Shown: piece after piece, positions 1 through 64,000 of the stretch
How positions within the stretch are numbered: the first letter of the stretch is position 1
Layout: every line of letters begins with the position of its first letter
Assembly (NCBI RefSeq): GCF_000377945.1
Contig: NZ_KB898926.1
Coordinates: 1 to 64,000 of the forward strand
Direction: 5' to 3'
Length of the DNA stretch: 64,000 nucleotides
From: Thioalkalivibrio sulfidiphilus
GTDB lineage: Bacteria; Pseudomonadota; Gammaproteobacteria; Ectothiorhodospirales; Ectothiorhodospiraceae
Position numbers and translations under genes: made by a program
Notes under the pieces: model-generated
Databases searched by the model: none
Told to the model about the DNA's origin: nothing
What the model saw: only the letters and a program-made list of their open reading frames with translations

Positions 1-153
1 AGCGGTGGCCACAGCATGAACACACGGCCGTTTTTTTCGGCGCCTGAGGGTGATCACTCGGGCGTACCGATCACCGAAAACACCCTTGAGCGTCGCCCCG
101 GCCGAGAAGCCCGGCAGCGAAAACAGTTCACGCACTGTGCGGGGAGATTTCAT
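1..153 (-). CDS. N-terminal fragment of an unidentified protein (runs off window)
   Basis: An open frame of 51 codons starts at an ATG (complement of 151-153) and continues off the left edge without a stop. It is preceded on the minus strand by an AGGA about 7 bases upstream. The predicted start is MKSPRTVRELFSLPGF, followed by a basic stretch near residues 37-43 (LRRRKKR). Short proteins with this kind of start are often found near insertion sequences, but I cannot assign a family from 51 residues. The gene may be real or decayed. Confidence 0.4.
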   Translation of the reverse strand, partial: MKSPRTVRELFSLPGFSAGATLKGVFGDRYARVITLRRRKKRPCVHAVATA

Positions 154-272
154 GTCATGATCCTGTCAGCCAAACGGAACCACTTTGGGCACGGCCTCGA
201 TGGCCGCAAGACACCGGGATTATGCGGGTCCGGGGCACTTTATGCCCATCAAACCACCCACACGATTCCGCG

Positions 273-500
273 ATGACCCAAAAGACCTTCTTCGGTCTGA
301 CCTACGAGGGCAGCCAGTCGGTGTTGATCTTCGTGCTGGAAAAGAAGCTCTCCGTCACGGTGCTCAAGAAGCTCACCAAGGACCTGGAGCTGGACAAGCA
401 TAGCAAGGGTGTGGTGTTCACCATCCCGCTGGAACACATCGCCGGTATCGACGTGGGCCAGATCGAGCGCTTCGAGGAGCGCATCAAGGACGAGATCTAG
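273..500 (+). CDS. conserved small protein of unknown function (75 aa)
   Basis: The start at 273 (MTQKTFFGLTYEGSQS) is preferred over an upstream in-frame ATG at 222, because the upstream 17 residues are Cys/Pro/His-rich and look non-coding. The product is 75 residues, charged, with alternating beta-like and lysine-rich segments (KKLSVTVLKKLTKDLELDK) and an acidic C-terminal helix. It has no signal peptide, membrane segment or metal motif. I do not recognise a family. It lies alone, and the next 110 bp carry an inverted repeat. Confidence 0.6.
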   Translation: MTQKTFFGLTYEGSQSVLIFVLEKKLSVTVLKKLTKDLELDKHSKGVVFTIPLEHIAGIDVGQIERFEERIKDEI

Positions 501-510
501 AACATTCATT

Positions 511-586
511 GACAGGATTTACAGGATGAACAGGATTGTCTCTGGATCGGATATTTTTTAATCCAGTCAATCATGTGAATCCTGTC
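511..586. repeat. inverted pair of ACAGGATNN tandem units
   Basis: The left arm (511-537) holds three 9-base units beginning ACAGGAT. The right arm (560-586) holds the partly degenerate complement ending in GAATCCTGTC. The pair begins 10 bases after the stop codon of the 273-500 gene. A second copy of the same family lies at 22521-22602. It could form an RNA hairpin, but its interrupted stem and the repeated unit are unlike a normal terminator. Confidence 0.75.
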
Positions 587-639
587 GATTTTTCCATTCG
601 TGACAAGACCTGGTGGTGCCCCAGGAAAAGGTGAAGCCC

Positions 640-1029
640 ATGCTCGTCAAGGACATCATGCAGCCCAAGGTGGTTACGGTCTCTCCGTTTGCCACCATCC
701 GCGAAGCCATGCAGCAGATGAAGCGCCATGGCGTGAAATCCCTGGTGGTGGAGAAGAAGGATATCCACGACGCCTACGGCATCATCACCTACACCACCAT
801 CCTGCGCACCATCGTCGCCGAGGAAGGCGACATCGATCTCATCAACGTCTACGACGTCTGTTCCAAGCCGGTGATCTCGGTGTTCAGCGAGATGGACGTC
901 AAGCACGTGGCCCGTCTCATGGTCAACCAGGGTTTCCGGCGTCTCGTGGTGCTGCGGGACAACGAACTGGAAGGCATCGTGACCATGAACGACATCGTCA
1001 CGGCCATCCTGGAGATGGCTGAACACTAG
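640..1029 (+). CDS. two-CBS-domain protein
   Basis: A 129-residue stand-alone protein made of two CBS domains, roughly residues 1-62 (MLVKDIMQPKVVTVSP...) and 70-127 (VCSKPVISVFSEMDV...GIVTMNDIV). CBS pairs bind adenine nucleotides or similar ligands and regulate partner proteins; no enzymatic domain is attached. I chose ATG 640, which has AAGGTGA about 7 bases upstream, over the GTG at 613. The partner is unknown. Its proximity to c-di-GMP genes suggests signalling, but this is inference. Confidence 0.85.
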   Translation: MLVKDIMQPKVVTVSPFATIREAMQQMKRHGVKSLVVEKKDIHDAYGIITYTTILRTIVAEEGDIDLINVYDVCSKPVISVFSEMDVKHVARLMVNQGFRRLVVLRDNELEGIVTMNDIVTAILEMAEH

Positions 1030-1154
1030 GCGCCGTCGCCCGGTCTTCCCCCGGTGCGATTGATGCGCGCCACCTGGTCCCGGGAGTCCGTGTCGCCGTT
1101 GTAGTTCCATGAAGACACGGGGCAGCCCCGCTGCCCGCAACGGAAGCCCATGCC

Positions 1155-2519
1155 GTGAGCCGCAATGGAAGGTCCAGATCCCGGCAGTTGGCAGGCCGCG
1201 TCGCGCTGCGGATCGTCCTGATATACCTGGTCCTGGGCGTCCTGTGGATTGCCCTGTCCGACCGCGCCCTGGTCATGCTGGTGGATGATCCGGTGCTGCT
1301 CACCTGGCTGCAGACCTTCAAGGGCTGGGCCTATGTGCTGGTCACCGCGCTGCTGCTCTACGGCCTGATCGCCTGGCAGATGCACGTCCTGGCCCAGGCC
1401 AACGTGCGGCTCGAGGAGCGCGGGCGCCACATCGCGCGGCTCAACCGAGTTCACGCCATGCTCAGCGCCATCAATGGCGCCATCCTGCGCATCCGTGACA
1501 GTGATTCCCTGACGCGCGAGGCCTGCCGCATCGCCGTCGATACCGGCGGCTACGATCTGGTCTGGTTGGGTCTGGTGGATGCCGAGGGTCGGACCCTGCG
1601 CCCGGTGGCCAGCGCCGGTGATGCCCTGGCGTGTCTGGACGCTCTGTGCCTGCGCATCGCCCCAGACGATCCCGGGGTGCACGTGATGGCCGGTGATTTG
1701 CACGCGGGCCGTCCCTTCGTGATCAACGAGATGGTGGCCGTGCCGCCCATGGATGAATGCCACAGCCGCGCCGTCGCCCAGGGATTCCGGTCCATGGCCG
1801 TGGTCCCCTTCCTCAACGGGCCGCGGCTGATGGGCGTGCTGGGATTCCTCTCCAGGCAGGTGCCGGTCAGGGACGGGGCGGTGTTCGACCGGGATGAGCT
1901 TCAGCTGCTCACCGAGGTGGCGGCCGATACGGGCCTGGGTCTGATGATCATCGAGCAGGCCCAGGCCCTGGAACGATCCAGCCGCTTCGACCCGCTGACC
2001 GGGTTGCCCAACCGGATGCTTCTGGAGGAACGCATTTCCCAGGCCCTGCTGCGCGCCAGGCACCACCGTCGTTACATCGGCGTACTGGCCCTGGAGGTGC
2101 TCGGGCTGCGCGCCGTGACCGATTCACTGGGTCGTCAGCAGGGGGACCGACTGCAGCAGGCGGTGGCGAAACGTCTGCTCAGCCGCCTGCGCGAGGGTGA
2201 CACCGTGGCGCACCTGGGCAATGGCGAGTTCGCACTGCTGCTCTGCGACCTGCGCATGGGCATGGATGTCTCGGAGGTGGCCGACAAGCTGCTGGAGCCC
2301 TTCGAGCTGGAGATGGGCGGAGATCTGCCACCGCTGCATGTGAAGCTCTCCGCCGGGGCGGCGGTCTTCCCGGGGGACGGGGAATCGGCGCCGGAGCTGC
2401 TGCAGCGTGCCGGGGTGGCCCTGCATGAGGGGGGCGCCCAGTCCCATGCCGGGCGCTGCGTGTTCTACGCGCCGGAGATGGATGAGCGCGTGCGGGAATA
2501 CCACGGCCCTGGACAATGA
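1155..2519 (+). CDS. N-terminal part of a frameshifted membrane GAF-GGDEF-EAL protein
   Basis: GTG start with GGAAG 8 bases upstream. It encodes two membrane helices (about residues 18-37 and 55-75), a GAF-like sensor region (about 100-270) and a GGDEF domain starting at FDPLTGLPNRMLLEE. The signature is GNGEF instead of GGDEF, so diguanylate cyclase activity is doubtful. The frame ends at a premature TGA directly after REYHGPGQ. The EAL domain continues in another frame from 2506: removing one G at 2505-2506 joins REYH to ALDNELQ and restores a normal GGDEF-EAL junction. Either the gene is mutated or the base call is wrong. Confidence 0.75.
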   Translation: MSRNGRSRSRQLAGRVALRIVLIYLVLGVLWIALSDRALVMLVDDPVLLTWLQTFKGWAYVLVTALLLYGLIAWQMHVLAQANVRLEERGRHIARLNRVHAMLSAINGAILRIRDSDSLTREACRIAVDTGGYDLVWLGLVDAEGRTLRPVASAGDALACLDALCLRIAPDDPGVHVMAGDLHAGRPFVINEMVAVPPMDECHSRAVAQGFRSMAVVPFLNGPRLMGVLGFLSRQVPVRDGAVFDRDELQLLTEVAADTGLGLMIIEQAQALERSSRFDPLTGLPNRMLLEERISQALLRARHHRRYIGVLALEVLGLRAVTDSLGRQQGDRLQQAVAKRLLSRLREGDTVAHLGNGEFALLLCDLRMGMDVSEVADKLLEPFELEMGGDLPPLHVKLSAGAAVFPGDGESAPELLQRAGVALHEGGAQSHAGRCVFYAPEMDERVREYHGPGQ

Positions 2520-3285
2520 GCTGCAGGGCGCCCTGCAGCGGGGCGAGATGCGGCTGTACTACCAGCCCATCGTCCGGATCCGGGGCGCCGAGGTGATCGG
2601 TGTCGAGGCCCTGCTGCGCTGGGAGAACCGCCGGTTCGGCAACGTCTCCCCGGCGCGCTTCATCCCCATGGCGGAACACTCGGGCCTGATCCTGTCTCTG
2701 GGCGAGTGGGTGCTGGAGCAGGCCTGCGCCCAGATCGCCCGCTGGCGCGGGGAGGGATGGCGCCGTCTGTCCATGAGCGTGAATCTCTCGGTCCGTCAGT
2801 TGCTTGCGCCGGGCTTCGAGTCCCTGGTGGCGAAAACCCTGGCCCGCCATGGCCTGGACAAGGACGATATGCCCCTGGTGCTGGAAGTCACCGAGACCGC
2901 GGTGATCGAGGACATGGAACAGGTCTCCGAGGCCCTGTTCCGGCTCAAGCGCCTGGGCATCGCCATGCATCTGGACGACTTCGGCACCGGCTATGCCTCC
3001 CTGAGCTACCTGCATCGTCTGCCGGTGGATGCGCTCAAGATCGATCAGAGCTTCGTGCGCGGGCTGGGTAGCGACCCGGTGGCGGAGAACCTGATCAGGA
3101 CCCTGGTGGCCCTGACCGACCGTCTGGATCTGAGCCTGGTGGCAGAGGGGGTGGAGACGGAGCAGCAGCGGGACATGCTCAGGCAACTGGGATGCGACGT
3201 GGCCCAGGGTTACCTGTTCTCCCGCCCGGCGCCCGCCGAGGAGGTGCAACGGTTGTTTTCCACACTGGCCACCCGAGGCGGTTAG
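2506..3285 (+). pseudogene. EAL (c-di-GMP phosphodiesterase) part of the same frameshifted gene
   Basis: This is the continuation of the upstream gene after a +1 shift. All main EAL motifs are present: VEALLRW, NLSVRQL, LEVTETA, HLDDFGTGYASL, LKIDQSFVRG, LVAEGVET and QGYLFSRP. As a polypeptide it would be a competent c-di-GMP phosphodiesterase. The only way to express it alone is an internal start, for example ATG 2548 (MRLYYQPIV), which would drop the first strand of the domain. It may be a recent pseudogene, a sequencing error, or two separately translated products. The intact motifs argue that inactivation, if real, is recent. Confidence 0.7.
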
Positions 3286-3305
3286 GCCTTCAGCCCTCCC
3301 AAGGC

Positions 3306-3476
3306 CCTAGGAGCCTGTCGGACTTAGGCTGCGCCTACTGCGCCGGTGGGAGAGCGGTCCTTTTTTCCGATCCTTTTCGTCAAATAGCGACGGCTATTCT
3401 CCTCAAACGATCGAAAAAATGGCCTCACTCTCCCACTCGGCTCGCTACGGGCACCTAAGTCCGACAGGCTCCTAGG
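3306..3476. mobile_element. 171-bp MITE-like element with perfect 23-bp terminal inverted repeats
   Basis: Positions 3306-3328 and 3454-3476 are exact reverse complements over 23 bp (CCTAGGAGCCTGTCGGACTT...). The inside is also partly self-complementary: GTGGGAGAGCGGTCC near 3345 pairs with GGCCTCACTCTCCCAC near 3421-3436, and the CCGATC/GATCG stretches flank runs of T and A. There is no coding capacity. It lies just downstream of the EAL-domain stop codon. A non-autonomous transposable element is likely; a long RNA hairpin is the alternative. Confidence 0.75.
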
Positions 3477-3703
3477 CACAAACCCCCATGTCCGAGCCCG
3501 AGCCCGATTCCGATACCGCAGACACCCTGGAGACACTGGGCCCTGCCGTTTGCGGCGCTGCTGGCCACGTTGCTGCCCTGGAGGTTCGCCTTCGACGTCG
3601 GAATCTTCCGACGAACGGTTGCTGTATCCCGAGGCGCCGAATCCTTTGTCGTAGCCGAAATCCCCTATAATTTGTGAATTGAATCAACCTTTTCTCCCCG
3701 GGG
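3477..3703 (+). promoter_or_regulatory. gene-free gap with a possible promoter for the 3704 gene
   Basis: No convincing gene is seen. A perfect TATAAT lies at 3666-3671, but its best -35 (TTGTCG at 3646-3651) is only 14 bases away, so the assignment is weak. A short open frame from 3488 is rejected because its product is Arg/Cys-rich and featureless. Confidence 0.3.
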
Positions 3704-4591
3704 ATGCCGTTGTCACGGACGAAACTGCCCAAGATGCACACGCTGCTGGCGGCCGGATGGCTGGCCGTCTGTCTGGGACTCTGGGCGGGTCCCGCCGCTA
3801 AGGCCGAGTCCGCGGACATGCGCGTCGGACCGCCCACGTTGGGTGTTTTCCCCTACATGAGTCCCGCCGTGCTGGCGGCCCGCCACGGCCCCCTGCGGGC
3901 CTGGCTGGCCGAAGAACTGGACGCCCCGGTCAATCTGGTCACGGCCCCCGATTTCGCCACCTTCGCCCGTCGTACCTGCCGGGGCGATTACACGCTTGCC
4001 CTGACCGCACCCCACCTGGGGCGCCTGGCCCAGCGGGACTGCGGCCAGGTGGTGCTGGCGGTGACCGGTAACCGCTCCTCGGCGGTGTTCGTGGCGCGCC
4101 GTGATGCCGGGCTCACCAGCCTCGCGGACCTTCGCGGCCAGACCCTGCATGCCCCGCCTGAATTGGCGATCGTCCATCAACTGGGCGTGCAGGCGCTGAG
4201 CGAGGCGGGACTGGTGCCCAGCCGGGACCTGCGCGTCGAGACGGCGCAGTCCCACAGCAGTGCCCTGCTGGCGGTACTTCACCAGGGGGGTGTCGGTCTG
4301 GTGGGTCTGCCCACTTGGCTGGATGCCCAGCGGACCGGGCGGGGTGAGCTGGTGGAGGTCCATCGCACCGAGGAGATCCCGGGCTTCGTGCTGCTGGGCA
4401 ACCCCACACGCCTGCCGCCCCAGCGCCTGATTGCCTTGTCCAGGGATCTGTTCGCCCTGCATGCCGAGCCCGCCGGCCATCGCTATTTCCAGGGGTCCGG
4501 CCTGGTCCGGTTCATGCCGCCTGACCCGGGGCTGCTGGAGGGGCTCGATCCCTTCGCGGACCGTGCCGCCCGCGTGCTGGGTGACGGCTGA
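3704..4591 (+). CDS. PhnD-like periplasmic substrate-binding protein
   Basis: A 295-residue exported protein with a basic N-terminus and a hydrophobic signal segment (about residues 13-33, ending near AKAES). The mature part has the phosphate/phosphonate-binding layout: GVFPYMSPA near the start, LTAPHLGRLAQRDC, SLADLRGQTLHAPPE, and a late ALLAVLHQGGVGLVGLP segment. No ABC permease or ATPase lies next to it. Instead a membrane GGDEF-EAL enzyme follows 73 bp downstream, so this protein probably senses a periplasmic ligand for c-di-GMP signalling (inference). ATG 3734 is an alternative start that still leaves a signal peptide. Confidence 0.75.
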   Translation: MPLSRTKLPKMHTLLAAGWLAVCLGLWAGPAAKAESADMRVGPPTLGVFPYMSPAVLAARHGPLRAWLAEELDAPVNLVTAPDFATFARRTCRGDYTLALTAPHLGRLAQRDCGQVVLAVTGNRSSAVFVARRDAGLTSLADLRGQTLHAPPELAIVHQLGVQALSEAGLVPSRDLRVETAQSHSSALLAVLHQGGVGLVGLPTWLDAQRTGRGELVEVHRTEEIPGFVLLGNPTRLPPQRLIALSRDLFALHAEPAGHRYFQGSGLVRFMPPDPGLLEGLDPFADRAARVLGDG

Positions 4592-4664
4592 TGGCCCCCC
4601 TGTTCAAATGTGATGTCATTGCGCGCACGCTGGGCGTGCACGCCGACCGTCCCGGGGTGGTTTC

Positions 4665-7076
4665 ATGAGCCTCTGGCATTGGCTCCAGGGGTCGCTGCAG
4701 CGCAAGCTCAGTGTGAGCCTGGTGATGATCCTGGTGTTGTCGCTGGGCCTGGCGGTATTCGTCGGCCTGCGACAGGTGGATCGCTTTGCCGAGGCGCAGT
4801 TTCGAGCGCAGCAGGGTGATCTGCCTCTCTGGGTCAACGCGGCCTTCAGTGCCCGGGTCTTCGAGCAGGACTACGCCGTGCTGGCAGACCTGACACAGCG
4901 CATGGTCGCCACCCCCGGCGGCGCGGTGGTCTACGTGCAGGTGGAGGACCTGTCCGGGCGCATCTACGCCAGCGCGGGTTCGGTATCTGACCGGGTGCAG
5001 GCCGGGCAGGCAGCGGAGTTCGGCCAGTCTTCCATACATCATGTCCATATACCGCTGAGTCTTGGCGGGATAGAGGTGGGACAGGTCTTCATGGGGCTGT
5101 CCACGGAGGCGGAAGAGGCGGCCCGCTCGCGCCTGCTGCGGGACAGTCTGCTGGTGGTCCTGGTGGTGCTGCCTCTGGGGCTGCTGCTACTGGGCACGGT
5201 TGGTCACCGCATGGTGAGGCGGGTCGCGCATCTGGCCGCGAGCGCCCGGGCCGTCAGTGCTGGTCAGTACGATGTGTCGCTCCCGGTCAAGGGGCATGAC
5301 GAAGTGGCCCAGCTGGCCGAGGCGTTCCGGGCCATGATCTCCTCGGTGCGTACCCGGGAGACGGAGCTGACCGAAGCCCATCGTCAGGCCATTCGCCTCA
5401 CTGAACTCGCCCGCCAGGAACAGGGGCGCCTGCGTTCCCTGCTCTCGGCCATGAATATCGGCGTGCTGTTCGAGACCCCGGACCACCGGGTGGAGTACTA
5501 CAACCCCGCCTTCCTGACCATCTGGGGTATCGCCAGGGAGACCAATCTCGCAGGCATGCCCACCCGGGACGTGCTGGAACTGGCGGCCCACTACGAATCC
5601 CGTCCGGACCACAGCTCGCGTCACATCCTGCAGGTCATGGACACCCATGAATCCAGCGAGCGCTTCGAAACAGAGCTCAAAGACGGTCGCCTGATCACCC
5701 AGATCTCCTACCCGGTGCTGGACGAGAGCGGCAACAGCCTCGGCCGCCTGTGGATCTACGAGGACGTGACCCATGAACGTCAGACCGCCGAGCAGTTGCT
5801 CTACCTGGCGGAGCACGACGCGCTCACAGGCCTGTGCAACCGCCACTGCTTCGAGCAGCGCCTGGAGAAGGCCATGGCCTCCGCCCTGCGCCACCACAAC
5901 CGGCTCGCGCTGCTGTACTTCGACCTGGACGAATTCAAGGCCATCAACGACAGCTTCGGTCATCGTGCCGGCGATGCGGTGCTGGTGCGTGTGGCCAGTG
6001 AGCTGATGCCGGTGGTGCGCGGTGGCGACATGCTGGCGCGGGTCGGCGGCGATGAGTTTGCCTTGCTCACCCAGATCGACTCCATCGAGGATGCCCGGCA
6101 CCTCGCCGCCCGGCTGTGCAACACCGTGGCCAAGATCCCGTTCCGTTTCCGGGGCACGGGGGTGCGCAGCACCGCCAGTGTCGGCATTGCCGTGTATCCG
6201 GAGCACGGGGAGATGCCAGAGGACCTGGTGGTGCGGGCAGACATCGCCATGTACCAGGCCAAGGGTCTGGGCAAGAACACCTGGTCGCTCTATGACCCGG
6301 AGCGGGACCGTTCCGAGGCGGTGGCCGAGCGCCTGAGTTGGGGCGATCGCATCCGCATGGCCCTGGAGCAGGATCTGCTTTTGCTCCATTACCAGGGCGT
6401 CTACGATGCAACCACCGGGGAACTGGCGCATATGGAGGCCCTGGCGCGTATCCGCGACCCCAGGGATCCGGAGCAGCTGCTCATGCCCGGGCAGTTCGTA
6501 CCCATCGCCGAGAAGTCCGGACTCATCCTGGCCATCGACCGGCGGGTGCTGGAACTGGGTATCGCACTGCTGGCCATGAACCCTGAGATGCCACCCCTGG
6601 CGGTGAATATCTCCGGCCGCTCCTTCGACGATCCGGCCCTGGCCGATACCATCCGTGAGCTGGTGCTGGGTCACCAGGTGGACCCAGCGCGGCTGATCAT
6701 CGAACTGACCGAGACCGCGGCGGTGTCCGAAATCCAGGAGGCCCAGCGCTTTATCGAGGCCATGCACCGGCTCGGCTGCAAGGTGTGCCTGGATGATTTC
6801 GGCGCCGGCTTCTCCTCCTTTGCCTACCTCAAGTACATCGATGTGGACATGCTCAAGATCGACGGCATGTTCGTGCGCGACCTGCCTCGCAACAGGGAGA
6901 ACCAGGTATTCGTGCGCGCCATGGTGGATGTGGCCAAGGGGCTGGGCAAGCGCACCGTGGCGGAATTCGTCGAGGACGCCGCCACCCTGGAGATGCTGAC
7001 TCGGCTCGGCGTGGACATGGCCCAGGGTTATCACCTGCATCGTCCCGGCCCTGAGCTGTTGCGCAAATCCGCCTGA
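4665..7076 (+). CDS. membrane HAMP-PAS-GGDEF-EAL c-di-GMP enzyme
   Basis: 803 residues. A membrane helix at about 15-37, a periplasmic sensor region, a second helix at about 162-182, then HAMP (about 183-235), PAS (about 258-370), GGDEF (about 375-540) and EAL (about 550-803). The GGDEF signature is intact, with the inhibitory RxxD (RGGD) five residues upstream. The EAL motifs are intact too: [46 protein letters not shown] and QGYHLHRP. Both synthesis and hydrolysis of c-di-GMP are therefore possible. It is probably cotranscribed with the PhnD-like protein before it, which may supply the periplasmic signal. Confidence 0.9.
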
Positions 7077-7129
7077 TCCCGGGCCGCCTCGCTTGTACCC
7101 CGAGGGGTCAAGCGAGTATCTTCATCGCC

Positions 7130-8290
7130 ATGAACCTTCACGAATTTCAGGCCAAGGCACTGTTCCGCGAATATGGCATCCCCGTGCCCGAGGGTGTGGC
7201 CGTGAGCGATCCCGCCGCCCTGGGCGAGGTGATCAGTTCCCTCGGCGGTGATGCCTGGGTGGTCAAGGCCCAGGTGCATGCGGGTGGACGCGGCAAGGCG
7301 GGCGGTGTGCGCCTGGTCAAGGGCTCCAGGGAACTGGAACATGCCGTGAGCGAACTGCTGGGTGGGCGTCTTGTCACCCACCAGACCGGTCCCGCGGGAC
7401 TGCCCATCAACACCGTGCTGGTGGAATCCCTCACCGACATCGGCCGGGAGCTGTATCTGAGTCTCCTGGTGGACCGTGCCCGGCGCCGGGTGGCCATCAT
7501 GGCCTCCGCCGCCGGCGGTATGGACATCGAGACCGTGGCCGCCGAGAGCCCCGAGAAGATCATCACCCTGCACGTGGATCCGGCCGCCGGCTACATGCCC
7601 TACCAGGGCCGCCGCGTGGCCTTCGCCCTGGGGCTCGAAGGACCGCAGGTCTCCGCCCTGGTGAAGCTGCTGGGCCAGCTCTACCGGCTGTTCGTGGACA
7701 GCGATGCGAGCCTGGTGGAGATCAATCCGCTGGTGGTCACCAAGGCCGGGGAACTGGTCGCCCTGGACGCCAAGATCAACCTGGACGACAACGGTCTGTA
7801 CCGCCACCAGGAACTGGCCGAACTGCGCGACGAGACCCAGGAGGACCCCCGTGAGGCCCGTGCCCGGGAGCACGAGCTCAATTACGTGCGCCTGGACGGC
7901 AACATCGGCTGCATGGTCAACGGCGCAGGCCTGGCCATGGCCACCATGGACCTGATCAAGCTGCACGGCGGCGAGCCCGCCAACTTCCTGGACGTGGGCG
8001 GCGGCACCACCGCGGCCCGGGTGGCCGAGGCCTTCAAGCTGATCCTCTCCGACGAGGCCGTGAAGGCGGTGTTCGTGAACATCTTCGGCGGCATCGTGCG
8101 CTGCGACCTGATCGCGGAGGGCATCATCAACGCCGTGAAAGAGGTCCATGTGACCGTGCCCGTGGTGGTGCGACTGGAAGGCACCAACGTGGACAAGGGC
8201 AAGCAGATGCTGGCCGAGAGCGGCCTGAACATCATCACCGCCGAGTCCCTCACCGATGGTGCCAGGCGGGTGGTGGCGTCGGTCCAGTGA
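7130..8290 (+). CDS. sucC: succinate-CoA ligase (ADP-forming), beta subunit
   Basis: 386 residues, the usual length. It forms a complex with SucD and converts succinyl-CoA, ADP and phosphate to succinate, CoA and ATP in the TCA cycle. The N-terminal ATP-grasp fold starts [20 protein letters not shown]; the nucleotide-binding stretch [17 protein letters not shown] and the C-terminal [11 protein letters not shown] and [13 protein letters not shown] motifs are present. The stop codon TGA (8288-8290) directly abuts the first ATTCAAN unit of an inverted-repeat element. Normally sucD follows at once; here a foreign-looking gene of about 400 bp separates them. Confidence 0.97.
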
Positions 8291-8766
8291 ATTCAAAATT
8301 CAAGATTCAACATTCAAAGGAAAACGAGAGGACATGGAATGTCTGGTGCTCGATTCGAGGATCTTGAGGTCTGGAGACGTGCGAGGACGCTCACGGCTTC
8401 CGTCTATGCGTTGACGCGTGACGGTGCCCTTTTCAGCGATCAAGTGCTTTGTCGCCAGATGCGTCGCAGCGCGGTCTCGGTGATGTCCAACATCTCGGAA
8501 GGGTACGAGCGGGGTGGGAATCGCGAGCTGATCAATTTTCTGTCCATGGCCAAGGGTTCGGCTGGAGAATTGCGTTCCCAGATTTATATTGCTCAGGATG
8601 CGGGCCTGCTGGACACGCAGCGGGCCGGGCATTTGAGGAATGAATGTGTTGAAATCAGTCGCATGCTCGCCGGCTTCATCCGTTACCTGCAATCTGGCAG
8701 ATATAAAGGTCACAAATACCGGATTCAGCAATCCCACCTTTGAATCTTGAATCTTGAATCTTGAAT
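8291..8766. mobile_element. candidate mobile element: heptad inverted repeats enclosing a four-helix-bundle gene
   Basis: The left arm (8291-8320) is four ATTCAAN heptads plus GG. The right arm (8737-8766) is CC plus four NTTGAAT heptads. Including the flanking base, the arms match in inverted orientation at 29 of 31 positions. The only gene inside is a complete 23S-IVP-like four-helix-bundle gene, whose stop codon lies inside the right arm. The element separates sucC from sucD without damaging either. Two shorter copies with the same arms occur at 9657-9766 and 40288-40396. Mobility is inferred from this pattern, not demonstrated. Confidence 0.65.
8339..8743 (+). CDS. four-helix-bundle protein (23S rRNA IVP / Avd-like family)
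   Basis: 134 residues with the hallmark layout of the family also encoded in 23S rRNA intervening sequences: [21 protein letters not shown], then [20 protein letters not shown], then [20 protein letters not shown], then a final helix before a basic tail. Family members form basic pentameric barrels, and relatives (Avd) assist reverse transcriptases in diversity-generating retroelements. No reverse transcriptase or variable repeat is seen here. The start at 8339 has GAGAGGA 6 bases upstream. The gene is enclosed by inverted heptad repeats and inserted between sucC and sucD, so it would be cotranscribed with them. Its function is unknown. Confidence 0.9.
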
Positions 8767-8782
8767 TGCGCGAGTCCCCACC

Positions 8783-9649
8783 ATGTCCATTCTCGTCGAT
8801 AGCCAGACCAAGGTGATCTGCCAGGGCTTTACCGGCAAGCAGGGCACCTTCCACTCCGAGCAGGCGATCGCCTACGGCACGCGCATGGTGGGTGGTGTCA
8901 CGCCGGGCAAGGGCGGTCAGAAGCACCTGGACCTGCCGGTGTTCGACACGGTCCATGACGCGGTGCGTGACACCGGCGCCGAGGCCACCATGATCTACGT
9001 GCCGGCGCCGTTTGCGGCGGACGCGATCCTGGAGGCCATGGACGCGGGCATTCAAGTGATCGTGTGCATCACCGAGGGCATCCCGATGCTGGACATGCTG
9101 CGGGTCAAGGCGGCCCTGGCCCACAGCGACGCGCGCCTGATCGGACCCAACTGCCCCGGCGTGATCACCCCTGGCGGCTGCAAGATCGGCATCATGCCCG
9201 GCCACATCCACCAGCCCGGCCGGGTGGGCATCGTGTCCCGTTCCGGGACGCTCACCTACGAGGCGGTGAAGCAGACCACCGACGCGGGTCTGGGCCAGAG
9301 CACCTGCGTGGGCATCGGCGGCGACCCCATCCAGGGCATGAACTTCGTGGACTGCCTGGCGCTGTTCCAGGCCGATCCGCAGACCGAGGGCATCATCCTG
9401 GTGGGTGAGATCGGCGGCACGGCGGAGGAAGAAGCGGCCGCCTACATCAAGGCCCACGTCACCAAGCCCGTGGTCGCCTACATCGCCGGCGTCACCGCAC
9501 CGCCCGGACGGCGCATGGGCCATGCCGGTGCCATCATCTCCGGCGGTCAGGGCACGGCGGAACAGAAGTTCGCCGCCCTGGAGGCCGCCGGCGTCTCCGT
9601 GGTGCGTTCGCCTGCCGAGATGGGCGAGCGTATGAAGACGCTGCTGTGA
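8783..9649 (+). CDS. sucD: succinate-CoA ligase (ADP-forming), alpha subunit
   Basis: 288 residues. It contains the N-terminal CoA-binding Rossmann fold ([18 protein letters not shown]), the [11 protein letters not shown] loop and the phosphorylated active-site histidine in [13 protein letters not shown] (His247). It pairs with SucC. The start codon lies only 16 bases after the right arm of the inserted four-helix-bundle element, so its ribosome-binding region borders the insertion. A second, gene-less copy of the same heptad repeat begins 8 bases after its stop codon. Confidence 0.97.
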
Positions 9650-9656
9650 GCGGCGA

Positions 9657-9766
9657 ATTCAAAATTCAATATTTAAAATTCAAAGGGAGGATCACGCCCG
9701 CGTTCTCCGTGACGGTCGATCGCGGCTGTGCCCGTCCTTTGAATGTTGAATTTTGAATATTGAATT
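9657..9766. mobile_element. short derivative of the ATTCAAN inverted-repeat element (no gene)
   Basis: The left arm (9657-9686) is ATTCAAA, ATTCAAT, ATTTAAA, ATTCAAA, then GG. The right arm (9736-9766) is CC followed by TTTGAAT, GTTGAAT, TTTGAAT, ATTGAAT. Arm structure, unit number and the inner GG/CC edge match the gene-containing copy at 8291-8766, but the interior is only 49 bp. It begins 7 bases after the sucD stop and ends 10 bases before the nadE start. Confidence 0.75.
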
Positions 9767-9776
9767 GTCTTCCCCC

Positions 9777-11417
9777 ATGACCGACACCCTGAAAATCGCC
9801 CTGGCCCAGGTGGACCTGCTGGTGGGTGACGTGGAGGGCAACGCCGAGCGCATCCGTGACTGGGTCTTCAAGGCCCGGGACGAACTGGGCGCGGACCTGG
9901 TGCTGTTCCCGGAACTGGCCATCACCGGTTATCCCCCCGAGGACCTGCTGCTGCGCGCCAGCCTGCACGCGCGCACCGAGCGGGCCCTGCACAAGCTGGC
10001 CCACGAGGTCCGGGGTATCGACGTGGTGCTGGGCGCGCCCGTGAGCGATGAGCGCGGCCTGCACAACAGCGCCCTGCTGCTGCGCGACGGCGCCATCGCC
10101 GCCCGTTACGACAAGCAGATCCTGCCCAACTACAGCGTGTTCGACGAGAAGCGCTATTTCGTACCCGGCCACGAGGCCTGCGTGATCCAGGTGCGCGGCG
10201 TGCCCCTGGGGCTCACCGTGTGCGAGGACATCTGGCAGCCGGAGCCCGCGGCCCGTGCCCGGGAGGCGGGCGCGCGTCTGATCCTCAACATCAACGCCTC
10301 CCCCTATCACCGGGGCAAGCGCGAGGAGCGCCTGCAGACCCTGCGCGCACGGGTGCGCGAAACGGGCCTGCCGCTGCTCTATCTCAACCTGGTGGGTGGC
10401 CAGGACGAACTGGTGTTCGACGGCCAGTCCCTGGTGGTGGGTGGCGAGGGCGAGGTGCGCCAGTCCCTGCCCGCCTGGCATGAGTGCCTGTCCCTGGTGA
10501 TTGTGGACTGCCCGCCGGGCGATGCCCCGCTGCAGCCCCGGGCCGGTGAGCAGGCGCCGATTGCCGACGAGGCGGCCGAGCTCTACCAGGCCCTGGTGAC
10601 CGGGGTGCGCGACTACGTCTCCAAGAACGGTTTCAGGGGCGCGGTGCTCGGACTCTCCGGCGGCATCGACTCGGCGCTGACCCTGTGCATCGCCGTGGAT
10701 GCCCTGGGCGCGGACGCGGTGGAGGCGGTGATGATGCCCTACCGCTACACCGCCTCCATGAGTGTGGAGGATGCGCGCAGCCAGGCCCGCACCCTGGGTG
10801 TGCGTTACCGGGAGATCCCTATCGAGCCCATGGTGGAGGCCTTCCTGACGGCGCTCGCCCCGGAGTTCGAGGGCCTGCCCCGGGACACCACCGAGGAGAA
10901 CATCCAGGCCCGTTGTCGCGGCGTGATCCTCATGGCCATCTCCAACAAGACCGGCCGCATGCTGCTCACCACCGGCAACAAGAGCGAGATGGCGGTGGGC
11001 TACGCCACCCTGTACGGGGACATGGCCGGCGGTTTCGCGCCGCTCAAGGACGTTTCCAAGCTCTGGGTGTTCCGCCTGGCGGAGTACCGCAACACCCTCG
11101 GTGCGGCCATCCCGCGCCGGGTGATCGAACGCCCGCCGTCCGCCGAACTGGCGCCGGGCCAGCAGGACTCCGACAGCCTGCCGCCCTACGAGGTGCTGGA
11201 CCCGATCCTGGAGCGCTTCGTGGAACAGGATCAGTCCGTGGAGCAGATCGTGCGCGCCGGCTTCGACGAGGCCACCGTGCAGCGGGTGGCGACCCTGGTG
11301 CTGCGCAACGAGTACAAGCGCCGCCAGGCACCACCCGGCGTGCGGGTCACCCGCCGCGGCTTCGGCAAGGACCGGCGCTATCCGATCACCTCCGGGTACG
11401 GAAGATTGTTAAGTTGA
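9777..11417 (+). CDS. nadE: glutamine-dependent NAD+ synthetase
   Basis: 546 residues. The N-terminal nitrilase-type glutaminase domain has the catalytic triad Glu46 (LFPELAITGYPP), Lys113 (YDKQILPN) and Cys149 (LTVCEDIWQ). The C-terminal N-type ATP pyrophosphatase domain has the SGGIDSALT loop near residue 298. It amidates nicotinic acid adenine dinucleotide to NAD+. ATG 9777 (MTDTLKIALAQ) is chosen because the upstream alternative at 9753 lies within the right arm of the repeat element. A PII signalling gene follows, a common pairing. Confidence 0.96.
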   Translation: MTDTLKIALAQVDLLVGDVEGNAERIRDWVFKARDELGADLVLFPELAITGYPPEDLLLRASLHARTERALHKLAHEVRGIDVVLGAPVSDERGLHNSALLLRDGAIAARYDKQILPNYSVFDEKRYFVPGHEACVIQVRGVPLGLTVCEDIWQPEPAARAREAGARLILNINASPYHRGKREERLQTLRARVRETGLPLLYLNLVGGQDELVFDGQSLVVGGEGEVRQSLPAWHECLSLVIVDCPPGDAPLQPRAGEQAPIADEAAELYQALVTGVRDYVSKNGFRGAVLGLSGGIDSALTLCIAVDALGADAVEAVMMPYRYTASMSVEDARSQARTLGVRYREIPIEPMVEAFLTALAPEFEGLPRDTTEENIQARCRGVILMAISNKTGRMLLTTGNKSEMAVGYATLYGDMAGGFAPLKDVSKLWVFRLAEYRNTLGAAIPRRVIERPPSAELAPGQQDSDSLPPYEVLDPILERFVEQDQSVEQIVRAGFDEATVQRVATLVLRNEYKRRQAPPGVRVTRRGFGKDRRYPITSGYGRLLS

Positions 11418-11468
11418 AGACAGACACAAGCTGCCAGAGAAAAGAGCCAAGAGGGTCAAGCCCTTTGC

Positions 11469-11870
<402 letters not shown>

Positions 11871-11990
11871 CAAGTGGTTAGTGGCTAGTGGCTAGTGGCT
11901 AGTGACAAGGAAAACCTTTGCTTCCCTGAGACCGAATCAGATCGAAGCCGCGGCTTTCCTTGCCACTCGCCACTTGAGACTTGCTACTTG
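11871..11990. repeat. inverted pair of TAGTGGC heptad units between convergent genes
   Basis: The left arm (11871-11910) contains TAGTGGT/TAGTGGC heptads and starts directly after the PII stop codon. The right arm (11958-11990) contains GCCACTC, GCCACTT, GAGACTT and GCTACTT, and includes the stop codon of the convergent nitroreductase gene (CTA at 11984-11986). The two arms therefore bracket the gap from stop codon to stop codon. Confidence 0.75.
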
Positions 11991-12505
11991 TAAATCACCA
12001 GTTCATCCAGCCTTCTGCGCGGCGTGACCTCCGGCAGCTCCGCCGGATAACCCACGCACAGCAGCGCAATGGGGCGCTGCGTCTCGGGCAGGTCCAGCTG
12101 TTCGGCGACCTGCGCCTCATCGAAGTAACCGACCCAGGTGGAACCCAGTCCGGCGGCGACCACGGCCAGCTGCGCGTAGGCGCAGGCGATGGTGGCGTCC
12201 TGCAGGGCGAACAGGTCCCGTCCCCGTTCGCCGTACTTGCGTGCCGAGCGTTCCGCCTCGGTGCAGAACACCAGCACCACCGGGGCCTCGGCGATGAAGG
12301 CCTGGTCGTGGGCGGCCCGGGCGAGGGCGGCACGCAGGGCGGCGTCACGCACCGCCACGACGACGTAGGCCTGCAGGTCACCGGCCGAGGGTGCGGCGAT
12401 GGCGGTCTCCAGGATGGCGTGAAGCTTTTCATCCTCCACCGGCATGTCCGCCTGGTAACGGCGGACCGAGTGGCGATGGCGCACGGTCTTGAAGAAGTCC
12501 CACAT
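11984..12505 (-). CDS. nitroreductase-family FMN oxidoreductase
   Basis: 173 residues. The N-terminal RHRHSVRRY phosphate-binding motif, APSAGDLQAYVVV and the C-terminal GSTWVGYFDEAQVAEQL and PIALLCVGYP segments are typical of short FMN-dependent nitroreductases. These work as dimers with NAD(P)H; the substrate cannot be told. It shares its orientation with bamD, 22 bp upstream. Its last codons lie within a heptad repeat arm. Confidence 0.88.
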   Translation of the reverse strand: MWDFFKTVRHRHSVRRYQADMPVEDEKLHAILETAIAAPSAGDLQAYVVVAVRDAALRAALARAAHDQAFIAEAPVVLVFCTEAERSARKYGERGRDLFALQDATIACAYAQLAVVAAGLGSTWVGYFDEAQVAEQLDLPETQRPIALLCVGYPAELPEVTPRRRLDELVIYK

Positions 12506-12527
12506 GGCCTGTGTCCTGTCTGGGGTT

Positions 12528-13301
12528 TCAGCGGTTCTGCAGTCGGGCGGCCCGTTCCGGATCGTTCAGGGCCAGGACCCGCAGGGCATCGTCTGCCAGG
12601 TCGTTCAGCTCCAGCTTGCGATAGGCGCGCACCATGACCTCCAGGGCGTCCAGGTTGGAGTCGGCCTCCGGGTAGGTCTCAATCACGGTGCGGGCGCGCT
12701 GGGCGGCGGCGAGCCACGCCCCGCGACGCATGTAGAAGTCCGCCACGTGCAGCTCGTGGGCCGCGAGCATGTTGCGCAGGTAGATCAGGCGCTGGTGGGC
12801 ATCCTCGGCATAGCGGCTGTCCGGGAAGTTGCCCACCAGGGTGGAGAAGTCATCGAAGGCCTGGCGCAGGTGGGCCGGGTTACGACTGCTGGGATCCCGG
12901 GGGAACCAGCGCTGCAGGTAGCCCTGGCCGCGGTTGGCGTTTATCAGGCCCTTGAGATAGTAGGCGTAGTCCACGTAGGGATGACGCGGGTTGATCTGGA
13001 TGAATCGGTCGGCGGCAGCCAGGGCCATCTCCGGCTCATCGGCCTTGTGATAGGCGTAGGCTACCTCCAGCTGGGCCTGCTGGGCGAAGCGGCTGAAAGG
13101 GAAGCGGGCCTCGAGGCTCTCGTAATATCCCACTGCCTGGTCGAAGTTGCCCCGGTCCAGGGCCGCGCGGGCCTCGGTGTAGAGCTGGCTCGCGGACCAG
13201 TCGCGGGTGGGATCCTGGCGGTTGGCGCCGCAGCCGGCGACCAGGGTGAGGGACAGCAGGGAGACGAGCAGGAGCAGGATGAACTGACGCATGGGTGTCA
13301 T
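12528..13301 (-). CDS. bamD: outer membrane assembly lipoprotein BamD
   Basis: 257 residues with a lipoprotein signal (LTLVAGC) followed by TPR-like repeats: LYTEARAALDRGNFDQAVGYYESLEARFPF and RFIQINPRHPYVDYAYYLKGL. BamD is the essential outer-membrane lipoprotein that links BamA to BamCE. bamC lies elsewhere in this window. Start codons at 13301 (MTPMRQF) and 13292 (MRQF) are both possible. It is divergent from rluD, the usual gammaproteobacterial arrangement. Confidence 0.93.
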   Translation of the reverse strand: MTPMRQFILLLLVSLLSLTLVAGCGANRQDPTRDWSASQLYTEARAALDRGNFDQAVGYYESLEARFPFSRFAQQAQLEVAYAYHKADEPEMALAAADRFIQINPRHPYVDYAYYLKGLINANRGQGYLQRWFPRDPSSRNPAHLRQAFDDFSTLVGNFPDSRYAEDAHQRLIYLRNMLAAHELHVADFYMRRGAWLAAAQRARTVIETYPEADSNLDALEVMVRAYRKLELNDLADDALRVLALNDPERAARLQNR

Positions 13302-13389
13302 GGGGCACCGGGACTGGAATAATGGGCGGCAGTATAACAAGGGAAACGCTGAATAACTCGGCGTTTCCGCGCGCCAGGGACGGCCCGCC

Positions 13390-13489
13390 CGCGAATCGAA
13401 CACCTAAGTGTTTGATTCGCGTAGCCGCGTCCGGGCGTGTACCGGGCGCGGCGCGCACTGAACAAGTCCTGGACGGACTTGTTCAGTGC
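13390..13489. repeat. two palindromes in the bamD-rluD divergent gap
   Basis: The first palindrome (13391-13420, GCGAATCGAACACCTAAGTG...) is imperfect. The second has perfect 15-bp arms at 13455-13469 and 13475-13489 around a 5-base loop. Together they resemble a REP/BIME-type pair. They lie upstream of both genes, so they are not terminators for either; they might affect both promoters. Confidence 0.6.
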
Positions 13490-13506
13490 TTCCCAACGAG
13501 AGGGCT

Positions 13507-14463
13507 GTGAGCTTGTCCGGAGAGCTTGAAATCATTCATTTACAGGGGGAAGTGCCCGAGGCGCTGTCCGGCCAGAGGTTGGACGCCGCCCTGGCGCGCA
13601 TGTTCCCCAGCTATTCCCGCAGCCGCATCCAGCAGTGGATGGAGGCGGGCTGGGTGCGTGTGGACGGCGAGACGCCGCGCCGCCGGGACACCGCCCTGGG
13701 CGGTGCCCGGGTGGTGATCGAGGCCCGGGTGGAGGCGGCTTCCGAGGACCGGGCCGAGGACATTCCCCTGGAGGTGATCTACGAGGACGACAGTCTGCTG
13801 GTGATCAACAAGCCGCCGGGCCTGGTGACCCATCCCGCCGCCGGCAACCGGGAGGGCACCCTGGTCAATGCCCTGCTGCACCACGCCCCGGATCTCGCCG
13901 CGTTGCCCCGGGCGGGCATCGTGCACCGCCTGGACAAGGAGACCTCCGGCCTGCTGGTGGTGGCGCGCACCCTGGAGGCCCACACGGACCTGGTGCGCCA
14001 GCTCCAGGCGCGCACCGTGGGCCGGGAATACCTGGCCCTGGTGCAGGGCGTGATCGTGGCGGGCGGCACCGTGGATGCCCCCATCGGACGTCACCCGGTG
14101 GACCGCAAGCGCATGGCGGTGGTCGCCGGCGGCAAGGAGGCCATCACCCATTACCGGGTGGAGGCGCGCTTCCCCCACCACACCCTGCTGCGGGTGAGAC
14201 TGGAGACCGGCCGCACCCACCAGATCCGCGTGCACATGGCCCACATTCATCATCCCATCGTGGGCGATCCGGTCTACGGCGGGAGACTGAAGGTTCCCGC
14301 AGGCTTGTCCGAGGCGGAGCAGGCGGTCCTGCGCGGCTTCCGTCGCCAGGCCCTGCATGCGGCGCGCCTGGAACTGGTGCATCCCGTCACCGGCGAGGAG
14401 ATGGGCTGGGAGGCGCCCATGCCGGAGGACATGGCAAGACTCCTGCGGAGTCTTGAAGGATGA
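13507..14463 (+). CDS. rluD: 23S rRNA pseudouridine synthase RluD
   Basis: 318 residues. An N-terminal S4 RNA-binding domain (GQRLDAALARMFPSYSRSRIQQWMEAGWVRVDG) precedes a pseudouridine synthase domain with the catalytic aspartate in IVHRLDKETSGLLVVA, and the later ETGRTHQIRVHMAH motif. RluD modifies U1911, U1915 and U1917 in helix 69 of 23S rRNA. The GTG start at 13507 is chosen because AGAGG lies just upstream. pgeF (yfiH) follows, as in E. coli. The last codons and the stop (GGATGA) form the start of a heptad repeat arm. Confidence 0.93.
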   Translation: MSLSGELEIIHLQGEVPEALSGQRLDAALARMFPSYSRSRIQQWMEAGWVRVDGETPRRRDTALGGARVVIEARVEAASEDRAEDIPLEVIYEDDSLLVINKPPGLVTHPAAGNREGTLVNALLHHAPDLAALPRAGIVHRLDKETSGLLVVARTLEAHTDLVRQLQARTVGREYLALVQGVIVAGGTVDAPIGRHPVDRKRMAVVAGGKEAITHYRVEARFPHHTLLRVRLETGRTHQIRVHMAHIHHPIVGDPVYGGRLKVPAGLSEAEQAVLRGFRRQALHAARLELVHPVTGEEMGWEAPMPEDMARLLRSLEG

Positions 14464-14600
14464 AGGTGGAAGGATGAAGGATGAAACAAGGCTCACCCCG
14501 ATCTTCGTACCTGTCAAACCCCGCGGCAGGCCAAGCGTCTGAGGGCTCTTGGGTTTGCTTGATTCATCCTTCGTCCTTCATCCTTCATCCTTCATCCTTA
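14453..14600. repeat. inverted pair of GAAGGAT heptad units between rluD and pgeF
   Basis: The left arm (14453-14485) reads GAAGGAT, GAAGGTG, GAAGGAT, GAAGGAT and overlaps the rluD stop codon. The right arm (14572-14600) has five ATCCTTC-type heptads and ends 6 bases before the pgeF start. About 85 bp of GC-rich sequence lies between the arms. Confidence 0.75.
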
Positions 14601-14605
14601 CCGTC

Positions 14606-15331
14606 ATGGACTTCATTATTCCCAACTGGCCCGCCCCCGATCGTATCGGCGCCGCCTCCACCACCCGCCAGGGCGGCGTGAGCCGGCCGCCCTACGACAG
14701 CTTCAACCTGGGCGATCACGTGGGTGATGACCCCGCCGCCGTCGCCGCCAATCGGGCCCTCCTGGTGGACGCGCTGTCCCTGCCCGCCGATCCCCTGTGG
14801 CTTACCCAGGTCCACGGCACCACGGTGGTGGATGCGGCGCGCGGCACGGCCGGGGAGAATGCCGATGCGTCCGTGGCCTTCGAGCCCGGGGTCGTATGTG
14901 CGGTGATGACCGCCGACTGTCTGCCGGTGCTGTTCTGCGACGTGGCGGGGACGAAGGTGGGCGCCGCCCATGCGGGCTGGCGGGGTCTGCATGCCGGGGT
15001 GCTGGAGGCCACGGTGCAGGCCCTGGGCGGTGGCGAGGACCTGATGGTCTGGCTGGGACCTGCCATCGGACCCAGTGCCTTCCAGGTGGGCGCCGAGGTG
15101 CGCGAGGCCTTCCTGGACGCAGATCCGGGTGCAGCCGGGGCCTTCCGGCCCGATGGCGAGCGCTGGCGCGCGGACATCTATACCCTGGCGCGGCGTCGAC
15201 TGGCCGCCTGCGGCGTCAGGTCCGTGCAGGGCGGTGGCCTGTGCACCTACGCCGAGCGCGAGCGCTTCTTCTCCTACCGGCGCGACGCGACCACCGGGCG
15301 CATGGCCAGCCTGATCTGGATCAGGTCCTGA
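14606..15331 (+). CDS. pgeF: YfiH/LACC1-family purine nucleoside phosphorylase (PgeF)
   Basis: 241 residues with the family metal-site motifs: LTQVHGTTV, VMTADCLPVLFCD and GAAHAGWRGLHAGV, plus GLCTYAERERFFSYRR near the end. Members were named polyphenol oxidases but are now known as purine nucleoside phosphorylase/adenosine deaminase-type enzymes, and YfiH (PgeF) also has an editing role in peptidoglycan synthesis. ATG 14606 is chosen because upstream in-frame codons are within the repeat arm. It is probably cotranscribed with rluD; clpB has its own promoter downstream. Confidence 0.9.
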   Translation: MDFIIPNWPAPDRIGAASTTRQGGVSRPPYDSFNLGDHVGDDPAAVAANRALLVDALSLPADPLWLTQVHGTTVVDAARGTAGENADASVAFEPGVVCAVMTADCLPVLFCDVAGTKVGAAHAGWRGLHAGVLEATVQALGGGEDLMVWLGPAIGPSAFQVGAEVREAFLDADPGAAGAFRPDGERWRADIYTLARRRLAACGVRSVQGGGLCTYAERERFFSYRRDATTGRMASLIWIRS

Positions 15332-15352
15332 TCCACCTTCATCCCTGCATGA

Positions 15353-15380
15353 CTTGAATTCCCGCCAGGCTTACCCATCT
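15353..15380 (+). promoter_or_regulatory. sigma-32 heat-shock promoter for clpB
   Basis: CTTGAA at 15353-15358 and CCCATCT at 15374-15380 are separated by 15 bases, which fits the sigma-32 pattern (CTTGAAA, 13-15 bases, CCCCATNT). It lies 40 bp upstream of the clpB start. Confidence 0.75.
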
Positions 15381-15419
15381 TAGGGGTATTGCCAAAATTG
15401 CCCTGCGAGAATTCAGCTC

Positions 15420-17999
<2,580 letters not shown>

Positions 18000-18036
18000 G
18001 GCGAAGAGCCGCAAGACCGAAAAGCCGAAAGCCAAC

Positions 18037-18133
18037 CGCGAAGGACGCGAAGGTTTGTGCAAAGGACGCGAAGGAATTCTCTTCCACTAGAAGTCCTTGG
18101 CGCCCTTCGCGAAAACCCTTGCGTCCTTCGCGG
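18037..18133. repeat. inverted pair of AAGGACGCG-type units after clpB
   Basis: The left arm (18037-18074) contains GCGAAGGACGCGAAGG and AAAGGACGCGAAGG. The right arm (18092-18133) contains CCCTTCGCGAAAACCC and CGTCCTTCGCGG. The spacing is 9-11 bases rather than strictly 7. A related arm lies at 59562-59590. Confidence 0.65.
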
Positions 18134-18218
18134 ACCCTGCGTTTTCCTTGTGTGAATTCCGCCCGCGCCGGCCATCTGTATTAGACTTGCCCGACCATTT
18201 AACCCGGGAGTCCGATCC

Positions 18219-18512
18219 ATGAGCGATGATGCATTGCAGTTGTCCGGTGAACTGGTCCAGCGGATCCAGGACACCCTGTCCGCCAATGACCTCCGTTGCA
18301 AGGACCCCCTGGTGGCGGTGCAGTACCTGGCGGCGGTGACCGGTTACATGCTGGCCAGCCAGTCCATGGCCGAGGACCAGAAGCGGGACTACCTGGAGCA
18401 GCTCACCGGTTTCCTGCACCACGTGTTCAACGACGTGGTCTCCCAGCAGCGCAAGCCCGCCGCCCCGCCGGCCCAGGAGGCCTCGGGGGTCTGGAGGCCG
18501 GGGGACGCTTGA
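18219..18512 (+). CDS. small helical protein of unknown function (97 aa)
   Basis: The start ATG is preceded by CGGGAG at good distance. The product is predicted to be helical through residues 5-80 (LSGELVQRIQDTLSANDL, GYMLASQSMAEDQKRDYLEQL), with a Pro/Ala-rich tail. There is no signal peptide, metal motif or transmembrane segment. I do not recognise a family. Codon use matches its neighbours, so it is probably a real gene. A repeat pair starts just after its stop codon. Confidence 0.6.
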   Translation: MSDDALQLSGELVQRIQDTLSANDLRCKDPLVAVQYLAAVTGYMLASQSMAEDQKRDYLEQLTGFLHHVFNDVVSQQRKPAAPPAQEASGVWRPGDA

Positions 18513-18514
18513 TT

Positions 18515-18589
18515 GAAGTTGGAAGGGTGAATTGGGAAGTGGGAAGTAAAACAACTTCGCACTTCCCAATTCACCCTTCCTACTTGTTC
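18515..18589. repeat. inverted pair of GAAGTGG-type heptads between convergent genes
   Basis: The left arm (18515-18547, GGGTGAATTGGGAAGTGGGA core) starts 3 bases after the stop of the 18219 gene. The right arm (18554-18589) contains the stop codon of the convergent 18580-19134 gene. Copies of the same family lie at 24724-24799 and 28363-28472. Confidence 0.8.
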
Positions 18590-19134
18590 TTCCTGCCCTT
18601 GTTGGTCCTCGCCAGTTCCCGCAGCATCGCCTCCTGCTCGTTGAAGGAGGGGATGTGCTTGCGCCCGGACTCGCCCGCATCCTTGCCCACGGGCTGGTGG
18701 CCGGCCCGTTCCGATTCCTTGATGCGCACGTATTCGTCCAGGCCCGCGTCGTCGTCGGTGTAGCGGCCCCGGAATCCCTGGGGCGGGCGGGCGCCGGGCT
18801 TGAGGAAGTGCTGCATGCGCAGGGCCTTGTTGTAGGCGGTCACACGCCGGTCGATCCACACCAGGTCGAAGGCGGCGAACAGCAGGGCCGGCACCAGGCC
18901 CGCGAGGATCCAGACCGGGCCCAGGGTCAGTGCCAGAGCCAGGCCCAGCAGGCTCAGGCCCAGGTAGGCGAACCCGCCCCGGCGCTCGGCCAGGTAAAAG
19001 CGGTGCAGGCCCAGGGGAAACAGCACCAGCAGGCCGTAGGCCACCGGGCGGCGTTTCATCTCCTGGGCCAGGGTCATGTTCAGGCGCTGCAGGCCGGCGC
19101 CTTCCAGGTCCAGTTTCTTCCAGGCTTCGCTCAT
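18580..19134 (-). CDS. TM2-domain-like membrane protein
   Basis: 184 residues. Two adjacent hydrophobic segments (about 33-50 and 55-95) contain the TM2-like core FPLGLHRFYLAERRGGFAYLG. A cytoplasmic tail of about 85 charged residues follows (QHFLKPGARPPQGFRGRYTDDDAGLDEYVR). The function of TM2 proteins in bacteria is not known. The stop codon is formed within a heptad repeat arm, so the last residues (KGRKNK) are close to the element boundary. Confidence 0.7.
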   Translation of the reverse strand: MSEAWKKLDLEGAGLQRLNMTLAQEMKRRPVAYGLLVLFPLGLHRFYLAERRGGFAYLGLSLLGLALALTLGPVWILAGLVPALLFAAFDLVWIDRRVTAYNKALRMQHFLKPGARPPQGFRGRYTDDDAGLDEYVRIKESERAGHQPVGKDAGESGRKHIPSFNEQEAMLRELARTNKGRKNK

Positions 19135-19307
19135 GTGGGCTTGTATTCCGGGGCTTGGGGCGAGGGAGGAGTGTAGCGGTCGACGGCCCGTCTGCCCATT
19201 GACCCCGGTGGTTCGGCGGTTACTGTGGCATTGCCGTGCTTGCGGCTATGCTAATATTCAGCCGATTAACCATACTTATTGCCAAGCACAGGGTATCAGG
19301 GTCTTTC

Positions 19308-20231
19308 ATGGCTGATCGCCGACTACAGGTCTTCTACACCGTGGCGCGTTTGCTGTCCTTCACCAAGGCGGCGGATGCCCTGCACATGACCCAGCCCGCG
19401 GTCACCTTCCAGGTGCGCCAGCTGGAGGATTACTTCAACACCCGGCTGTTCGACCGTACCCACAACCGGGTCAGTCTCACCGAGGCCGGGCGTACCGTCT
19501 ACGAGTATGCCGAGCGCATCTTCGAACTCTACTCGGAGATGGAGAATTCGGTGCGTGAGCTGACCGGCGACGTGAGTGGTGCCCTGACCCTGGGGGCCAG
19601 CACCACCATCGCCGAGTACATGCTTCCCTCCCTGCTGGGGGACTTCAAGAAGAAGTACCCGGAGATCAACATCCGCCTCAAGGTGTCCAACTCCGAGGGC
19701 ATCGTCTCCATGGTGGAGAACAACATCATCGACCTGGGGGTGGTGGAATCACCGGTGAGCAACCGCAACCTGCTGGTGGAGGTGTGCCAGCAGGATCAGC
19801 TGGTGCTGGTGGTGCCGCCGGACCATCCCCTGGCCGGGGAGAAACAGGCCACCCTGGAGCAGATCCTCTCCCAGCCGTTCATCTGCCGGGAGGAGGGCTC
19901 CGGCACCCGGGAGGTGATCGTGGAGTACATGGCCAGCCAGGGCGTGGACAAGAACGCCCTGGGGGTGTGCCTGGAACTGGGCAGCCCGGAGGCCATCAAA
20001 GGTGCCGTGGAGGCGGGCATGGGGGTCTCCATCCTGTCCCGGGCCACGGTGGAAAAGGAGCTGGCGCTGAAGCGCCTGGTGGCCATCCCCCTGGCGCCCC
20101 CCTTGGAGCGTCCCTTCTCCTTCGTGCGCCAGCGGCAGAAATTCCGCCTGCGGGCCATGGAAGAATTGCTGGAATTTGCACGCAATTATTGCCAGGTCCA
20201 TGCTGGCGATCTCCCGCGCACCGACGCCTGA
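19308..20231 (+). CDS. LysR-family transcriptional regulator
   Basis: 307 residues. N-terminal winged helix-turn-helix (MADRRLQVFYTVARLLSFTKAADALHMTQPAVTFQVRQLE), linker helix, and a C-terminal substrate-binding domain starting near residue 90 (SGALTLGASTTIAEYMLP). The start at 19308 is where the family begins; an upstream in-frame ATG at 19236 would add 24 atypical residues. The effector is not predictable. The gene reads towards the 20277-22474 genes, which may be its targets, but LTTRs more often control divergent genes. Confidence 0.9.
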   Translation: MADRRLQVFYTVARLLSFTKAADALHMTQPAVTFQVRQLEDYFNTRLFDRTHNRVSLTEAGRTVYEYAERIFELYSEMENSVRELTGDVSGALTLGASTTIAEYMLPSLLGDFKKKYPEINIRLKVSNSEGIVSMVENNIIDLGVVESPVSNRNLLVEVCQQDQLVLVVPPDHPLAGEKQATLEQILSQPFICREEGSGTREVIVEYMASQGVDKNALGVCLELGSPEAIKGAVEAGMGVSILSRATVEKELALKRLVAIPLAPPLERPFSFVRQRQKFRLRAMEELLEFARNYCQVHAGDLPRTDA

Positions 20232-20276
20232 TCCGGCGCATCCGCGACATTTGCACAGATCGCCACGGAGTCTTTG

Positions 20277-21020
20277 ATGAAGAACTATCTGGTCGTTCAG
20301 CACACCTATTCCGAATTCCTCGGCCTGGTGGAGAGCCAGCTGGAGAAGCGTGACATCGGCTTCAGCTACTTCCGCCCCTTCGTGGGCCAGGAACTGCCCG
20401 GCTCCGCCGCCCAGTTCGACGGCCTGTGGCTGCTGGGCGGCGCCTGGCCGCTCACCGACGAGGAGCACAATCCCCAGGTGAGTGATGAGCTCAACCTGAT
20501 CAAGGTGTTCCAGAAGGCCGGGCGGCCCATCGTGGGCCTGGGCATGGGTGGTCAGCTGGTGGCCATGGCCGCCGGCGGCACGCCGAAGGCAGAACCCATG
20601 CACACGGCGAAATTCGTCACCGCCAGCAAGACCACTGCCGGCGAGGGCGACCCTATCGCCGAGGAACTGGACGGGCGCCGGGTGCTGGTCATGTACAACG
20701 GCGACGTGGACCTGCCCGAAGGCCTGGAGCCCATCCTGGTGGACGAGGATGGCCACTGGCTGGCCGTACGCCCGGACCCGCTCAGCTATGGACTGCTGTT
20801 CCGCCCCGAGATGAAGCCCGGCATGCTGGAGGACATCATCATGGAGGCCAGGCACAACCCGCCGCCCCACATCGGTGAATTGCTGGGCGAGGCGCGCATG
20901 GAGTGGAGCCAGATGCAGGAGACCACCGCCCTGGTGCTCAAGGGCCTGGTGACCGGATTGTCCCTGATGCAGGAACGGCGCAAGATGCCGGTGTTCAATC
21001 TCAAGGTGGAGACCCAGTGA
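20277..21020 (+). CDS. class I glutamine amidotransferase-like protein lacking the catalytic Cys and His
   Basis: 247 residues with the GATase1 fold: FDGLWLLGG near 48-56, the elbow GLGMGGQL (87-94) and FRPE (175-178). In active enzymes the elbow carries a nucleophilic Cys (GxCxGxQ) and the later motif is HPE. Here Cys is replaced by Met90 and His by Arg176, while Glu178 remains. Glutaminase activity is therefore unlikely; a binding or regulatory role is inferred. GGAG lies 6 bases before ATG 20277. The stop overlaps the start of the next gene (GTGA), so translation is coupled. Confidence 0.75.
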   Translation: MKNYLVVQHTYSEFLGLVESQLEKRDIGFSYFRPFVGQELPGSAAQFDGLWLLGGAWPLTDEEHNPQVSDELNLIKVFQKAGRPIVGLGMGGQLVAMAAGGTPKAEPMHTAKFVTASKTTAGEGDPIAEELDGRRVLVMYNGDVDLPEGLEPILVDEDGHWLAVRPDPLSYGLLFRPEMKPGMLEDIIMEARHNPPPHIGELLGEARMEWSQMQETTALVLKGLVTGLSLMQERRKMPVFNLKVETQ

Positions 21021-21391
21021 TCCCATCCGTTGGCATGACGGCCGGCGCCGGCGAACAGGGCAAGCGCCTGCTCAAGCTGTTCCGCGAACTGTCCGAGGAA
21101 CAGCAGCGCACCCTGCTGTCCTTTGCCGAGTTCCTGGCCAGCCAGGAGCAGCCGGCGCCGAAGGAGATCCCCGAGCCCGAAGCCATCCCCCGTCCCGAGG
21201 GGGAGAGCGTGGTCAAGGCCATGAAGCGCCTGTCCGCCACCTATCACATGCTCGACAAGTCCAAGCTGCTCAACGAGACCTCCGCGCTCATGGCCCAGCA
21301 TGTCATGCAGGGCCGGCCTGCCCACGAGGTGATCGACGAGCTGGAGGTGGTCTTCGAGATGCACTACAAGCGCGTCACCGGGCGGGAGTAA
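21017..21391 (+). CDS. conserved protein of unknown function (124 aa)
   Basis: The GTG start at 21017 overlaps the preceding stop codon by 3 bases and has AAGGTGGAG upstream; ATG 21035 is a possible alternative. The product is helical and charged: LLKLFRELSEEQQRTLLSFAEFLASQEQ, a Pro/Glu-rich linker (about 56-72), and then a helical domain ending in YKRVTGRE. No known motif was recognised. It probably works with the amidotransferase-like protein, given the coupled translation, and the permease gene follows 6 bp later. Confidence 0.7.
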   Translation: MIPSVGMTAGAGEQGKRLLKLFRELSEEQQRTLLSFAEFLASQEQPAPKEIPEPEAIPRPEGESVVKAMKRLSATYHMLDKSKLLNETSALMAQHVMQGRPAHEVIDELEVVFEMHYKRVTGRE

Positions 21392-21397
21392 GGACAG

Positions 21398-22474
21398 GTG
21401 ATCGGGCCCCTGCGCGCGTGGTACGACCGGCATTTCTCCGACCCCCAGGTGGTCATCCTGGCCCTGTTGCTGATCTTCGGCACGGCCGTGGTGGTGTTCG
21501 CCGGGCGGCTCATCGCGCCGCTGCTGGCCAGCCTGGTCTTCGCCTACCTGCTGGAAGGCGCGGTGCAGAAGCTGCAGCGCTGGCACGTTCCGCGTCTGGC
21601 GGCCGTGATCCTGGCATTCGTGGTGTTCGTCACCCTGTTCATCATCACCCTGCTGGGTCTCATTCCGCTCCTGTCCCAGCAGATCACGCAGCTGGTGCGT
21701 GAACTGCCGGTGATGATCGCCCAGGGGCAGAGCGTCCTGCTGCAATTGCCGGAGCGCTATCCCCAGTTCATCTCCGAGGAGCAGGTGCGCGATCTGATCG
21801 TGGCCATCCGCGCGGAGACCACCCTGCTGGGCCAGCGCATGGTGAGTCTGTCCCTGTCCTCGGCCATGCACTTGGTGACCTTCCTGGTGTATCTGATCAT
21901 CGTGCCCCTGATGGTGTTCTTCCTCCTCAAGGACAAGGAGGCGATCCTCGCCTGGATCACCGGCTTCCTGCCCCGGGACCGGGGCCTGGCCAGCGAGGTC
22001 TGGGCCGAGGTGAACGTGAAGATCGCCAGCTACGTGCGCGGCAAGTTCATCGAGATCCTGATCGTGTGGGCAGTCACCTTCGTGACCTTCACCCTGTTCG
22101 GTCTGGACTACGCCATGCTGCTGTCGGTGATGGTGGGATTGTCGGTGATCATCCCCTACATCGGCGCGGCGGTGGTGACCATCCCCGTGGCCCTGGTGGC
22201 CTATTTCCAGTGGGGCCTGTCCAGCGAGTTCGTCTGGGTGTTGGTAGCCTACGGCGTCATCCAGTTCCTCGACGGCAACGTCCTGGTGCCGCTGCTGTTC
22301 TCGGAGGTGGTCAACCTGCACCCGGTGGCCATCATCGCCGCGGTGATCGTGTTCGGCGGCCTTTGGGGCCTGTGGGGCGTATTCTTCGCCATCCCGCTGG
22401 CCACCCTCATCCAGGCGGTGATCCGTTCCTGGCCGCGGCACGGTGAGGTGCCGAGCTCGGAAGAAAAGGCCTGA
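21398..22474 (+). CDS. AI-2E-family (PerM-like) membrane permease
   Basis: 358 residues with about eight transmembrane segments and the family layout: two or three N-terminal helices, a soluble region (about 95-145), then a C-terminal block with FLVYLIIVPLMVFFLLKDKE and IIPYIGAAVVTIPVALVA. Members transport diverse substrates, including AI-2 (TqsA), sodium/proton exchange and unknown metabolites, so the substrate is undefined. GTG start. It is the last gene of a three-gene unit beginning at 20277. Confidence 0.85.
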   Translation: MIGPLRAWYDRHFSDPQVVILALLLIFGTAVVVFAGRLIAPLLASLVFAYLLEGAVQKLQRWHVPRLAAVILAFVVFVTLFIITLLGLIPLLSQQITQLVRELPVMIAQGQSVLLQLPERYPQFISEEQVRDLIVAIRAETTLLGQRMVSLSLSSAMHLVTFLVYLIIVPLMVFFLLKDKEAILAWITGFLPRDRGLASEVWAEVNVKIASYVRGKFIEILIVWAVTFVTFTLFGLDYAMLLSVMVGLSVIIPYIGAAVVTIPVALVAYFQWGLSSEFVWVLVAYGVIQFLDGNVLVPLLFSEVVNLHPVAIIAAVIVFGGLWGLWGVFFAIPLATLIQAVIRSWPRHGEVPSSEEKA

Positions 22475-22484
22475 AATTCCCTTT

Positions 22485-22644
22485 GCCGCGGAGACGCGGA
22501 GGCGCAGAGGAAAGAAAATGGACAGGATTAACAGGATTTTTCAGGATTGAAAGGCCACAGTATTTAATCCTGTAAATCCGCTTGTATCCTGTTAATCCTG
22601 TCCATTGTTTGAGTAGTTACTCTGCGCCTCCGCGTCTCCGCGGC
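22485..22644. repeat. nested repeats: GC-rich perfect inverted pair containing an ACAGGAT pair
   Basis: The outer arms (22485-22509 and 22620-22644) are perfect 25-bp reverse complements made of GCGGAGNC-type 8-base units. Between them lies a second, unrelated inverted pair (22521-22549 and 22565-22602) of ACAGGAT units, the same family as 511-586. The whole fills the gap between two convergent genes. Nesting suggests one element inserted into another; a single long bidirectional hairpin terminator is the alternative. Confidence 0.75.
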
Positions 22645-22670
22645 AATCATTCCATCCTTACAGCCCATCC

Positions 22671-24083
22671 TTATAGCGTCGCCGACGCGTAATCCGCCAG
22701 CCGTGAACGTTCGCCCCGGGTGAGGGTGATGTGGCCGCTGTGGGCCCAGTCCTTGAAGCGGTCCACCACGAAGGTCAGGCCCGAGGTGGTCTCGGTGAGA
22801 TACGGCGTGTCGATCTGGGCGATGTTGCCCAGGCACACCACCTTGGTGCCGGGGCCGGCGCGGGTGATGAGCGTCTTCATCTGCTTGGAGGTGAGGTTCT
22901 GGGCCTCGTCGAGGATGATGAAGCGGTTGAGGAAGGTGCGACCGCGCATGAAGTTCAGGGAACGGATCTTGATGCGGCTCTTGAGCAGGTCGTTGGTGGC
23001 CGCCCGTCCCCAGTCGCCGCCCACCTCGGACTTGGTGAGCACTTCCAGGTTGTCCATGAGCGCGCCCATCCACGGCGTCATCTTCTCCTCCTCGGTGCCG
23101 GGCAGGAAGCCGATGTCCTCGCCCACGGGCACCGTCACCCGGGTCATGATGATCTCCTTGTAGAGATTGTCCTCCAGCGTCTGGGCCAGGCCCGCCGCCA
23201 GCGTCAGCAGGGTCTTCCCGGTGCCGGCGGCGCCGACCAGGGAGATGAAGTCGATCTGCGGGTCCATGAGCAGGTTCAGGGCGAAGTTCTGCTCACGGTT
23301 GCGGGCGTTGATGCCCCAGACCGTGTGGCGCGGATTCATGTAGTCCCCGGCCACCTCGATCACCGCCTCCTCGCCCGTCACCTCCCGGACAATGGCGGTG
23401 AAGGGTTCCTCGCCCTCCAGGTGCAGGAACTGGTTGGGATGCCACTGGGTCACCATCGGCCCGTGCAGGCGGTAGAAGGTGCGGCCGCTTTCCTGCCAGG
23501 AGTCCATGCGCTTGCCGTGCTGTTCCCAGAAATCGGCGCTCAGTTCGCAGCGTCCGCTGTAGAGCAGGTTGACGTCGTCCAGCACCTGGTCGTTGTAGTA
23601 GTCCTCCGCGTGGATGCCGATCACCGCCGCCTTGATGCGCAGGTTGATGTCCTTGGACACGAGGGTGACGTCCACGTCCGGGCGCTCCTGCTGCAGGGCC
23701 AGCGCGGTGCCCAGGATGGTGTTGTCCGGGGTGTTGCCCGGCAGGCTGTCGGGCAGGCTCACGGGCATGGCGCGGGTCTGGAAGAACAGCCGGCCGCTGC
23801 TGCCGAATGAACTCTCGGCCAGGCTCTCGCTCACCAGGGGCAGGCCCTTGGCGATCTCCGCGTGGGTGGCGTCGGCCATCAGTTCATCCACGAAGCGGCT
23901 CACCTGGCGCACGTTGCGCGCCACTTCAGAGACGCCCTTCTTGCTGCGGTCCAGCTCCTCCAGGACCACCATGGGCAGGTAGATGTCGTGTTCCTGAAAA
24001 CGGAACAGGGCGGTGGGGTCGTGCATCAGCACGTTGGTATCCAGGACGAACAGACGTTTGCCGCGGATTTCTTTCTTCACCAT
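22671..24083 (-). CDS. PIN domain-PhoH ATPase fusion
   Basis: 470 residues. The N-terminal PIN nuclease domain (about 1-140) starts KRLFVLDTNVLMHDP with acidic residues in VVLEELDR and TPDNTILGTALAL. The C-terminal PhoH-like P-loop domain has Walker A GAAGTGKT (about 283) and RFIILDEAQNLTSKQ. Such PIN-PhoH proteins are predicted RNA helicase-ribonucleases, as in mycobacterial PhoH2. It is a single gene, separated from bcp upstream by a terminator. Confidence 0.92.
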   Translation of the reverse strand: MVKKEIRGKRLFVLDTNVLMHDPTALFRFQEHDIYLPMVVLEELDRSKKGVSEVARNVRQVSRFVDELMADATHAEIAKGLPLVSESLAESSFGSSGRLFFQTRAMPVSLPDSLPGNTPDNTILGTALALQQERPDVDVTLVSKDINLRIKAAVIGIHAEDYYNDQVLDDVNLLYSGRCELSADFWEQHGKRMDSWQESGRTFYRLHGPMVTQWHPNQFLHLEGEEPFTAIVREVTGEEAVIEVAGDYMNPRHTVWGINARNREQNFALNLLMDPQIDFISLVGAAGTGKTLLTLAAGLAQTLEDNLYKEIIMTRVTVPVGEDIGFLPGTEEEKMTPWMGALMDNLEVLTKSEVGGDWGRAATNDLLKSRIKIRSLNFMRGRTFLNRFIILDEAQNLTSKQMKTLITRAGPGTKVVCLGNIAQIDTPYLTETTSGLTFVVDRFKDWAHSGHITLTRGERSRLADYASATL

Positions 24084-24128
24084 GGAAGGGCTCCTGGCTC
24101 TGTGTGCGTGGACTGTGGGTGCGTGGAT

Positions 24129-24166
24129 ACAAAAACGCCGCAGAACCCCGAGGGGCGCTGCGGCGT
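24129..24166 (-). terminator. rho-independent terminator of bcp
   Basis: On the minus strand a GC-rich hairpin (ACGCCGCAG...CTGCGGCGT) is followed by a T-run (AAAAA at 24131-24135 on the plus strand). It lies between the bcp stop and the PIN-PhoH start. Confidence 0.85.
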
Positions 24167-24215
24167 GTGGAACGCGTCGGGCTAGATCTGCGCGGGGTTC
24201 GCGGCATGTGCGGTG

Positions 24216-24686
24216 TCAAAGCTCCTTGATGGCCTCCAGGACCTCGTCTACATGACCGGGCACCTTCACCTTGCGCCATTCCCGGCGTAGTACGCCGTTC
24301 TTGTCGATCAGGAAGGTGCTGCGTTCGATGCCCCTCACCTGTTTGCCATACATGTTTTTCATCTTGATGACGTCGAACAGGGTACACAGGGATTCGTCCT
24401 CGTCGGAGAGCAGGTCGAAGGGGAAGCCGTACTTCTCCTTGAACTTCTCGTGGGACTTGAGGCTGTCACGGGAGACACCCAGCACCGCCACGCCCTGCTT
24501 GGCGAGCCTGGCGTACTGCTCGGTGAAGTCCTTGCCCTCGGTGGTGCAGCCGGGGGTGTCGTCCTTGGGGTAGAAGTAGATCACCACGTGCTGCTTGCCC
24601 TTGAAGTCCGAGAGACGCACGGTCTTGTCGCCGGTGGCGGGGCGTTCGAAATCCGGGACGGGCTTGTTGAGGGCGACTTGGGGCAT
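24216..24686 (-). CDS. bcp: thioredoxin-dependent peroxiredoxin Bcp/PrxQ
   Basis: 156 residues. The peroxidatic cysteine is Cys47 in YPKDDTPGCTTEGKDF, and there is no cysteine five residues later, so this is the 1-Cys or distant-resolving type. It reduces hydrogen peroxide and organic hydroperoxides in the cytoplasm using thioredoxin. It lies downstream of gcvR in the same direction, as in E. coli. A good terminator follows. Confidence 0.95.
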   Translation of the reverse strand: MPQVALNKPVPDFERPATGDKTVRLSDFKGKQHVVIYFYPKDDTPGCTTEGKDFTEQYARLAKQGVAVLGVSRDSLKSHEKFKEKYGFPFDLLSDEDESLCTLFDVIKMKNMYGKQVRGIERSTFLIDKNGVLRREWRKVKVPGHVDEVLEAIKEL

Positions 24687-24723
24687 GAGGGGCCTCTTCT
24701 GGTGTTGGTTGTCCAGGTGCTGG

Positions 24724-24799
24724 CAAGTGAGAAGTGTGAATTGGGAAGTGGGAAAGAAAGCCTTTACTTCGCACTTCCCAATTCACACTTCGTACTTGC
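24724..24799. repeat. inverted pair of GAAGTGT-type heptads between gcvR and bcp
   Basis: The arms (24724-24757 and 24766-24799) share the GTGAATTGGGAAGT core with copies at 18515 and 28363. The right arm abuts the gcvR stop codon (TCA at 24800-24802), and the left arm is about 37 bp upstream of the bcp start. Confidence 0.8.
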
Positions 24800-25354
24800 T
24801 CATCCTTTGATCGGTTCGATCACCCCATCCAGGTTCAGTTCATCGCAGAAATCCAGGAAATCGTCCCGCAGGCTGGCGATGTGCTCCGTGGCGGGCAGTT
24901 CCACCGTCAGGTGGGCGGCGAACATGGGGGTGGCCGTGTGCGCCGCGTTGTAGGCGTGGGTGCTCATCTCCTGGATGTTGATGCCCCGGGCGGAGAAGAA
25001 CCCTGCCAGCTGGTGCACGATACCCGGCTGATCCAGGGCCACCACGTCCACGCCGTAGGGCAGGGCCCGGGCGCTGGGGGGGCGTTGGGTGGTGCGCTGG
25101 CTGATGATCTCCAGGAACTGCTGCTTGCGCAGCTGGTCCAGGGCATTGTCGAGCTTGCTGAGGGTGTTCCAGTTGCCCGAGGTGAGCATGATCACGGCGA
25201 AATGACCGCCCAGCACGCTCATGCGGCTGTCCTCGATGCTGCAACCGCTCTCCAGTACCGCCTTGGACAGGCTTTCCACCAGGCCGGGACGATCCTCGCC
25301 GATGGCGGAGATGACCAGATGGGTGCTGTGCTTGGGGTCCGGTGTGCGGGTCAT
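24800..25354 (-). CDS. gcvR: GcvR-like double-ACT regulator of glycine cleavage
   Basis: 184 residues made of two ACT domains: HLVISAIGEDRPGLVESLSKAV (about 12-80) and VDVVALDQPGIVHQLAGFFSARGINIQEM (about 100-184). In E. coli GcvR binds GcvA and represses the glycine cleavage operon when glycine is low. The location, divergent from dapA and upstream of bcp, is the same as in E. coli. Whether a GcvA partner exists cannot be seen here. Confidence 0.88.
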   Translation of the reverse strand: MTRTPDPKHSTHLVISAIGEDRPGLVESLSKAVLESGCSIEDSRMSVLGGHFAVIMLTSGNWNTLSKLDNALDQLRKQQFLEIISQRTTQRPPSARALPYGVDVVALDQPGIVHQLAGFFSARGINIQEMSTHAYNAAHTATPMFAAHLTVELPATEHIASLRDDFLDFCDELNLDGVIEPIKG

Positions 25355-25513
25355 TGAGAATCTTCGGGCTCGGATGGAAGGTTGCTTAAGAGTATCAGTT
25401 CACAGACCCGGGGCGCCATGCCCGCCTGAACGGCCCGCGAACAGGGGTCTTGCTTGATCCCGCAGGGGTGCGGTGAGTACCATGTCCCACTTGGTCTGGC
25501 CTCGGAGGTTTCG

Positions 25514-26398
25514 ATGTTTCACGGCAGTATGGTGGCCCTGGTGACGCCCATGGAGGCAGACGGTTCCGTCTCCGACGCGTCCCTGGCGGAGCTGGTTGAG
25601 TTCCACATTCAGAAGGGCACCGACGCCATCGTCGCCGTGGGCACCACCGGCGAGTCCGCGACCCTGGATTTCGACGAGCACTGCGAGGTCATCCGCAAGG
25701 TGGTGGATCTGGTGGCCGGGCGCATCCCGGTGATCGCCGGCACCGGCGCCAATTCCACCTCCGAGGCCATCGAACTGACCCGCTGCGCGATGCAGGCCGG
25801 GGCCGATGCCTGCCTGCTGGTGACCCCCTACTACAACAAGCCCACCCAGGAAGGCCTGTACCTGCACCACAAGGCCGTGGCCGAGGCGGTGCCCATCCCG
25901 CAGATCCTCTACAACGTCCCCGGCCGTACGGCGGTGGACATGCACAACGACACCGTGGTGCGCCTGGCGGAGATCTCCAACATCGTCGGCCTGAAGGACG
26001 CCACCGGCGACCTGGACCGTGCCCGGGACCTGGTGGCCCGCTGCGGCGAGAAGATCGACCTCTACAGCGGTGATGACGCCACCGCCATGGAGTTTCTGCT
26101 GCTGGGTGGCAAGGGCGTGATCTCGGTCACCGCCAACGTGGCGCCCGCCGAGATGCACCAGATGTGCGAGGCGGCGATGCGCGGTGATCGCGCCGCCGCC
26201 GAGGCCATCAATGCCCGTCTCGACCTGTTGCACCGCAACCTGTTTCTGGAAGCCAATCCGATCCCCGTGAAGTGGGCCCTGGAGCAGATGGGTCTGATCC
26301 CCCCGGGGATCCGCCTGCCCCTGACCCGCCTGTCCGAACGCTTCCATGCCCCCGTGCGCGAGGCCCTCGCCGCCGCGGGCATCACCCTCAACGCCTGA
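25514..26398 (+). CDS. dapA: 4-hydroxy-tetrahydrodipicolinate synthase
   Basis: 294 residues. The Schiff-base lysine is Lys161 in [11 protein letters not shown]; Tyr133 (ILYNVPGRT) and Thr44/Thr45 (VGTTGES) complete the catalytic site. It condenses pyruvate with aspartate semialdehyde in the lysine and diaminopimelate pathway. ATG 25514 has GGAGG 5-6 bases upstream, so the in-frame ATG at 25454 is rejected. bamC follows 11 bp downstream, the standard gammaproteobacterial order. Confidence 0.97.
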
Positions 26399-26409
26399 TA
26401 CCCGAATCC

Positions 26410-27549
26410 ATGTCCCTGAAGCCCTTGCTGTCCAAGTCGTTCCCTGTCCTTGTCGTTTCCCTCCTGGTCATCAGTCTGAGTGCCTGCGGCATGTTGGGCG
26501 ACCGACGCGATACCGCCCATCACGACGCCACCAGCGGCCGTGCCCTGGAGGTGCCGCCGGATCTGCTGCCGCCGGAGGTGGACGCCACCTACCGCATCCC
26601 GGCCCGGGGCGATGGCCGCGTCAGCGCCGTGGAGGCCGAGCGCCGTCAGCAGCCTTCGGGCATCCTGGGCGCCGGAGTCCCCGCCGATGGCACCGTCGCC
26701 GAGGTGGCGCCCCGCGAGCTGGGCGATGTGGCCGTGCGCCGCGACGGCGCCGTGCGCTGGCTGGAGATCCGCGCCGAGCCCGAGCAGATCTGGCCCTCGC
26801 TGCGCGCCTTCTGGCAGGCGCAGGAGTTCGAGCTGCGCCGGGACGAGCCGCGCATCGGCATCATGGAGACCGACTGGAAGGAGACCCGACTGGGCGCGCC
26901 CGTGACCGGTTTCCGGGCCACCCTGGGCCGCACCCTGGGCACCCTCTACGACGCGGGTCTCCGCGATCAGTACCGCGTCCGACTGGAGCGGGAGTCCGAG
27001 GGCGTGACCGCCCTGTTCCTGAGCCATCGGGGCGTGGAGAGCGTGGCCACCACCCAGGAAGGCGCCGGCATGCGCTGGGTGCCGCGGCCCGCGGATCCCG
27101 AACTGGAGGCGGAGATGCTCACCCGCCTGCTGGTGTTCCTGGGCCAGGAGGATGCCGCGGCCCGCACCGCCCTGGATGCGGCCGATCACGGCACCCAGAT
27201 ACGTGAGCGCGAGGTGGATGGCCAGCCGGGCATCGAACTGAGCGGCGAGTTCACCTCCGTGTGGCGCCGGGTGGGCCTGGCCCTGGATCGCGCCGGCCTG
27301 CTGGTGGATGACCAGGACCGTAGCCGTCGCGTCTTCCACGTGACCTACAACCCCGACACGGCCACCCAGAGCGGCTTCTTTAGCCGCATGTTCCGGCGCG
27401 AGACCCTGGACGCGGGCGCCCGCTACCAGATCCACCTGGTGCAGGAGGGCGACTGGACCCGGGTGACCGTACGCAGTCGCGAGGGCGAACTGCTGCGGGC
27501 CCCCGAGGCGCGCAACGTACTGGTGCGCCTGCAGGAAGAACTGCGCTAA
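26410..27549 (+). CDS. bamC: outer membrane assembly lipoprotein BamC
   Basis: 379 residues with a lipoprotein signal (VISLSACG), an unstructured N-terminal region (ALEVPPDLLPPEVD, which in E. coli contacts BamD) and two helix-grip domains (about 115-230 and 270-379). It is a non-essential accessory subunit of the BAM complex. The order dapA-bamC is conserved in gammaproteobacteria. Confidence 0.9.
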   Translation: MSLKPLLSKSFPVLVVSLLVISLSACGMLGDRRDTAHHDATSGRALEVPPDLLPPEVDATYRIPARGDGRVSAVEAERRQQPSGILGAGVPADGTVAEVAPRELGDVAVRRDGAVRWLEIRAEPEQIWPSLRAFWQAQEFELRRDEPRIGIMETDWKETRLGAPVTGFRATLGRTLGTLYDAGLRDQYRVRLERESEGVTALFLSHRGVESVATTQEGAGMRWVPRPADPELEAEMLTRLLVFLGQEDAAARTALDAADHGTQIREREVDGQPGIELSGEFTSVWRRVGLALDRAGLLVDDQDRSRRVFHVTYNPDTATQSGFFSRMFRRETLDAGARYQIHLVQEGDWTRVTVRSREGELLRAPEARNVLVRLQEELR

Positions 27550-27559
27550 GCCCGCCCTC

Positions 27560-28345
27560 ATGGCGGCGGGCAATCCGGTTCGGGGCATCCGTTTCGCCTC
27601 CCTGGGCAGCGGCAGCCGCGGCAACTGCCTGGTGGTGCAGGCGGGCCGCACCCGGGTGATGGTGGACTGCGGTTTCTCGGTCGCGGAGACCGAGCGCCGC
27701 CTGGCCCGCCTGGGCCTCGCCCCCGAGGACATCGACGCCGTACTCATCACCCACGAGCACAGCGATCACGTGGGCAGCGCCGCGGCCTTCTCGCGGCGCC
27801 ACCGCCGCCCGGTGTGGTTGACCGCCGGCACCTACGATGCCCTGCGCGATACCGACTTCCACGCCCTGCGCATCATCCATGCCCACGAGCCCCTGGCCCT
27901 GGGCGATCTCGCCATTGATCCCTACCCGGTGCCCCACGATGCCCGGGAGCCCTGCCAGTTCCTGTTCAGCGACGGCGACCGCCGCCTGGGCCTGCTCACG
28001 GATGCGGGCTCGGTGACGCCCCACATGCGCCGGGTGCTGGATGGCTGTCACGCCCTGCTGCTGGAGTGCAATCACGATGTGCAGATGCTCGCCACGGGCC
28101 CGTATCCGGAATCCCTGAAGCGGCGCGTGGGGGGTGACTTCGGCCACCTGGCCAACACCCAGGCCGAGGCCCTGCTGGCGGAGATGGATACCGGCCGGCT
28201 CACTCACCTGGTGGCCATGCACCTGTCCGAGAAGAACAACACCGAGGCCCTGGCCCTGGAGGCCCTGTCACGGGCACTGGGCTGTACACCCCAGTGGCTG
28301 GACGTGGCGCGGCAGGAGGAGGGGTTTGGCTGGAGGATGGCCTGA
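27560..28345 (+). CDS. metallo-beta-lactamase-fold hydrolase (YycJ/WalJ-like)
   Basis: 261 residues with the metal-binding THEHSDH motif (about 71-77) and an N-terminus RFASLGSGSRGNCLVVQAG typical of the YycJ/WalJ group. Later motifs are LLTDAGSVTPHM and LVAMHLSEKNN. The Firmicute relative is linked to DNA repair and cell-wall signalling, and it may act as a nuclease. It follows bamC by 10 bp, probably in the same transcript. Confidence 0.87.
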   Translation: MAAGNPVRGIRFASLGSGSRGNCLVVQAGRTRVMVDCGFSVAETERRLARLGLAPEDIDAVLITHEHSDHVGSAAAFSRRHRRPVWLTAGTYDALRDTDFHALRIIHAHEPLALGDLAIDPYPVPHDAREPCQFLFSDGDRRLGLLTDAGSVTPHMRRVLDGCHALLLECNHDVQMLATGPYPESLKRRVGGDFGHLANTQAEALLAEMDTGRLTHLVAMHLSEKNNTEALALEALSRALGCTPQWLDVARQEEGFGWRMA

Positions 28346-28362
28346 AGTCGGAGCCAAGGGGG

Positions 28363-28472
28363 GTAAGTACGAAGTGTGAATTGGGAAGTAGGAATTGAAG
28401 TAAGAAGTGGGAATTTGGAAGTGCGAAGTAATGGCCGTTAATTCCTACTTCCCAATTCACACTTCGTACTTA
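28363..28472. repeat. inverted pair of GAAGTGT-type heptads between convergent genes
   Basis: The outer arms (about 28363-28395 and 28439-28472) share the GTGAATTGGGAAGTA core. The right arm contains the folE2 stop codon (TTA at 28470-28472). The interior carries further heptad-like pieces such as GAAGTAAGAAGTGGGAA. This is the longest of the three copies of this family. Confidence 0.8.
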
Positions 28473-29282
28473 GCTGTCCTTGTCCTTCTCGATCAGCGCA
28501 TACGCCGAGTGGTTGTGGATGGACTCGAAGTTCTCCGATTCCACCGCGTAGGCGCGGATGCGCTCGTCGGCGTTCAGGCGGGCGGCCACGTCGCGCACCA
28601 TGTCTTCGACGAACTTGGGGTTGTCGTAGGCACGCTCGGTGACGTGCTTCTCGTCGGGGCGCTTGAGCAGGCCGTAGAGCTCGCAGGAGGCCTCGCTCTC
28701 CACCAGGTCGATCAGTTCCTCGATCCACACGAACTCGCCCACCCGGGCGTTGATGGTCACGTGGGAGCGCTGGTTGTGGGCGCCGTAGTCGGAGATCTTC
28801 TTGGAGCAGGGGCACAGGCTGGTCACCGGCACCACCACCTTGATGTTCATCTGTGCCACGCCGTCGTGGATCTCGCCGATGAAGCTCACGTCGTAGTCCA
28901 TCAGGCTCATCACGCCCGAGACCGGCGCGCGCTTGTTGACGAAGAACGGGAAGTTCATCTCGATGTGGCCGGAGCCGGCCTCGAGGCGTTCGGCCATCTC
29001 GTGCAGCATCTGCTTGAAGGACTGCACGGTGATCTCGTATTCGTGGTTGTTGAGGATCTCCACGAAACGGGACATGTGCGTGCCCTTGAAGTTGTGGGGC
29101 AGGTTCACGTACATGTTGAAGCGCGCCACCGTGTGCTGCTCGGCACCGGTCCGGTCGCTCACCCGCACCGGGTGACGGATGTCCTTGATGCCCACCTTGT
29201 TGATGGGGATCTGGCGGGTGTCGGCGCTGGCCTGCACGTCGGGCATGCCGCCGGAGATGGCCTTGGGTGCGATGTTGCTCAT
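28470..29282 (-). CDS. folE2: GTP cyclohydrolase FolE2 (type IB)
   Basis: 270 residues with the COG1469-type signature: [24 protein letters not shown] (catalytic Cys in SLCPCSK) and [13 protein letters not shown]. FolE2 makes 7,8-dihydroneopterin triphosphate from GTP, the first step of folate and queuosine synthesis, and works without zinc. The queD gene lies directly upstream in the same direction, supporting a role in preQ0/queuosine precursor supply. Confidence 0.96.
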
Positions 29283-29328
29283 GGGATTCGTTGTCCTCGG
29301 TGTGTCCGGGGCAGTGTCGCTTTCGACA

Positions 29329-29709
29329 CTAGTCTTCAGTGTAACGGACGCAGGCCCGCTCGGTTTCCCACAGGGTCAGCGCGTGCATGCGCCGGTGCGG
29401 GCCGTTGATTCTTGCCGCCATCTCCCGGAAGAACCAGGCGGCGATGTTCTCCGCCGTGGGATTGACCTCGGTGAAGGGCTCCAGTTCATTGAGATAGCGG
29501 TGGTCCAACCGCCCGGCGATCTCCCGGGCGATCTGCTTGATGTCCCGGAAGTCCATGCCCATGCCGATGTCGTCCAGGCGCGTGGCGATCACCTCGGCCT
29601 CCACCTTCCAGTTGTGACCGTGCATGCGCGCGCAGGCGCCGGGGTAGTCCCGCAGCGTGTGGGCGGAGGCGAAGTCGGTGAGGACCTTGAGGGTGTATTG
29701 GGCGGCCAT
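29329..29709 (-). CDS. queD: 6-carboxy-5,6,7,8-tetrahydropterin synthase
   Basis: 126 residues. Zinc ligands His17, His30 and His32 (SAHTLR, MHGHNW) and catalytic Cys26 are present. ATG 29709 ([10 protein letters not shown]) is chosen; the upstream in-frame ATG adds eight residues of AT-rich promoter. QueD turns dihydroneopterin triphosphate into carboxytetrahydropterin in preQ0 synthesis and uses the product of the adjacent folE2. Confidence 0.92.
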
Positions 29710-29734
29710 GTTTACAATGTAATAACTTAGCAAA

Positions 29735-31657
29735 TTACTTGGAGATTACCCGAGTGGGCGCGGACTGGCAATCGTCACGCCCGGACCGGGACGGTACGTC
29801 GTCCAGGCGCGCGCGCACGGCCGCGAGGATGCCCTCGGCATCCAGGCCGGCCTCGGAGAGCAGTTCTTCCCGGCTGCCGTGATCCTGGAAACGGTCCGGC
29901 AGGCCCAGGTGCAGCAGGGGCACGCTGATGCCCCGGGCGGACAGGCTCTCGGCCACGGCGCTGCCGGCGCCGCCGGCCACCACGTTGTCCTCCAGGGTCA
30001 CCAGCAGGTCGTGGCCCTCGGCCATCTCCCGCACCAGGGCCTCGTCCAGGGGCTTGACGAAGCGCATGTTGACCACCGTGGCATCCAGGGGTTCCGCCGC
30101 CGCCAGCGCCGCCGGCAGCACGGCGCCGAAGGCCAGCAGGGCGACGCTCCGGCCCTTGCGGCGCAGTTGCGCCTTGCCCACGGGCAGGGTGTCCAGGCCC
30201 GGATCGATGGCCGCGCCCGGTCCCTTGCCTCGGGGGTAGCGCACCGCCGCCGGGCCGTCCAGGTGAAAGCCGGTGCTCAGCATGCGCCGGCACTCGTCCT
30301 CGTCGGCGGGGGCCATGACGGTCAGGTTGGGCACGCAGCGCAGGTAGCTCAGGTCGAAGCTGCCCGCGTGGGTGGGGCCGTCGGGCCCCACCACGCCGGC
30401 CCGGTCGATGGCCAGCAGCACCGGTAGGTTCTGGATGGCGATGTCGTGGATCAGCTGGTCGTAGGCCCGCTGCAGGAAGGTGGAGTAGATGGCCACCACC
30501 GGCTTGAGCCCGTCGCAGGCCATGCCGGCGGCCACGGTCAGGGCGTGCTGCTCGGCGATGCCCACGTCGTGATAACGCTCGGGGAAACGCTGGGAGAATT
30601 CCACCAGCCCGGAGCCCTCGCGCATGGCCGGGGTGATGCCCACCAGGCGCGCATCGGCCTCGGCCATGTCGCAGAGCCACTGGCCGAACACCTGGGTGTA
30701 GCTGGGGCTGGAGGGCGCCTTGCCGGCGGCCAGTCCCTGGCTGGGATCGAACTGCCCCACGCCGTGGTAGCCGCAGGGGTCCTGCTCGGCGGGCGCGTAG
30801 CCGTGGCCCTTGCGGGTGACCACGTGCAGCAGGCGCGGGCCGGGCAGGGCGCGCAGGTTCTTCAGGGTCTTCACCAGGGACGGCAGGTCGTGGCCGTCGA
30901 TGGGCCCGTAGTAGTTGAAGCCCAGCTCCTCGAACAGGGTGCCGGGCACGATCATGCCCTTCATGTGCTCCTCGGCGCGGCGCATGAACTCGCGCATGGG
31001 GGGCATGTGGTCCAGCACCCGCTTGCTGCCCTCGCGCACCGTGGAATAGACCTTGCCCGAGAGCAGGCGCGCCAGGTAGTTGTTCATGGCGCCCACGTTG
31101 GGGGAGATGGACATCTCGTTGTCGTTGAGCACCACCAGCAAGTTGGCCTTCTGGTCGCCGGCGTGGTTCAGGGCCTCGAAGGCCATGCCCGCGGTCATGG
31201 CGCCGTCGCCGATGATGGCCACCGCGTGGCGGTCCTCGCCCAGCTGCCGGGCGGCCAGGGCCATGCCCAGGGCGGCGCTGATGGAGGTGCTGGAATGGCC
31301 CACGCCGAAGGTGTCGTAGGGGCTCTCGGCGCGCTTGGGAAAGCCGGCCAGGCCACCCTTCCTGCGCAGGCCGGGCATGGCCTCGCGGCGGCCGGTGAGG
31401 ATCTTGTGGGGGTAGCTCTGGTGGCCCACGTCCCAGACCAGGCGGTCGTCGGGGGTGTTGAACACGTAGTGCAGGGCGATGGTCAGCTCCACCGTGCCCA
31501 GGTTGGAGGCCAGGTGCCCGCCGGTGCTGGAGACCGACTCCAGCAGAAAGGCGCGCAGTTCCCCCGCCAGGGCCTGCAGCTCGGCTGCGGGCAGTTCACG
31601 CAGATCCGAGGGCGACCCGATGCGGGACAACAGGGGATAGGACTCAGGCTGGCTCAT
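29735..31657 (-). CDS. dxs: 1-deoxy-D-xylulose-5-phosphate synthase
   Basis: About 640 residues. The thiamine diphosphate site [18 protein letters not shown], the pyrimidine domain [19 protein letters not shown] and the [12 protein letters not shown] motif are present. It condenses pyruvate with glyceraldehyde 3-phosphate, the entry step of the MEP isoprenoid pathway. The start [10 protein letters not shown] (31657) is chosen over an in-frame ATG 10 codons upstream. It is the last gene of xseB-ispA-dxs. Confidence 0.97.
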
Positions 31658-31729
31658 CAGGGGCTTGCACGACGGGAAAGGGGTCAATTATCGACCCCGC
31701 CGGGGGAGTCATGCAAGAAATGGGGGAGG

Positions 31730-31812
31730 CGTGAGGGGATAGTGTAAGGCGTAAGGGGGAGACGTGAGGAGTAGGGGTTTTGCGCCTCGCGCCTGTCCCC
31801 TCTCCCCTCACG
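31730..31812. repeat. inverted pair of GTGAGGG/GTAAGGG units between ispA and dxs
   Basis: The left arm (31730 to about 31776) contains CGTGAGGGGATA, GTAAGGCGTAAGGGG and GTGAGGAGTAGG. The right arm (about 31782-31812) contains CGCCTCGCGCC and TCCCCTCTCCCCTCACG. It ends 1 base before the ispA stop codon (31814), like other elements of this type. Confidence 0.65.
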
Positions 31813-31813
31813 A

Positions 31814-32713
31814 TCAGTGAATGCGCTCGACGATATACCGGGCGATCCAGCGTAGCAGGTCCGCCTCTGCTCCGAAGCCCTCCAGGGCGCCCAGTGCCTG
31901 ATCCACCAGTTGGCGGGCAGTCTGGCGGGATTCCTCCAGGCCGATCAGGGCGGGGTAGGTGGGCTTGTTCAGGGCCTGGTCGGCCCCCTGGGTCTTGCCC
32001 AGGGTCGCGGTGTCGCCCTCCACGTCCAGGATGTCGTCGCGGATCTGGAAGGCCAGGCCCACGCACTTGGCGAAGCGGTCCAGGTTCTCCAGGCGGGCCT
32101 CGTCCACCTCGGGCGCGCTCAGGGCCCCGAGCAGGACGCTGGCGCGGATCAGGGCACCGGTCTTGTGCACGTGCATGTCTTCCAGCTGGGCGATGTCCAG
32201 CTGCTTGCCCACCGAGCCCAGGTCGATGGCCTGGCCGCCGGCCATGCCCCGGGACCCGGCGGCACGAGCCAGGGTTTCCATCATGCGCAGGCGCCGGGCC
32301 GGGTCGTCGAGCATGTCCGGGTCCATGGACAGGATCTGGAAGGCCAGGGCCTGCATGGCGTCGCCGGCCAGGATGGCCATGGCCTCGTCGAAGGCCTTGT
32401 GGCAGGTGGGCTTGCCACGGCGCAGGTCGTCGTTGTCCATGGCCGGCAGGTCGTCGTGGATCAGGGAGTAGACGTGAATCAGCTCCACGGCGCAGGCCGG
32501 GCCGTCCAGCCGCTCGGGCGCCACGCCCAAGGCTTGGCCTGCGCCATAGACCAGCACCGGCCGCACCCGCTTGCCGCCGCCCAGTGCCGAATAGCGCATG
32601 GCCTCGTGCAGGCGGGCGGGGTGGGTGGTCTCGGAAGGGATCCAGCGGTCCAGGGCCTGTTCCAGGCGCGCCCGCAGGGCGGAGATGTGCTGTTCCATGT
32701 TTGTCGGGTTCAT
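31814..32713 (-). CDS. ispA: farnesyl diphosphate synthase (polyprenyl synthetase family)
   Basis: 299 residues with both aspartate-rich motifs: DDLPAMDND (first) and DDILDVEGD (second), and [13 protein letters not shown]. It condenses isopentenyl and dimethylallyl diphosphate to farnesyl diphosphate. The start overlaps the xseB stop by 4 bases; an alternative ATG lies five codons further in. It belongs to the conserved xseB-ispA-dxs operon. Confidence 0.96.
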
Positions 32714-32973
32714 TCGCCGTCCCCATCCTCGGCATCAGGCGTATCCAGGGGCACTTCTTCCCCCTCACCGGTGAGCAGGCGCACCTTCTGCTCCGCCGCC
32801 TGCAGGGCCTGCTGGCACTGACGCGCCAGGGCGATGCCCCGCTCGAACTCGGCCAGGGAGGCCTCCAGGCTCAGTTCGCCCTGTTCCATGCGTTCAACCA
32901 GGGCCTCCAGTTCCCCCAGGGCCTGCTCGAAATCCGCCGGTGCGGAAGGTGCGTTTTTCTTGGCCAAGGTCAA
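32710..32973 (-). CDS. xseB: exonuclease VII small subunit
   Basis: 87 residues with the family core [35 protein letters not shown], plus an acidic C-terminal tail. XseB wraps around XseA to form exonuclease VII, which degrades single-stranded DNA. The xseA gene is not in the window. It is the first gene of the ispA-dxs operon and overlaps ispA by 4 bases. Confidence 0.95.
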
Positions 32974-33133
32974 TCTCCGCTAAAAGGGTCTAGAGTATAA
33001 AGAAAGGGTCTCGGCATGACAGCCGGGCAGGCCCGGGCTTGAAATCAGGCCCGAATGCCACCAAGGAATCGGATGGCTTGTGAAGTCTCCTCTGCAAGTC
33101 CCCTCGGGACCGGCCGGAATGGGCCGTTGCCTG

Positions 33134-33162
33134 TTGACAGTGATTTAGACTTGGTCTAATTT
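33134..33162 (+). promoter_or_regulatory. sigma-70 promoter of the rubrerythrin gene
   Basis: A perfect TTGACA (33134-33139) and TAATTT (33157-33162) are spaced by 17 bases. An inverted repeat TTAGAC-TTG-GTCTAA (33145-33159) sits across the spacer and -10 box, so a repressor bound there would block the polymerase. Confidence 0.8.
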
Positions 33163-33194
33163 ATCGGCACGATTTAGAACGATTCTAAATCGTG
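33143..33194 (+). promoter_or_regulatory. two tandem PerR/Fur-like operator sites
   Basis: Site 1 (33145-33159) is TTAGACTTGGTCTAA. Site 2 (33168-33194) is a perfect palindrome with 12-base arms around CGA; its core TTAGAACGATTCTAA fits the 7-1-7 PerR pattern (TTATAATNATTATAA) at most positions. The two cores are about 28 bases apart and overlap the -10 box and the transcript start. Peroxide-responsive control is inferred from the operator shape and the downstream genes. Confidence 0.65.
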
Positions 33195-33236
33195 CGTTTT
33201 CCCACTCAACCCACAGTTTGAAGATGGAGAACCACT

Positions 33237-33656
33237 ATGGAACTCAAAGGCAGCAAGACCGAGCAGAGCCTGAAGGAGGCCTTTGCTGGCGAATCCCAGG
33301 CCAACCGCCGTTACCTGTACTTCGCATCCAAGGCTGACGTGGAAGGCTATAACGACGTCGCCACCGTGTTCCGCTCCACCGCCGAAGGTGAGACCGGCCA
33401 CGCCCACGGCCACCTGGAATACCTGGAAGCCTGCGGCGACCCCGCCACCGGCCTGCCCTTCGGCAGCACCGAGGCCAACCTGAAGACCGCCATCGCCGGC
33501 GAGACCCACGAGTACACCGACATGTACCCGGGCATGGCCAAGACCGCCCGTGAAGAGGGTTTCGACGAAGTGGCCGACTGGTTTGAGACCCTGGCCAAGG
33601 CCGAGCGCTCTCACGCCAACCGCTTCCAGAAGGCCCTGGATTCCCTGGGCTCCTAA
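33237..33656 (+). CDS. rubrerythrin without a rubredoxin domain
   Basis: 139 residues, the ferritin-like di-iron domain alone. Metal ligands are visible: Glu19, the ExxH pair Glu52/His55, Glu89, Glu92 and the second ExxH pair Glu123/His126. The C-terminal CxxC rubredoxin domain of classical rubrerythrin is absent, as in sulerythrin-type proteins. The likely role is hydrogen peroxide reduction, with electrons perhaps from the next gene product (inference). A strong promoter with two PerR-like operators precedes it and a hairpin terminator follows, so it may be expressed above its neighbours. Confidence 0.93.
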
Positions 33657-33667
33657 GCGGCACCCGC

Positions 33668-33698
33668 CAGGGCCGGTTCGCCGGCCCTGGTTTTTTCC
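33668..33698 (+). terminator. terminator/attenuator after rubrerythrin
   Basis: A GC-rich hairpin GCCAGGGCCGGTTCGCCGGC with a closing CCTGG is followed by TTTTTT. It lies 40 bp before the Fe-S gene, so partial read-through is likely. Confidence 0.85.
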
Positions 33699-33739
33699 CC
33701 TACAGAATTCATCCAAGGCAGCCAGCAAGAGAGGCCGAG

Positions 33740-35083
33740 ATGTCCGCACCGATTGAAGGTCAGAGAGAAGGAAGCCTGGAAGCGCCCACCCGTCACCCCC
33801 TCAATTGGCGCGACCCGGAGTTCTACAACGAGGAATCCCTGTTCACTGAACTGGAGCGGGTGTTCGACATCTGCCACGGTTGCCGCCGTTGCGTGAGCCT
33901 ATGCAATTCCTTCCCCACCTTGTTCGACTTGGTGGACGAATCCGAGACCATGGAAGTGGACGGCGTGGCCAAGGAGGACTACTGGAAGGTGGTGGATCAC
34001 TGCTACCTGTGTGATCTGTGCTACCTGACCAAATGCCCCTACGTGCCCCCGCACCCGTGGAACCTGGACTTCCCCCACGTGATGCTGCGCGCCAAGGCCG
34101 TGCGCTACAAGAAGGAAGGCGCCAAGGCGAGCCACAAGCTCATGTCCTCCACCGACACGGTCGGCAAGCTCGCCGGCATCCCGGTGGTGGCCCAGGCGGT
34201 CAACGCCGCCAACAAGATGAAGCCGGTGCGCAAGGTGCTGGACAAGGTGATGGGCGTGCATCCCGACGCCATCCTGCCCGAGTACCACAGCAACACCGGG
34301 CGCAAGCGTCTGAAGAACCACAGCTCCAGTAACACGCCCGAGGCCGTGGGCCGGACCCGGGGCCAGGTGGCCCTGTTCGCCACCTGCTACGGCAACTACA
34401 ACGAGCCGCACATCGTCGAGGACCTGGTCAAGGTCTTCGAGCACAACGGCATCCCCGTGACGCTCGCCGAGAAGGAGCGCTGCTGCGGCATGCCGAAGCT
34501 CGAGCTGGGTGACCTGGAGGCCGTCGAAGACGCCAAGAACCACAACATCCCGGTGCTGGTGAAGGCCATCGACGCGGGCTACGACATCGTCGCCCCGGTG
34601 CCCTCCTGCGTGCTCATGTTCAAGCAGGAACTGCCGCTCATGTACCCGAATGATCCGGACGTGCAGAAGGTCAAGGCGCACATCTTCGATCCCTTCGAGT
34701 ACCTGATGATCCGGCAGAAGGAAGGCAAGATGAACACCGAGTTCAAGGAAAAGCTCGGCAAGATCGCCTACCACGCCTCCTGCCACCTGCGCGTGCAGAA
34801 CATCGGCCTGAAGACCCGCGAGGCCCTGGAACTGGTGCCCGGCACCGAGATCGACGTGATCGAGCGCTGCTCCGGCCACGACGGTACCTACGCGGTGAAG
34901 AGCGAGTTCCACGAGATCTCCATGAAGATCTGCCGCCCGGTGGTGAGCCGGGTGCAGAAGGCCGAGGCGGATCACTACTCCAGTGACTGCCCCATGGCCG
35001 GCCACCAGATCGAGAACGGCCTGGACGGCGACATGGCCCCAGAGCATCCGCTGACCCTGCTGCGCAAGGCCTACGGTCTGTAA
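33740..35083 (+). CDS. GlpC/HdrD-like iron-sulfur oxidoreductase subunit
   Basis: 447 residues. Two 4Fe-4S motifs near the N-terminus (CHGCRRCVSLC at about 45-55 and CYLCDLCYLTKCP at about 88-100) are followed by two CCG-type cysteine-rich domains (RCCGMPKLELG and ASCHLR...CSGHDG). The layout matches the GlpC and heterodisulfide reductase subunit family, which passes electrons from Fe-S clusters to quinone- or thiol-linked partners. Its position between rubrerythrin and an EncFtn-like ferritin suggests it supplies electrons for peroxide reduction or iron handling (inference). Confidence 0.85.
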   Translation: MSAPIEGQREGSLEAPTRHPLNWRDPEFYNEESLFTELERVFDICHGCRRCVSLCNSFPTLFDLVDESETMEVDGVAKEDYWKVVDHCYLCDLCYLTKCPYVPPHPWNLDFPHVMLRAKAVRYKKEGAKASHKLMSSTDTVGKLAGIPVVAQAVNAANKMKPVRKVLDKVMGVHPDAILPEYHSNTGRKRLKNHSSSNTPEAVGRTRGQVALFATCYGNYNEPHIVEDLVKVFEHNGIPVTLAEKERCCGMPKLELGDLEAVEDAKNHNIPVLVKAIDAGYDIVAPVPSCVLMFKQELPLMYPNDPDVQKVKAHIFDPFEYLMIRQKEGKMNTEFKEKLGKIAYHASCHLRVQNIGLKTREALELVPGTEIDVIERCSGHDGTYAVKSEFHEISMKICRPVVSRVQKAEADHYSSDCPMAGHQIENGLDGDMAPEHPLTLLRKAYGL

Positions 35084-35114
35084 GGCGGGAAACGACGAGC
35101 AAAGGAGAAGACAG

Positions 35115-35420
35115 ATGGCGAACGAAGGCTATCACGAGCCCATCGAGGAGCTGAGCGACGAGACCCGAGACATGCACCGGGCGATCGTCTCCCTGATGGA
35201 AGAACTCGAGGCGGTGGACTGGTATCAGCAGCGCATCGATGCCTGCAAGGACGAGGAACTCAAGGCGATCCTCGCCCACAACCGGGACGAGGAAAAGGAA
35301 CACGCCGCCATGGTGCTGGAGTGGATCCGTCGTCGCGACAAGACCTTCGACAAGGAGCTGCGCGACTACCTGTTCACCGACAAGCCCATCACCGGCCTGG
35401 AACACGAACACAAGGGCTGA
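35115..35420 (+). CDS. EncFtn-like ferritin without an encapsulin partner
   Basis: 101 residues closely resembling encapsulated ferritin EncFtn from Rhodospirillum rubrum: MEELEAVDWY, then ILAHNRDEEKEHAAMVLEW. The ferroxidase residues align as Glu30, Glu60 and His63, with Trp36 and Tyr37 also kept. EncFtn works as an annular decamer that oxidises Fe(II) and normally carries a C-terminal tag that loads it into an encapsulin shell. Here the protein ends shortly after TDKPITGLEHEHKG with no obvious tag, and no encapsulin gene is in the window. The next gene encodes a DUF3501 protein. Confidence 0.85.
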   Translation: MANEGYHEPIEELSDETRDMHRAIVSLMEELEAVDWYQQRIDACKDEELKAILAHNRDEEKEHAAMVLEWIRRRDKTFDKELRDYLFTDKPITGLEHEHKG

Positions 35421-35495
35421 GGGCTGCCGAGCAGCGCCGATCGAACGGCCGGCCCGGAAGCGCCCTGGCCCCAAAGCCAACAATGAGGTGATTTC

Positions 35496-36083
35496 ATGAT
35501 GGACAAGCTGACCCGAGACGATCTGTATTCCCTGGAGAAGTATGCCGAGGTGCGCCCCCAGTTCCGCGCCGAGGTGATGAAGCACAAGCGTGACCGCATC
35601 GTCCCGGTGGGTCCCAACGTGACCCTGCATTTCGAAGACCGGCTGACCATGCAGTACCAGATCCAGGAGATGCTGCGGGCCGAGCGTATCTACGAGTCCG
35701 AGGGCATCATGGAGGAGCTGGAGGCCTACAATCCCCTGATCCCCGACGGCAGCAACTTCAAGGCCACCATGATGGTGGAATTCGATGACGTGGAAGAGCG
35801 CAAGGTCGCCCTGGCCAGGCTCATCGGCATCGAGGACAAGACCTGGGTGCAGGTCAGCGGCTTTGACAAGGTCTATGCCATTGCCGACGAGGACATGGAG
35901 CGGGACACCGAGGAGAAGACCTCCTCCGTGCACTTCATGCGCTTCGAGCTGACCCCCGAGATGGTCAATGCCGTCAAGTCCGGGGCCGCCATCAGCGTCG
36001 GTATCGACCATGACAACTACCGCCACCAGGTGGAACCCCTGCCCCAGGGTATTCGTGATTCTCTCGCCAAGGATCTGGCATAA
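35496..36083 (+). CDS. DUF3501-family protein
   Basis: 195 residues. It begins MMDKLTRDDLYSLEKYAEVRP and has the family segment HKRDRIVPVGPNVTLHFEDRLTMQYQIQEMLRAERI, followed by a predicted beta-rich C-terminal half. There is no signal peptide and no known catalytic motif. DUF3501 genes are regularly found with rubrerythrin and the GlpC-like Fe-S protein, as here, suggesting a shared peroxide/iron pathway. The biochemical role is unknown. A terminator follows. Confidence 0.85.
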   Translation: MMDKLTRDDLYSLEKYAEVRPQFRAEVMKHKRDRIVPVGPNVTLHFEDRLTMQYQIQEMLRAERIYESEGIMEELEAYNPLIPDGSNFKATMMVEFDDVEERKVALARLIGIEDKTWVQVSGFDKVYAIADEDMERDTEEKTSSVHFMRFELTPEMVNAVKSGAAISVGIDHDNYRHQVEPLPQGIRDSLAKDLA

Positions 36084-36112
36084 AAAACTGTGGTGATTGG
36101 AGCACTGGAAGT

Positions 36113-36137
36113 CGGGGCCGTAAGGCCCCGTTTTTTT
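36113..36137 (+). terminator. terminator of the rubrerythrin-DUF3501 cluster
   Basis: The hairpin CGGGGCCGTAAGGCCCCG is followed by seven T residues. Confidence 0.9.
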
Positions 36138-36143
36138 GTGTCA

Positions 36144-36178
36144 GTACTTTGTACTTTGTGCTTTGTACTTTGTGCTTT
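36144..36178. repeat. single array of GTACTTT/GTGCTTT heptads
   Basis: Five head-to-tail 7-base units (GTACTTT x2, GTGCTTT, GTACTTT, GTGCTTT) lie between a terminator and the 3' end of the convergent 36220 gene. No inverted partner arm was found. Confidence 0.7.
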
Positions 36179-36219
36179 GTGTATGGCTTGGGCAAAGACC
36201 TGCCGAGGACGGGTAGTGA

Positions 36220-36882
36220 TCAGGCGCGCTGGCGCGGTTTCATGCCGTGCTGGATGAGTCCCTGCAGCAACAGGTAGAGCAGCAGCCCATTGACCATGTG
36301 CCAGAGGAAATGGGTGCCGAAGGGCAGGGCGTTGCAGAGGAACAGGTCCGCGATACGAAACCCCAGGGACAGGGCGAACAGGCCGCTGCACAGGAGCAGG
36401 CGTTGCCACAGGGGATGCCTCCAGAGATGCAGCCACGCGGCCATGCCGAGCAGGAACAGCAGTACCGGCAGGTAGCCCACGGACTCGTTCAGAGCCCCCG
36501 CCGGCAGGATGCCCATGGTTGCCAGGGTCACGAGCTGGTAGAGGACGACCACGCCCAGGATCCCAAGCCAGGAAAGACCCGCGATGCGCCACAGGAAGCT
36601 GACGAGAAAGGTGTGGATGAACACCACGATGGGACCCGCATCCAGCAGGTAGGCCCAAGGCGCGGCCACGGTATGCCAGAGCAGACTGCCGACGCCGATC
36701 ACGGCCACCAGCACGATCAGCGTCCCGATGTCCGGCTGGGACTTCCAGGAGGTGCCGGGCTGCCTGCGCCACGCACGCCAGGCCATCCAGGCGGCGATGA
36801 GGAAGGCGGCATTGGTGATGGCGTTGAGGGGCTCGGCCCAGAGCCCTTCGGCGCTTCGCTCGCAATATTCCGGCAGTCTCAT
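36220..36882 (-). CDS. CREST/ceramidase-like integral membrane protein
   Basis: 220 residues and about seven membrane segments. Conserved polar residues typical of the CREST superfamily (alkaline ceramidases, PAQR receptors) are visible: YCERSAEGLWAEPLNAITNAAF at the start, GSLLWHTVAAPWAYLLDAG, and FLWHMVNGLLLY at the end, consistent with a metal-dependent amidase. The substrate is unknown. The start at 36882 (MRLPEYCER) is the family start; the longer frame upstream overlaps the preceding gene. Confidence 0.75.
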   Translation of the reverse strand: MRLPEYCERSAEGLWAEPLNAITNAAFLIAAWMAWRAWRRQPGTSWKSQPDIGTLIVLVAVIGVGSLLWHTVAAPWAYLLDAGPIVVFIHTFLVSFLWRIAGLSWLGILGVVVLYQLVTLATMGILPAGALNESVGYLPVLLFLLGMAAWLHLWRHPLWQRLLLCSGLFALSLGFRIADLFLCNALPFGTHFLWHMVNGLLLYLLLQGLIQHGMKPRQRA

Positions 36883-36913
36883 GCCGCAGTAGAAGGGTGG
36901 TGAGACGTGCGGG

Positions 36914-37411
36914 CTAAAGGACCAGCTTCTCCTTGATCTTGTCCACGCCCGCCTTGGCGCAGGCATCATCCACCTCACCGCTCGGTCCACCGGACACACC
37001 GATGCCGCCGACGATGGACCCGGCCTGTTCGATCAGCACGCCGCCGCCGAGCACCACCACGCCGGGCAGGTCGCGGATGCCGCTGGAAGGCTGGCCTGGC
37101 TGGGAGATGTCCATCAGGTCGGTGGTGTTGGTGCGAAAGCTCACTGCCGTCCAGGCCTTGCCGATGGCCGTGTCAGGGGTGTGGGCGCCGGCGAAACGAT
37201 CGCGCAGAAGCACCTGGACATTGCCGCCACGGTCCACCACCGCAACGGCCACCTGGACGTTCTGGCCGCGGCAGTGCTCGAGGGCCGCCTGTGCGGCCTC
37301 CAGGGCCACTTCGGGAATCAGCACGGGGTAACTGAAGGTGCCCCGTTCCTGGGCAATAACAGATGTTGATGCCACGGCCGCCAGGGCGGCTGAGATCAGC
37401 AGGGTGCGCAT
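36914..37411 (-). CDS. periplasmic GlcG/HbpS-family protein
   Basis: About 165 residues with a signal peptide (MRTLLISAALAAVASTSVIAQE). The GlcG/HbpS core includes ALEHCRGQNVQVAVAVVDRGGN, DTAIGKAWTAVSFRTNT and LPGVVVLGGGVLIEQAGSIVGGIGVSGG. HbpS binds haem or iron as an octamer, while other members may bind small organic acids. The stop codon lies within a GCGGGCTA motif also found in the 50190-50274 repeat. Confidence 0.85.
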   Translation of the reverse strand: MRTLLISAALAAVASTSVIAQERGTFSYPVLIPEVALEAAQAALEHCRGQNVQVAVAVVDRGGNVQVLLRDRFAGAHTPDTAIGKAWTAVSFRTNTTDLMDISQPGQPSSGIRDLPGVVVLGGGVLIEQAGSIVGGIGVSGGPSGEVDDACAKAGVDKIKEKLVL

Positions 37412-37562
37412 CATGGTCCTATCCTCCTCGTCGCCGGCAGGTGTCGGCGCATGCCAGGGAGTCTAGTCCCGATGATTACGGGCATCGCCGCATTGTGCGG
37501 GATTGTGAACGCTTACCACGGGTTACTTGATGCAAGTCAATTAGTGTGGCGGGCGGTGGAAC

Positions 37563-38936
37563 TCAGAGGACGTCCAACGCCTGCTCGAGTCGCGACACCC
37601 CGATCACCTCCATGCCCTTGATGGGCTTGCGCGGCGCATTGCCGGCGGGGACGATGGCGCGGGTGTAGCCGTGTTTGGCGGCCTCCCGCAGGCGTTCCTC
37701 GCCGTTGGGCACGGGGCGGATCTCGCCGGCCAAGCCCACCTCGCCGAACACAACCAGTTCCTGGGGCAGGGGGCGGTTGCGGAAGCTGGACAGGGCGGCG
37801 ACCAGCATGGGCAGGTCGGCGGCGGTCTCGGTGACACGTACGCCGCCCACCACGTTGACGAACACGTCCTGGTCGAACAGGGCGATGCCGCCATGGCGGT
37901 GCAGCACGGCGAGCAGCATGTTCAGGCGGTTCTGTTCCAGGCCCACGGTGATGCGACGGGGCTGGGCGGCGTGGCTTTCGGCCACCAGGGCCTGCACCTC
38001 CACCAGCAGGGGTCGGGTGCCTTCCCGGGTGACCATGACCACGCTGCCGGGCACCGGGTCCTCGTGGCGGGACAGGAAGATGGCCGAGGGGTTGCTCACG
38101 GGCTTCAGGCCGCTGTCCACCATGGCGAACACGCCCAGTTCGTTGACCGCGCCGAAGCGGTTTTTCACCGCGCGCAGGACCCGGTAGCGCCCGCCGGGAT
38201 CGCCCTCGAAATACAGCACCGTGTCCACCATGTGCTCCAGCACCCGGGGTCCGGCCAGCTGGCCTTCCTTGGTGACGTGGCCGACGATGAACAGGGCCGT
38301 GCCGGTCTGCTTGGCGAAGCGCACCAGCTGGGCGGCCGATTCCCGCACCTGGGCCACGGAGCCCGGGGCGGACTGCAGCTGTTCCGTATAGAGGGTCTGG
38401 ATGGAGTCCACCACCATGATGTCGGGGCGGGCCTGCTGGGCGTGCTGGATGATGCGCTCGGCGCAGGTCTCGGTGAGGAGCTTCAGGTCCTCGTAGGGCA
38501 GGCCCAGGCGCCGGGCGCGCAGGCTCACCTGCTGGGGGGATTCCTCGCCGGTGACGTACAGGCCGTTCATGGCACCGCCGTCCGCGCCGGTCATGATGGC
38601 AAGCGTCTGCAGCAACAGGGTGGACTTGCCGATGCCGGGATCGCCGCCGATGAGCACCACGGAGCCCTGTACCAGCCCGCCGCCCAGCACCCGGTCCAGT
38701 TCCGAGAGTCCGGTGCCGCTGCGCGGTTCCGCCTCCACCACCACGTCGCCCAGGCGGCGGATGGTGGCGGCCTCGCCGGCGTAACCGGCGAAGCGCGGGC
38801 TCGCCGCGGCCGCGGGCGCCGAGGCGATGGTCTCCTCCAGGGTGTTCCAGGCGCCGCAGTCGGCGCATTGCCCGCCCCACTTGGGGTGCACGGCGCCGCA
38901 GGCGGTGCAGTGATACTGGGTCTTCGCCCTGGCCAT
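37563..38936 (-). CDS. radA: DNA repair protein RadA
   Basis: 457 residues. An N-terminal zinc finger (Cys10, Cys13, Cys24, Cys27) is followed by a RecA-like ATPase with Walker A GGDPGIGKST (about 96), the RadA-specific KNRFG motif (about 259) and a Lon-like C-terminal domain (RPLPQELVVFGEVGLAGEIR). RadA promotes branch migration during recombination. It lies 3 bp downstream of the corC-like gene. Confidence 0.97.
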   Translation of the reverse strand: MARAKTQYHCTACGAVHPKWGGQCADCGAWNTLEETIASAPAAAASPRFAGYAGEAATIRRLGDVVVEAEPRSGTGLSELDRVLGGGLVQGSVVLIGGDPGIGKSTLLLQTLAIMTGADGGAMNGLYVTGEESPQQVSLRARRLGLPYEDLKLLTETCAERIIQHAQQARPDIMVVDSIQTLYTEQLQSAPGSVAQVRESAAQLVRFAKQTGTALFIVGHVTKEGQLAGPRVLEHMVDTVLYFEGDPGGRYRVLRAVKNRFGAVNELGVFAMVDSGLKPVSNPSAIFLSRHEDPVPGSVVMVTREGTRPLLVEVQALVAESHAAQPRRITVGLEQNRLNMLLAVLHRHGGIALFDQDVFVNVVGGVRVTETAADLPMLVAALSSFRNRPLPQELVVFGEVGLAGEIRPVPNGEERLREAAKHGYTRAIVPAGNAPRKPIKGMEVIGVSRLEQALDVL

Positions 38937-38939
38937 GGA

Positions 38940-40232
38940 TCAGTTCGCCTCAGGCCCGCGGCCGGCCCGGTAGCCGGCCAGGCGTGGGCCGATGCGCGCG
39001 GTCTTCACGGCGTTGTTCTTCACCTGCACGATCTCGATGGGATAGCCGTCGATGAGCACGCTGGTGCCCGCCTCGGGGATGGTCTCCAGATGCTCGATGA
39101 TCAGGCCGTTCAAGGTGCGCGGGCCTTCCAGGCTGAAGTGGGCGCCGATCATGCGGTTGAGCTCGCGCAGGTGCACGCCGCCGTCCACCACCCAGCTGCC
39201 GTCCTCCTGGGGCATGACGTCCGGGGACAGGGCCGCGGGGTCGGTGGTGAACTCGCCGACGATCTCCTCCAGCAGATCCTCCAGGGTCACCAGCCCCTGG
39301 ATGTCGCCGTATTCGTCCACCACCAGGCCGATGCGCCTACGCTCGCGCTGGAAGTTGAGCAGCTGGCGGTTGAGCGGCGTGCCCTCGGGGATGAAGTAGG
39401 CATCGCGCAGGTTCTCGCGCAGGGTTTCCTTGTTCAGCTCCCCCTGGAAGATCAGCGGCAGGACGTTGCGCACATGGATGAAGCCCAGCACCTGGTCGAT
39501 GTTGCCCTGGTAGACCGGCATGCGGGTGTAGCTGCCGGTGAACAGCTGCTGTTCGATGTCGTCCCAGTCGTCCTCCAGGTCGATGCCCTGGATCTCGTGG
39601 CGGGGCACCATGATGTCCTCCACTGTGGCCTTCTCCAGGTCCAGGATGTTGACCAGCATCTTCTGGTGCTTGCTGGGGATCAGGCCGCCGGCCTCGTTGA
39701 CCACGCTGCGCAGCTCGTCCGAGCTGAGGGCATGCTGGTCGATGTCCTTGAGCCGCACGCCCAGTGCCCGCAGCAGGCCGTTGGCGATCAGGTTGATGAC
39801 CCAGACCAGGGGATAGAGGATCTTGAGCAGGGGGGTGTAGACCCAGGCGGCCGGGTAGGCGAAACGTTCCGAGTGCAGGGCGCCCAGGGTCTTGGGGGTG
39901 ACCTCGGCGAACAGCAGCAGGGCCAGGGTGAGCAGACCGGTGGCGATGGCGATGCCCACGTCCCCGTAGAGACGGAAACCGATGTAGGTGGCCAGCTGGG
40001 TGGCGAGGATGTTGACGAAGTTGTTGCCCAGCAGGATCAGGCCGATGAGCCGGTCCGGTTTGTCCAGCAGCCGCTGCGCCCGGCGCGCGCCCCGGTGTCC
40101 CGCCTGGGCCAGGTGGCGCATGCGATAGCGGTTGAGCGCCATGAGCGCCGTTTCGGAACCGGAGAAGAACGCCGAGCAGGCCAGCAGGGCGATGAGCACC
40201 GCGAACAGTGCGCTTAAGGGGATCTCAGCCAA
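38940..40232 (-). CDS. CNNM/CorC-type membrane protein with CBS domains
   Basis: 430 residues. N-terminal DUF21/CNNM membrane domain (about 1-190, SAFFSGSETALMALNRYRM), a CBS pair (about 205-330, VEDIMVPRHEIQGIDLEDDWD...VVDEYGDIQGLVTLEDLLEEIVG) and a C-terminal CorC_HlyC domain. It is the counterpart of E. coli YfjD, beside YpjD. The family is linked to magnesium/cobalt efflux. Confidence 0.92.
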   Translation of the reverse strand: MAEIPLSALFAVLIALLACSAFFSGSETALMALNRYRMRHLAQAGHRGARRAQRLLDKPDRLIGLILLGNNFVNILATQLATYIGFRLYGDVGIAIATGLLTLALLLFAEVTPKTLGALHSERFAYPAAWVYTPLLKILYPLVWVINLIANGLLRALGVRLKDIDQHALSSDELRSVVNEAGGLIPSKHQKMLVNILDLEKATVEDIMVPRHEIQGIDLEDDWDDIEQQLFTGSYTRMPVYQGNIDQVLGFIHVRNVLPLIFQGELNKETLRENLRDAYFIPEGTPLNRQLLNFQRERRRIGLVVDEYGDIQGLVTLEDLLEEIVGEFTTDPAALSPDVMPQEDGSWVVDGGVHLRELNRMIGAHFSLEGPRTLNGLIIEHLETIPEAGTSVLIDGYPIEIVQVKNNAVKTARIGPRLAGYRAGRGPEAN

Positions 40233-40287
40233 GGCGGGGTGCGGGGGATTGGGCTATGCAGATCATTTAATCGATTCGAGGCTGATT

Positions 40288-40396
40288 ATTCAAGAATTCA
40301 AAATTCAAAATTCAAAATTCAATGCAAGGTTGGAGTCTCGCCAAAGCGTTGGGACCAGAGCCTATTCCTTTGAATTTTGAATCTTGAATTTCGAAT
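40288..40396. mobile_element. second short derivative of the ATTCAAN inverted-repeat element
   Basis: The left arm (40288-40323) has five heptads (ATTCAAG with a one-base slip, three ATTCAAA, ATTCAAT). The right arm (40367-40396) is CC, then TTTGAAT, TTTGAAT, CTTGAAT, TTCGAAT. The interior is about 43 bp. The right arm ends 7 bases before the ypjD stop codon (40404), and the left arm is about 55 bp upstream of the corC-like start. Confidence 0.75.
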
Positions 40397-40403
40397 CGCC
40401 TCC

Positions 40404-41213
40404 TTATCTCCCCAGCACCAGTTCCAGCACCAGCTTGCTGCCGAAGTAGGCCAGGACCAGGGCGCCGAATCCGCCCAGGGTCCAGCGGATGGCGATGCGC
40501 CCGCGCCAGCCGAAGCGCCAGCGACCGAACAGCAGGGTGCCGAACAGCAGCCAGGCGGCGATGGAGAGCACCGTCTTGTGGGCCACCTGCTGGGCGAACA
40601 GGTCTTCCAGGAACAGGAAACCGCTCGCCAGGCTGGCGCTCAGGAACACGAACCCCAGGCCGATGATCTGGAACAGCAGGCTTTCCATCATGGCCAGCGG
40701 CGGCAGGGCGCGGATGAAGCCCCGGGGGTGATGGTTGTGCAGGTGCTTGTTCTGGATGGCCAGCAGGATGGCCTGGATGGCGGCGATGGCCAGCAAGCTG
40801 TAGGCCAGCAGGGAGGTCAGGATGTGGATCTGCAGGCCGGCGGGCAGGGCGGTGGCGGTGCCCGTCCCGCCCAGGCTCAGTTCCAGGGCCAGGGCCAGGG
40901 CGGCGAAGGGCAGCAGGATGATGCCCAACAGTTCAAGGGGGTGGCGCAGGCTGGCGATCCACAGCAGCAGGGCGATGAGCCACGCGGACAGGGACAGGGC
41001 GTTGAAGAAGCCCATGTCGATGCCGCTGGGGCTGAAGGCGTCGCCGTAGATGGTGGCGCCGTGCAGCAGCACCGCCAGGGCCCAGACCGCGAGGACCGGC
41101 CAGCGGGCGGGCGGTTGCGGCTCGTGCGCCACCTTGCGGCGCAGGCGCAGGGCCAGCATGAGGCTGGCGCCGAGGTAGAGCAGCGTGGCGATGAATCCGG
41201 CGATCATGGACAT
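40404..41213 (-). CDS. ypjD: YpjD/CcsA-like cytochrome c assembly family membrane protein
   Basis: 269 residues and about eight membrane segments, with the family's C-terminal FAQQVAHKTVLSIAAWLLFGTLLFGRWRFGWRGR block and an HNHHPRGFIRALPPLAMME loop. It resembles the CcsA/CcmC haem-handling family, but the function of YpjD itself is not established. It lies opposite ffh as in many gammaproteobacteria. Confidence 0.88.
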   Translation of the reverse strand: MSMIAGFIATLLYLGASLMLALRLRRKVAHEPQPPARWPVLAVWALAVLLHGATIYGDAFSPSGIDMGFFNALSLSAWLIALLLWIASLRHPLELLGIILLPFAALALALELSLGGTGTATALPAGLQIHILTSLLAYSLLAIAAIQAILLAIQNKHLHNHHPRGFIRALPPLAMMESLLFQIIGLGFVFLSASLASGFLFLEDLFAQQVAHKTVLSIAAWLLFGTLLFGRWRFGWRGRIAIRWTLGGFGALVLAYFGSKLVLELVLGR

Positions 41214-41478
41214 GGAGCGGTGCGGGGTCCCTGGGTCATGGCGTGGGTCGAGGCGAGCCTTGAGGTCAAGGAACGGATGATTGCACAGGCTCGGCCGCGG
41301 TTGAAGGGTGGTCAGGGTGTCGAGTGGCTCACAGACTTGGCACTTTGCCCGTCTAGTGCGACCTGTTGCGTGGCCATGACAAGAAACTGCGTGCTACTTT
41401 GTCTCAATTCCTAATAACAAGCTCCGGCGCCGGCGTCTTTTCCGGTGACCCCGGGCGGATCGGTTGCAGGATCATGGC
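41214..41478. other. divergent intergenic gap
   Basis: Between the divergent ypjD and MBL genes I see no convincing gene, RNA or repeat. A weak open frame here has poor composition. The promoters for both genes must lie here, but none was recognised with confidence. Confidence 0.4.
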
Positions 41479-42246
41479 ATGCGCGTAGAGGTGCTCGGTT
41501 GCAGTGGCGGGATCGGCGGTGGCCGTAGGACCTCGGCGCTGCGTGTGGATGACGACATCCTGCTGGACTGCGGCACCGGGGTGGGCGACCTGTCCCCCGA
41601 CGAGCTCAGCCGGATCCGCCATGTGTTCCTGACTCATCCCCACATGGATCACGTGGCCTGTCTGCCCATGCTGGTGGATACCCTGTTCACCCAGCTCAAG
41701 GAGGCGCCGCTCACGGTCTATGCCACGCCGCCGTGCATCGAGATCCTGCAGGCACACATCTTCAACTGGCAGGTCTGGCCGGATTTCCAGACCCTGCCGG
41801 CCCCGGACTCCCCGGTGGTGCGCTTCCGTCCCGTGGAATGGGGCGAGACCGTCACCCTCGGCTCGCGGCGCATCGATGTGCTGCCGGCCACCCACACCGT
41901 GCCCGCCTGCGGCTACCGGGTGGAGGGCAACGGCGGGGCCTTCGCCTATACCGGTGACTGCACCAGCAACGACAGCCTGTGGAAGGCCCTGAATGCCCAC
42001 GACCACCTGGACCTGCTGGTGGTGGAGTGCGCCTTCGGGGACAGCGAGATCGATCTCGCGCGCCGGGCCGGACACTACTGCCCCGAGCTGCTGGTGCATG
42101 ATCTCGCCAAGCTGGGTCATGACCCGCGTATCTGTATCACCCACCTCAAGCCGGGAGAGGAGGCGCGGGTGTTCGAGCAGCTGCGCAGGCGGGCGCCCCA
42201 GCGGGCCCTGCTGCAGCTTCGCGGGCGCGAGGTTTTCCAGCTCTGA
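41479..42246 (+). CDS. MBL-fold hydrolase resembling cyclic-nucleotide phosphodiesterases
   Basis: 255 residues. The metal motif THPHMDH (about 53-59) and the later YTGDCTSND, VVECAFGD and ITHLKPGE segments match class II 3',5'-cyclic-nucleotide phosphodiesterase-like MBL proteins. It may hydrolyse cAMP or another phosphodiester; the substrate is not certain. ATG 41479 (MRVEVLGCSGG) is chosen from the family N-terminus. It lies about 110 bp upstream of ffh. Confidence 0.8.
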   Translation: MRVEVLGCSGGIGGGRRTSALRVDDDILLDCGTGVGDLSPDELSRIRHVFLTHPHMDHVACLPMLVDTLFTQLKEAPLTVYATPPCIEILQAHIFNWQVWPDFQTLPAPDSPVVRFRPVEWGETVTLGSRRIDVLPATHTVPACGYRVEGNGGAFAYTGDCTSNDSLWKALNAHDHLDLLVVECAFGDSEIDLARRAGHYCPELLVHDLAKLGHDPRICITHLKPGEEARVFEQLRRRAPQRALLQLRGREVFQL

Positions 42247-42356
42247 CGCCTCACATATAATATCTCCCCCGGCGCTCCTGCCGGATAACGCATTCACGGC
42301 GGCCACCTGGGTCAACTATCTGGGCCAGGCTGGCCCCGATCCCGGGACCGATCCCC

Positions 42357-43718
42357 ATGTTCGAGAATCTCACCGAGCGCCTGCAAGGCACCGTCAAGCG
42401 CCTGCGCGGCCAGGCACGCATCACCGAGGACAACATCCAGGACACCCTGCGCGAGGTGCGCATGGCCCTGCTGGAGGCCGACGTGGCCCTGCCGGTGGTG
42501 CGCGAGTTCATCAGCCGGGTCAAGGAACGCGCCCTGGGCCAGGAGGTGCTGTCCAGCCTCACCCCGGGCCAGGCCCTGATCAAGATCGTCAACGACGAGC
42601 TGATCAGCGTCATGGGTCAGGCCAACGAGTCCCTGCAGCTCAACGTCCAGCCCCCGGCGGTGATCCTCATGGCCGGCCTGCAGGGCTCGGGCAAGACCAC
42701 CACCACCGCCAAGCTGGCGCGTCTGCTCAAGGAGCGCCACAAGAAGCGCGTGGCGGTGGTCAGCTGCGACGTCTACCGCCCGGCGGCCATCAAGCAGCTG
42801 GAGACCCTGGCCGGCGAGATCGACGTGGAGTTCATCCCCAGCTCAGGCGGCGAGGACCCGGTGGCCATCGCCAGCCGCGCCCTGGACCAGGCCCGCAAGA
42901 AGTTCTTCGACGTGCTCATCGTGGACACCGCCGGCCGCCTGCACGTGGACGCGGACATGATGGCCGAGATCCAGCGTCTGCACACCGCCGTCTCCCCGGT
43001 GGAGACCCTGTTCGTGGTCGACAGCATGACCGGCCAGGACGCCGCCAACACCGCCAAGGCCTTCAACGACGCCCTGCCGCTCACCGGCGTGGTGCTCACC
43101 AAGGCCGACGGTGACGCCCGGGGTGGTGCAGCCCTGTCGGTGCGCCAGATCACCGGCAAGCCCATCAAGTTCCTGGGCGTGGGCGAGAAGACCGGCGCCC
43201 TGGAGCCCTTCCACCCGGAGCGGGTCGCCTCGCGCATCCTGGGCATGGGCGACGTGCTCAGCCTGGTGGAGGAGGCCACCCGCCAGGTGGACCAGGACAA
43301 GGCGGCCAAGCTGGCCAAGAAGCTCAAGACCGGCAAGGGCTTCAACCTGGAGGACCTGCGCGAGCAGCTGAGCCAGATGCAGAAGATGGGCGGTATGGCC
43401 TCGCTCATGGACAAGCTGCCCGGCATGGGTCAGATCCCGGAGGCGGCCAAGAAGCAGGTCAACGACAAGGAGCTGGGGCGCATGATCGCCATCATCAACT
43501 CCATGACCCCCGGCGAGCGCCGCCACCCGGACCTGATCAAGGGCTCCCGCAAGCGCCGCATCGCCGCCGGCTCCGGCACCCAGGTCCAGGACGTGAACCG
43601 CCTGCTCAAGCAGCACATGCAGATGAGCAAGGCCATGAAGCAGTTCTCCAAGGGCGGCATGGGCAAGCTGATGCGGGCCATGAAGGGCAAGCTTCCCGGC
43701 GGTGGTCTGCCGTTTTAA
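42357..43718 (+). CDS. ffh: signal recognition particle GTPase Ffh
   Basis: 453 residues. N domain (1-90), G domain with GLQGSGKTTTTAKLA (about 106) and VDTAGRLHVD, and a methionine-rich M domain from about 300 (LSQMQKMGGMASLMDKLPGM, QHMQMSKAMKQFSKGGMGKLM) that binds 4.5S RNA and signal peptides. It directs membrane proteins to FtsY and SecYEG. The 4.5S RNA gene was not seen in this window. rpsP follows, as usual. Confidence 0.98.
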   Translation: MFENLTERLQGTVKRLRGQARITEDNIQDTLREVRMALLEADVALPVVREFISRVKERALGQEVLSSLTPGQALIKIVNDELISVMGQANESLQLNVQPPAVILMAGLQGSGKTTTTAKLARLLKERHKKRVAVVSCDVYRPAAIKQLETLAGEIDVEFIPSSGGEDPVAIASRALDQARKKFFDVLIVDTAGRLHVDADMMAEIQRLHTAVSPVETLFVVDSMTGQDAANTAKAFNDALPLTGVVLTKADGDARGGAALSVRQITGKPIKFLGVGEKTGALEPFHPERVASRILGMGDVLSLVEEATRQVDQDKAAKLAKKLKTGKGFNLEDLREQLSQMQKMGGMASLMDKLPGMGQIPEAAKKQVNDKELGRMIAIINSMTPGERRHPDLIKGSRKRRIAAGSGTQVQDVNRLLKQHMQMSKAMKQFSKGGMGKLMRAMKGKLPGGGLPF

Positions 43719-43750
43719 ACAAGAGTCGAATATGACAACCCTCTTGTCTC

Positions 43751-43778
43751 CTGGATCTTGTATCTTGCCTCTCCAATC
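43751..43778. repeat. possible heptad arm between ffh and rpsP
   Basis: Four 7-base units ending in ATC or CTC (CTGGATC, TTGTATC, TTGCCTC, TCCAATC). They are weak and lack an inverted partner; possibly a degenerate element. Confidence 0.35.
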
Positions 43779-43862
43779 TGTATATTTGCGCGTTTCTCCG
43801 GGCTGGGGTCTTTTCCCCCGTTCCCGGTTGCGTGCAGACACATTATTTAAGGCGTATAGCTG

Positions 43863-44117
43863 ATGGTAACGATTCGACTCGCCCGTGGCGGTGCCAAGAA
43901 GGCCCCCTTCTACCACATCGTGGTCACCGACTCCCGTAGCCCCCGCGACAGCGGCTACATCGAGCAGCTGGGTTACTTCAACCCCGTGGCCCGTGGTCAG
44001 GAAGTGCGCCTGCACATGAACCAGGAGCGCATTGAGCACTGGGTGTCCAAGGGCGCCCAGACCTCCGAGCGCGTGGGCAAGCTGCTGGCCGAGTTCCGCA
44101 AGCAGAATCAGGCCTGA
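43863..44117 (+). CDS. rpsP: 30S ribosomal protein S16
   Basis: 84 residues, the standard length, starting [25 protein letters not shown]. It binds 16S rRNA and is needed for 30S assembly. It is the first gene of the conserved rpsP-rimM-trmD-rplS operon. Confidence 0.98.
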
Positions 44118-44143
44118 CAGGCCTGGACGCCGCGCACGCCGGC

Positions 44144-44647
44144 ATGGAACGGCGTTCCATCGTGCTGGGCCGGGTGACCGGCCTTTACGGCGTTCAGGGC
44201 TGGGTCAAGGTGTTTTCCGAGACCCGGCCCCGTGAAGAGATCGTCCGCTACAACCCGGTCCTGCTGGGACACGCGGGGCAGTGGCGGGAAACCCGGGTGG
44301 TGGGCGGCAAGGCCCACGGCAAGGGTGTGGTGATGAAGTTCCAGGGTTGCGAGGACCGCGACGCGGCCGCGGCCCTGATGGGGCAGGAGATCGCCGTCTG
44401 GCGTGAACAGCTGGCGCGACTGCCGAAGGGCGAATACTACTGGGCCGACCTGGTAGGGCTCGAGGTGGTCACCACCGGGGGCGAGTCGCTCGGTGTGGTG
44501 GACAGCCTGTTCGAGACCGGGGCCAACGATGTGATCGTGGTCAAGGGTGAACGGGAACGGTTGATCCCCTACGTGCGCGGTGAGTTCGTCCGCGACGTGG
44601 ACCTGGAAGCCGGCACCCTGACGGTGGACTGGGACCCGGAGTTCTAG
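44144..44647 (+). CDS. rimM: 16S rRNA processing protein RimM
   Basis: 167 residues. RimM N-terminal domain (VLGRVTGLYGVQGWVKVFSET) and a C-terminal PRC-barrel domain (YYWADLVGLEVVTTGGESLGVV...LIPYVRGEFVRDVDLEAG). It helps mature the 30S head together with S19. It has the typical position after rpsP. Its stop codon (44645-44647) overlaps the first bases of a 263-bp inverted-repeat element that separates it from trmD. Confidence 0.96.
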   Translation: MERRSIVLGRVTGLYGVQGWVKVFSETRPREEIVRYNPVLLGHAGQWRETRVVGGKAHGKGVVMKFQGCEDRDAAAALMGQEIAVWREQLARLPKGEYYWADLVGLEVVTTGGESLGVVDSLFETGANDVIVVKGERERLIPYVRGEFVRDVDLEAGTLTVDWDPEF

Positions 44648-44908
44648 TGTCCTGAGTCAGAGATTCGTTGCATTTCAGCGGGCCTGTACGGGATGCGCGG
44701 CAAGGCGCTCGAGCGAAGGACGGGCAGGCCCATTCGAGCGAGAGCAACGCGGCCGAGCACCCGTACAGCCCGCCCGTAGGGAGCCCCGCACAAGACCCAA
44801 TGCGGCGTTGCGGTCCTTGCCAAGGGCTTGCCATTGCCTGCGGCCCGCGCCTTGCCTTGGGTCTTGTGCGGGGCTCTGAAATGCAACGAATCTCTAACTC
44901 AGGACACT
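44646..44908. mobile_element. 263-bp MITE-like element between rimM and trmD
   Basis: The terminal inverted repeats are 33 bp (44646-44678 and 44876-44908) and differ at one position (AGTGTCCTGAGTCAGAGATT... against AGTGTCCTGAGTTAGAGATT...). A second inverted pair, GCCCCGCACAAGACCCA near 44784 and TGGGTCTTGTGCGGGGC near 44858, is nested inside. There is no transposase. The insertion splits the normally compact rpsP-rimM-trmD-rplS operon and ends 6 bp before the trmD start codon. Confidence 0.85.
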
Positions 44909-44914
44909 GGGCCC

Positions 44915-45673
44915 GTGCGCATCGACGTGGTGACACTCTTCCCGGATCTGGTGAACTGCGTCTCGGGATGCGGGGTCACGGGACGGGCGGTGGAGCGGGG
45001 CATCCTGGACCTGCACTGCTGGAACCCGAGGGACTACACCGAGGACCGGCACCGCACCGTGGACGACCGGCCCTATGGCGGCGGCCCCGGCATGGTGATG
45101 AAGGTGGAGCCCCTGCGGCGCGCCATCCGCGATGCCCGGCAGGCGGACCCGGTCCCACCCCTGGTGGTCTACATGAGCCCCCAGGGACGCAGGCTCGACC
45201 AGGGCGCCGTGCAGCGGCTGGCCGATCTGCCCCGGCTGATCTTGATTGCCGGACGCTACGAGGGCATCGACGAGCGTCTGGTGGAACTGGAAGTGGATGA
45301 GGAATGGTCCATCGGCGACTACGTCCTCTCCGGCGGCGAACTGGCCGCCATGGTGGTGATCGACGCTTGCGCCCGGCTGTTGCCGGGGGCGCTGGGCGAC
45401 GAGGATTCGGCGCAGCAGGATTCGTTCATGACGGGCCTGCTGGACTACCCGCACTACACGCGCCCGGAGGTCTACGAGGGGCGGGGTGTGCCGCAGGTGC
45501 TGCTCGGCGGACATCATGCCGAGATCGAGCGCTGGCGGCGCAAGCAGGCCCTGGGCCGGACCTGGCAAAGGCGCCCGGACCTGCTGGAACACAGGGTTTT
45601 GGACGAGGCGGATCAACGCCTTCTGGATGAATATCGACGCGAGCTCGCAGATGCGGATCGCAGCAAGCAGTGA
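44915..45673 (+). CDS. trmD: tRNA (guanine-N1)-methyltransferase TrmD
   Basis: 252 residues. The SPOUT fold with knot motifs [16 protein letters not shown] and [20 protein letters not shown], and early [17 protein letters not shown]. It makes m1G37 in tRNA using S-adenosylmethionine. The natural start is GTG 44915 ([12 protein letters not shown]); upstream in-frame codons belong to the inserted repeat element. The AGGA that could act as its ribosome-binding site lies within the element's terminal repeat. Confidence 0.96.
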
Positions 45674-45690
45674 CTGACAGGGGTCAAACC

Positions 45691-46044
45691 ATGAGCAAGA
45701 TCATTCAGCAGCTGGAAGCGGAACAGATGAACCGCGAAGTGCCTGACTTCACCCCCGGTGACACCGTGGTGGTGCAGGTCAAGGTGAAGGAAGGCAACCG
45801 CGAGCGCCTGCAGGCCTTCGAGGGTGTGGTCATCGCCAAGCGCAACCGCGGCCTGAACTCCGCGTTCACCGTGCGCAAGATCTCCCACGGCGAGGGTGTG
45901 GAACGTGTGTTCCAGACCTACAGCCCGGCGGTGGCCGAGATCCAGGTCAAGCGTCGCGGTTCCGTGCGTCGCGCCAAGCTCTACTACCTGCGCGACCTGA
46001 CCGGCAAGGCTGCCCGCATCAAGGAAGACATCAAGCGCGGCTGA
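45691..46044 (+). CDS. rplS: 50S ribosomal protein L19
   Basis: 117 residues starting [13 protein letters not shown], with the usual [25 protein letters not shown] core. It lies at the 30S-50S interface. It is the last gene of the rpsP operon and a strong terminator follows. Confidence 0.98.
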
Positions 46045-46059
46045 TCCCGAGCCCACCGT

Positions 46060-46090
46060 AAAAAAACGCCCCGACCGGGGCGTTTTTTTT
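46060..46090 (+). terminator. terminator of the rpsP-rplS operon
   Basis: The hairpin ACGCCCCGACCGGGGCGT is followed by eight T residues; the preceding A-run makes it bidirectional. Confidence 0.93.
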
Positions 46091-46146
46091 GTCCGTAGGG
46101 TTTGCAATCCGTCCATGGTCGCTGCCACGTTGTGGGTTATGCTTTT

Positions 46147-46223
46147 GACCACTGACCACTGACCACTGACCACTGACCACTGACCACTGACCACTGACCA
46201 CTGACCACTGACCACTGACCACT
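46147..46223. repeat. perfect GACCACT heptad array, 11 units
   Basis: Eleven identical head-to-tail GACCACT units run from 46147 to 46223, ending 11 bp before the ATG at 46235. No inverted partner arm is present. The array occupies the place where the promoter and ribosome-binding site of the downstream gene would be, so changes in unit number could affect its expression. Confidence 0.9.
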
Positions 46224-46234
46224 GACCTGTGTCC

Positions 46235-47971
46235 ATGCCACGCCTCCTGCTGCTACTCCTGATCCTCCTGACTCCCCTGTCCCATGCCGACCCGGTCGTC
46301 GACGAAGCCATGGGACTTGCCCGTCTGGGAGCCGCCGATCTGGCCCTGGCCATCTTGGATCGCCACCCACCGGATCGCCTGACCCACCCGGACCGCTGGA
46401 TGGCCAGGGAGCGGGCGCGTCTCGAGATCCTGGGCATGGAGCAGCGCTGGCAGGGGGTGGTGGACCGTGCCGCACGCCTGCCGGCCGGTCTGCCCCGGGA
46501 GTTCCTCATCTGGGCCCGGACCCGGGAGGCCCATGCCCTGCTGTCCCTGGGGCGTGGCGAGGCGGCCCGCTCGGTGCTGCGGGACCTGATCTGGTTCTCC
46601 GGGGATGCGGTCAGCGAGGCCTGGCTGGATGCCTGGCGCGGCATGCTGGCGGAGAGCTACTGGCAGGACGGGCTGGGTGACGATGCGCTTTCCACGCTGC
46701 GCCGCTGGCGCCAGGATCGGGGCGAGGCGGCGCAGATCCCGCTGCAACTGGAGGCCCGTGTACTGCTGGACCAGGGGCAGGGCGAGGAGGCGGCGCACAT
46801 CCTGGAGCGGGAAACCGGCCACGAGGCCCGCGCCCTGCGGGCGCTGGCCTTGCTGCGCACCGGCAGCCGTCCCGCCGAGGATCTGCATCGGAGCATGACC
46901 CAGGCGGCGGCGACGGCGGACCTGCCCGCCCCGGATCGTGCCCGTTACCTGGCCGTGGCCGCCCTGGCGGCCGCCGAGACCACGGACCTGGCGCGGCGCG
47001 TGGAGGCCCTGGAGCGGGCCTTCGCCGTGCAGGGGCGACTGCCCCGGGAGGAGCAGATGCTGCGCCTGGACAAGGATGCCCTGTGGCTGGCCTATCTGGA
47101 CCTCGGGGAATCCCTGGGCAACGAACGCCAGTTGCTGATCGGCGATGACGACGCCTGGTTCGCCCTGGCGGACAGCCTGGGCAGCCGGTCGAGGATCCAG
47201 GCCCGGGCCCTGTTTGCGGTGGTGGGTGTGCGTGGCGTCGATCCCGAGGGTCGCGCCACCGCCCACCGGCGCCTGGGTGAAAGCCTGCTCGATCGGGATG
47301 ACGGCGCCGAACTGATGGACGTGCTCTACCTGGAGGGCGGGCGCTTCCCGACCCCAGAGGACGTGCCCGCCCCGGTGCGTCACCTGCTGGCCGAGCACGC
47401 CGTGGACCGGGGCGATCTGGATACCGCTTCACGCCTCATGGCGGGACTGTCCCGGCCGCCGGAAGGGGTGGACGGCTTCGAATGGGGCCTGCGCCGGGCC
47501 CGGGTGCTGATCCTGGGGGGGCAGGAGGAGGCGGGCATCGACGCCCTTTACGACCTGCTGTCCGGGGTGCGGCAGTTCGACGCCGAGCGGGCCGACCGGT
47601 TCCTTCAGGTGCTGTTCGATCTGCAGACCCTGCGCCGTCATGATGCCGCCGTGCACCTGTTCCGGGCCGTCGCGCCCCGGCTTACCGACGCCCGCCAGGC
47701 CCGGGAGGTGCTCTACTGGGAGGCGGACTCCCACCAGGCCCTGGGCCAGCACGAGGAGGCGGCCCGGCTGTACCTGCGCTCGGCGGGGCTGGGGGACGGG
47801 CCCTGGGACCCCTGGGGCATGACCGCCCGGTTCCAGGCCGCCGGGGCCCTGGCGGAGGCGGGGCATGTGTCCGATGCCCGTGCCCTGTACCTGGACCTGC
47901 TGCGGGTCACCCGTGAGCCGGAACGCCGTGTGCTGCTGCGTCAGCGCCTGCAACAGCTGGACCTGCGCTGA
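46235..47971 (+). CDS. exported helical-repeat (TPR-like) protein of unknown function
   Basis: 578 residues with an N-terminal signal peptide (MPRLLLLLLILLTPLSHADP). The rest is Ala/Leu/Arg-rich and helical with irregular TPR-like repeats, such as DEAMGLARLGAADLALAILDRH and YWEADSHQALGQHEEAARLYLRSAGLG. TPR proteins in the periplasm usually scaffold envelope complexes. ATG 46235 is chosen over GTG 46229. No clear Shine-Dalgarno is seen, because the GACCACT array runs almost up to the start. No specific family was recognised. Confidence 0.75.
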   Translation: MPRLLLLLLILLTPLSHADPVVDEAMGLARLGAADLALAILDRHPPDRLTHPDRWMARERARLEILGMEQRWQGVVDRAARLPAGLPREFLIWARTREAHALLSLGRGEAARSVLRDLIWFSGDAVSEAWLDAWRGMLAESYWQDGLGDDALSTLRRWRQDRGEAAQIPLQLEARVLLDQGQGEEAAHILERETGHEARALRALALLRTGSRPAEDLHRSMTQAAATADLPAPDRARYLAVAALAAAETTDLARRVEALERAFAVQGRLPREEQMLRLDKDALWLAYLDLGESLGNERQLLIGDDDAWFALADSLGSRSRIQARALFAVVGVRGVDPEGRATAHRRLGESLLDRDDGAELMDVLYLEGGRFPTPEDVPAPVRHLLAEHAVDRGDLDTASRLMAGLSRPPEGVDGFEWGLRRARVLILGGQEEAGIDALYDLLSGVRQFDAERADRFLQVLFDLQTLRRHDAAVHLFRAVAPRLTDARQAREVLYWEADSHQALGQHEEAARLYLRSAGLGDGPWDPWGMTARFQAAGALAEAGHVSDARALYLDLLRVTREPERRVLLRQRLQQLDLR

Positions 47972-48168
47972 GTCCCCATGTTTGCCGGGGTCATGATATG
48001 CGTTCATGCCCTCGGATGGCGCCGCTGGTCTGGCGTCTCGGCATCAGCTAAAGATTTTCCCTGGTTGTGCCGATAGCATGAGGTACACAGAACACTAACG
48101 ATCCCCCGGCGTCTGCATCCGCACGGATGGCGCAAAAAACGATGGGGGACAGACCACCGGAGTCCGAC

Positions 48169-50193
48169 ATGTTCAGCGCCCTCGCCAGGTTGTCCATCCG
48201 CTTCAAGCTGCTGGCAGGTTTCGCCTTCGTCCTTGCCATCCTGCTCATCGTCTCCCTCATCGGTCTGCGCGGTCTGCAGGCTACCCGGGTCATGGTGGAC
48301 GAGATGGTGGGCGAGGTGCAGCCGGTGACCCTGGCCGCCATGGAGGTGGACAGCGCCCTGCACAACGCGGCCTCCTCCCTGGGCTTCTACCTGATGAGCA
48401 AGGAGGACGTGCATCGAGACGCCTACGACGCCAACTTGGCGCGCCTGAGGGAGGCGGTATCCGGCCTGGCGTCCGCCCCCCTGGTGCAGGCCGATCCGGA
48501 ACTCAACCGGCTTGTGACGGCCATCGCCGCGGAGGCCGAGTCCTTCATGGGGTACCGCGACGAGATGGTGGCGGTGGCCACCGATCTCAGCCTCAACATG
48601 CCCGCCATGGAGATCTCCGCGGTCCGGCTCAACCCGTTTGCCCAGGAGTACCTGCAGAACATCTCCCAGATGGCGGCCACGGAGATGAGCGAGGATCTCA
48701 GTGAGACACGCAGGGAGCTGTTCAACGACTTCCACGAGGTGCGTTACGGCATGAGCAACATCATGGCCGGCATCCGGGGATTCGTCGCCTTCCGCGACAC
48801 CGCCTCCCGCGAGAACACCCAGCTGTATCTCAATCGCAACCGCAGCCTGCTGCAATCGATCCAGGAGCGTGGATTCCTGCTCAACTTCGAACAGGAGATG
48901 GGCCTGGAGGAACTCGTTCGCCTTCAGGCCGAGCTGGAGGAAGGTCTGGCCGAATTGTTCCGTGTGCACGGCAGTGACCAGTCCCATCGCGATGCCTACC
49001 TGATCCGCACCCAGGTGGGTCCGCTGCTGTTGCAGAGCAAGGAGCGCATCAACGATCTGGTGTCGCGTCTGGAGGGGCGCATCCAGGTCACCAGCGAGGC
49101 CCTGGTGGACCAGGGGCAGACGGCGCAGCGCGTCATGCTCACCTTCCTGCTCATCGGCCTGGCCCTCGGCGTGCTGGCGGCCATCGTGCTGGCCGGCGCC
49201 ATCGTGCGTCCCCTGCGCCAGGCCATCGTCGCCATGGAGGACATCGCCCAGGGCGAGGGCGACCTGACCCGCACCCTCAAGGAACAGGGCGGCCCCGAGC
49301 TGTCCGCCCTGGCGCGCGCCTTCAACCAGTTCGTGGCCAAGATCCGCAACGCCATGAGCCAGGTCACCGATGCGGTCTCCCAGCTCTCCAGTGCGGCGGA
49401 ACAGATGTCAGTGATCTGTGCCGAGACCAACGAGGGCGTGGAGCGTCAGCGCAACGAGACCGACCGGGTCGCCACCGCCATGAACGAGATGTTCAGCACC
49501 TCCCAGGAGGTGGCCGGCAGCGCCGGTGCTGCGGCCGATGCCACCCATGCCGCCGATCAGGCCGCGCAGGACGGCGAGCGCATCGTCAACGAGGCCATCG
49601 CCTCGATCACCGACCTGGCCCATGAGGTGGAGAACGCCGCCGGCGTGATCGACAGCCTGGGTCAGGACGCGGAGAAGATCGACTCGGTGATGGATGTGAT
49701 CCGCGGCATCGCCGAGCAGACCAACCTGCTGGCGCTCAACGCCGCCATCGAAGCGGCGCGCGCCGGTGAACAGGGCCGTGGCTTTGCGGTGGTGGCCGAT
49801 GAGGTGCGCACCCTGGCCTCACGGACCCAGGAGTCGACCCGCGAGATCCAGCAGATGATCGAGCGCCTGCAGGCCGCTTCCCGCAAGGCAGTTGAGGTGA
49901 TGGAATCCGGGCGCAAGCGCGCCCACGCCACGGTCGAGGCCGCCCACGGTGCAAAGACGTCCCTGGGCACCATCACCGGGGCGGTCAAGACCATCAACGA
50001 GATGAATACGCAGATCGCCGTGGCCTCCAGGGAGCAGAGCCAGGTGGCCGAGGAGATGAACCGCAACGTGGTCAACATCAGCGACGTGGCCGAGGTCAAT
50101 GCCCGTGCCGCCGGTCAGGTGGCCTCGGCCACCCAGGATCTGTCCCGTCTCTCCGCCGAGTTGCGCGGGCTGGTATCCCAGTTCAAGCTCTAG
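48169..50193 (+). CDS. methyl-accepting chemotaxis protein
   Basis: 674 residues. Membrane helix 1 (about 13-33), a long helical periplasmic sensor domain, membrane helix 2 (about 325-345), HAMP (about 346-400) and a C-terminal signalling domain with the CheA/CheW-binding hairpin tip [20 protein letters not shown] followed by [16 protein letters not shown] 48169 has GGAG at ideal spacing, so upstream in-frame ATGs are rejected. The ligand is unknown. No other chemotaxis gene is nearby. Confidence 0.95.
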
Positions 50194-50274
50194 CCCGCAT
50201 ATCTCACCGGTCGGACACCGGCGGACGCGAATCCTTCGCCTGCTTCCGCGATCCCGGTGAGATATGCGGGCTAG
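50190..50274. repeat. 85-bp element with perfect 21-bp inverted repeats at the MCP stop codon
   Basis: CTAGCCCGCATATCTCACCG(G) at 50190-50210 is exactly repeated in inverse at 50254-50274. The MCP stop TAG (50191-50193) lies inside the left arm. A single similar arm (GTGAGACGTGCGGGCTA) occurs at 36900-36916, again overlapping a stop codon. Confidence 0.8.
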
Positions 50275-50295
50275 CAGGTTGGCTGGGAGATCACC

Positions 50296-50796
50296 ATGGA
50301 CCATGATGCCGTGATCCAGACGCCCGTCGGGCGTCTGGGCATTCGTTGCGATGGTGGCAAGCTGCTGAGCGCCATCGACTATCTTTCCGACACGACACCG
50401 CTTTGTGCGCCGCGTCATGACTTGTCCGCGGAAGTGGCGCGTCAGCTTCGTTGTTACTTCGACGATCCCGCGTTTCGTTTTGATCTGCCGCTGGCCGAGC
50501 TGGGTACGCCCTTTCAACGCCGGGTCTGGTCGGCCTTGCTTGAAATCCCTTGTGGTGAAACACGCAGCTACGGCGAGATCGCCCAAGCGCTTGCCAGTGG
50601 TGCGCGCGCCGTGGGCGGCGCCTGCGCGCGCAATCCGCTCATCATCGTGGTGCCCTGTCATCGTGTGGTGCCCGCGGGTGGCGGACTGGGCGGTTACGGA
50701 GGCAGTACGCGGGGTGCGGAGGTGGACATCAAGGCCTGGTTGCTGCGCCATGAGGCGCGTGATGCGAGAGCCTGCATTCACCGCGCGCACAAATAA
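50296..50796 (+). CDS. ogt: methylated-DNA-[protein]-cysteine S-methyltransferase
   Basis: 166 residues. The alkyl-acceptor Cys121 lies in IVVPCHRVVPAGGGLGGYGG, preceded by the DNA-binding helix TPFQRRVWSALLEIPCGETRSYGEIA. It removes methyl groups from O6-methylguanine in a suicide reaction. ogt rather than ada is chosen because the Ada N-terminal domain is absent. Its upstream region holds the 85-bp inverted repeat. Confidence 0.94.
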   Translation: MDHDAVIQTPVGRLGIRCDGGKLLSAIDYLSDTTPLCAPRHDLSAEVARQLRCYFDDPAFRFDLPLAELGTPFQRRVWSALLEIPCGETRSYGEIAQALASGARAVGGACARNPLIIVVPCHRVVPAGGGLGGYGGSTRGAEVDIKAWLLRHEARDARACIHRAHK

Positions 50797-51249
50797 TTTC
50801 ATCAGACAGCGAATAAATGCGGGGCTTGCAGCGTCATTGTGGTGTCGTGCTGCGGTGAATCGAGTGCTCACGCTATATTAGAAAATGCTGTTGTTTTTCT
50901 GTTTCTTGACATTGCACCAGTGCTTTATCAGGCTATAGCCCAGTCATGAGCAGGACGTATCGGGAGAGGGCACGCTCATGACTGCAAATAAGAAAACAGA
51001 AAGTTTTGGGAGGTTGGTATGCAAGTAGTCTGGGCTGTGTTCGCGGTGGCACCCACGCCATGCAGCGAGTGGTCCGCATCTTAGGCCGTCACTCCAACAT
51101 TGTTTTCGTCACATAAAAACTGTGGCACGGCCAATCCAGGTCTCCTGTCCGTTTCAAGATCAACATGGAATGCAATCCTGGACCAGACAGGTTGTCTTGG
51201 GATGGTCATCCCTGCCGCGAACGAAGTGAATCTATAGATGGAGGTTTCC
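50797..51249. other. 450-bp gap upstream of soxA1: stem-loop and possible promoter
   Basis: No gene is seen. An 11-bp perfect inverted repeat (CAGTCATGAGC, 50941-50951, against 50974-50984) forms a stem-loop. A TTGACA at 50906-50911 has no well-spaced -10. The gap is AT-richer than its surroundings and probably holds the regulatory region of the sox genes. Confidence 0.45.
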
Positions 51250-52083
51250 ATGTTTAAGAAAGCCTTGCTGGCGTTGCCTCTGGCCCTGACCGTTGGGGTC
51301 TCGGCTCACGCTAAGGATCCGGTGGAAGTGCTTCAGGGGTTGATCAATTCCATCGACTCCCCCTACCTGACCCAGAGTGAACAGAACCTGATGATGATGC
51401 CGGACAACCCTGCCCTGTGGGTTGCCGAGGATGGCAGGGCGCTGTTCCACACGCCTCGCGGCCCCAACAACGTCTCCATGGAGGCCTGTGACTTCGGCAA
51501 GGGTCCTGGCGTGCTGGAAGGCGTGTATGTCGAGATGCCCCGTTACTTCGCCGATACCGGTCGCGTGATGGATCTGGAGACCCGCATCGTCCACTGCATG
51601 ACCACCGTGCAGGGCTTCCCCGCCGATGATCCGGCCGTGCGTGCGCGTCATAACAACGACTCCGACCACATGAAGCTGCAGACCTACATCGCCAGCTACT
51701 CCAACGGCATGCCCTGGAATCCGCCCCTGAGCCATCCACTGGAGAAGGCCCTGCGTGACGCCGGTGAGCAGATGTTCTTCCGCCGTGCCGGTGCGCTGGA
51801 CATGAACTGTGCCACCTGCCACAGCCAGACCGGCAAGCGCATCCGTGCATCCGTACTGCCCAACGCCAACGTGCCCCAGGAGTGGACCAAGGCCGTTTCC
51901 TGGCCCGCCTTCCGCGTGGGTCATGACCACGTGCGCAGCTCCCAGCACCGTGTGCGCGGCTGCTACTGGCAGATGCGTCAAGGCCAGATCGTGGCCGGTT
52001 CCGACGCCTCCATCGCGCTGATTTCCTACTGGACCGATCTCGCGCGCGGCCAGCCGGCCATCCTGCCTGACATGAAGCGCTGA
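51250..52083 (+). CDS. soxA: SoxA, L-cysteine S-thiosulfotransferase subunit (copy 1)
   Basis: 277 residues with a signal peptide (MFKKALLALPLALTVGVSAHA). One haem motif, CATCH (187-191), and the active-site cysteine Cys238 in RVRGCYWQMR are present. The second haem site of diheme SoxA is missing; Cys80 and Cys116 remain and may form a disulfide, as in single-haem SoxA proteins. With SoxX it couples thiosulfate to the SoxY carrier in the periplasm. ATG 51250 is chosen because GGAGG precedes it and the start matches copy 2. soxX follows after 25 bp. Confidence 0.93.
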   Translation: MFKKALLALPLALTVGVSAHAKDPVEVLQGLINSIDSPYLTQSEQNLMMMPDNPALWVAEDGRALFHTPRGPNNVSMEACDFGKGPGVLEGVYVEMPRYFADTGRVMDLETRIVHCMTTVQGFPADDPAVRARHNNDSDHMKLQTYIASYSNGMPWNPPLSHPLEKALRDAGEQMFFRRAGALDMNCATCHSQTGKRIRASVLPNANVPQEWTKAVSWPAFRVGHDHVRSSQHRVRGCYWQMRQGQIVAGSDASIALISYWTDLARGQPAILPDMKR

Positions 52084-52108
52084 TCCCGGACGCAACAGGA
52101 GATAGAAA

Positions 52109-52807
52109 ATGATGTTGATCAAGAAAACCACCCTTGCGGCCGGTGCCGCCGCCCTTGCGGCCCTGCTGATCGTTGGCTGCGCCGCCACCGATACGGCTGA
52201 CACCGCCACGGCGGCCAAGCCGGACTACACCAAGATGAGCTCCAAGGAACTGGCCGAATACCTCATCTTCGAGGCCGGCGGCTTCCGTCTGGATCAGCCC
52301 ACCCAGGAAGGCACCACGGTGCGCGAGCGTCAGACGCAGGACAACCTGCAGAAGATCTGCTCCGAGACCCGTAACCAGCCCTCCCCGGAGCAGGCCGGCC
52401 AGATCATCGCCGATGCCCGTGCCTCCATCACCTATCCCGAAGGTGGCATCCAGCTGGGTGACTGGCGCAAGGGCCGCGAACTGGCCTGGTCCGGTTTCGG
52501 CTTCCGCGTGGGCCACAACAACGACGACCACAGCCGTCGTGAAGTGGGCGGCAACTGCTACAACTGCCACCAGATGGCCACCGACCGTGTCGGCGGTAAC
52601 CTGGGCCCCAGCCTGACCGGCTATGGCAAGAGCCGTGGCAACAACGACGCCACCCGTCGTTTTGTCTACGAGATCATCTACAACGCTCATGCCTACTTCC
52701 CCTGCACCAACATGCCTCGCATGGGTGCCAACGGGCTGCTGAGCCAGCAGGCGATTGCCGACATCATGGCCTACGTGCTTGATCCGGATTCCCCGGTCAA
52801 CAAGTAA
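52109..52807 (+). CDS. soxX: SoxX cytochrome c subunit, lipoprotein form (copy 1)
   Basis: 232 residues. A lipoprotein signal (ALLIVGC, Cys24) predicts membrane anchoring. The haem c site is CYNCH (150-154), and a Met in PCTNMPRMG (about 202-205) is the probable sixth ligand. Cys84 and Cys199 are further cysteines kept in all three copies. SoxX accepts electrons from SoxA. It follows soxA with AGGAG at good spacing, and a terminator lies downstream. Confidence 0.92.
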   Translation: MMLIKKTTLAAGAAALAALLIVGCAATDTADTATAAKPDYTKMSSKELAEYLIFEAGGFRLDQPTQEGTTVRERQTQDNLQKICSETRNQPSPEQAGQIIADARASITYPEGGIQLGDWRKGRELAWSGFGFRVGHNNDDHSRREVGGNCYNCHQMATDRVGGNLGPSLTGYGKSRGNNDATRRFVYEIIYNAHAYFPCTNMPRMGANGLLSQQAIADIMAYVLDPDSPVNK

Positions 52808-52851
52808 GCACCTGATGTCCTAGCTGTCGCTTCGGCGTTCAGCGAAGCCTT

Positions 52852-52882
52852 GAGGCCACCGGCGTCAGCCGGTGGCCTTTTT
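52852..52882 (+). terminator. terminator after soxX1
   Basis: The hairpin AGGCCACCGGCGTCAGCCGG with a closing TGGCCT is followed by TTTTTC. It separates the first soxAX pair from the second. Confidence 0.88.
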
Positions 52883-53199
52883 CGTTTCTGTGTCTCTGTA
52901 CTGGACGTGAAAAATAAGTAATTAATCGAATACTTATTCTTGTTGACAAGATCCGGCGTTGGCGCATATTGATGCCACCGCTGTAACCGGGCCTCGCTTC
53001 AGTTCGAGGCTCTTGCTGCGGTTGCTCCGTCGGCAGGACGTGGTTTTCTGTCGGTGGTGTGACGACTGTGGTATCCTCGACAGTGCTGTCCCCCCCCCGT
53101 TCTGCCTCAACGAGACCCGGCCCGCCCCAGGGACCGGGAACTTGTGCGGTGCACATCATCCCCCTTAACCGAAGTCACCGTTGTGGTGGAGGTTTTTCC
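52883..53199 (+). promoter_or_regulatory. promoter and long leader of soxA2X2
   Basis: TTGACA (52943-52948) and CATATT (52965-52970), spaced 16, form a plausible sigma-70 promoter. The predicted leader is about 220 nt and contains a run of nine C residues (53090-53098). No gene is seen in it. Confidence 0.5.
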
Positions 53200-54042
53200 A
53201 TGATGAAGAAAGTGTTGCTGGCCTTGCCCGTGGCCCTGGCGATCGGCGTCGCGGCCCATGCGCAACCGGCGAAGGATCCCGTGTTGGTGCTCGAGGCGTT
53301 GATAGGCAAGGTGGATTCAGCCTACCTGACCCAGAGCGAGCAGAACCTGATGATGATGGCGGACAATCCCGCCCTGTGGACCATGGAGGATGGCAAGGCC
53401 CTGTTCCACACCCCCCGGGGCCCGAACAACGTCTCCCTGGAAAGCTGCGATTTCGGCAAGGGCCCGGGCGTGCTGGCGGGTGCCTACACGGAACTGCCCC
53501 GCTTCTTTGCCGATACCGGGCGGGTCATGGACCTGGAAAGCCGCCTGGTGCATTGCATGATGACCCTCCAGGGCTTCCCAGCCGATGACCCCGCGGTGCG
53601 CGTGCGCGACGGCTCCAACTCGGACCACATGAAGCTGCAGACCTATATCGCTGCCCAGTCGAGTGGCATGCCCTGGAATCCGCCCATGAAGCATCCCCTG
53701 GAGAAGGCCATGCGTGATGCCGGCGAGTACATCTTCTATCGCCGCAGCGGCACCATGGACTTCAACTGTGCCACCTGCCACACCCAGACCGGTAAGCGCG
53801 TGCGCGCCTCGGTGCTGCCTAACTCCAGCATTCCAGAGGAGTGGACCAAGGCAGTCTCCTGGCCTGCATTCCGCGTGGGCCACGACCACGTGCGCAGCAG
53901 CCAGCACCGGGTGCGTGAGTGTTACTGGCAGATGCGTCACGCGGTGCCCATCGGCGGTTCCGATGCCACCATCGCGCTGATCTCTTACTGGACCGATCTC
54001 GCGCGCGGCCAGCCGGCAATCCTGCCTGACATGAAGCGCTGA
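53200..54042 (+). CDS. soxA: SoxA (copy 2)
   Basis: 280 residues, closely similar to copy 1 across its length, with an identical C-terminal GQPAILPDMKR. Signal peptide MMKKVLLALPVALAIGVAAHA, haem motif CATCH, active-site cysteine in RVRECYWQMR; the first haem site is again absent. GGAGG lies 7 bases before ATG 53200. The similarity points to a tandem duplication of the soxAX pair, followed by many substitutions, so it is not an assembly artefact. Its own promoter and terminator suggest independent control. Confidence 0.93.
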   Translation: MMKKVLLALPVALAIGVAAHAQPAKDPVLVLEALIGKVDSAYLTQSEQNLMMMADNPALWTMEDGKALFHTPRGPNNVSLESCDFGKGPGVLAGAYTELPRFFADTGRVMDLESRLVHCMMTLQGFPADDPAVRVRDGSNSDHMKLQTYIAAQSSGMPWNPPMKHPLEKAMRDAGEYIFYRRSGTMDFNCATCHTQTGKRVRASVLPNSSIPEEWTKAVSWPAFRVGHDHVRSSQHRVRECYWQMRHAVPIGGSDATIALISYWTDLARGQPAILPDMKR

Positions 54043-54067
54043 TCCCGACGCAGACTGGAGACTTGAT

Positions 54068-54769
54068 ATGATGACCCTGAACAAGACCCGCTTTGCGGCC
54101 GGACTAGCCGCGATCACGCTGATGCTGCTGGTCACTGCCTGTGCTGGACCCGAGTCCGGCAAGGCGGATGCATCCGGCAAGGTCGACTACACGAAGATGA
54201 GCGCCAAGGAACTGGGCGAGTACCTGATCTTCGAGTCCAACAGCTTCCGCCTGGACATGCCCACCCAGGAGGGGACGACCGCCCGGGAGCGCATGATGCA
54301 GGATGACCTGCAGATGCTGTGCTCCCAGACCCGCAACCAGCCCAGCCCCGAACAGGCAGGCCGGATCATTGCCGAGGCGAGGGCCTCGATGAAGTATCCG
54401 GAAGGTGGTATCCAGCTGGGTGACTGGCAGCGGGGCGGCAACCTCGCCTGGGGTGGTTTCGGCTTCCGCCTCGCGGATCAGTCCGACGACCACAGCCGGC
54501 GTGCAGCGGACGGCGCCTGCTACAACTGTCATGCCCTCTCACCCCAGCGTACCGGTGGCTCCCTGGGGCCGAGCCTGACCGGTTATGGCAAGAGCCGCGG
54601 TGACAGCGAGGCCACGCGTCGTTTCATCTACGAGATGATCTACAACCCCCACGCCTATTTCCCCTGCACCAACATGCCGCGCATGGGCTACAAGGGCGTG
54701 CTCAATGAACAGGCCATTGCCGACATCATGGCCTACCTGCTGCACCCGGATTCCCCGGTCAACAAATAA
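54068..54769 (+). CDS. soxX: SoxX, lipoprotein form (copy 2)
   Basis: 233 residues. Lipobox LLVTAC, haem motif CYNCH, Met ligand segment PCTNMPRMG and the C-terminal HPDSPVNK shared with the other copies. The spacing to soxA2 is 25 bp, the same as in copy 1, which supports duplication as a unit. GGAG precedes the start by 7 bases. Confidence 0.92.
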   Translation: MMTLNKTRFAAGLAAITLMLLVTACAGPESGKADASGKVDYTKMSAKELGEYLIFESNSFRLDMPTQEGTTARERMMQDDLQMLCSQTRNQPSPEQAGRIIAEARASMKYPEGGIQLGDWQRGGNLAWGGFGFRLADQSDDHSRRAADGACYNCHALSPQRTGGSLGPSLTGYGKSRGDSEATRRFIYEMIYNPHAYFPCTNMPRMGYKGVLNEQAIADIMAYLLHPDSPVNK

Positions 54770-54805
54770 CAGGACGATCGTTGCGCAGGGATGCGCCGCA
54801 TTGAT

Positions 54806-54848
54806 GAGCCGCCGGTGCTTTGATACATGAGCCGGCGGTTTTCTTTTG
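54806..54848 (+). terminator. probable terminator after soxX2
   Basis: Stem CCGCCGG/CCGGCGG with a loop of about 18 bases, followed by TTTTCTTTT. It is weaker than the terminator of copy 1. Confidence 0.6.
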
Positions 54849-55059
54849 TCAGCAGATGTGGTCTAGAGCGACGGTGACGGTGTGTGCCTCGTCGCCTGCC
54901 TGTCGCGATGTGCGTGACCTCCAGGCCTGCCGCGCTTGCGCATGGGGCGGCCTGCTGATCGGGAGCCTGCGGCTGACGACGGGCACGGCCCGCCCTATGT
55001 GTCTGCTGATGCGCATTCAAAGACAAGATATTTGCCGTGCACGACACTAAAATGGCGGC

Positions 55060-55875
55060 ATGCGCGTATTGTTGTTGCCAATCCTTCTCGCCTGTCTCGG
55101 TGCAGGCCTAGTCCTGGCCCAGCCAGCCCCGGTGCCCGAAGAAGGTGCCGACAGCATCGCCGACTACCGGCGCATGCTGCGGGAGGGCAATCCCGGAGAA
55201 TTGTGGGTGGCACGGGGGCAGCAGCTGTTTCATGCCCCCCGCGGTCCCAATGCCGTCTCCCTGGAGGCATGTGACCTGGGCCTGGGCGCTGGTGTGCTGG
55301 ATGGCGCCTATGCCGCCCTGCCGCGCTATTTCGAGGACGCGGGCCGGGTGCAGGACCTGGAGTCCCGGCTGGTGCACTGCATGGTGAACCTGCAGGGCTT
55401 TGACCGGGCGCAACTGCTCCAGGATGCCTTCTCCACCGGCGAGCGGGAGTCGGACATGGAGGCTCTGGCGGTCTACGTAGCCTCCCGCTCCAATGGCATG
55501 CCGCTGGACGTGCAGCTGGAACATCCCCGGGAACTGGAGCTGTATCGCATCGGCGAGACCCTGTTCCACCGGCGCAGCGGACCACTGGACATGTCCTGCG
55601 CCACCTGCCACAGCCGGGAGTCCCGCCGTATCCGCCTGCAAACCCTGATGAACATCAACAGCCCCGTGCAGGTGCGCGAGGTGATGGGCAGCTGGCCCAC
55701 CTACCGGGTGTCCCACGGCACGGTGCGCACGCTCCAGCACCGCATGTGGGACTGCCACTGGCAGATGCGCCTGCCCGATGTGGAGTATGTCTCCGATGCC
55801 ACCGTGGCGCTGATCCTGTATCTCACCGAGCAGGGCAGGGGAGGGGTCATCGATGTGCCCAGCATCCGTCGCTGA
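55060..55875 (+). CDS. soxA: SoxA (copy 3, divergent)
   Basis: 271 residues. Signal peptide ending near LGAGLVLAQP. Haem motif CATCH in PLDMSCATCHSRESRRIR and active-site cysteine in RMWDCHWQMR. It keeps the SoxA layout but is clearly more divergent than copies 1 and 2. The first haem site is again missing. Its end overlaps soxX3 by 23 bases, so the two are translationally coupled. The substrate might differ from the other copies, but no residue shows this directly. Confidence 0.92.
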   Translation: MRVLLLPILLACLGAGLVLAQPAPVPEEGADSIADYRRMLREGNPGELWVARGQQLFHAPRGPNAVSLEACDLGLGAGVLDGAYAALPRYFEDAGRVQDLESRLVHCMVNLQGFDRAQLLQDAFSTGERESDMEALAVYVASRSNGMPLDVQLEHPRELELYRIGETLFHRRSGPLDMSCATCHSRESRRIRLQTLMNINSPVQVREVMGSWPTYRVSHGTVRTLQHRMWDCHWQMRLPDVEYVSDATVALILYLTEQGRGGVIDVPSIRR

Positions 55876-56563
55876 GCGTGCCCTGGGCGCAGCTGCCCTG
55901 GTCCTGCTGATCATGCTGGCCGGCTTCTCCGCGACGACACAGGCGCGCGGCCTGAGCGCCCTGGAGCGCCAGGTGGAGGCGGTGATCCGCGACAGCTGGG
56001 GCGATCTCTCCGGCCAGGAGGCCCGCCGCCTGGTGCAGGACGACACGCAGCTGGATTGCAGCCGCGCGCGCAACCAGCCGGGTCCCGCCCTGAGCGAGGA
56101 GATCCTGAGTCGGGAACGGGCGCGCATCCGCTATCCCGAGGGGGGGCTCAGGCCGGGTGACCCGGTGATGGGTGCGGAACTGGCCCGCAGCGGTTACGGC
56201 GGCCGGGTGGGCGCGCGGCGTCCCGATGACCCGGGCCGTGCCAATGGCGGCAACTGCCAGGCCTGCCACATGCTCGAACCCCGCGACGATGCCGGCGGCA
56301 CCCTGGGCCCGTCCCTGGCCGGCTATGGCATCGGCCGGGGCCTCGATCCCGAGGCCCTGCGCCATCTCTATGAGCGCATCTACAATCCCCAGTCCCAGAT
56401 GCCCTGTTCCGCCATGCCGCGCTTCGGCCATAACGGCTTCCTGACACCGGAGCAGATCCTGGACATCGCCGCCTATCTGCTGCACCCGGATTCCCCGGTC
56501 AACCGCACCGAGACCCTGCGCGAGGCCCCGGCCGATCCCGTCCGTCCCGTGGCCCCGCGCTGA
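55853..56563 (+). CDS. soxX: SoxX (copy 3, soluble form)
   Basis: 236 residues. Haem motif CQACH, and Met ligand segment PCSAMPRFG. Unlike copies 1 and 2 the N-terminus (LVLLIMLAGFSATTQARG) has no lipobox cysteine, so it should be cleaved by signal peptidase I and released to the periplasm. It has an extended Pro-rich C-terminus (REAPADPVRPVAPR). It overlaps soxA3 by 23 bases, and rlmJ starts 5 bp downstream. Confidence 0.9.
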   Translation: MCPASVAERALGAAALVLLIMLAGFSATTQARGLSALERQVEAVIRDSWGDLSGQEARRLVQDDTQLDCSRARNQPGPALSEEILSRERARIRYPEGGLRPGDPVMGAELARSGYGGRVGARRPDDPGRANGGNCQACHMLEPRDDAGGTLGPSLAGYGIGRGLDPEALRHLYERIYNPQSQMPCSAMPRFGHNGFLTPEQILDIAAYLLHPDSPVNRTETLREAPADPVRPVAPR

Positions 56564-56568
56564 TCCCC

Positions 56569-57414
56569 ATGCTGAGCTACCGACACGGTTTTCACGCAGG
56601 CAATTTCGCCGACGTGCACAAGCACGCGGTGCTGGCCTGGATCGTCCAGGCGCTGACCGCCAAGGCCAAGCCCTTCTGCGTGCTGGACACCCACGCCGGC
56701 GATGCCGGTTACGACCTGGCGAGCCAGTGGGCCGAGAAGACCGGCGAGTGGCGCGAGGGGGTCGGGCGGCTCATGGGGTGCCCCGGCGCGCCCGAGGCCA
56801 TCGCCCCGTACCTGCAGGTGCTCGAGTCGTTCCGCGCAAGCCATGGCGAGCGCGCCTATCCCGGCTCGCCCGCCATCGCCCGAGGCCTGTTGCGTCCCGG
56901 CGACCGCCTGGTGCTCGGCGAACTGCACCCGGCGGCCTGGGAATCCCTCAGGGGCTTCTTCGCCGGGGATGGCCAGGTGGCGGTGCACCGGCGCGACGGC
57001 TGGGAACTGCTGGGCGCCCTGCTGCCGCCGGTGGAGCGGCGTGGCCTGGTGCTGGTGGATCCGCCCTATGAGCGTGACGAGGAATATCAGGCGGCGGCCC
57101 AGGCCTTGACGGACGCGTCCCGGCGCTGGCCTTCCGGGGTGTACCTGCTCTGGTATCCCCTGCTCGCGGCCGGCCGGCACCAGGCCATGCTGCGTAAACT
57201 CGAGGCGGCCAGGCCCGGCCCGATGCTGGTGGCGGAGTTGTGGACCGCGCCCCTGGATACCCCGGCGGGCCTGAATGGTTCGGGACTCTGCATCCTCAAC
57301 CCGCCCTGGCGGCTCCACGAGGCCCTGGCGAGCCTGCAGCCCTGGCTGGTCGACTGTCTCGCGCCGGGCGGCGCCGGCGGCAGCCGCCTGCACTGGGCCA
57401 TCCCCGACGCTTGA
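56569..57414 (+). CDS. rlmJ: 23S rRNA (adenine-N6)-methyltransferase RlmJ
   Basis: 281 residues starting MLSYRHGFHAGNFADVHKHAVL, with the methyltransferase motif LVDPPYE (about residues 163-169). It makes m6A at position 2030 of 23S rRNA. It is only 5 bp downstream of soxX3, yet functionally unrelated. The htpG heat-shock promoter overlaps its stop codon. Confidence 0.95.
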   Translation: MLSYRHGFHAGNFADVHKHAVLAWIVQALTAKAKPFCVLDTHAGDAGYDLASQWAEKTGEWREGVGRLMGCPGAPEAIAPYLQVLESFRASHGERAYPGSPAIARGLLRPGDRLVLGELHPAAWESLRGFFAGDGQVAVHRRDGWELLGALLPPVERRGLVLVDPPYERDEEYQAAAQALTDASRRWPSGVYLLWYPLLAAGRHQAMLRKLEAARPGPMLVAELWTAPLDTPAGLNGSGLCILNPPWRLHEALASLQPWLVDCLAPGGAGGSRLHWAIPDA

Positions 57415-57437
57415 AATCCCCCGCCAAGACCCCATTT
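57410..57437 (+). promoter_or_regulatory. consensus sigma-32 promoter for htpG
   Basis: CTTGAAA (57410-57416), a 13-base spacer, and CCCCATTT (57430-57437) match the sigma-32 consensus at every defined position. The -35 box overlaps the end of rlmJ. The htpG start is 83 bp downstream. Confidence 0.9.
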
Positions 57438-57520
57438 GTTCGGTACAGCTTCGTGCGCTGTCCCGTCTCAGGTTCGCGGGATGGCGTCCATTTCAATGTA
57501 CCTGATCCAAGGGAGGTCCC

Positions 57521-59407
57521 ATGTCCGTTGCCGGTCACAAGGAAACGCTGAGCTTCCAGACCGAGGTGAGCCAGCTGCTGCACCTCATGATCCACGCCCT
57601 GTACTCCAACAAGGAGATCTTCCTGCGCGAGCTGGTCTCCAACGCGGCGGATGCCTGCGACAAGCTGCGCTTCGAGGCCCTGTCCGACGATGCCCTCCTG
57701 GAAGGGGAGGGTGAGTTGCAGATCCAGGTGGAGTTCGACAAGCAGGCACGCACCGTCACCGTCCGCGACAACGGCATCGGCATGAGCCGGGAGGAGGTGA
57801 TCGAGAACATCGGCACCATCGCCAAGTCCGGCACCAAGGAGTTCTTCTCCCGGCTCACCGGCGACCAGGCCAAGGACGCCCACCTGATCGGCCAGTTCGG
57901 CGTGGGCTTCTACTCCGCGTTCATCGTCGCCGAGCGGGTGGAGCTGACCAGCCGGCGTGCCGGGATGGGGCCGGAGCATGGCGTGCGCTGGGTCTCCGAG
58001 GGCACCGGCGAGTACAGCATCGAGACCGTGGAGGCGCCCCATCGCGGCACCGAGATCGTGCTGCATCTGAAGGCCGACGAGGACGAGTTCCTGGACGGCT
58101 ACCGCCTGCGCCACATCATCACCCGCTACTCCGACCACATCCCCCTGCCCATCCGCATGCGTGCCTTCAACGATCAGGGCGAGCCGGGTGAGGAATGGGA
58201 GACGGTGAACAAGGCCAACGCCCTGTGGGCCCGCTCGCGGAACGAGATCACGGACGAGGAATACAAGGAGTTCTACAAACACGTGGCCCACGACTTCGAG
58301 GACCCGCTCGCCTGGACCCACAACCGGGTGGAGGGCCGCCAGGAGTACACCACGCTGCTGTACATCCCGAAGCGTGCGCCCTTCGATCTCTGGGACCGGG
58401 ACCGCCGCCATGGCATCAAGCTCTACGTGCGCCGGGTGTTCATCATGGACGACGCCGAGCAGCTCATGCCCGCCTATCTGCGCTTCGTGCGCGGCGTGGT
58501 GGATTCCAGCGACCTGCCGCTCAACGTCTCCCGCGAGATCCTGCAGAACAACCGGCTCATCGACGGCATGCGCGCCGGGTCCGTGAAGAAGGTACTGGGC
58601 CTGCTGGAGGAACTGGCCAAGGACAGGCCCGAGGACTACCAGACCTTCTGGTCCGCCTTCGGCCAGGTGATGAAGGAGGGACCCGCCGAGGACTACGCCA
58701 ACCGGGCGCAGATCGCCGGCCTGCTGCGATTTGCCTCCAGTCACACGGGCGAGGCCACCCAGGACGTGTCGCTCGCCGATTACATCGGGCGCATGAAGGA
58801 AGGCCAGAAGGCCATCTACTACATCACCGCCGACAGTCACGGCGCCGCCGCCCACAGTCCGCACCTGGAGGTGTTCCGCAAGCACGGGGTGGAGGTGCTG
58901 CTGCTCTCCGACCGAGTGGATGAGTGGCTCATGAGCCATCTCACCGAGTTCGACGGCAAGCCCTTCAAGTCCGTGTCCAAGGGCGCCCTGGACCTGGGTG
59001 AACTGGAGACCGACGAAGAGAAGAAGGCCGCCGAGAGCGCGGAGAAGGAGGCCGGCGACGTGGTCGCCAGGCTCAAGACCGCCCTGGGCGATAAGGTGGA
59101 TGACGTGCGTGTCTCCCACCGCCTGACGGATTCGCCCGCCTGCATCGTGCTCAACGAGCACGACATGGCCCTGTACATGCAGCAGTTGCTGCGCCAGGCG
59201 GGCCAGAAACTGCCGTCCACCAAGCCGGTGCTGGAGATCAACCCGGGCCACGCCCTGATCCAGAAGCTCAAGGACGTGGACGAGGCCCAGCTGGGCGAGT
59301 GGGCCGAGATCCTGTTCAACCAGGCCCTGCTGGCCGAGGGTGCCCAGCTGGAAGACCCTGCCGGCTTCGTGCGCCGCCTGAACAGCCTGATCCTGTCGCG
59401 GCTCTAA
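57521..59407 (+). CDS. htpG: chaperone HtpG (Hsp90)
   Basis: 628 residues. N-terminal ATPase with [33 protein letters not shown] and [12 protein letters not shown]; a middle domain ([10 protein letters not shown]) and a C-terminal dimerisation domain. It is a cytoplasmic chaperone working with DnaK. GGAGG precedes the start. It is heat-shock controlled (consensus sigma-32 promoter), with a strong terminator after the stop. Confidence 0.98.
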
Positions 59408-59432
59408 CCGACTGACCGTTCCATGTACCCCT

Positions 59433-59463
59433 GAAAGCCCGGTCTTCGGACCGGGCTTTTTTG
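59433..59463 (+). terminator. terminator of htpG
   Basis: The hairpin AAGCCCGGTCTTCGGACCGG with a closing GCTT is followed by six T residues. Confidence 0.93.
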
Positions 59464-59561
59464 TGTCGTCAGGATCAGGTTGGGTGGCACACCAGTTTCC
59501 CTCAGAACCAAAAGCCTTTCTCTCGTGGAGGGCGGAGGCGCTGGGAAGATCGCAATCTGAT

Positions 59562-59590
59562 TTCTCGCAAAGACGCAAAGAGGCGAAGAA
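59562..59590. repeat. CGCAAAGACGCAAAG-type repeat arm
   Basis: The arm contains TCTCGCAAAGACGCAAAG and GGCGAAGAA, related to the units after clpB (18037-18133). A partial counterpart (TGTCTTTGCGCC at about 59766-59777 and CTGCGCCTCCGCGAGAG at about 59815-59831) lies on the far side of an IS110 remnant. Confidence 0.5.
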
Positions 59591-59693
59591 AAATCCAACA
59601 GTTTCAAAAGCTTTTCTTGGCGATGAGATGCTCTCCTGCCTCTTTCTGGCTCGGCATCTGAAGTGCCACGAGGGAGGCGTTAACAACCATCGA

Positions 59694-59777
59694 ATGAAGA
59701 AGGGGGAGGCCGTATCCGAGAGGATTACGGTGGGCCTGGATCTGGCAAAGAACGTGTTTCATGGGGTGTCTTTGCGC
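59694..59777 (+). pseudogene. remnant of an IS110-family transposase start
   Basis: The reading frame from ATG 59694 gives ERITVGLDLAKNVFHGVS, the typical IS110 N-terminus with the first acidic residue of its DEDD catalytic domain (GLDLAKNVF). The similarity ends within about 28 codons, and no further transposase is found. The rest of the 59408-59891 gap has no convincing gene. Confidence 0.65.
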
Positions 59778-59854
59778 CTAGGCGTGAGGGCCTTTTTGGG
59801 GTTCCCCAGTGACCCTGCGCCTCCGCGAGAGACTGGCTTGTGATCACGCCTCTA

Positions 59855-59884
59855 TTGACAATGAGAACGATTCGTATTCATACT
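59855..59884 (+). promoter_or_regulatory. promoter with Fur box upstream of tonB
   Basis: TTGACA (59855-59860) is followed 18 bases later by CATACT (59879-59884). Between them, 59860-59880 reads AATGAGAACGATTCGTATTC(A), similar to Fur boxes of the AATGAGAATNATTCTCATT type. Iron repression of the tonB cluster is inferred. Confidence 0.65.
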
Positions 59885-59891
59885 CGCGTTC

Positions 59892-60635
59892 GTGTTTGAG
59901 CCAGCCATCAGCCAGCCAGTGTCTCCGGGTCCTCAGTCCGTTGGTCGTGGCGGTCGTTGGCTGGCCTGGGGCGTGTCCATCAGCGTACTACTGCACGGTG
60001 GCGCTCTGACCTGGATGCTCAGGGAGCGGCCCTCCGCGGCCTTCGAGGTCGCCCCGGTGGTGCAGGTGGCACTGCTTCCGGCCGCGGCCCCGGCCCCGGC
60101 GAGGCCGGAACCGGATGATCAGCCGCAACCAGAGACCCCGCCAAGGCCAGAGCCTGAGCCGTTGGCGGTGATGTCTGCTGAAGGCGATCGTCCCGTGGAA
60201 CCGGAACCGGAACCGGAACCGGAACCGGAACCCGAGCCCGAGCCCGAGCCCGAGCCGACGCGGGAAATGACGCAGGCGGAATCCGGGCCACAGGCGAACC
60301 AGCAGACCGACGAGGCACTCCAGGCCGAACCGGGCGATGCCCAGACGGCGGTGCGTGCGCCGGACTATCAGGCCGACTACCTGGACAACCCGCCGCCGGC
60401 CTACCCGCGCCTGTCGCGGCGCCTGCGGGAAGAGGGCGAGGTGACGCTGAGGGTGCGGGTGACGGCGGACGGTCGGCCGGCCGAAGTGGTGGTCGCCGGT
60501 TCCAGCGGATCGAGCCGGCTGGATCAGGCGGCGCAGGCGGCGGTGCAGGGCTGGCGCTTCGAGCCGGCCAGACAGGGGGCACGCCCGGTGGAGGCCTGGG
60601 TGGTGGTGCCCATCGTATTCAGACTGGAGGATTGA
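59892..60635 (+). CDS. tonB: energy transducer TonB
   Basis: 247 residues. GTG start. A single membrane anchor (about 23-42, LAWGVSISVLLHGGALTW) is followed by a Pro/Glu-rich periplasmic linker with a long EP dipeptide run (about 101-122) and a C-terminal TonB domain (YPRLSRRLREEGEVTLRVRV...AAVQGWRFEPA). It transfers proton-motive energy from ExbBD to outer-membrane receptors. The DNA coding for the EP run is a 6-base microsatellite and could vary in length. A Fur-like box lies upstream. Confidence 0.92.
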   Translation: MFEPAISQPVSPGPQSVGRGGRWLAWGVSISVLLHGGALTWMLRERPSAAFEVAPVVQVALLPAAAPAPARPEPDDQPQPETPPRPEPEPLAVMSAEGDRPVEPEPEPEPEPEPEPEPEPEPTREMTQAESGPQANQQTDEALQAEPGDAQTAVRAPDYQADYLDNPPPAYPRLSRRLREEGEVTLRVRVTADGRPAEVVVAGSSGSSRLDQAAQAAVQGWRFEPARQGARPVEAWVVVPIVFRLED

Positions 60636-60636
60636 G

Positions 60637-61359
60637 ATGGATATTGCATTGGTCTTCGAGCAGGGGGACTGGGTACTGATCGGGGTGTTCCTGATCCTGC
60701 TGCTGATGTCCGTGGCCACCTGGGCCCTGATCTTCGTCAGGACGGTCACGGCGCTGCGCATACGCCGGGACAATCGTGCCTTTCAGCAGGCGTTCTGGGA
60801 TGCCCGAGGTGATGCCCAGGCCCTGGCACGGGCGGAACAGTCGGGCTCTCCCCTGGCGGCCATCGCGCGGGCAGGCATCCGCGGACTCAAGCATTACCGT
60901 AGCCGGGATCCGCAGAGACTGGGAGACGCCTGCAGCGCCGACGAGTTTCTGGTGCGCACTATTCGCAACGCCCTGGGCCGCGAACAGGCGCGTCAGCAGA
61001 GCGGTTTGACGGTGCTCGCGTCCGTGGGCAGCACGGCGCCCTTTGTGGGGCTGTTCGGTACCGTGTGGGGCATCTATCACGCCCTGATGGATATCGCTGC
61101 CGCAGGTAATGCCTCCATGGAAGTGGTGGCAGGCCCCCTGGGTGAGGCCCTGGTGGCCACGGCAGCGGGTCTGGCGGCGGCCATCCCGGCAGTGCTGGCC
61201 TACAACGCCAGCCATCGCTTCAACCGCAGCCTGGCCCAGGAGATGGATGCCTTCGCCCACGACCTGCATGCCTACCTGACCACCGGCGCCGCCGTGGCCA
61301 CGGGCATCATCAAGCAGCCGGACATGGCCGGGTCTCAGGCCGTGGCGGAGTCCGCCTGA
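60637..61359 (+). CDS. exbB: ExbB proton channel subunit (MotA/TolQ/ExbB family)
   Basis: 240 residues, three membrane segments (about 12-34, 127-149 and 166-190), with the conserved LASVGSTAPFVGLFGTVWGI and GPLGEALVATAAGLAAAIPAVL stretches. With ExbD it forms the proton-driven motor that powers TonB. It starts 1 bp after tonB and overlaps exbD by 1 base. Confidence 0.95.
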   Translation: MDIALVFEQGDWVLIGVFLILLLMSVATWALIFVRTVTALRIRRDNRAFQQAFWDARGDAQALARAEQSGSPLAAIARAGIRGLKHYRSRDPQRLGDACSADEFLVRTIRNALGREQARQQSGLTVLASVGSTAPFVGLFGTVWGIYHALMDIAAAGNASMEVVAGPLGEALVATAAGLAAAIPAVLAYNASHRFNRSLAQEMDAFAHDLHAYLTTGAAVATGIIKQPDMAGSQAVAESA

Positions 61360-61775
61360 TGGCCTTCGGTGGCTTCAGTCAGGACGGTGCGGGCGAGATG
61401 GCGGAGATCAACGTGATCCCCCTGGTGGACATCATGCTGGTGCTGCTGGTGATCTTCATCATCACTGCGCCGGTGATCACCCACGCGGTCAAGGTGGACC
61501 TGCCCAAGGCCAGCCACGAGGTGAATCAGCTCAGGCCCGAGACCGTGACTCTGAGCATCGACGCTCAAGGCGGACTGTACTGGAACAACGACCCCGTTGC
61601 CGCGGAGCGCCTGGAAATCCGCCTGGCCCGGGCGGCGGCGGAGCATTCGGACATGGAACTGCACCTGCGTGCTGACCAGGAGACCCCTTATGAGCGGGTG
61701 GCCTGGGTGCTCACGCGGGCACGCTCGGCGGGTGTGGTGCGCATCGGCTTCATCACCCAGCCGGAAGGAGAGTGA
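61359..61775 (+). CDS. exbD: ExbD motor subunit
   Basis: 138 residues. A single membrane segment with the proton-carrying Asp24 (INVIPLVDIMLVLLVIFII) and a periplasmic domain. It forms a complex with ExbB and TonB. The start overlaps the exbB stop (TGATG). Confidence 0.95.
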   Translation: MAFGGFSQDGAGEMAEINVIPLVDIMLVLLVIFIITAPVITHAVKVDLPKASHEVNQLRPETVTLSIDAQGGLYWNNDPVAAERLEIRLARAAAEHSDMELHLRADQETPYERVAWVLTRARSAGVVRIGFITQPEGE

Positions 61776-61779
61776 CGCC

Positions 61780-61971
61780 ATGAAATCCGAAAATCAGGAC
61801 ACGCAGATCACACCTGGGCGTGAAACCGGAGAATCCCTTGCAGGGAGTCCCGCGCGCGTGGTGTCCAGCCATGAACTGCTGGGTCGTCAGCGGCGCCTGC
61901 AGATCGACCATGGGGGTGAGCGCTACGTGTTGCGCGTGACCCGGCAGGGGAAGCTCATCCTGACCAAATGA
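61780..61971 (+). CDS. hemP: hemin uptake protein HemP
   Basis: 63 residues. The conserved C-terminal core is VVSSHELLGRQRRLQIDHGG followed by ERYVLRVTRQGKLILTK, as in the HemP family. HemP genes accompany haem and iron receptors under Fur control; in some bacteria HemP regulates haem uptake. GGAG lies just upstream, after the exbD stop. Together with the receptor downstream it suggests haem uptake, though the receptor looks more like a siderophore type. Confidence 0.9.
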   Translation: MKSENQDTQITPGRETGESLAGSPARVVSSHELLGRQRRLQIDHGGERYVLRVTRQGKLILTK

Positions 61972-62109
61972 ACGACAGCGGTGCCGCTACCGGCAGCCGT
62001 TGATGATATCCAAACAGCCAGCCAGAAAGTCCCTCTGTCCTCCAGGCAGCCTCCCGGGGTCTTCAAGCCAGCCAGACCAACTGTTGAAGAACCCGAGGGG
62101 AGTACTGTG

Positions 62110-64000
62110 ATGACCTGCAAGACTTGTTCGACTATCCGATCCGTAAAGGCGCCTCTGTGCCCAACGACCCTTGCCGCCGCGGTCGCATTGGCCTCGTTTC
62201 CGATACTGTCGGCTGCACAGGAGGTCCGCGAGTTGTCCCGGGTGGTGGTAACCGCAGGCGGATTCGAGCAGGAACTGATCGAGGCGCCCGCCAGTATTTC
62301 CGTGATCACCCGTGATGAACTGGAACGCAAACAGGTGCGCAACCTAGCCGAGGCCCTGAGCGGTATCGAGGGTGTCAATGTCAACGCTCTGGATGCTCGT
62401 AGCAACAAAACCGGCAACCAGGTGATCAGTCTGAGGGGGCTGCCCGCTGAATACACCCTGGTGCTCATCGACGGACGCCGTCAGAACGTGCCCGGCACGG
62501 TAGCGCCCAATGCCTTTGAGGATTCCGCATCGGTGTTCATCCCGCCCATCGCTGCCATCGAACGCATCGAAGTGATTCGTGGTCCCATGTCCACCCTGTA
62601 CGGTGCCGACGCACTGGGTGGTGTGGTGAACATCATCACCCGCAGGTCCGGGCGTGAATGGGGCGGGGCGGCGAGCATCGCCGGCACTTTTCAGTCGGAC
62701 CCCCAATTTGGCGGCGCTAGCACAGCCGAGGCCTATGCAGCGGGGCCGCTGGCCGACGAGCGTCTGTCGATGCAGATTTACGGACGTTTGTTCGAACGGG
62801 CCGAGTCACGGGTGACCTGGGAAGGGCAGAACGAAAGCCTGGTGGACAACCGCACCATGGGACAGAGCCCGGTGGGCGCCAATGTGCAGACGGCAGGTGG
62901 CCGACTGGTGTTCAGTCCCGATGCCGTTCACGATCTCACCCTGGGCTTTGATCTCACCCGTCAGACCTACAACAACGATCGGGGGCAGCTGGGACGCATC
63001 CGGCGCAATGCCCAGGGCCAACTGCGCGACGGCTATGACACGGAACTGGGTTTCGAGCGCGATCAGGTCTACCTGGCCCATACGGGACGCCTGGACGTCG
63101 GCACCCTGGAGAGCAGTCTGACACGTAACACCACGCGAACCACGGGGCGCACCATACCGGAGGCGGCCGTGCCGCCTGCTGATCCGCGTCTGGGCACGGC
63201 ACGTACGCTCGAGAGCGAGACCACGGTGCTGGAATCGAAGCTTATCACGGGCCTTGGGGATCACTTGGTCTCCATCGGTGCCCAGTACATCGACGCAGAA
63301 CTCACCGACGGTATCCCGGAAACGACCTTCAGCAACAGCCAGTGGGGCGTGTTCATCGAGGATGAGTGGAGTGTCACCGAGCGTCTGGCATTGACCGGCG
63401 GCCTGCGCTACGACAAGCACGACGCCTTCGGCGGACAGTTAACGCCCAGGGCCTACGCGGTCTGGTCCGCCACGGAGGCCTGGACCCTCAAGGGCGGCGT
63501 CGGTCGGGGATATCGGGCCCCTTATCTCGAGCAACTCCATGATGGGATCGTGGGCTATGGCAACCAGGGTCAGGACCCTCTGTTCGGAGATCCGGAGCTC
63601 AAGCCCGAGATCAGCACCAACTACGAGGTGTCGGCACATTTCCACCCAGGCCCCGATCTCACGGGTCACGTGACCCTGTTCTACACGGAGCTCAAGGACA
63701 AGATCGAGCGGCCCACGGCCGCCTCCGGGTTGACCAATACCTTCGCGAATATCGGAGAGGCCCGGATACAAGGCGTGGAACTGGCAGCGGCCTGGCGTTT
63801 CGCGCCCCGCTGGCGTCTGTCCGGCAACTACACATACACCGACAGTGAGGTCACGAGTTCCATCGTCCAGGGTTATGACAGGGGCGACCCGCTGTTCAGC
63901 GTACCCGAGCACATGGTGAATGCCACCCTTGACTGGCAGGTCACGCCGTCACTGAACACCTTCCTGCAGGCGGAATACCGTTCAAGCAGCCACCGTCCTG
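62110..64000 (+). CDS. TonB-dependent outer-membrane receptor (partial, runs off window)
   Basis: At least 630 residues. A signal peptide (ending near LSAAQE) is followed by a TonB box-like ELSRVVVTAGG, the plug domain (ISVITRDELERKQVRNLAEALS, ISLRGLPAEYTLVLIDGRRQ, IERIEVIRGPMSTLYGADAL, GGVVNIITRR) and beta-barrel strands. It resembles the CirA/FepA class of siderophore receptors. The start codon ATG 62110 has GAGGGG 9 bases upstream. The stop lies beyond the window. The ligand (iron siderophore or haem) is not decided by sequence, but hemP, tonB and exbBD precede it. Confidence 0.93.
   Translation, partial: MTCKTCSTIRSVKAPLCPTTLAAAVALASFPILSAAQEVRELSRVVVTAGGFEQELIEAPASISVITRDELERKQVRNLAEALSGIEGVNVNALDARSNKTGNQVISLRGLPAEYTLVLIDGRRQNVPGTVAPNAFEDSASVFIPPIAAIERIEVIRGPMSTLYGADALGGVVNIITRRSGREWGGAASIAGTFQSDPQFGGASTAEAYAAGPLADERLSMQIYGRLFERAESRVTWEGQNESLVDNRTMGQSPVGANVQTAGGRLVFSPDAVHDLTLGFDLTRQTYNNDRGQLGRIRRNAQGQLRDGYDTELGFERDQVYLAHTGRLDVGTLESSLTRNTTRTTGRTIPEAAVPPADPRLGTARTLESETTVLESKLITGLGDHLVSIGAQYIDAELTDGIPETTFSNSQWGVFIEDEWSVTERLALTGGLRYDKHDAFGGQLTPRAYAVWSATEAWTLKGGVGRGYRAPYLEQLHDGIVGYGNQGQDPLFGDPELKPEISTNYEVSAHFHPGPDLTGHVTLFYTELKDKIERPTAASGLTNTFANIGEARIQGVELAAAWRFAPRWRLSGNYTYTDSEVTSSIVQGYDRGDPLFSVPEHMVNATLDWQVTPSLNTFLQAEYRSSSHRP

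Follow-up and report, generated by a model that had tools for sequence, protein, structure and literature searches.

Inverted heptad arms around a four-helix-bundle protein gene between sucC and sucD in Thioalkalivibrio sulfidiphilus suggest a small selfish element with gene-less relatives

Introduction

Two puzzles of bacterial genomes meet in the locus described here: we know of no function for the widespread IVP/S23 four-helix-bundle proteins, and the heptad repeats of Xanthomonas, Beggiatoaceae and cyanobacteria have, to our knowledge, no accepted origin so far.

The closest described systems on the protein side are the intervening sequences (IVSs) of 23S rRNA genes. The IVS of Coxiella burnetii has a 28-bp terminal stem, is excised by RNase III and carries tandem GACAGAT heptads before its S23 open reading frame (PMC4990558), and the rRNA inserts of CPR bacteria include IVP genes at several sites as well as inserts that lack an open reading frame (PMC11270868). 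IVP genes have also been reported in cas operons (PMC3936711). A solved structure, 2GSC, is a pentamer built from five four-helix bundles (Lin et al. 2006, as cited in PMC4990558), and it is resembled by the structure of Avd, a distant relative of IVP that works with a reverse transcriptase (PMC10053308).

On the side of the repeats, GGGAATC in Xanthomonas and GGGGA(C/T)T in Nostoc form intergenic arrays in which four units are preferred, with 70-75 inverted pairs, a preference that was attributed to G-quadruplexes in a study that names no protein (Rehm 2015, PMC4692102). TAACTGA repeats form hundreds of intergenic arrays in Beggiatoaceae, cyanobacteria and Bacteroidetes, and horizontal transmission was proposed for them without a known mechanism; that study makes no link to IVP proteins, and a word search of it found none (MacGregor 2015, PMC4679880). 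Across the open-access literature that we searched, a remark on the Coxiella IVS (PMC4990558) was the only treatment of heptads and IVP proteins together that we found. With the heptads and the protein each known apart, the link between them at the level of a whole class is the surprising part of what we report here.

Anatomy of the sucC–sucD element

The window, that is, the whole stretch of 64,000 nucleotides that was analysed, holds an IVP gene between heptad arms in the sucCD operon, laid out as follows:

7130..8290, + strand: sucC, upstream host gene, intact, ORF of 386 aa
8290..8320, + strand: left arm, four ATTCAAN heptads plus GG, starting directly 3' of the sucC stop codon
8339..8743, + strand: IVP gene, 134 aa, four-helix-bundle protein of PF05635 / TIGR02436, pI 9.9
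8737..8767, + strand: right arm, CC plus four NTTGAAT heptads, including the IVP stop codon
8783..9649, + strand: sucD, downstream host gene, intact, ORF of 288 aa

The two arms, each 31 nt long, are complementary at 29 of 31 positions; the left-arm units read ATTCAAA/G/C/A, the right-arm units, in reverse complement, ATTCAAG/G/G/A, and the stem is closed by GG/CC. The gene between them (134 codons) matches PF05635 (23S-IVP) with E=2.8e-33 and TIGR02436 with E=4.8e-33, its TGA stop codon lies at 8741-8743 inside the right arm, and the nearest solved structure to its product is XCC0516 (2GSC, E=4e-11). Sequence comparison and profile searches thereby bear out what a first-pass annotation had read from the letters, namely a 23S-IVP family gene within four-heptad inverted arms matching at 29 of 31 positions, with its stop codon in the right arm and with sucC and sucD left intact. 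The same annotation had held that the arms could pair in RNA and loop out the gene, and this is supported by the predicted fold of the 520-nt sucC–sucD region, in which the arms are paired (z=-3.65). Within the genus the gene is under purifying selection, with a dN/dS of 0.08-0.19.

In anatomy the element and the classical IVSs are alike, as both combine a PF05635 protein with complementary ends of ~28-31 bp and hold the gene in the loop. The genus also has a 23S member: in genome G003 the 23S rRNA gene, with RF02541 extending over the entire locus, encloses an IVP gene (L042) that has TCAGATN heptads on its flanks, and tandem heptads are shared by the Coxiella IVS, L042 and the arms of the sucCD element. 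The latter differs from a 23S IVS in its site and in that the genome contains many gene-less relatives of it that share its heptad; since it lies outside 23S rRNA, between two protein genes, we class it as a relative of the 23S IVSs only. The comparison supports the earlier view of arms and IVP gene as one unit that lies at the end of a gene within an operon and is related to these rRNA insertions. The likeness to Avd lies in the four-helix-bundle fold, whereas sequence similarity to the Avd profiles is marginal (bAvd, E=0.064; DivGenRetAVD, E=0.038) and no reverse transcriptase is adjacent.

Gain of the element by the genus

The element was found between sucC and sucD in all five genomes of the genus and in none of 25 genomes examined in four further genera of its family, in each of which sucC and sucD are at most 68 bp apart; sucC orthologues are present in 41 of 41 genomes of the family. 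Because all five genomes inside the genus carry the insertion and all 25 outside lack it, it was gained by the genus, as a single insertion into the genome of its ancestor, immediately 3' of the sucC stop codon, and has been kept since. Thus, of the mobile insertion proposed in the first-pass annotation, the insertion is upheld by the empty junctions outside the genus, whereas inside it the element is old, fixed and vertically inherited.

A genome-wide family of mostly gene-less hairpins

A search for three consecutive ATTCAAN units (at most two mismatches) in the 3.05-Mb genome returned 181 forward and 169 reverse matches, against 0/0 for the backward control pattern, and so the arms are not due to chance. 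In 497 kb sampled, we counted 52 stringent period-7 tracts as opposed to 0-4 at other periods (the harmonic 14 apart), and the majority of heptad tracts there are pairs that enclose short loops without a gene. The families ATTCAAN, AGTGGCN, AAGTGNG, GGATGAA and GTCAGTT coexist in the genome, and the window includes these gene-less hairpins:

9656..9766, + strand: ATTCAAN hairpin downstream of sucD, ahead of the next gene; all five genus members have it, the arms in G002 being GTTCAAN; RNA fold z=-6.87
11872..11990, + strand: AGTGGCN hairpin; a gene-bearing AGTGGCN copy lies on contig C14
14454..14605, + strand: GGATGAA hairpin; an AAGTGNG hairpin occupies the same site in the sister species G004
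40296..40390, + strand: ATTCAAN hairpin; RNA fold z=-4.02

Among 18 gene-less ATTCAAN elements, exactly four units make up 14 of the left arms and 15 of the right arms. Their loops, of 9-111 nt, have no similarity to one another or to the IVP gene, and the elements are therefore not simple deletion derivatives. The ATTCAAN arms share the four units with the GGGAATC repeats, yet they cannot form quadruplexes, which rules out G-quadruplexes as the cause of their unit number. As for TAACTGA, its reverse complement resembles the GTCAGTT unit of this genome; TAACTGA arrays are mostly direct, whereas the ATTCAAN arms are inverted.

Being short, multi-copy, intergenic hairpins with inverted repeats, the gene-less elements resemble MITEs and REP/RAYT elements, and such anatomy would suit an origin in which an unrelated transposase (e.g. 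Y1/RAYT) moves the hairpins, with the IVP genes as passengers between two of them. Y1 transposase genes are indeed present in 7 of 7 genomes tested. They are, however, equally present in G006 and G007, two genomes without ATTCAAN arms, and no heptad tracts lie around them (0 of ten Y1 loci). Moreover, the 18 loops have no conserved interior, no target duplication was seen in the orthologous gaps compared, and a passenger would not be expected to carry an arm unit of its own for each protein subfamily and phylum, as the IVP genes described below do. We regard this origin as distinctly improbable, and hold to the reading of the hairpins as gene-less relatives of an IVP element.

Between this genome (G000) and G004, 14 of 15 resolved ATTCAA sites are common to both, and the other heptad families differ more. 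No transposition was seen in the comparison of heptad sites of these two genomes, and clean empty sites with target-site duplications were not found among the orthologous gaps compared; recent mobility of the ATTCAAN elements is weakly supported. Several gaps are occupied by different heptad families in different species, as at 11872-11990, where G000 and G004 have AGTGGCN, G002 has AAGTGNG and G003 has AGGCGTT.

Of the 15 element pairs in which loops could be recognised, two differ between G000 and G004 by an inversion of the loop; recombination between the arms, or a template switch from one to the other, would suffice to produce this. Both are AGTGGCN hairpins (window 11872-11990 and G000:C3 29782), and their flanks are not inverted. 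A further idea, that one arm was copied from its partner via the hairpin, was rejected: the free letters of ATTCAAN arms agree at 0.48 against 0.46 by chance (p=0.36).

IVP genes with repeat arms in the genome, the genus and many phyla

Each of the four PF05635 genes of the genome is enclosed by repeat arms, and the three besides the sucCD copy use heptads other than ATTCAAN:

L002: IVP gene with AGTGGCN arms, beside ribosomal-protein genes
L003: IVP gene with AGTTAGG arms, adjoining an rmlA-like gene
L054: IVP gene with GGGAAGT-type arms

At L002, a gene-less AGTGGCN hairpin (L002:2057-2171) lies across the ribosomal-protein genes from the IVP gene with the same heptad. The first-pass annotation had raised the question of further arm pairs and IVP genes, and the genome proves to hold both, though the gene-bearing copies have different heptads. 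Of the two findings that, taken together, would have spoken against its reading, fixation with vertical inheritance was thus borne out within the genus, and a lack of further armed gene-bearing copies was not. Beyond that annotation, the ATTCAAN arms turn out to belong to a genome-wide, mostly gene-less family, and the architecture is common to IVP genes of many phyla. Most PF05635 genes of the genus that pass the Pfam cut-off have repeat arms around them; three weak homologues found in sister genera lack them.

We fetched 80 IVP relatives from GTDB genomes of many phyla and found tracts on both flanks with a period of 7 in 44, of 8 in 13 and of 9 in five, as compared with none at periods 5, 6, 10 and 11 and one at period 12. 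Inverted arms (score of at least 15) enclose 47 of the 80 genes, as against 0 of 80 in shuffled sequences. Tracts of period 7 flank the gene on both sides in 32 of 54 loci, and flank one of 216 controls (four positions in each of these loci, with counts of 0, 0, 0 and 1 of 54). At L095, L102, L118, L125, L152 and L167, the period of the inverted IVP arms is 8 or 9 bp, not 7.

A further set comes from the bacterial family of genome G376, which is probably Xanthomonadaceae, judging by its GGGAATC repeats and by the closeness of the family's IVP proteins to XCC0516. Heptad tracts lie on both sides in 20 of its 32 IVP loci, and 13 of its IVP genes are located between accB and accC, with GGGAATC-like arms where these were resolved, GGGAATC being the heptad described in Xanthomonas as a repeat without explanation (PMC4692102). 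Gene-less heptad tracts were found in one of five IVP-bearing and in none of five IVP-free Xanthomonadaceae-type genomes (80 kb each), a difference too weak to use.

Taken together, the occurrence of IVP genes in heptad stacks across many phyla suggests that a class of very small selfish elements has been overlooked.

The heptad follows the protein

Left- and right-arm units agree within one mismatch in 60 of 79 loci, as opposed to 4.3% of random pairs. Across phyla, the heptad follows the protein (permutation p=0.0004), with a unit in common in 45% of protein pairs at 60-75% identity and in 0-7% of less similar pairs; for example, AGTGCTG/AGTGATG recurs in Planctomycetota and Acidobacteriota (L113, L117, L121). 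Inside the genus, the arms of the sucCD copy are ATTCAAN in four species and GTTCAAA in G002, which is also the sole genome where three consecutive GTTCAAN units dominate (141/200 vs 25/17); in the other four genus members the genome-wide family is ATTCAAN. Since both the gene's arms and the genome family are of the GTTCAAN type in G002, we conclude that arms, gene and genome-wide family change together, the within-genus switch being that of this one species only. G006 and G007, from sister genera, have neither the gene nor ATTCAAN arms.

These data also bear on whether the hairpins could instead be RNA signals useful to the host (in 3'-end protection, termination or processing), with IVP a domesticated RNA-binding regulator of heptad-bearing mRNAs. 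Several observations would suit such a role, namely that the elements are located where genes end, with most of them conserved between sister species, that four-unit arms are kept while loops vary freely, that the sucCD IVP gene is under purifying selection, and that one gap can hold different heptad families across species, as if a hairpin were wanted there. On the other hand, the unit varies among families and species, the sister genera G006 and G007 do without gene and arms alike, and the gene with its arms recurs at unrelated sites (sucCD, accBC, 23S rRNA, beside ribosomal-protein genes) and in phyla far removed from one another, where the unit still matches, as an element would. We therefore consider a host signal unlikely, albeit the most plausible of the alternatives to a selfish element.

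A proposed working of the element

The reading that we favour, and judge to be probably correct, is that the sucCD element is a small selfish element, the operon counterpart of a 23S IVS, with gene-less, non-autonomous relatives. We infer that it would work as follows. The element would be co-transcribed with sucCD. Base pairing of its arms would give a stem of ~30 bp with the IVP message in the loop, and RNase III would cleave this stem as it does in 23S IVSs; such cutting at the arms would make an insertion in an essential operon tolerable. The basic IVP protein would recognise the heptad of its own element and, in trans, might also act on those gene-less elements that carry this heptad. We know of no catalytic domain in IVP, and for this reason invoke a host polymerase or nuclease as its partner.

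More tentatively, and with somewhat less than even confidence, we propose that PF05635 proteins define bacteria-wide minimal mobile elements, whose ends would be inverted arrays of protein-specified 7- to 9-bp units in place of any fixed sequence. Such a unit could be replaced genome-wide together with the protein, gene-less hairpins would be moved without a known type of transposase, and the 23S IVSs would be those members that landed in rRNA. IVP genes that lie inside heptad repeats in many phyla, the two changing together, would offer a common and testable explanation for the protein without a function and the repeats without an origin. If so, it would also be understandable why IVP genes occur at sites where one would hardly expect them, including cas operons (PMC3936711), accB-accC and sucC-sucD.

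Arrays and differing repeats at other shared sites

Elsewhere in the window, positions 46137-46237 hold about a dozen TGACCAC units in G000, and G004 has TGACTCC throughout, with conserved flanks, which looks like a concerted change of the whole array. This difference would fit templated synthesis, and hence a scheme in which IVP assists a cellular reverse transcriptase, in the manner of Avd, and this enzyme adds short repeat units to the genome; the weak similarity to the Avd profiles given above and the published structural likeness of Avd to 2GSC (PMC10053308) point the same way. Against it, the sole RVT_1 of G000 lies on another contig (C28), and G003 carries the ATTCAAN family, yet no PF00078 reverse transcriptase was found there. 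We deem the scheme very improbable, and reject the need for a reverse transcriptase, be it of a DGR or of another kind, none having been found in the heptad-bearing G003.

At three sites (window 28350-28476, G000:C1 160833 and G000:C3 42795), a heptad hairpin in G000 is matched in G004 by a palindromic element of the GTAGGTCGGGCTTCAGCCCGAC type that is unrelated to it, as though several kinds of repeat were drawn to a single gap. Finally, the hairpin at window 17995-18124 is made of ~9-bp units (CGCGAAGGA) in G000 and of ~10-bp units (CGCGAATGAA) at the same site in G004.
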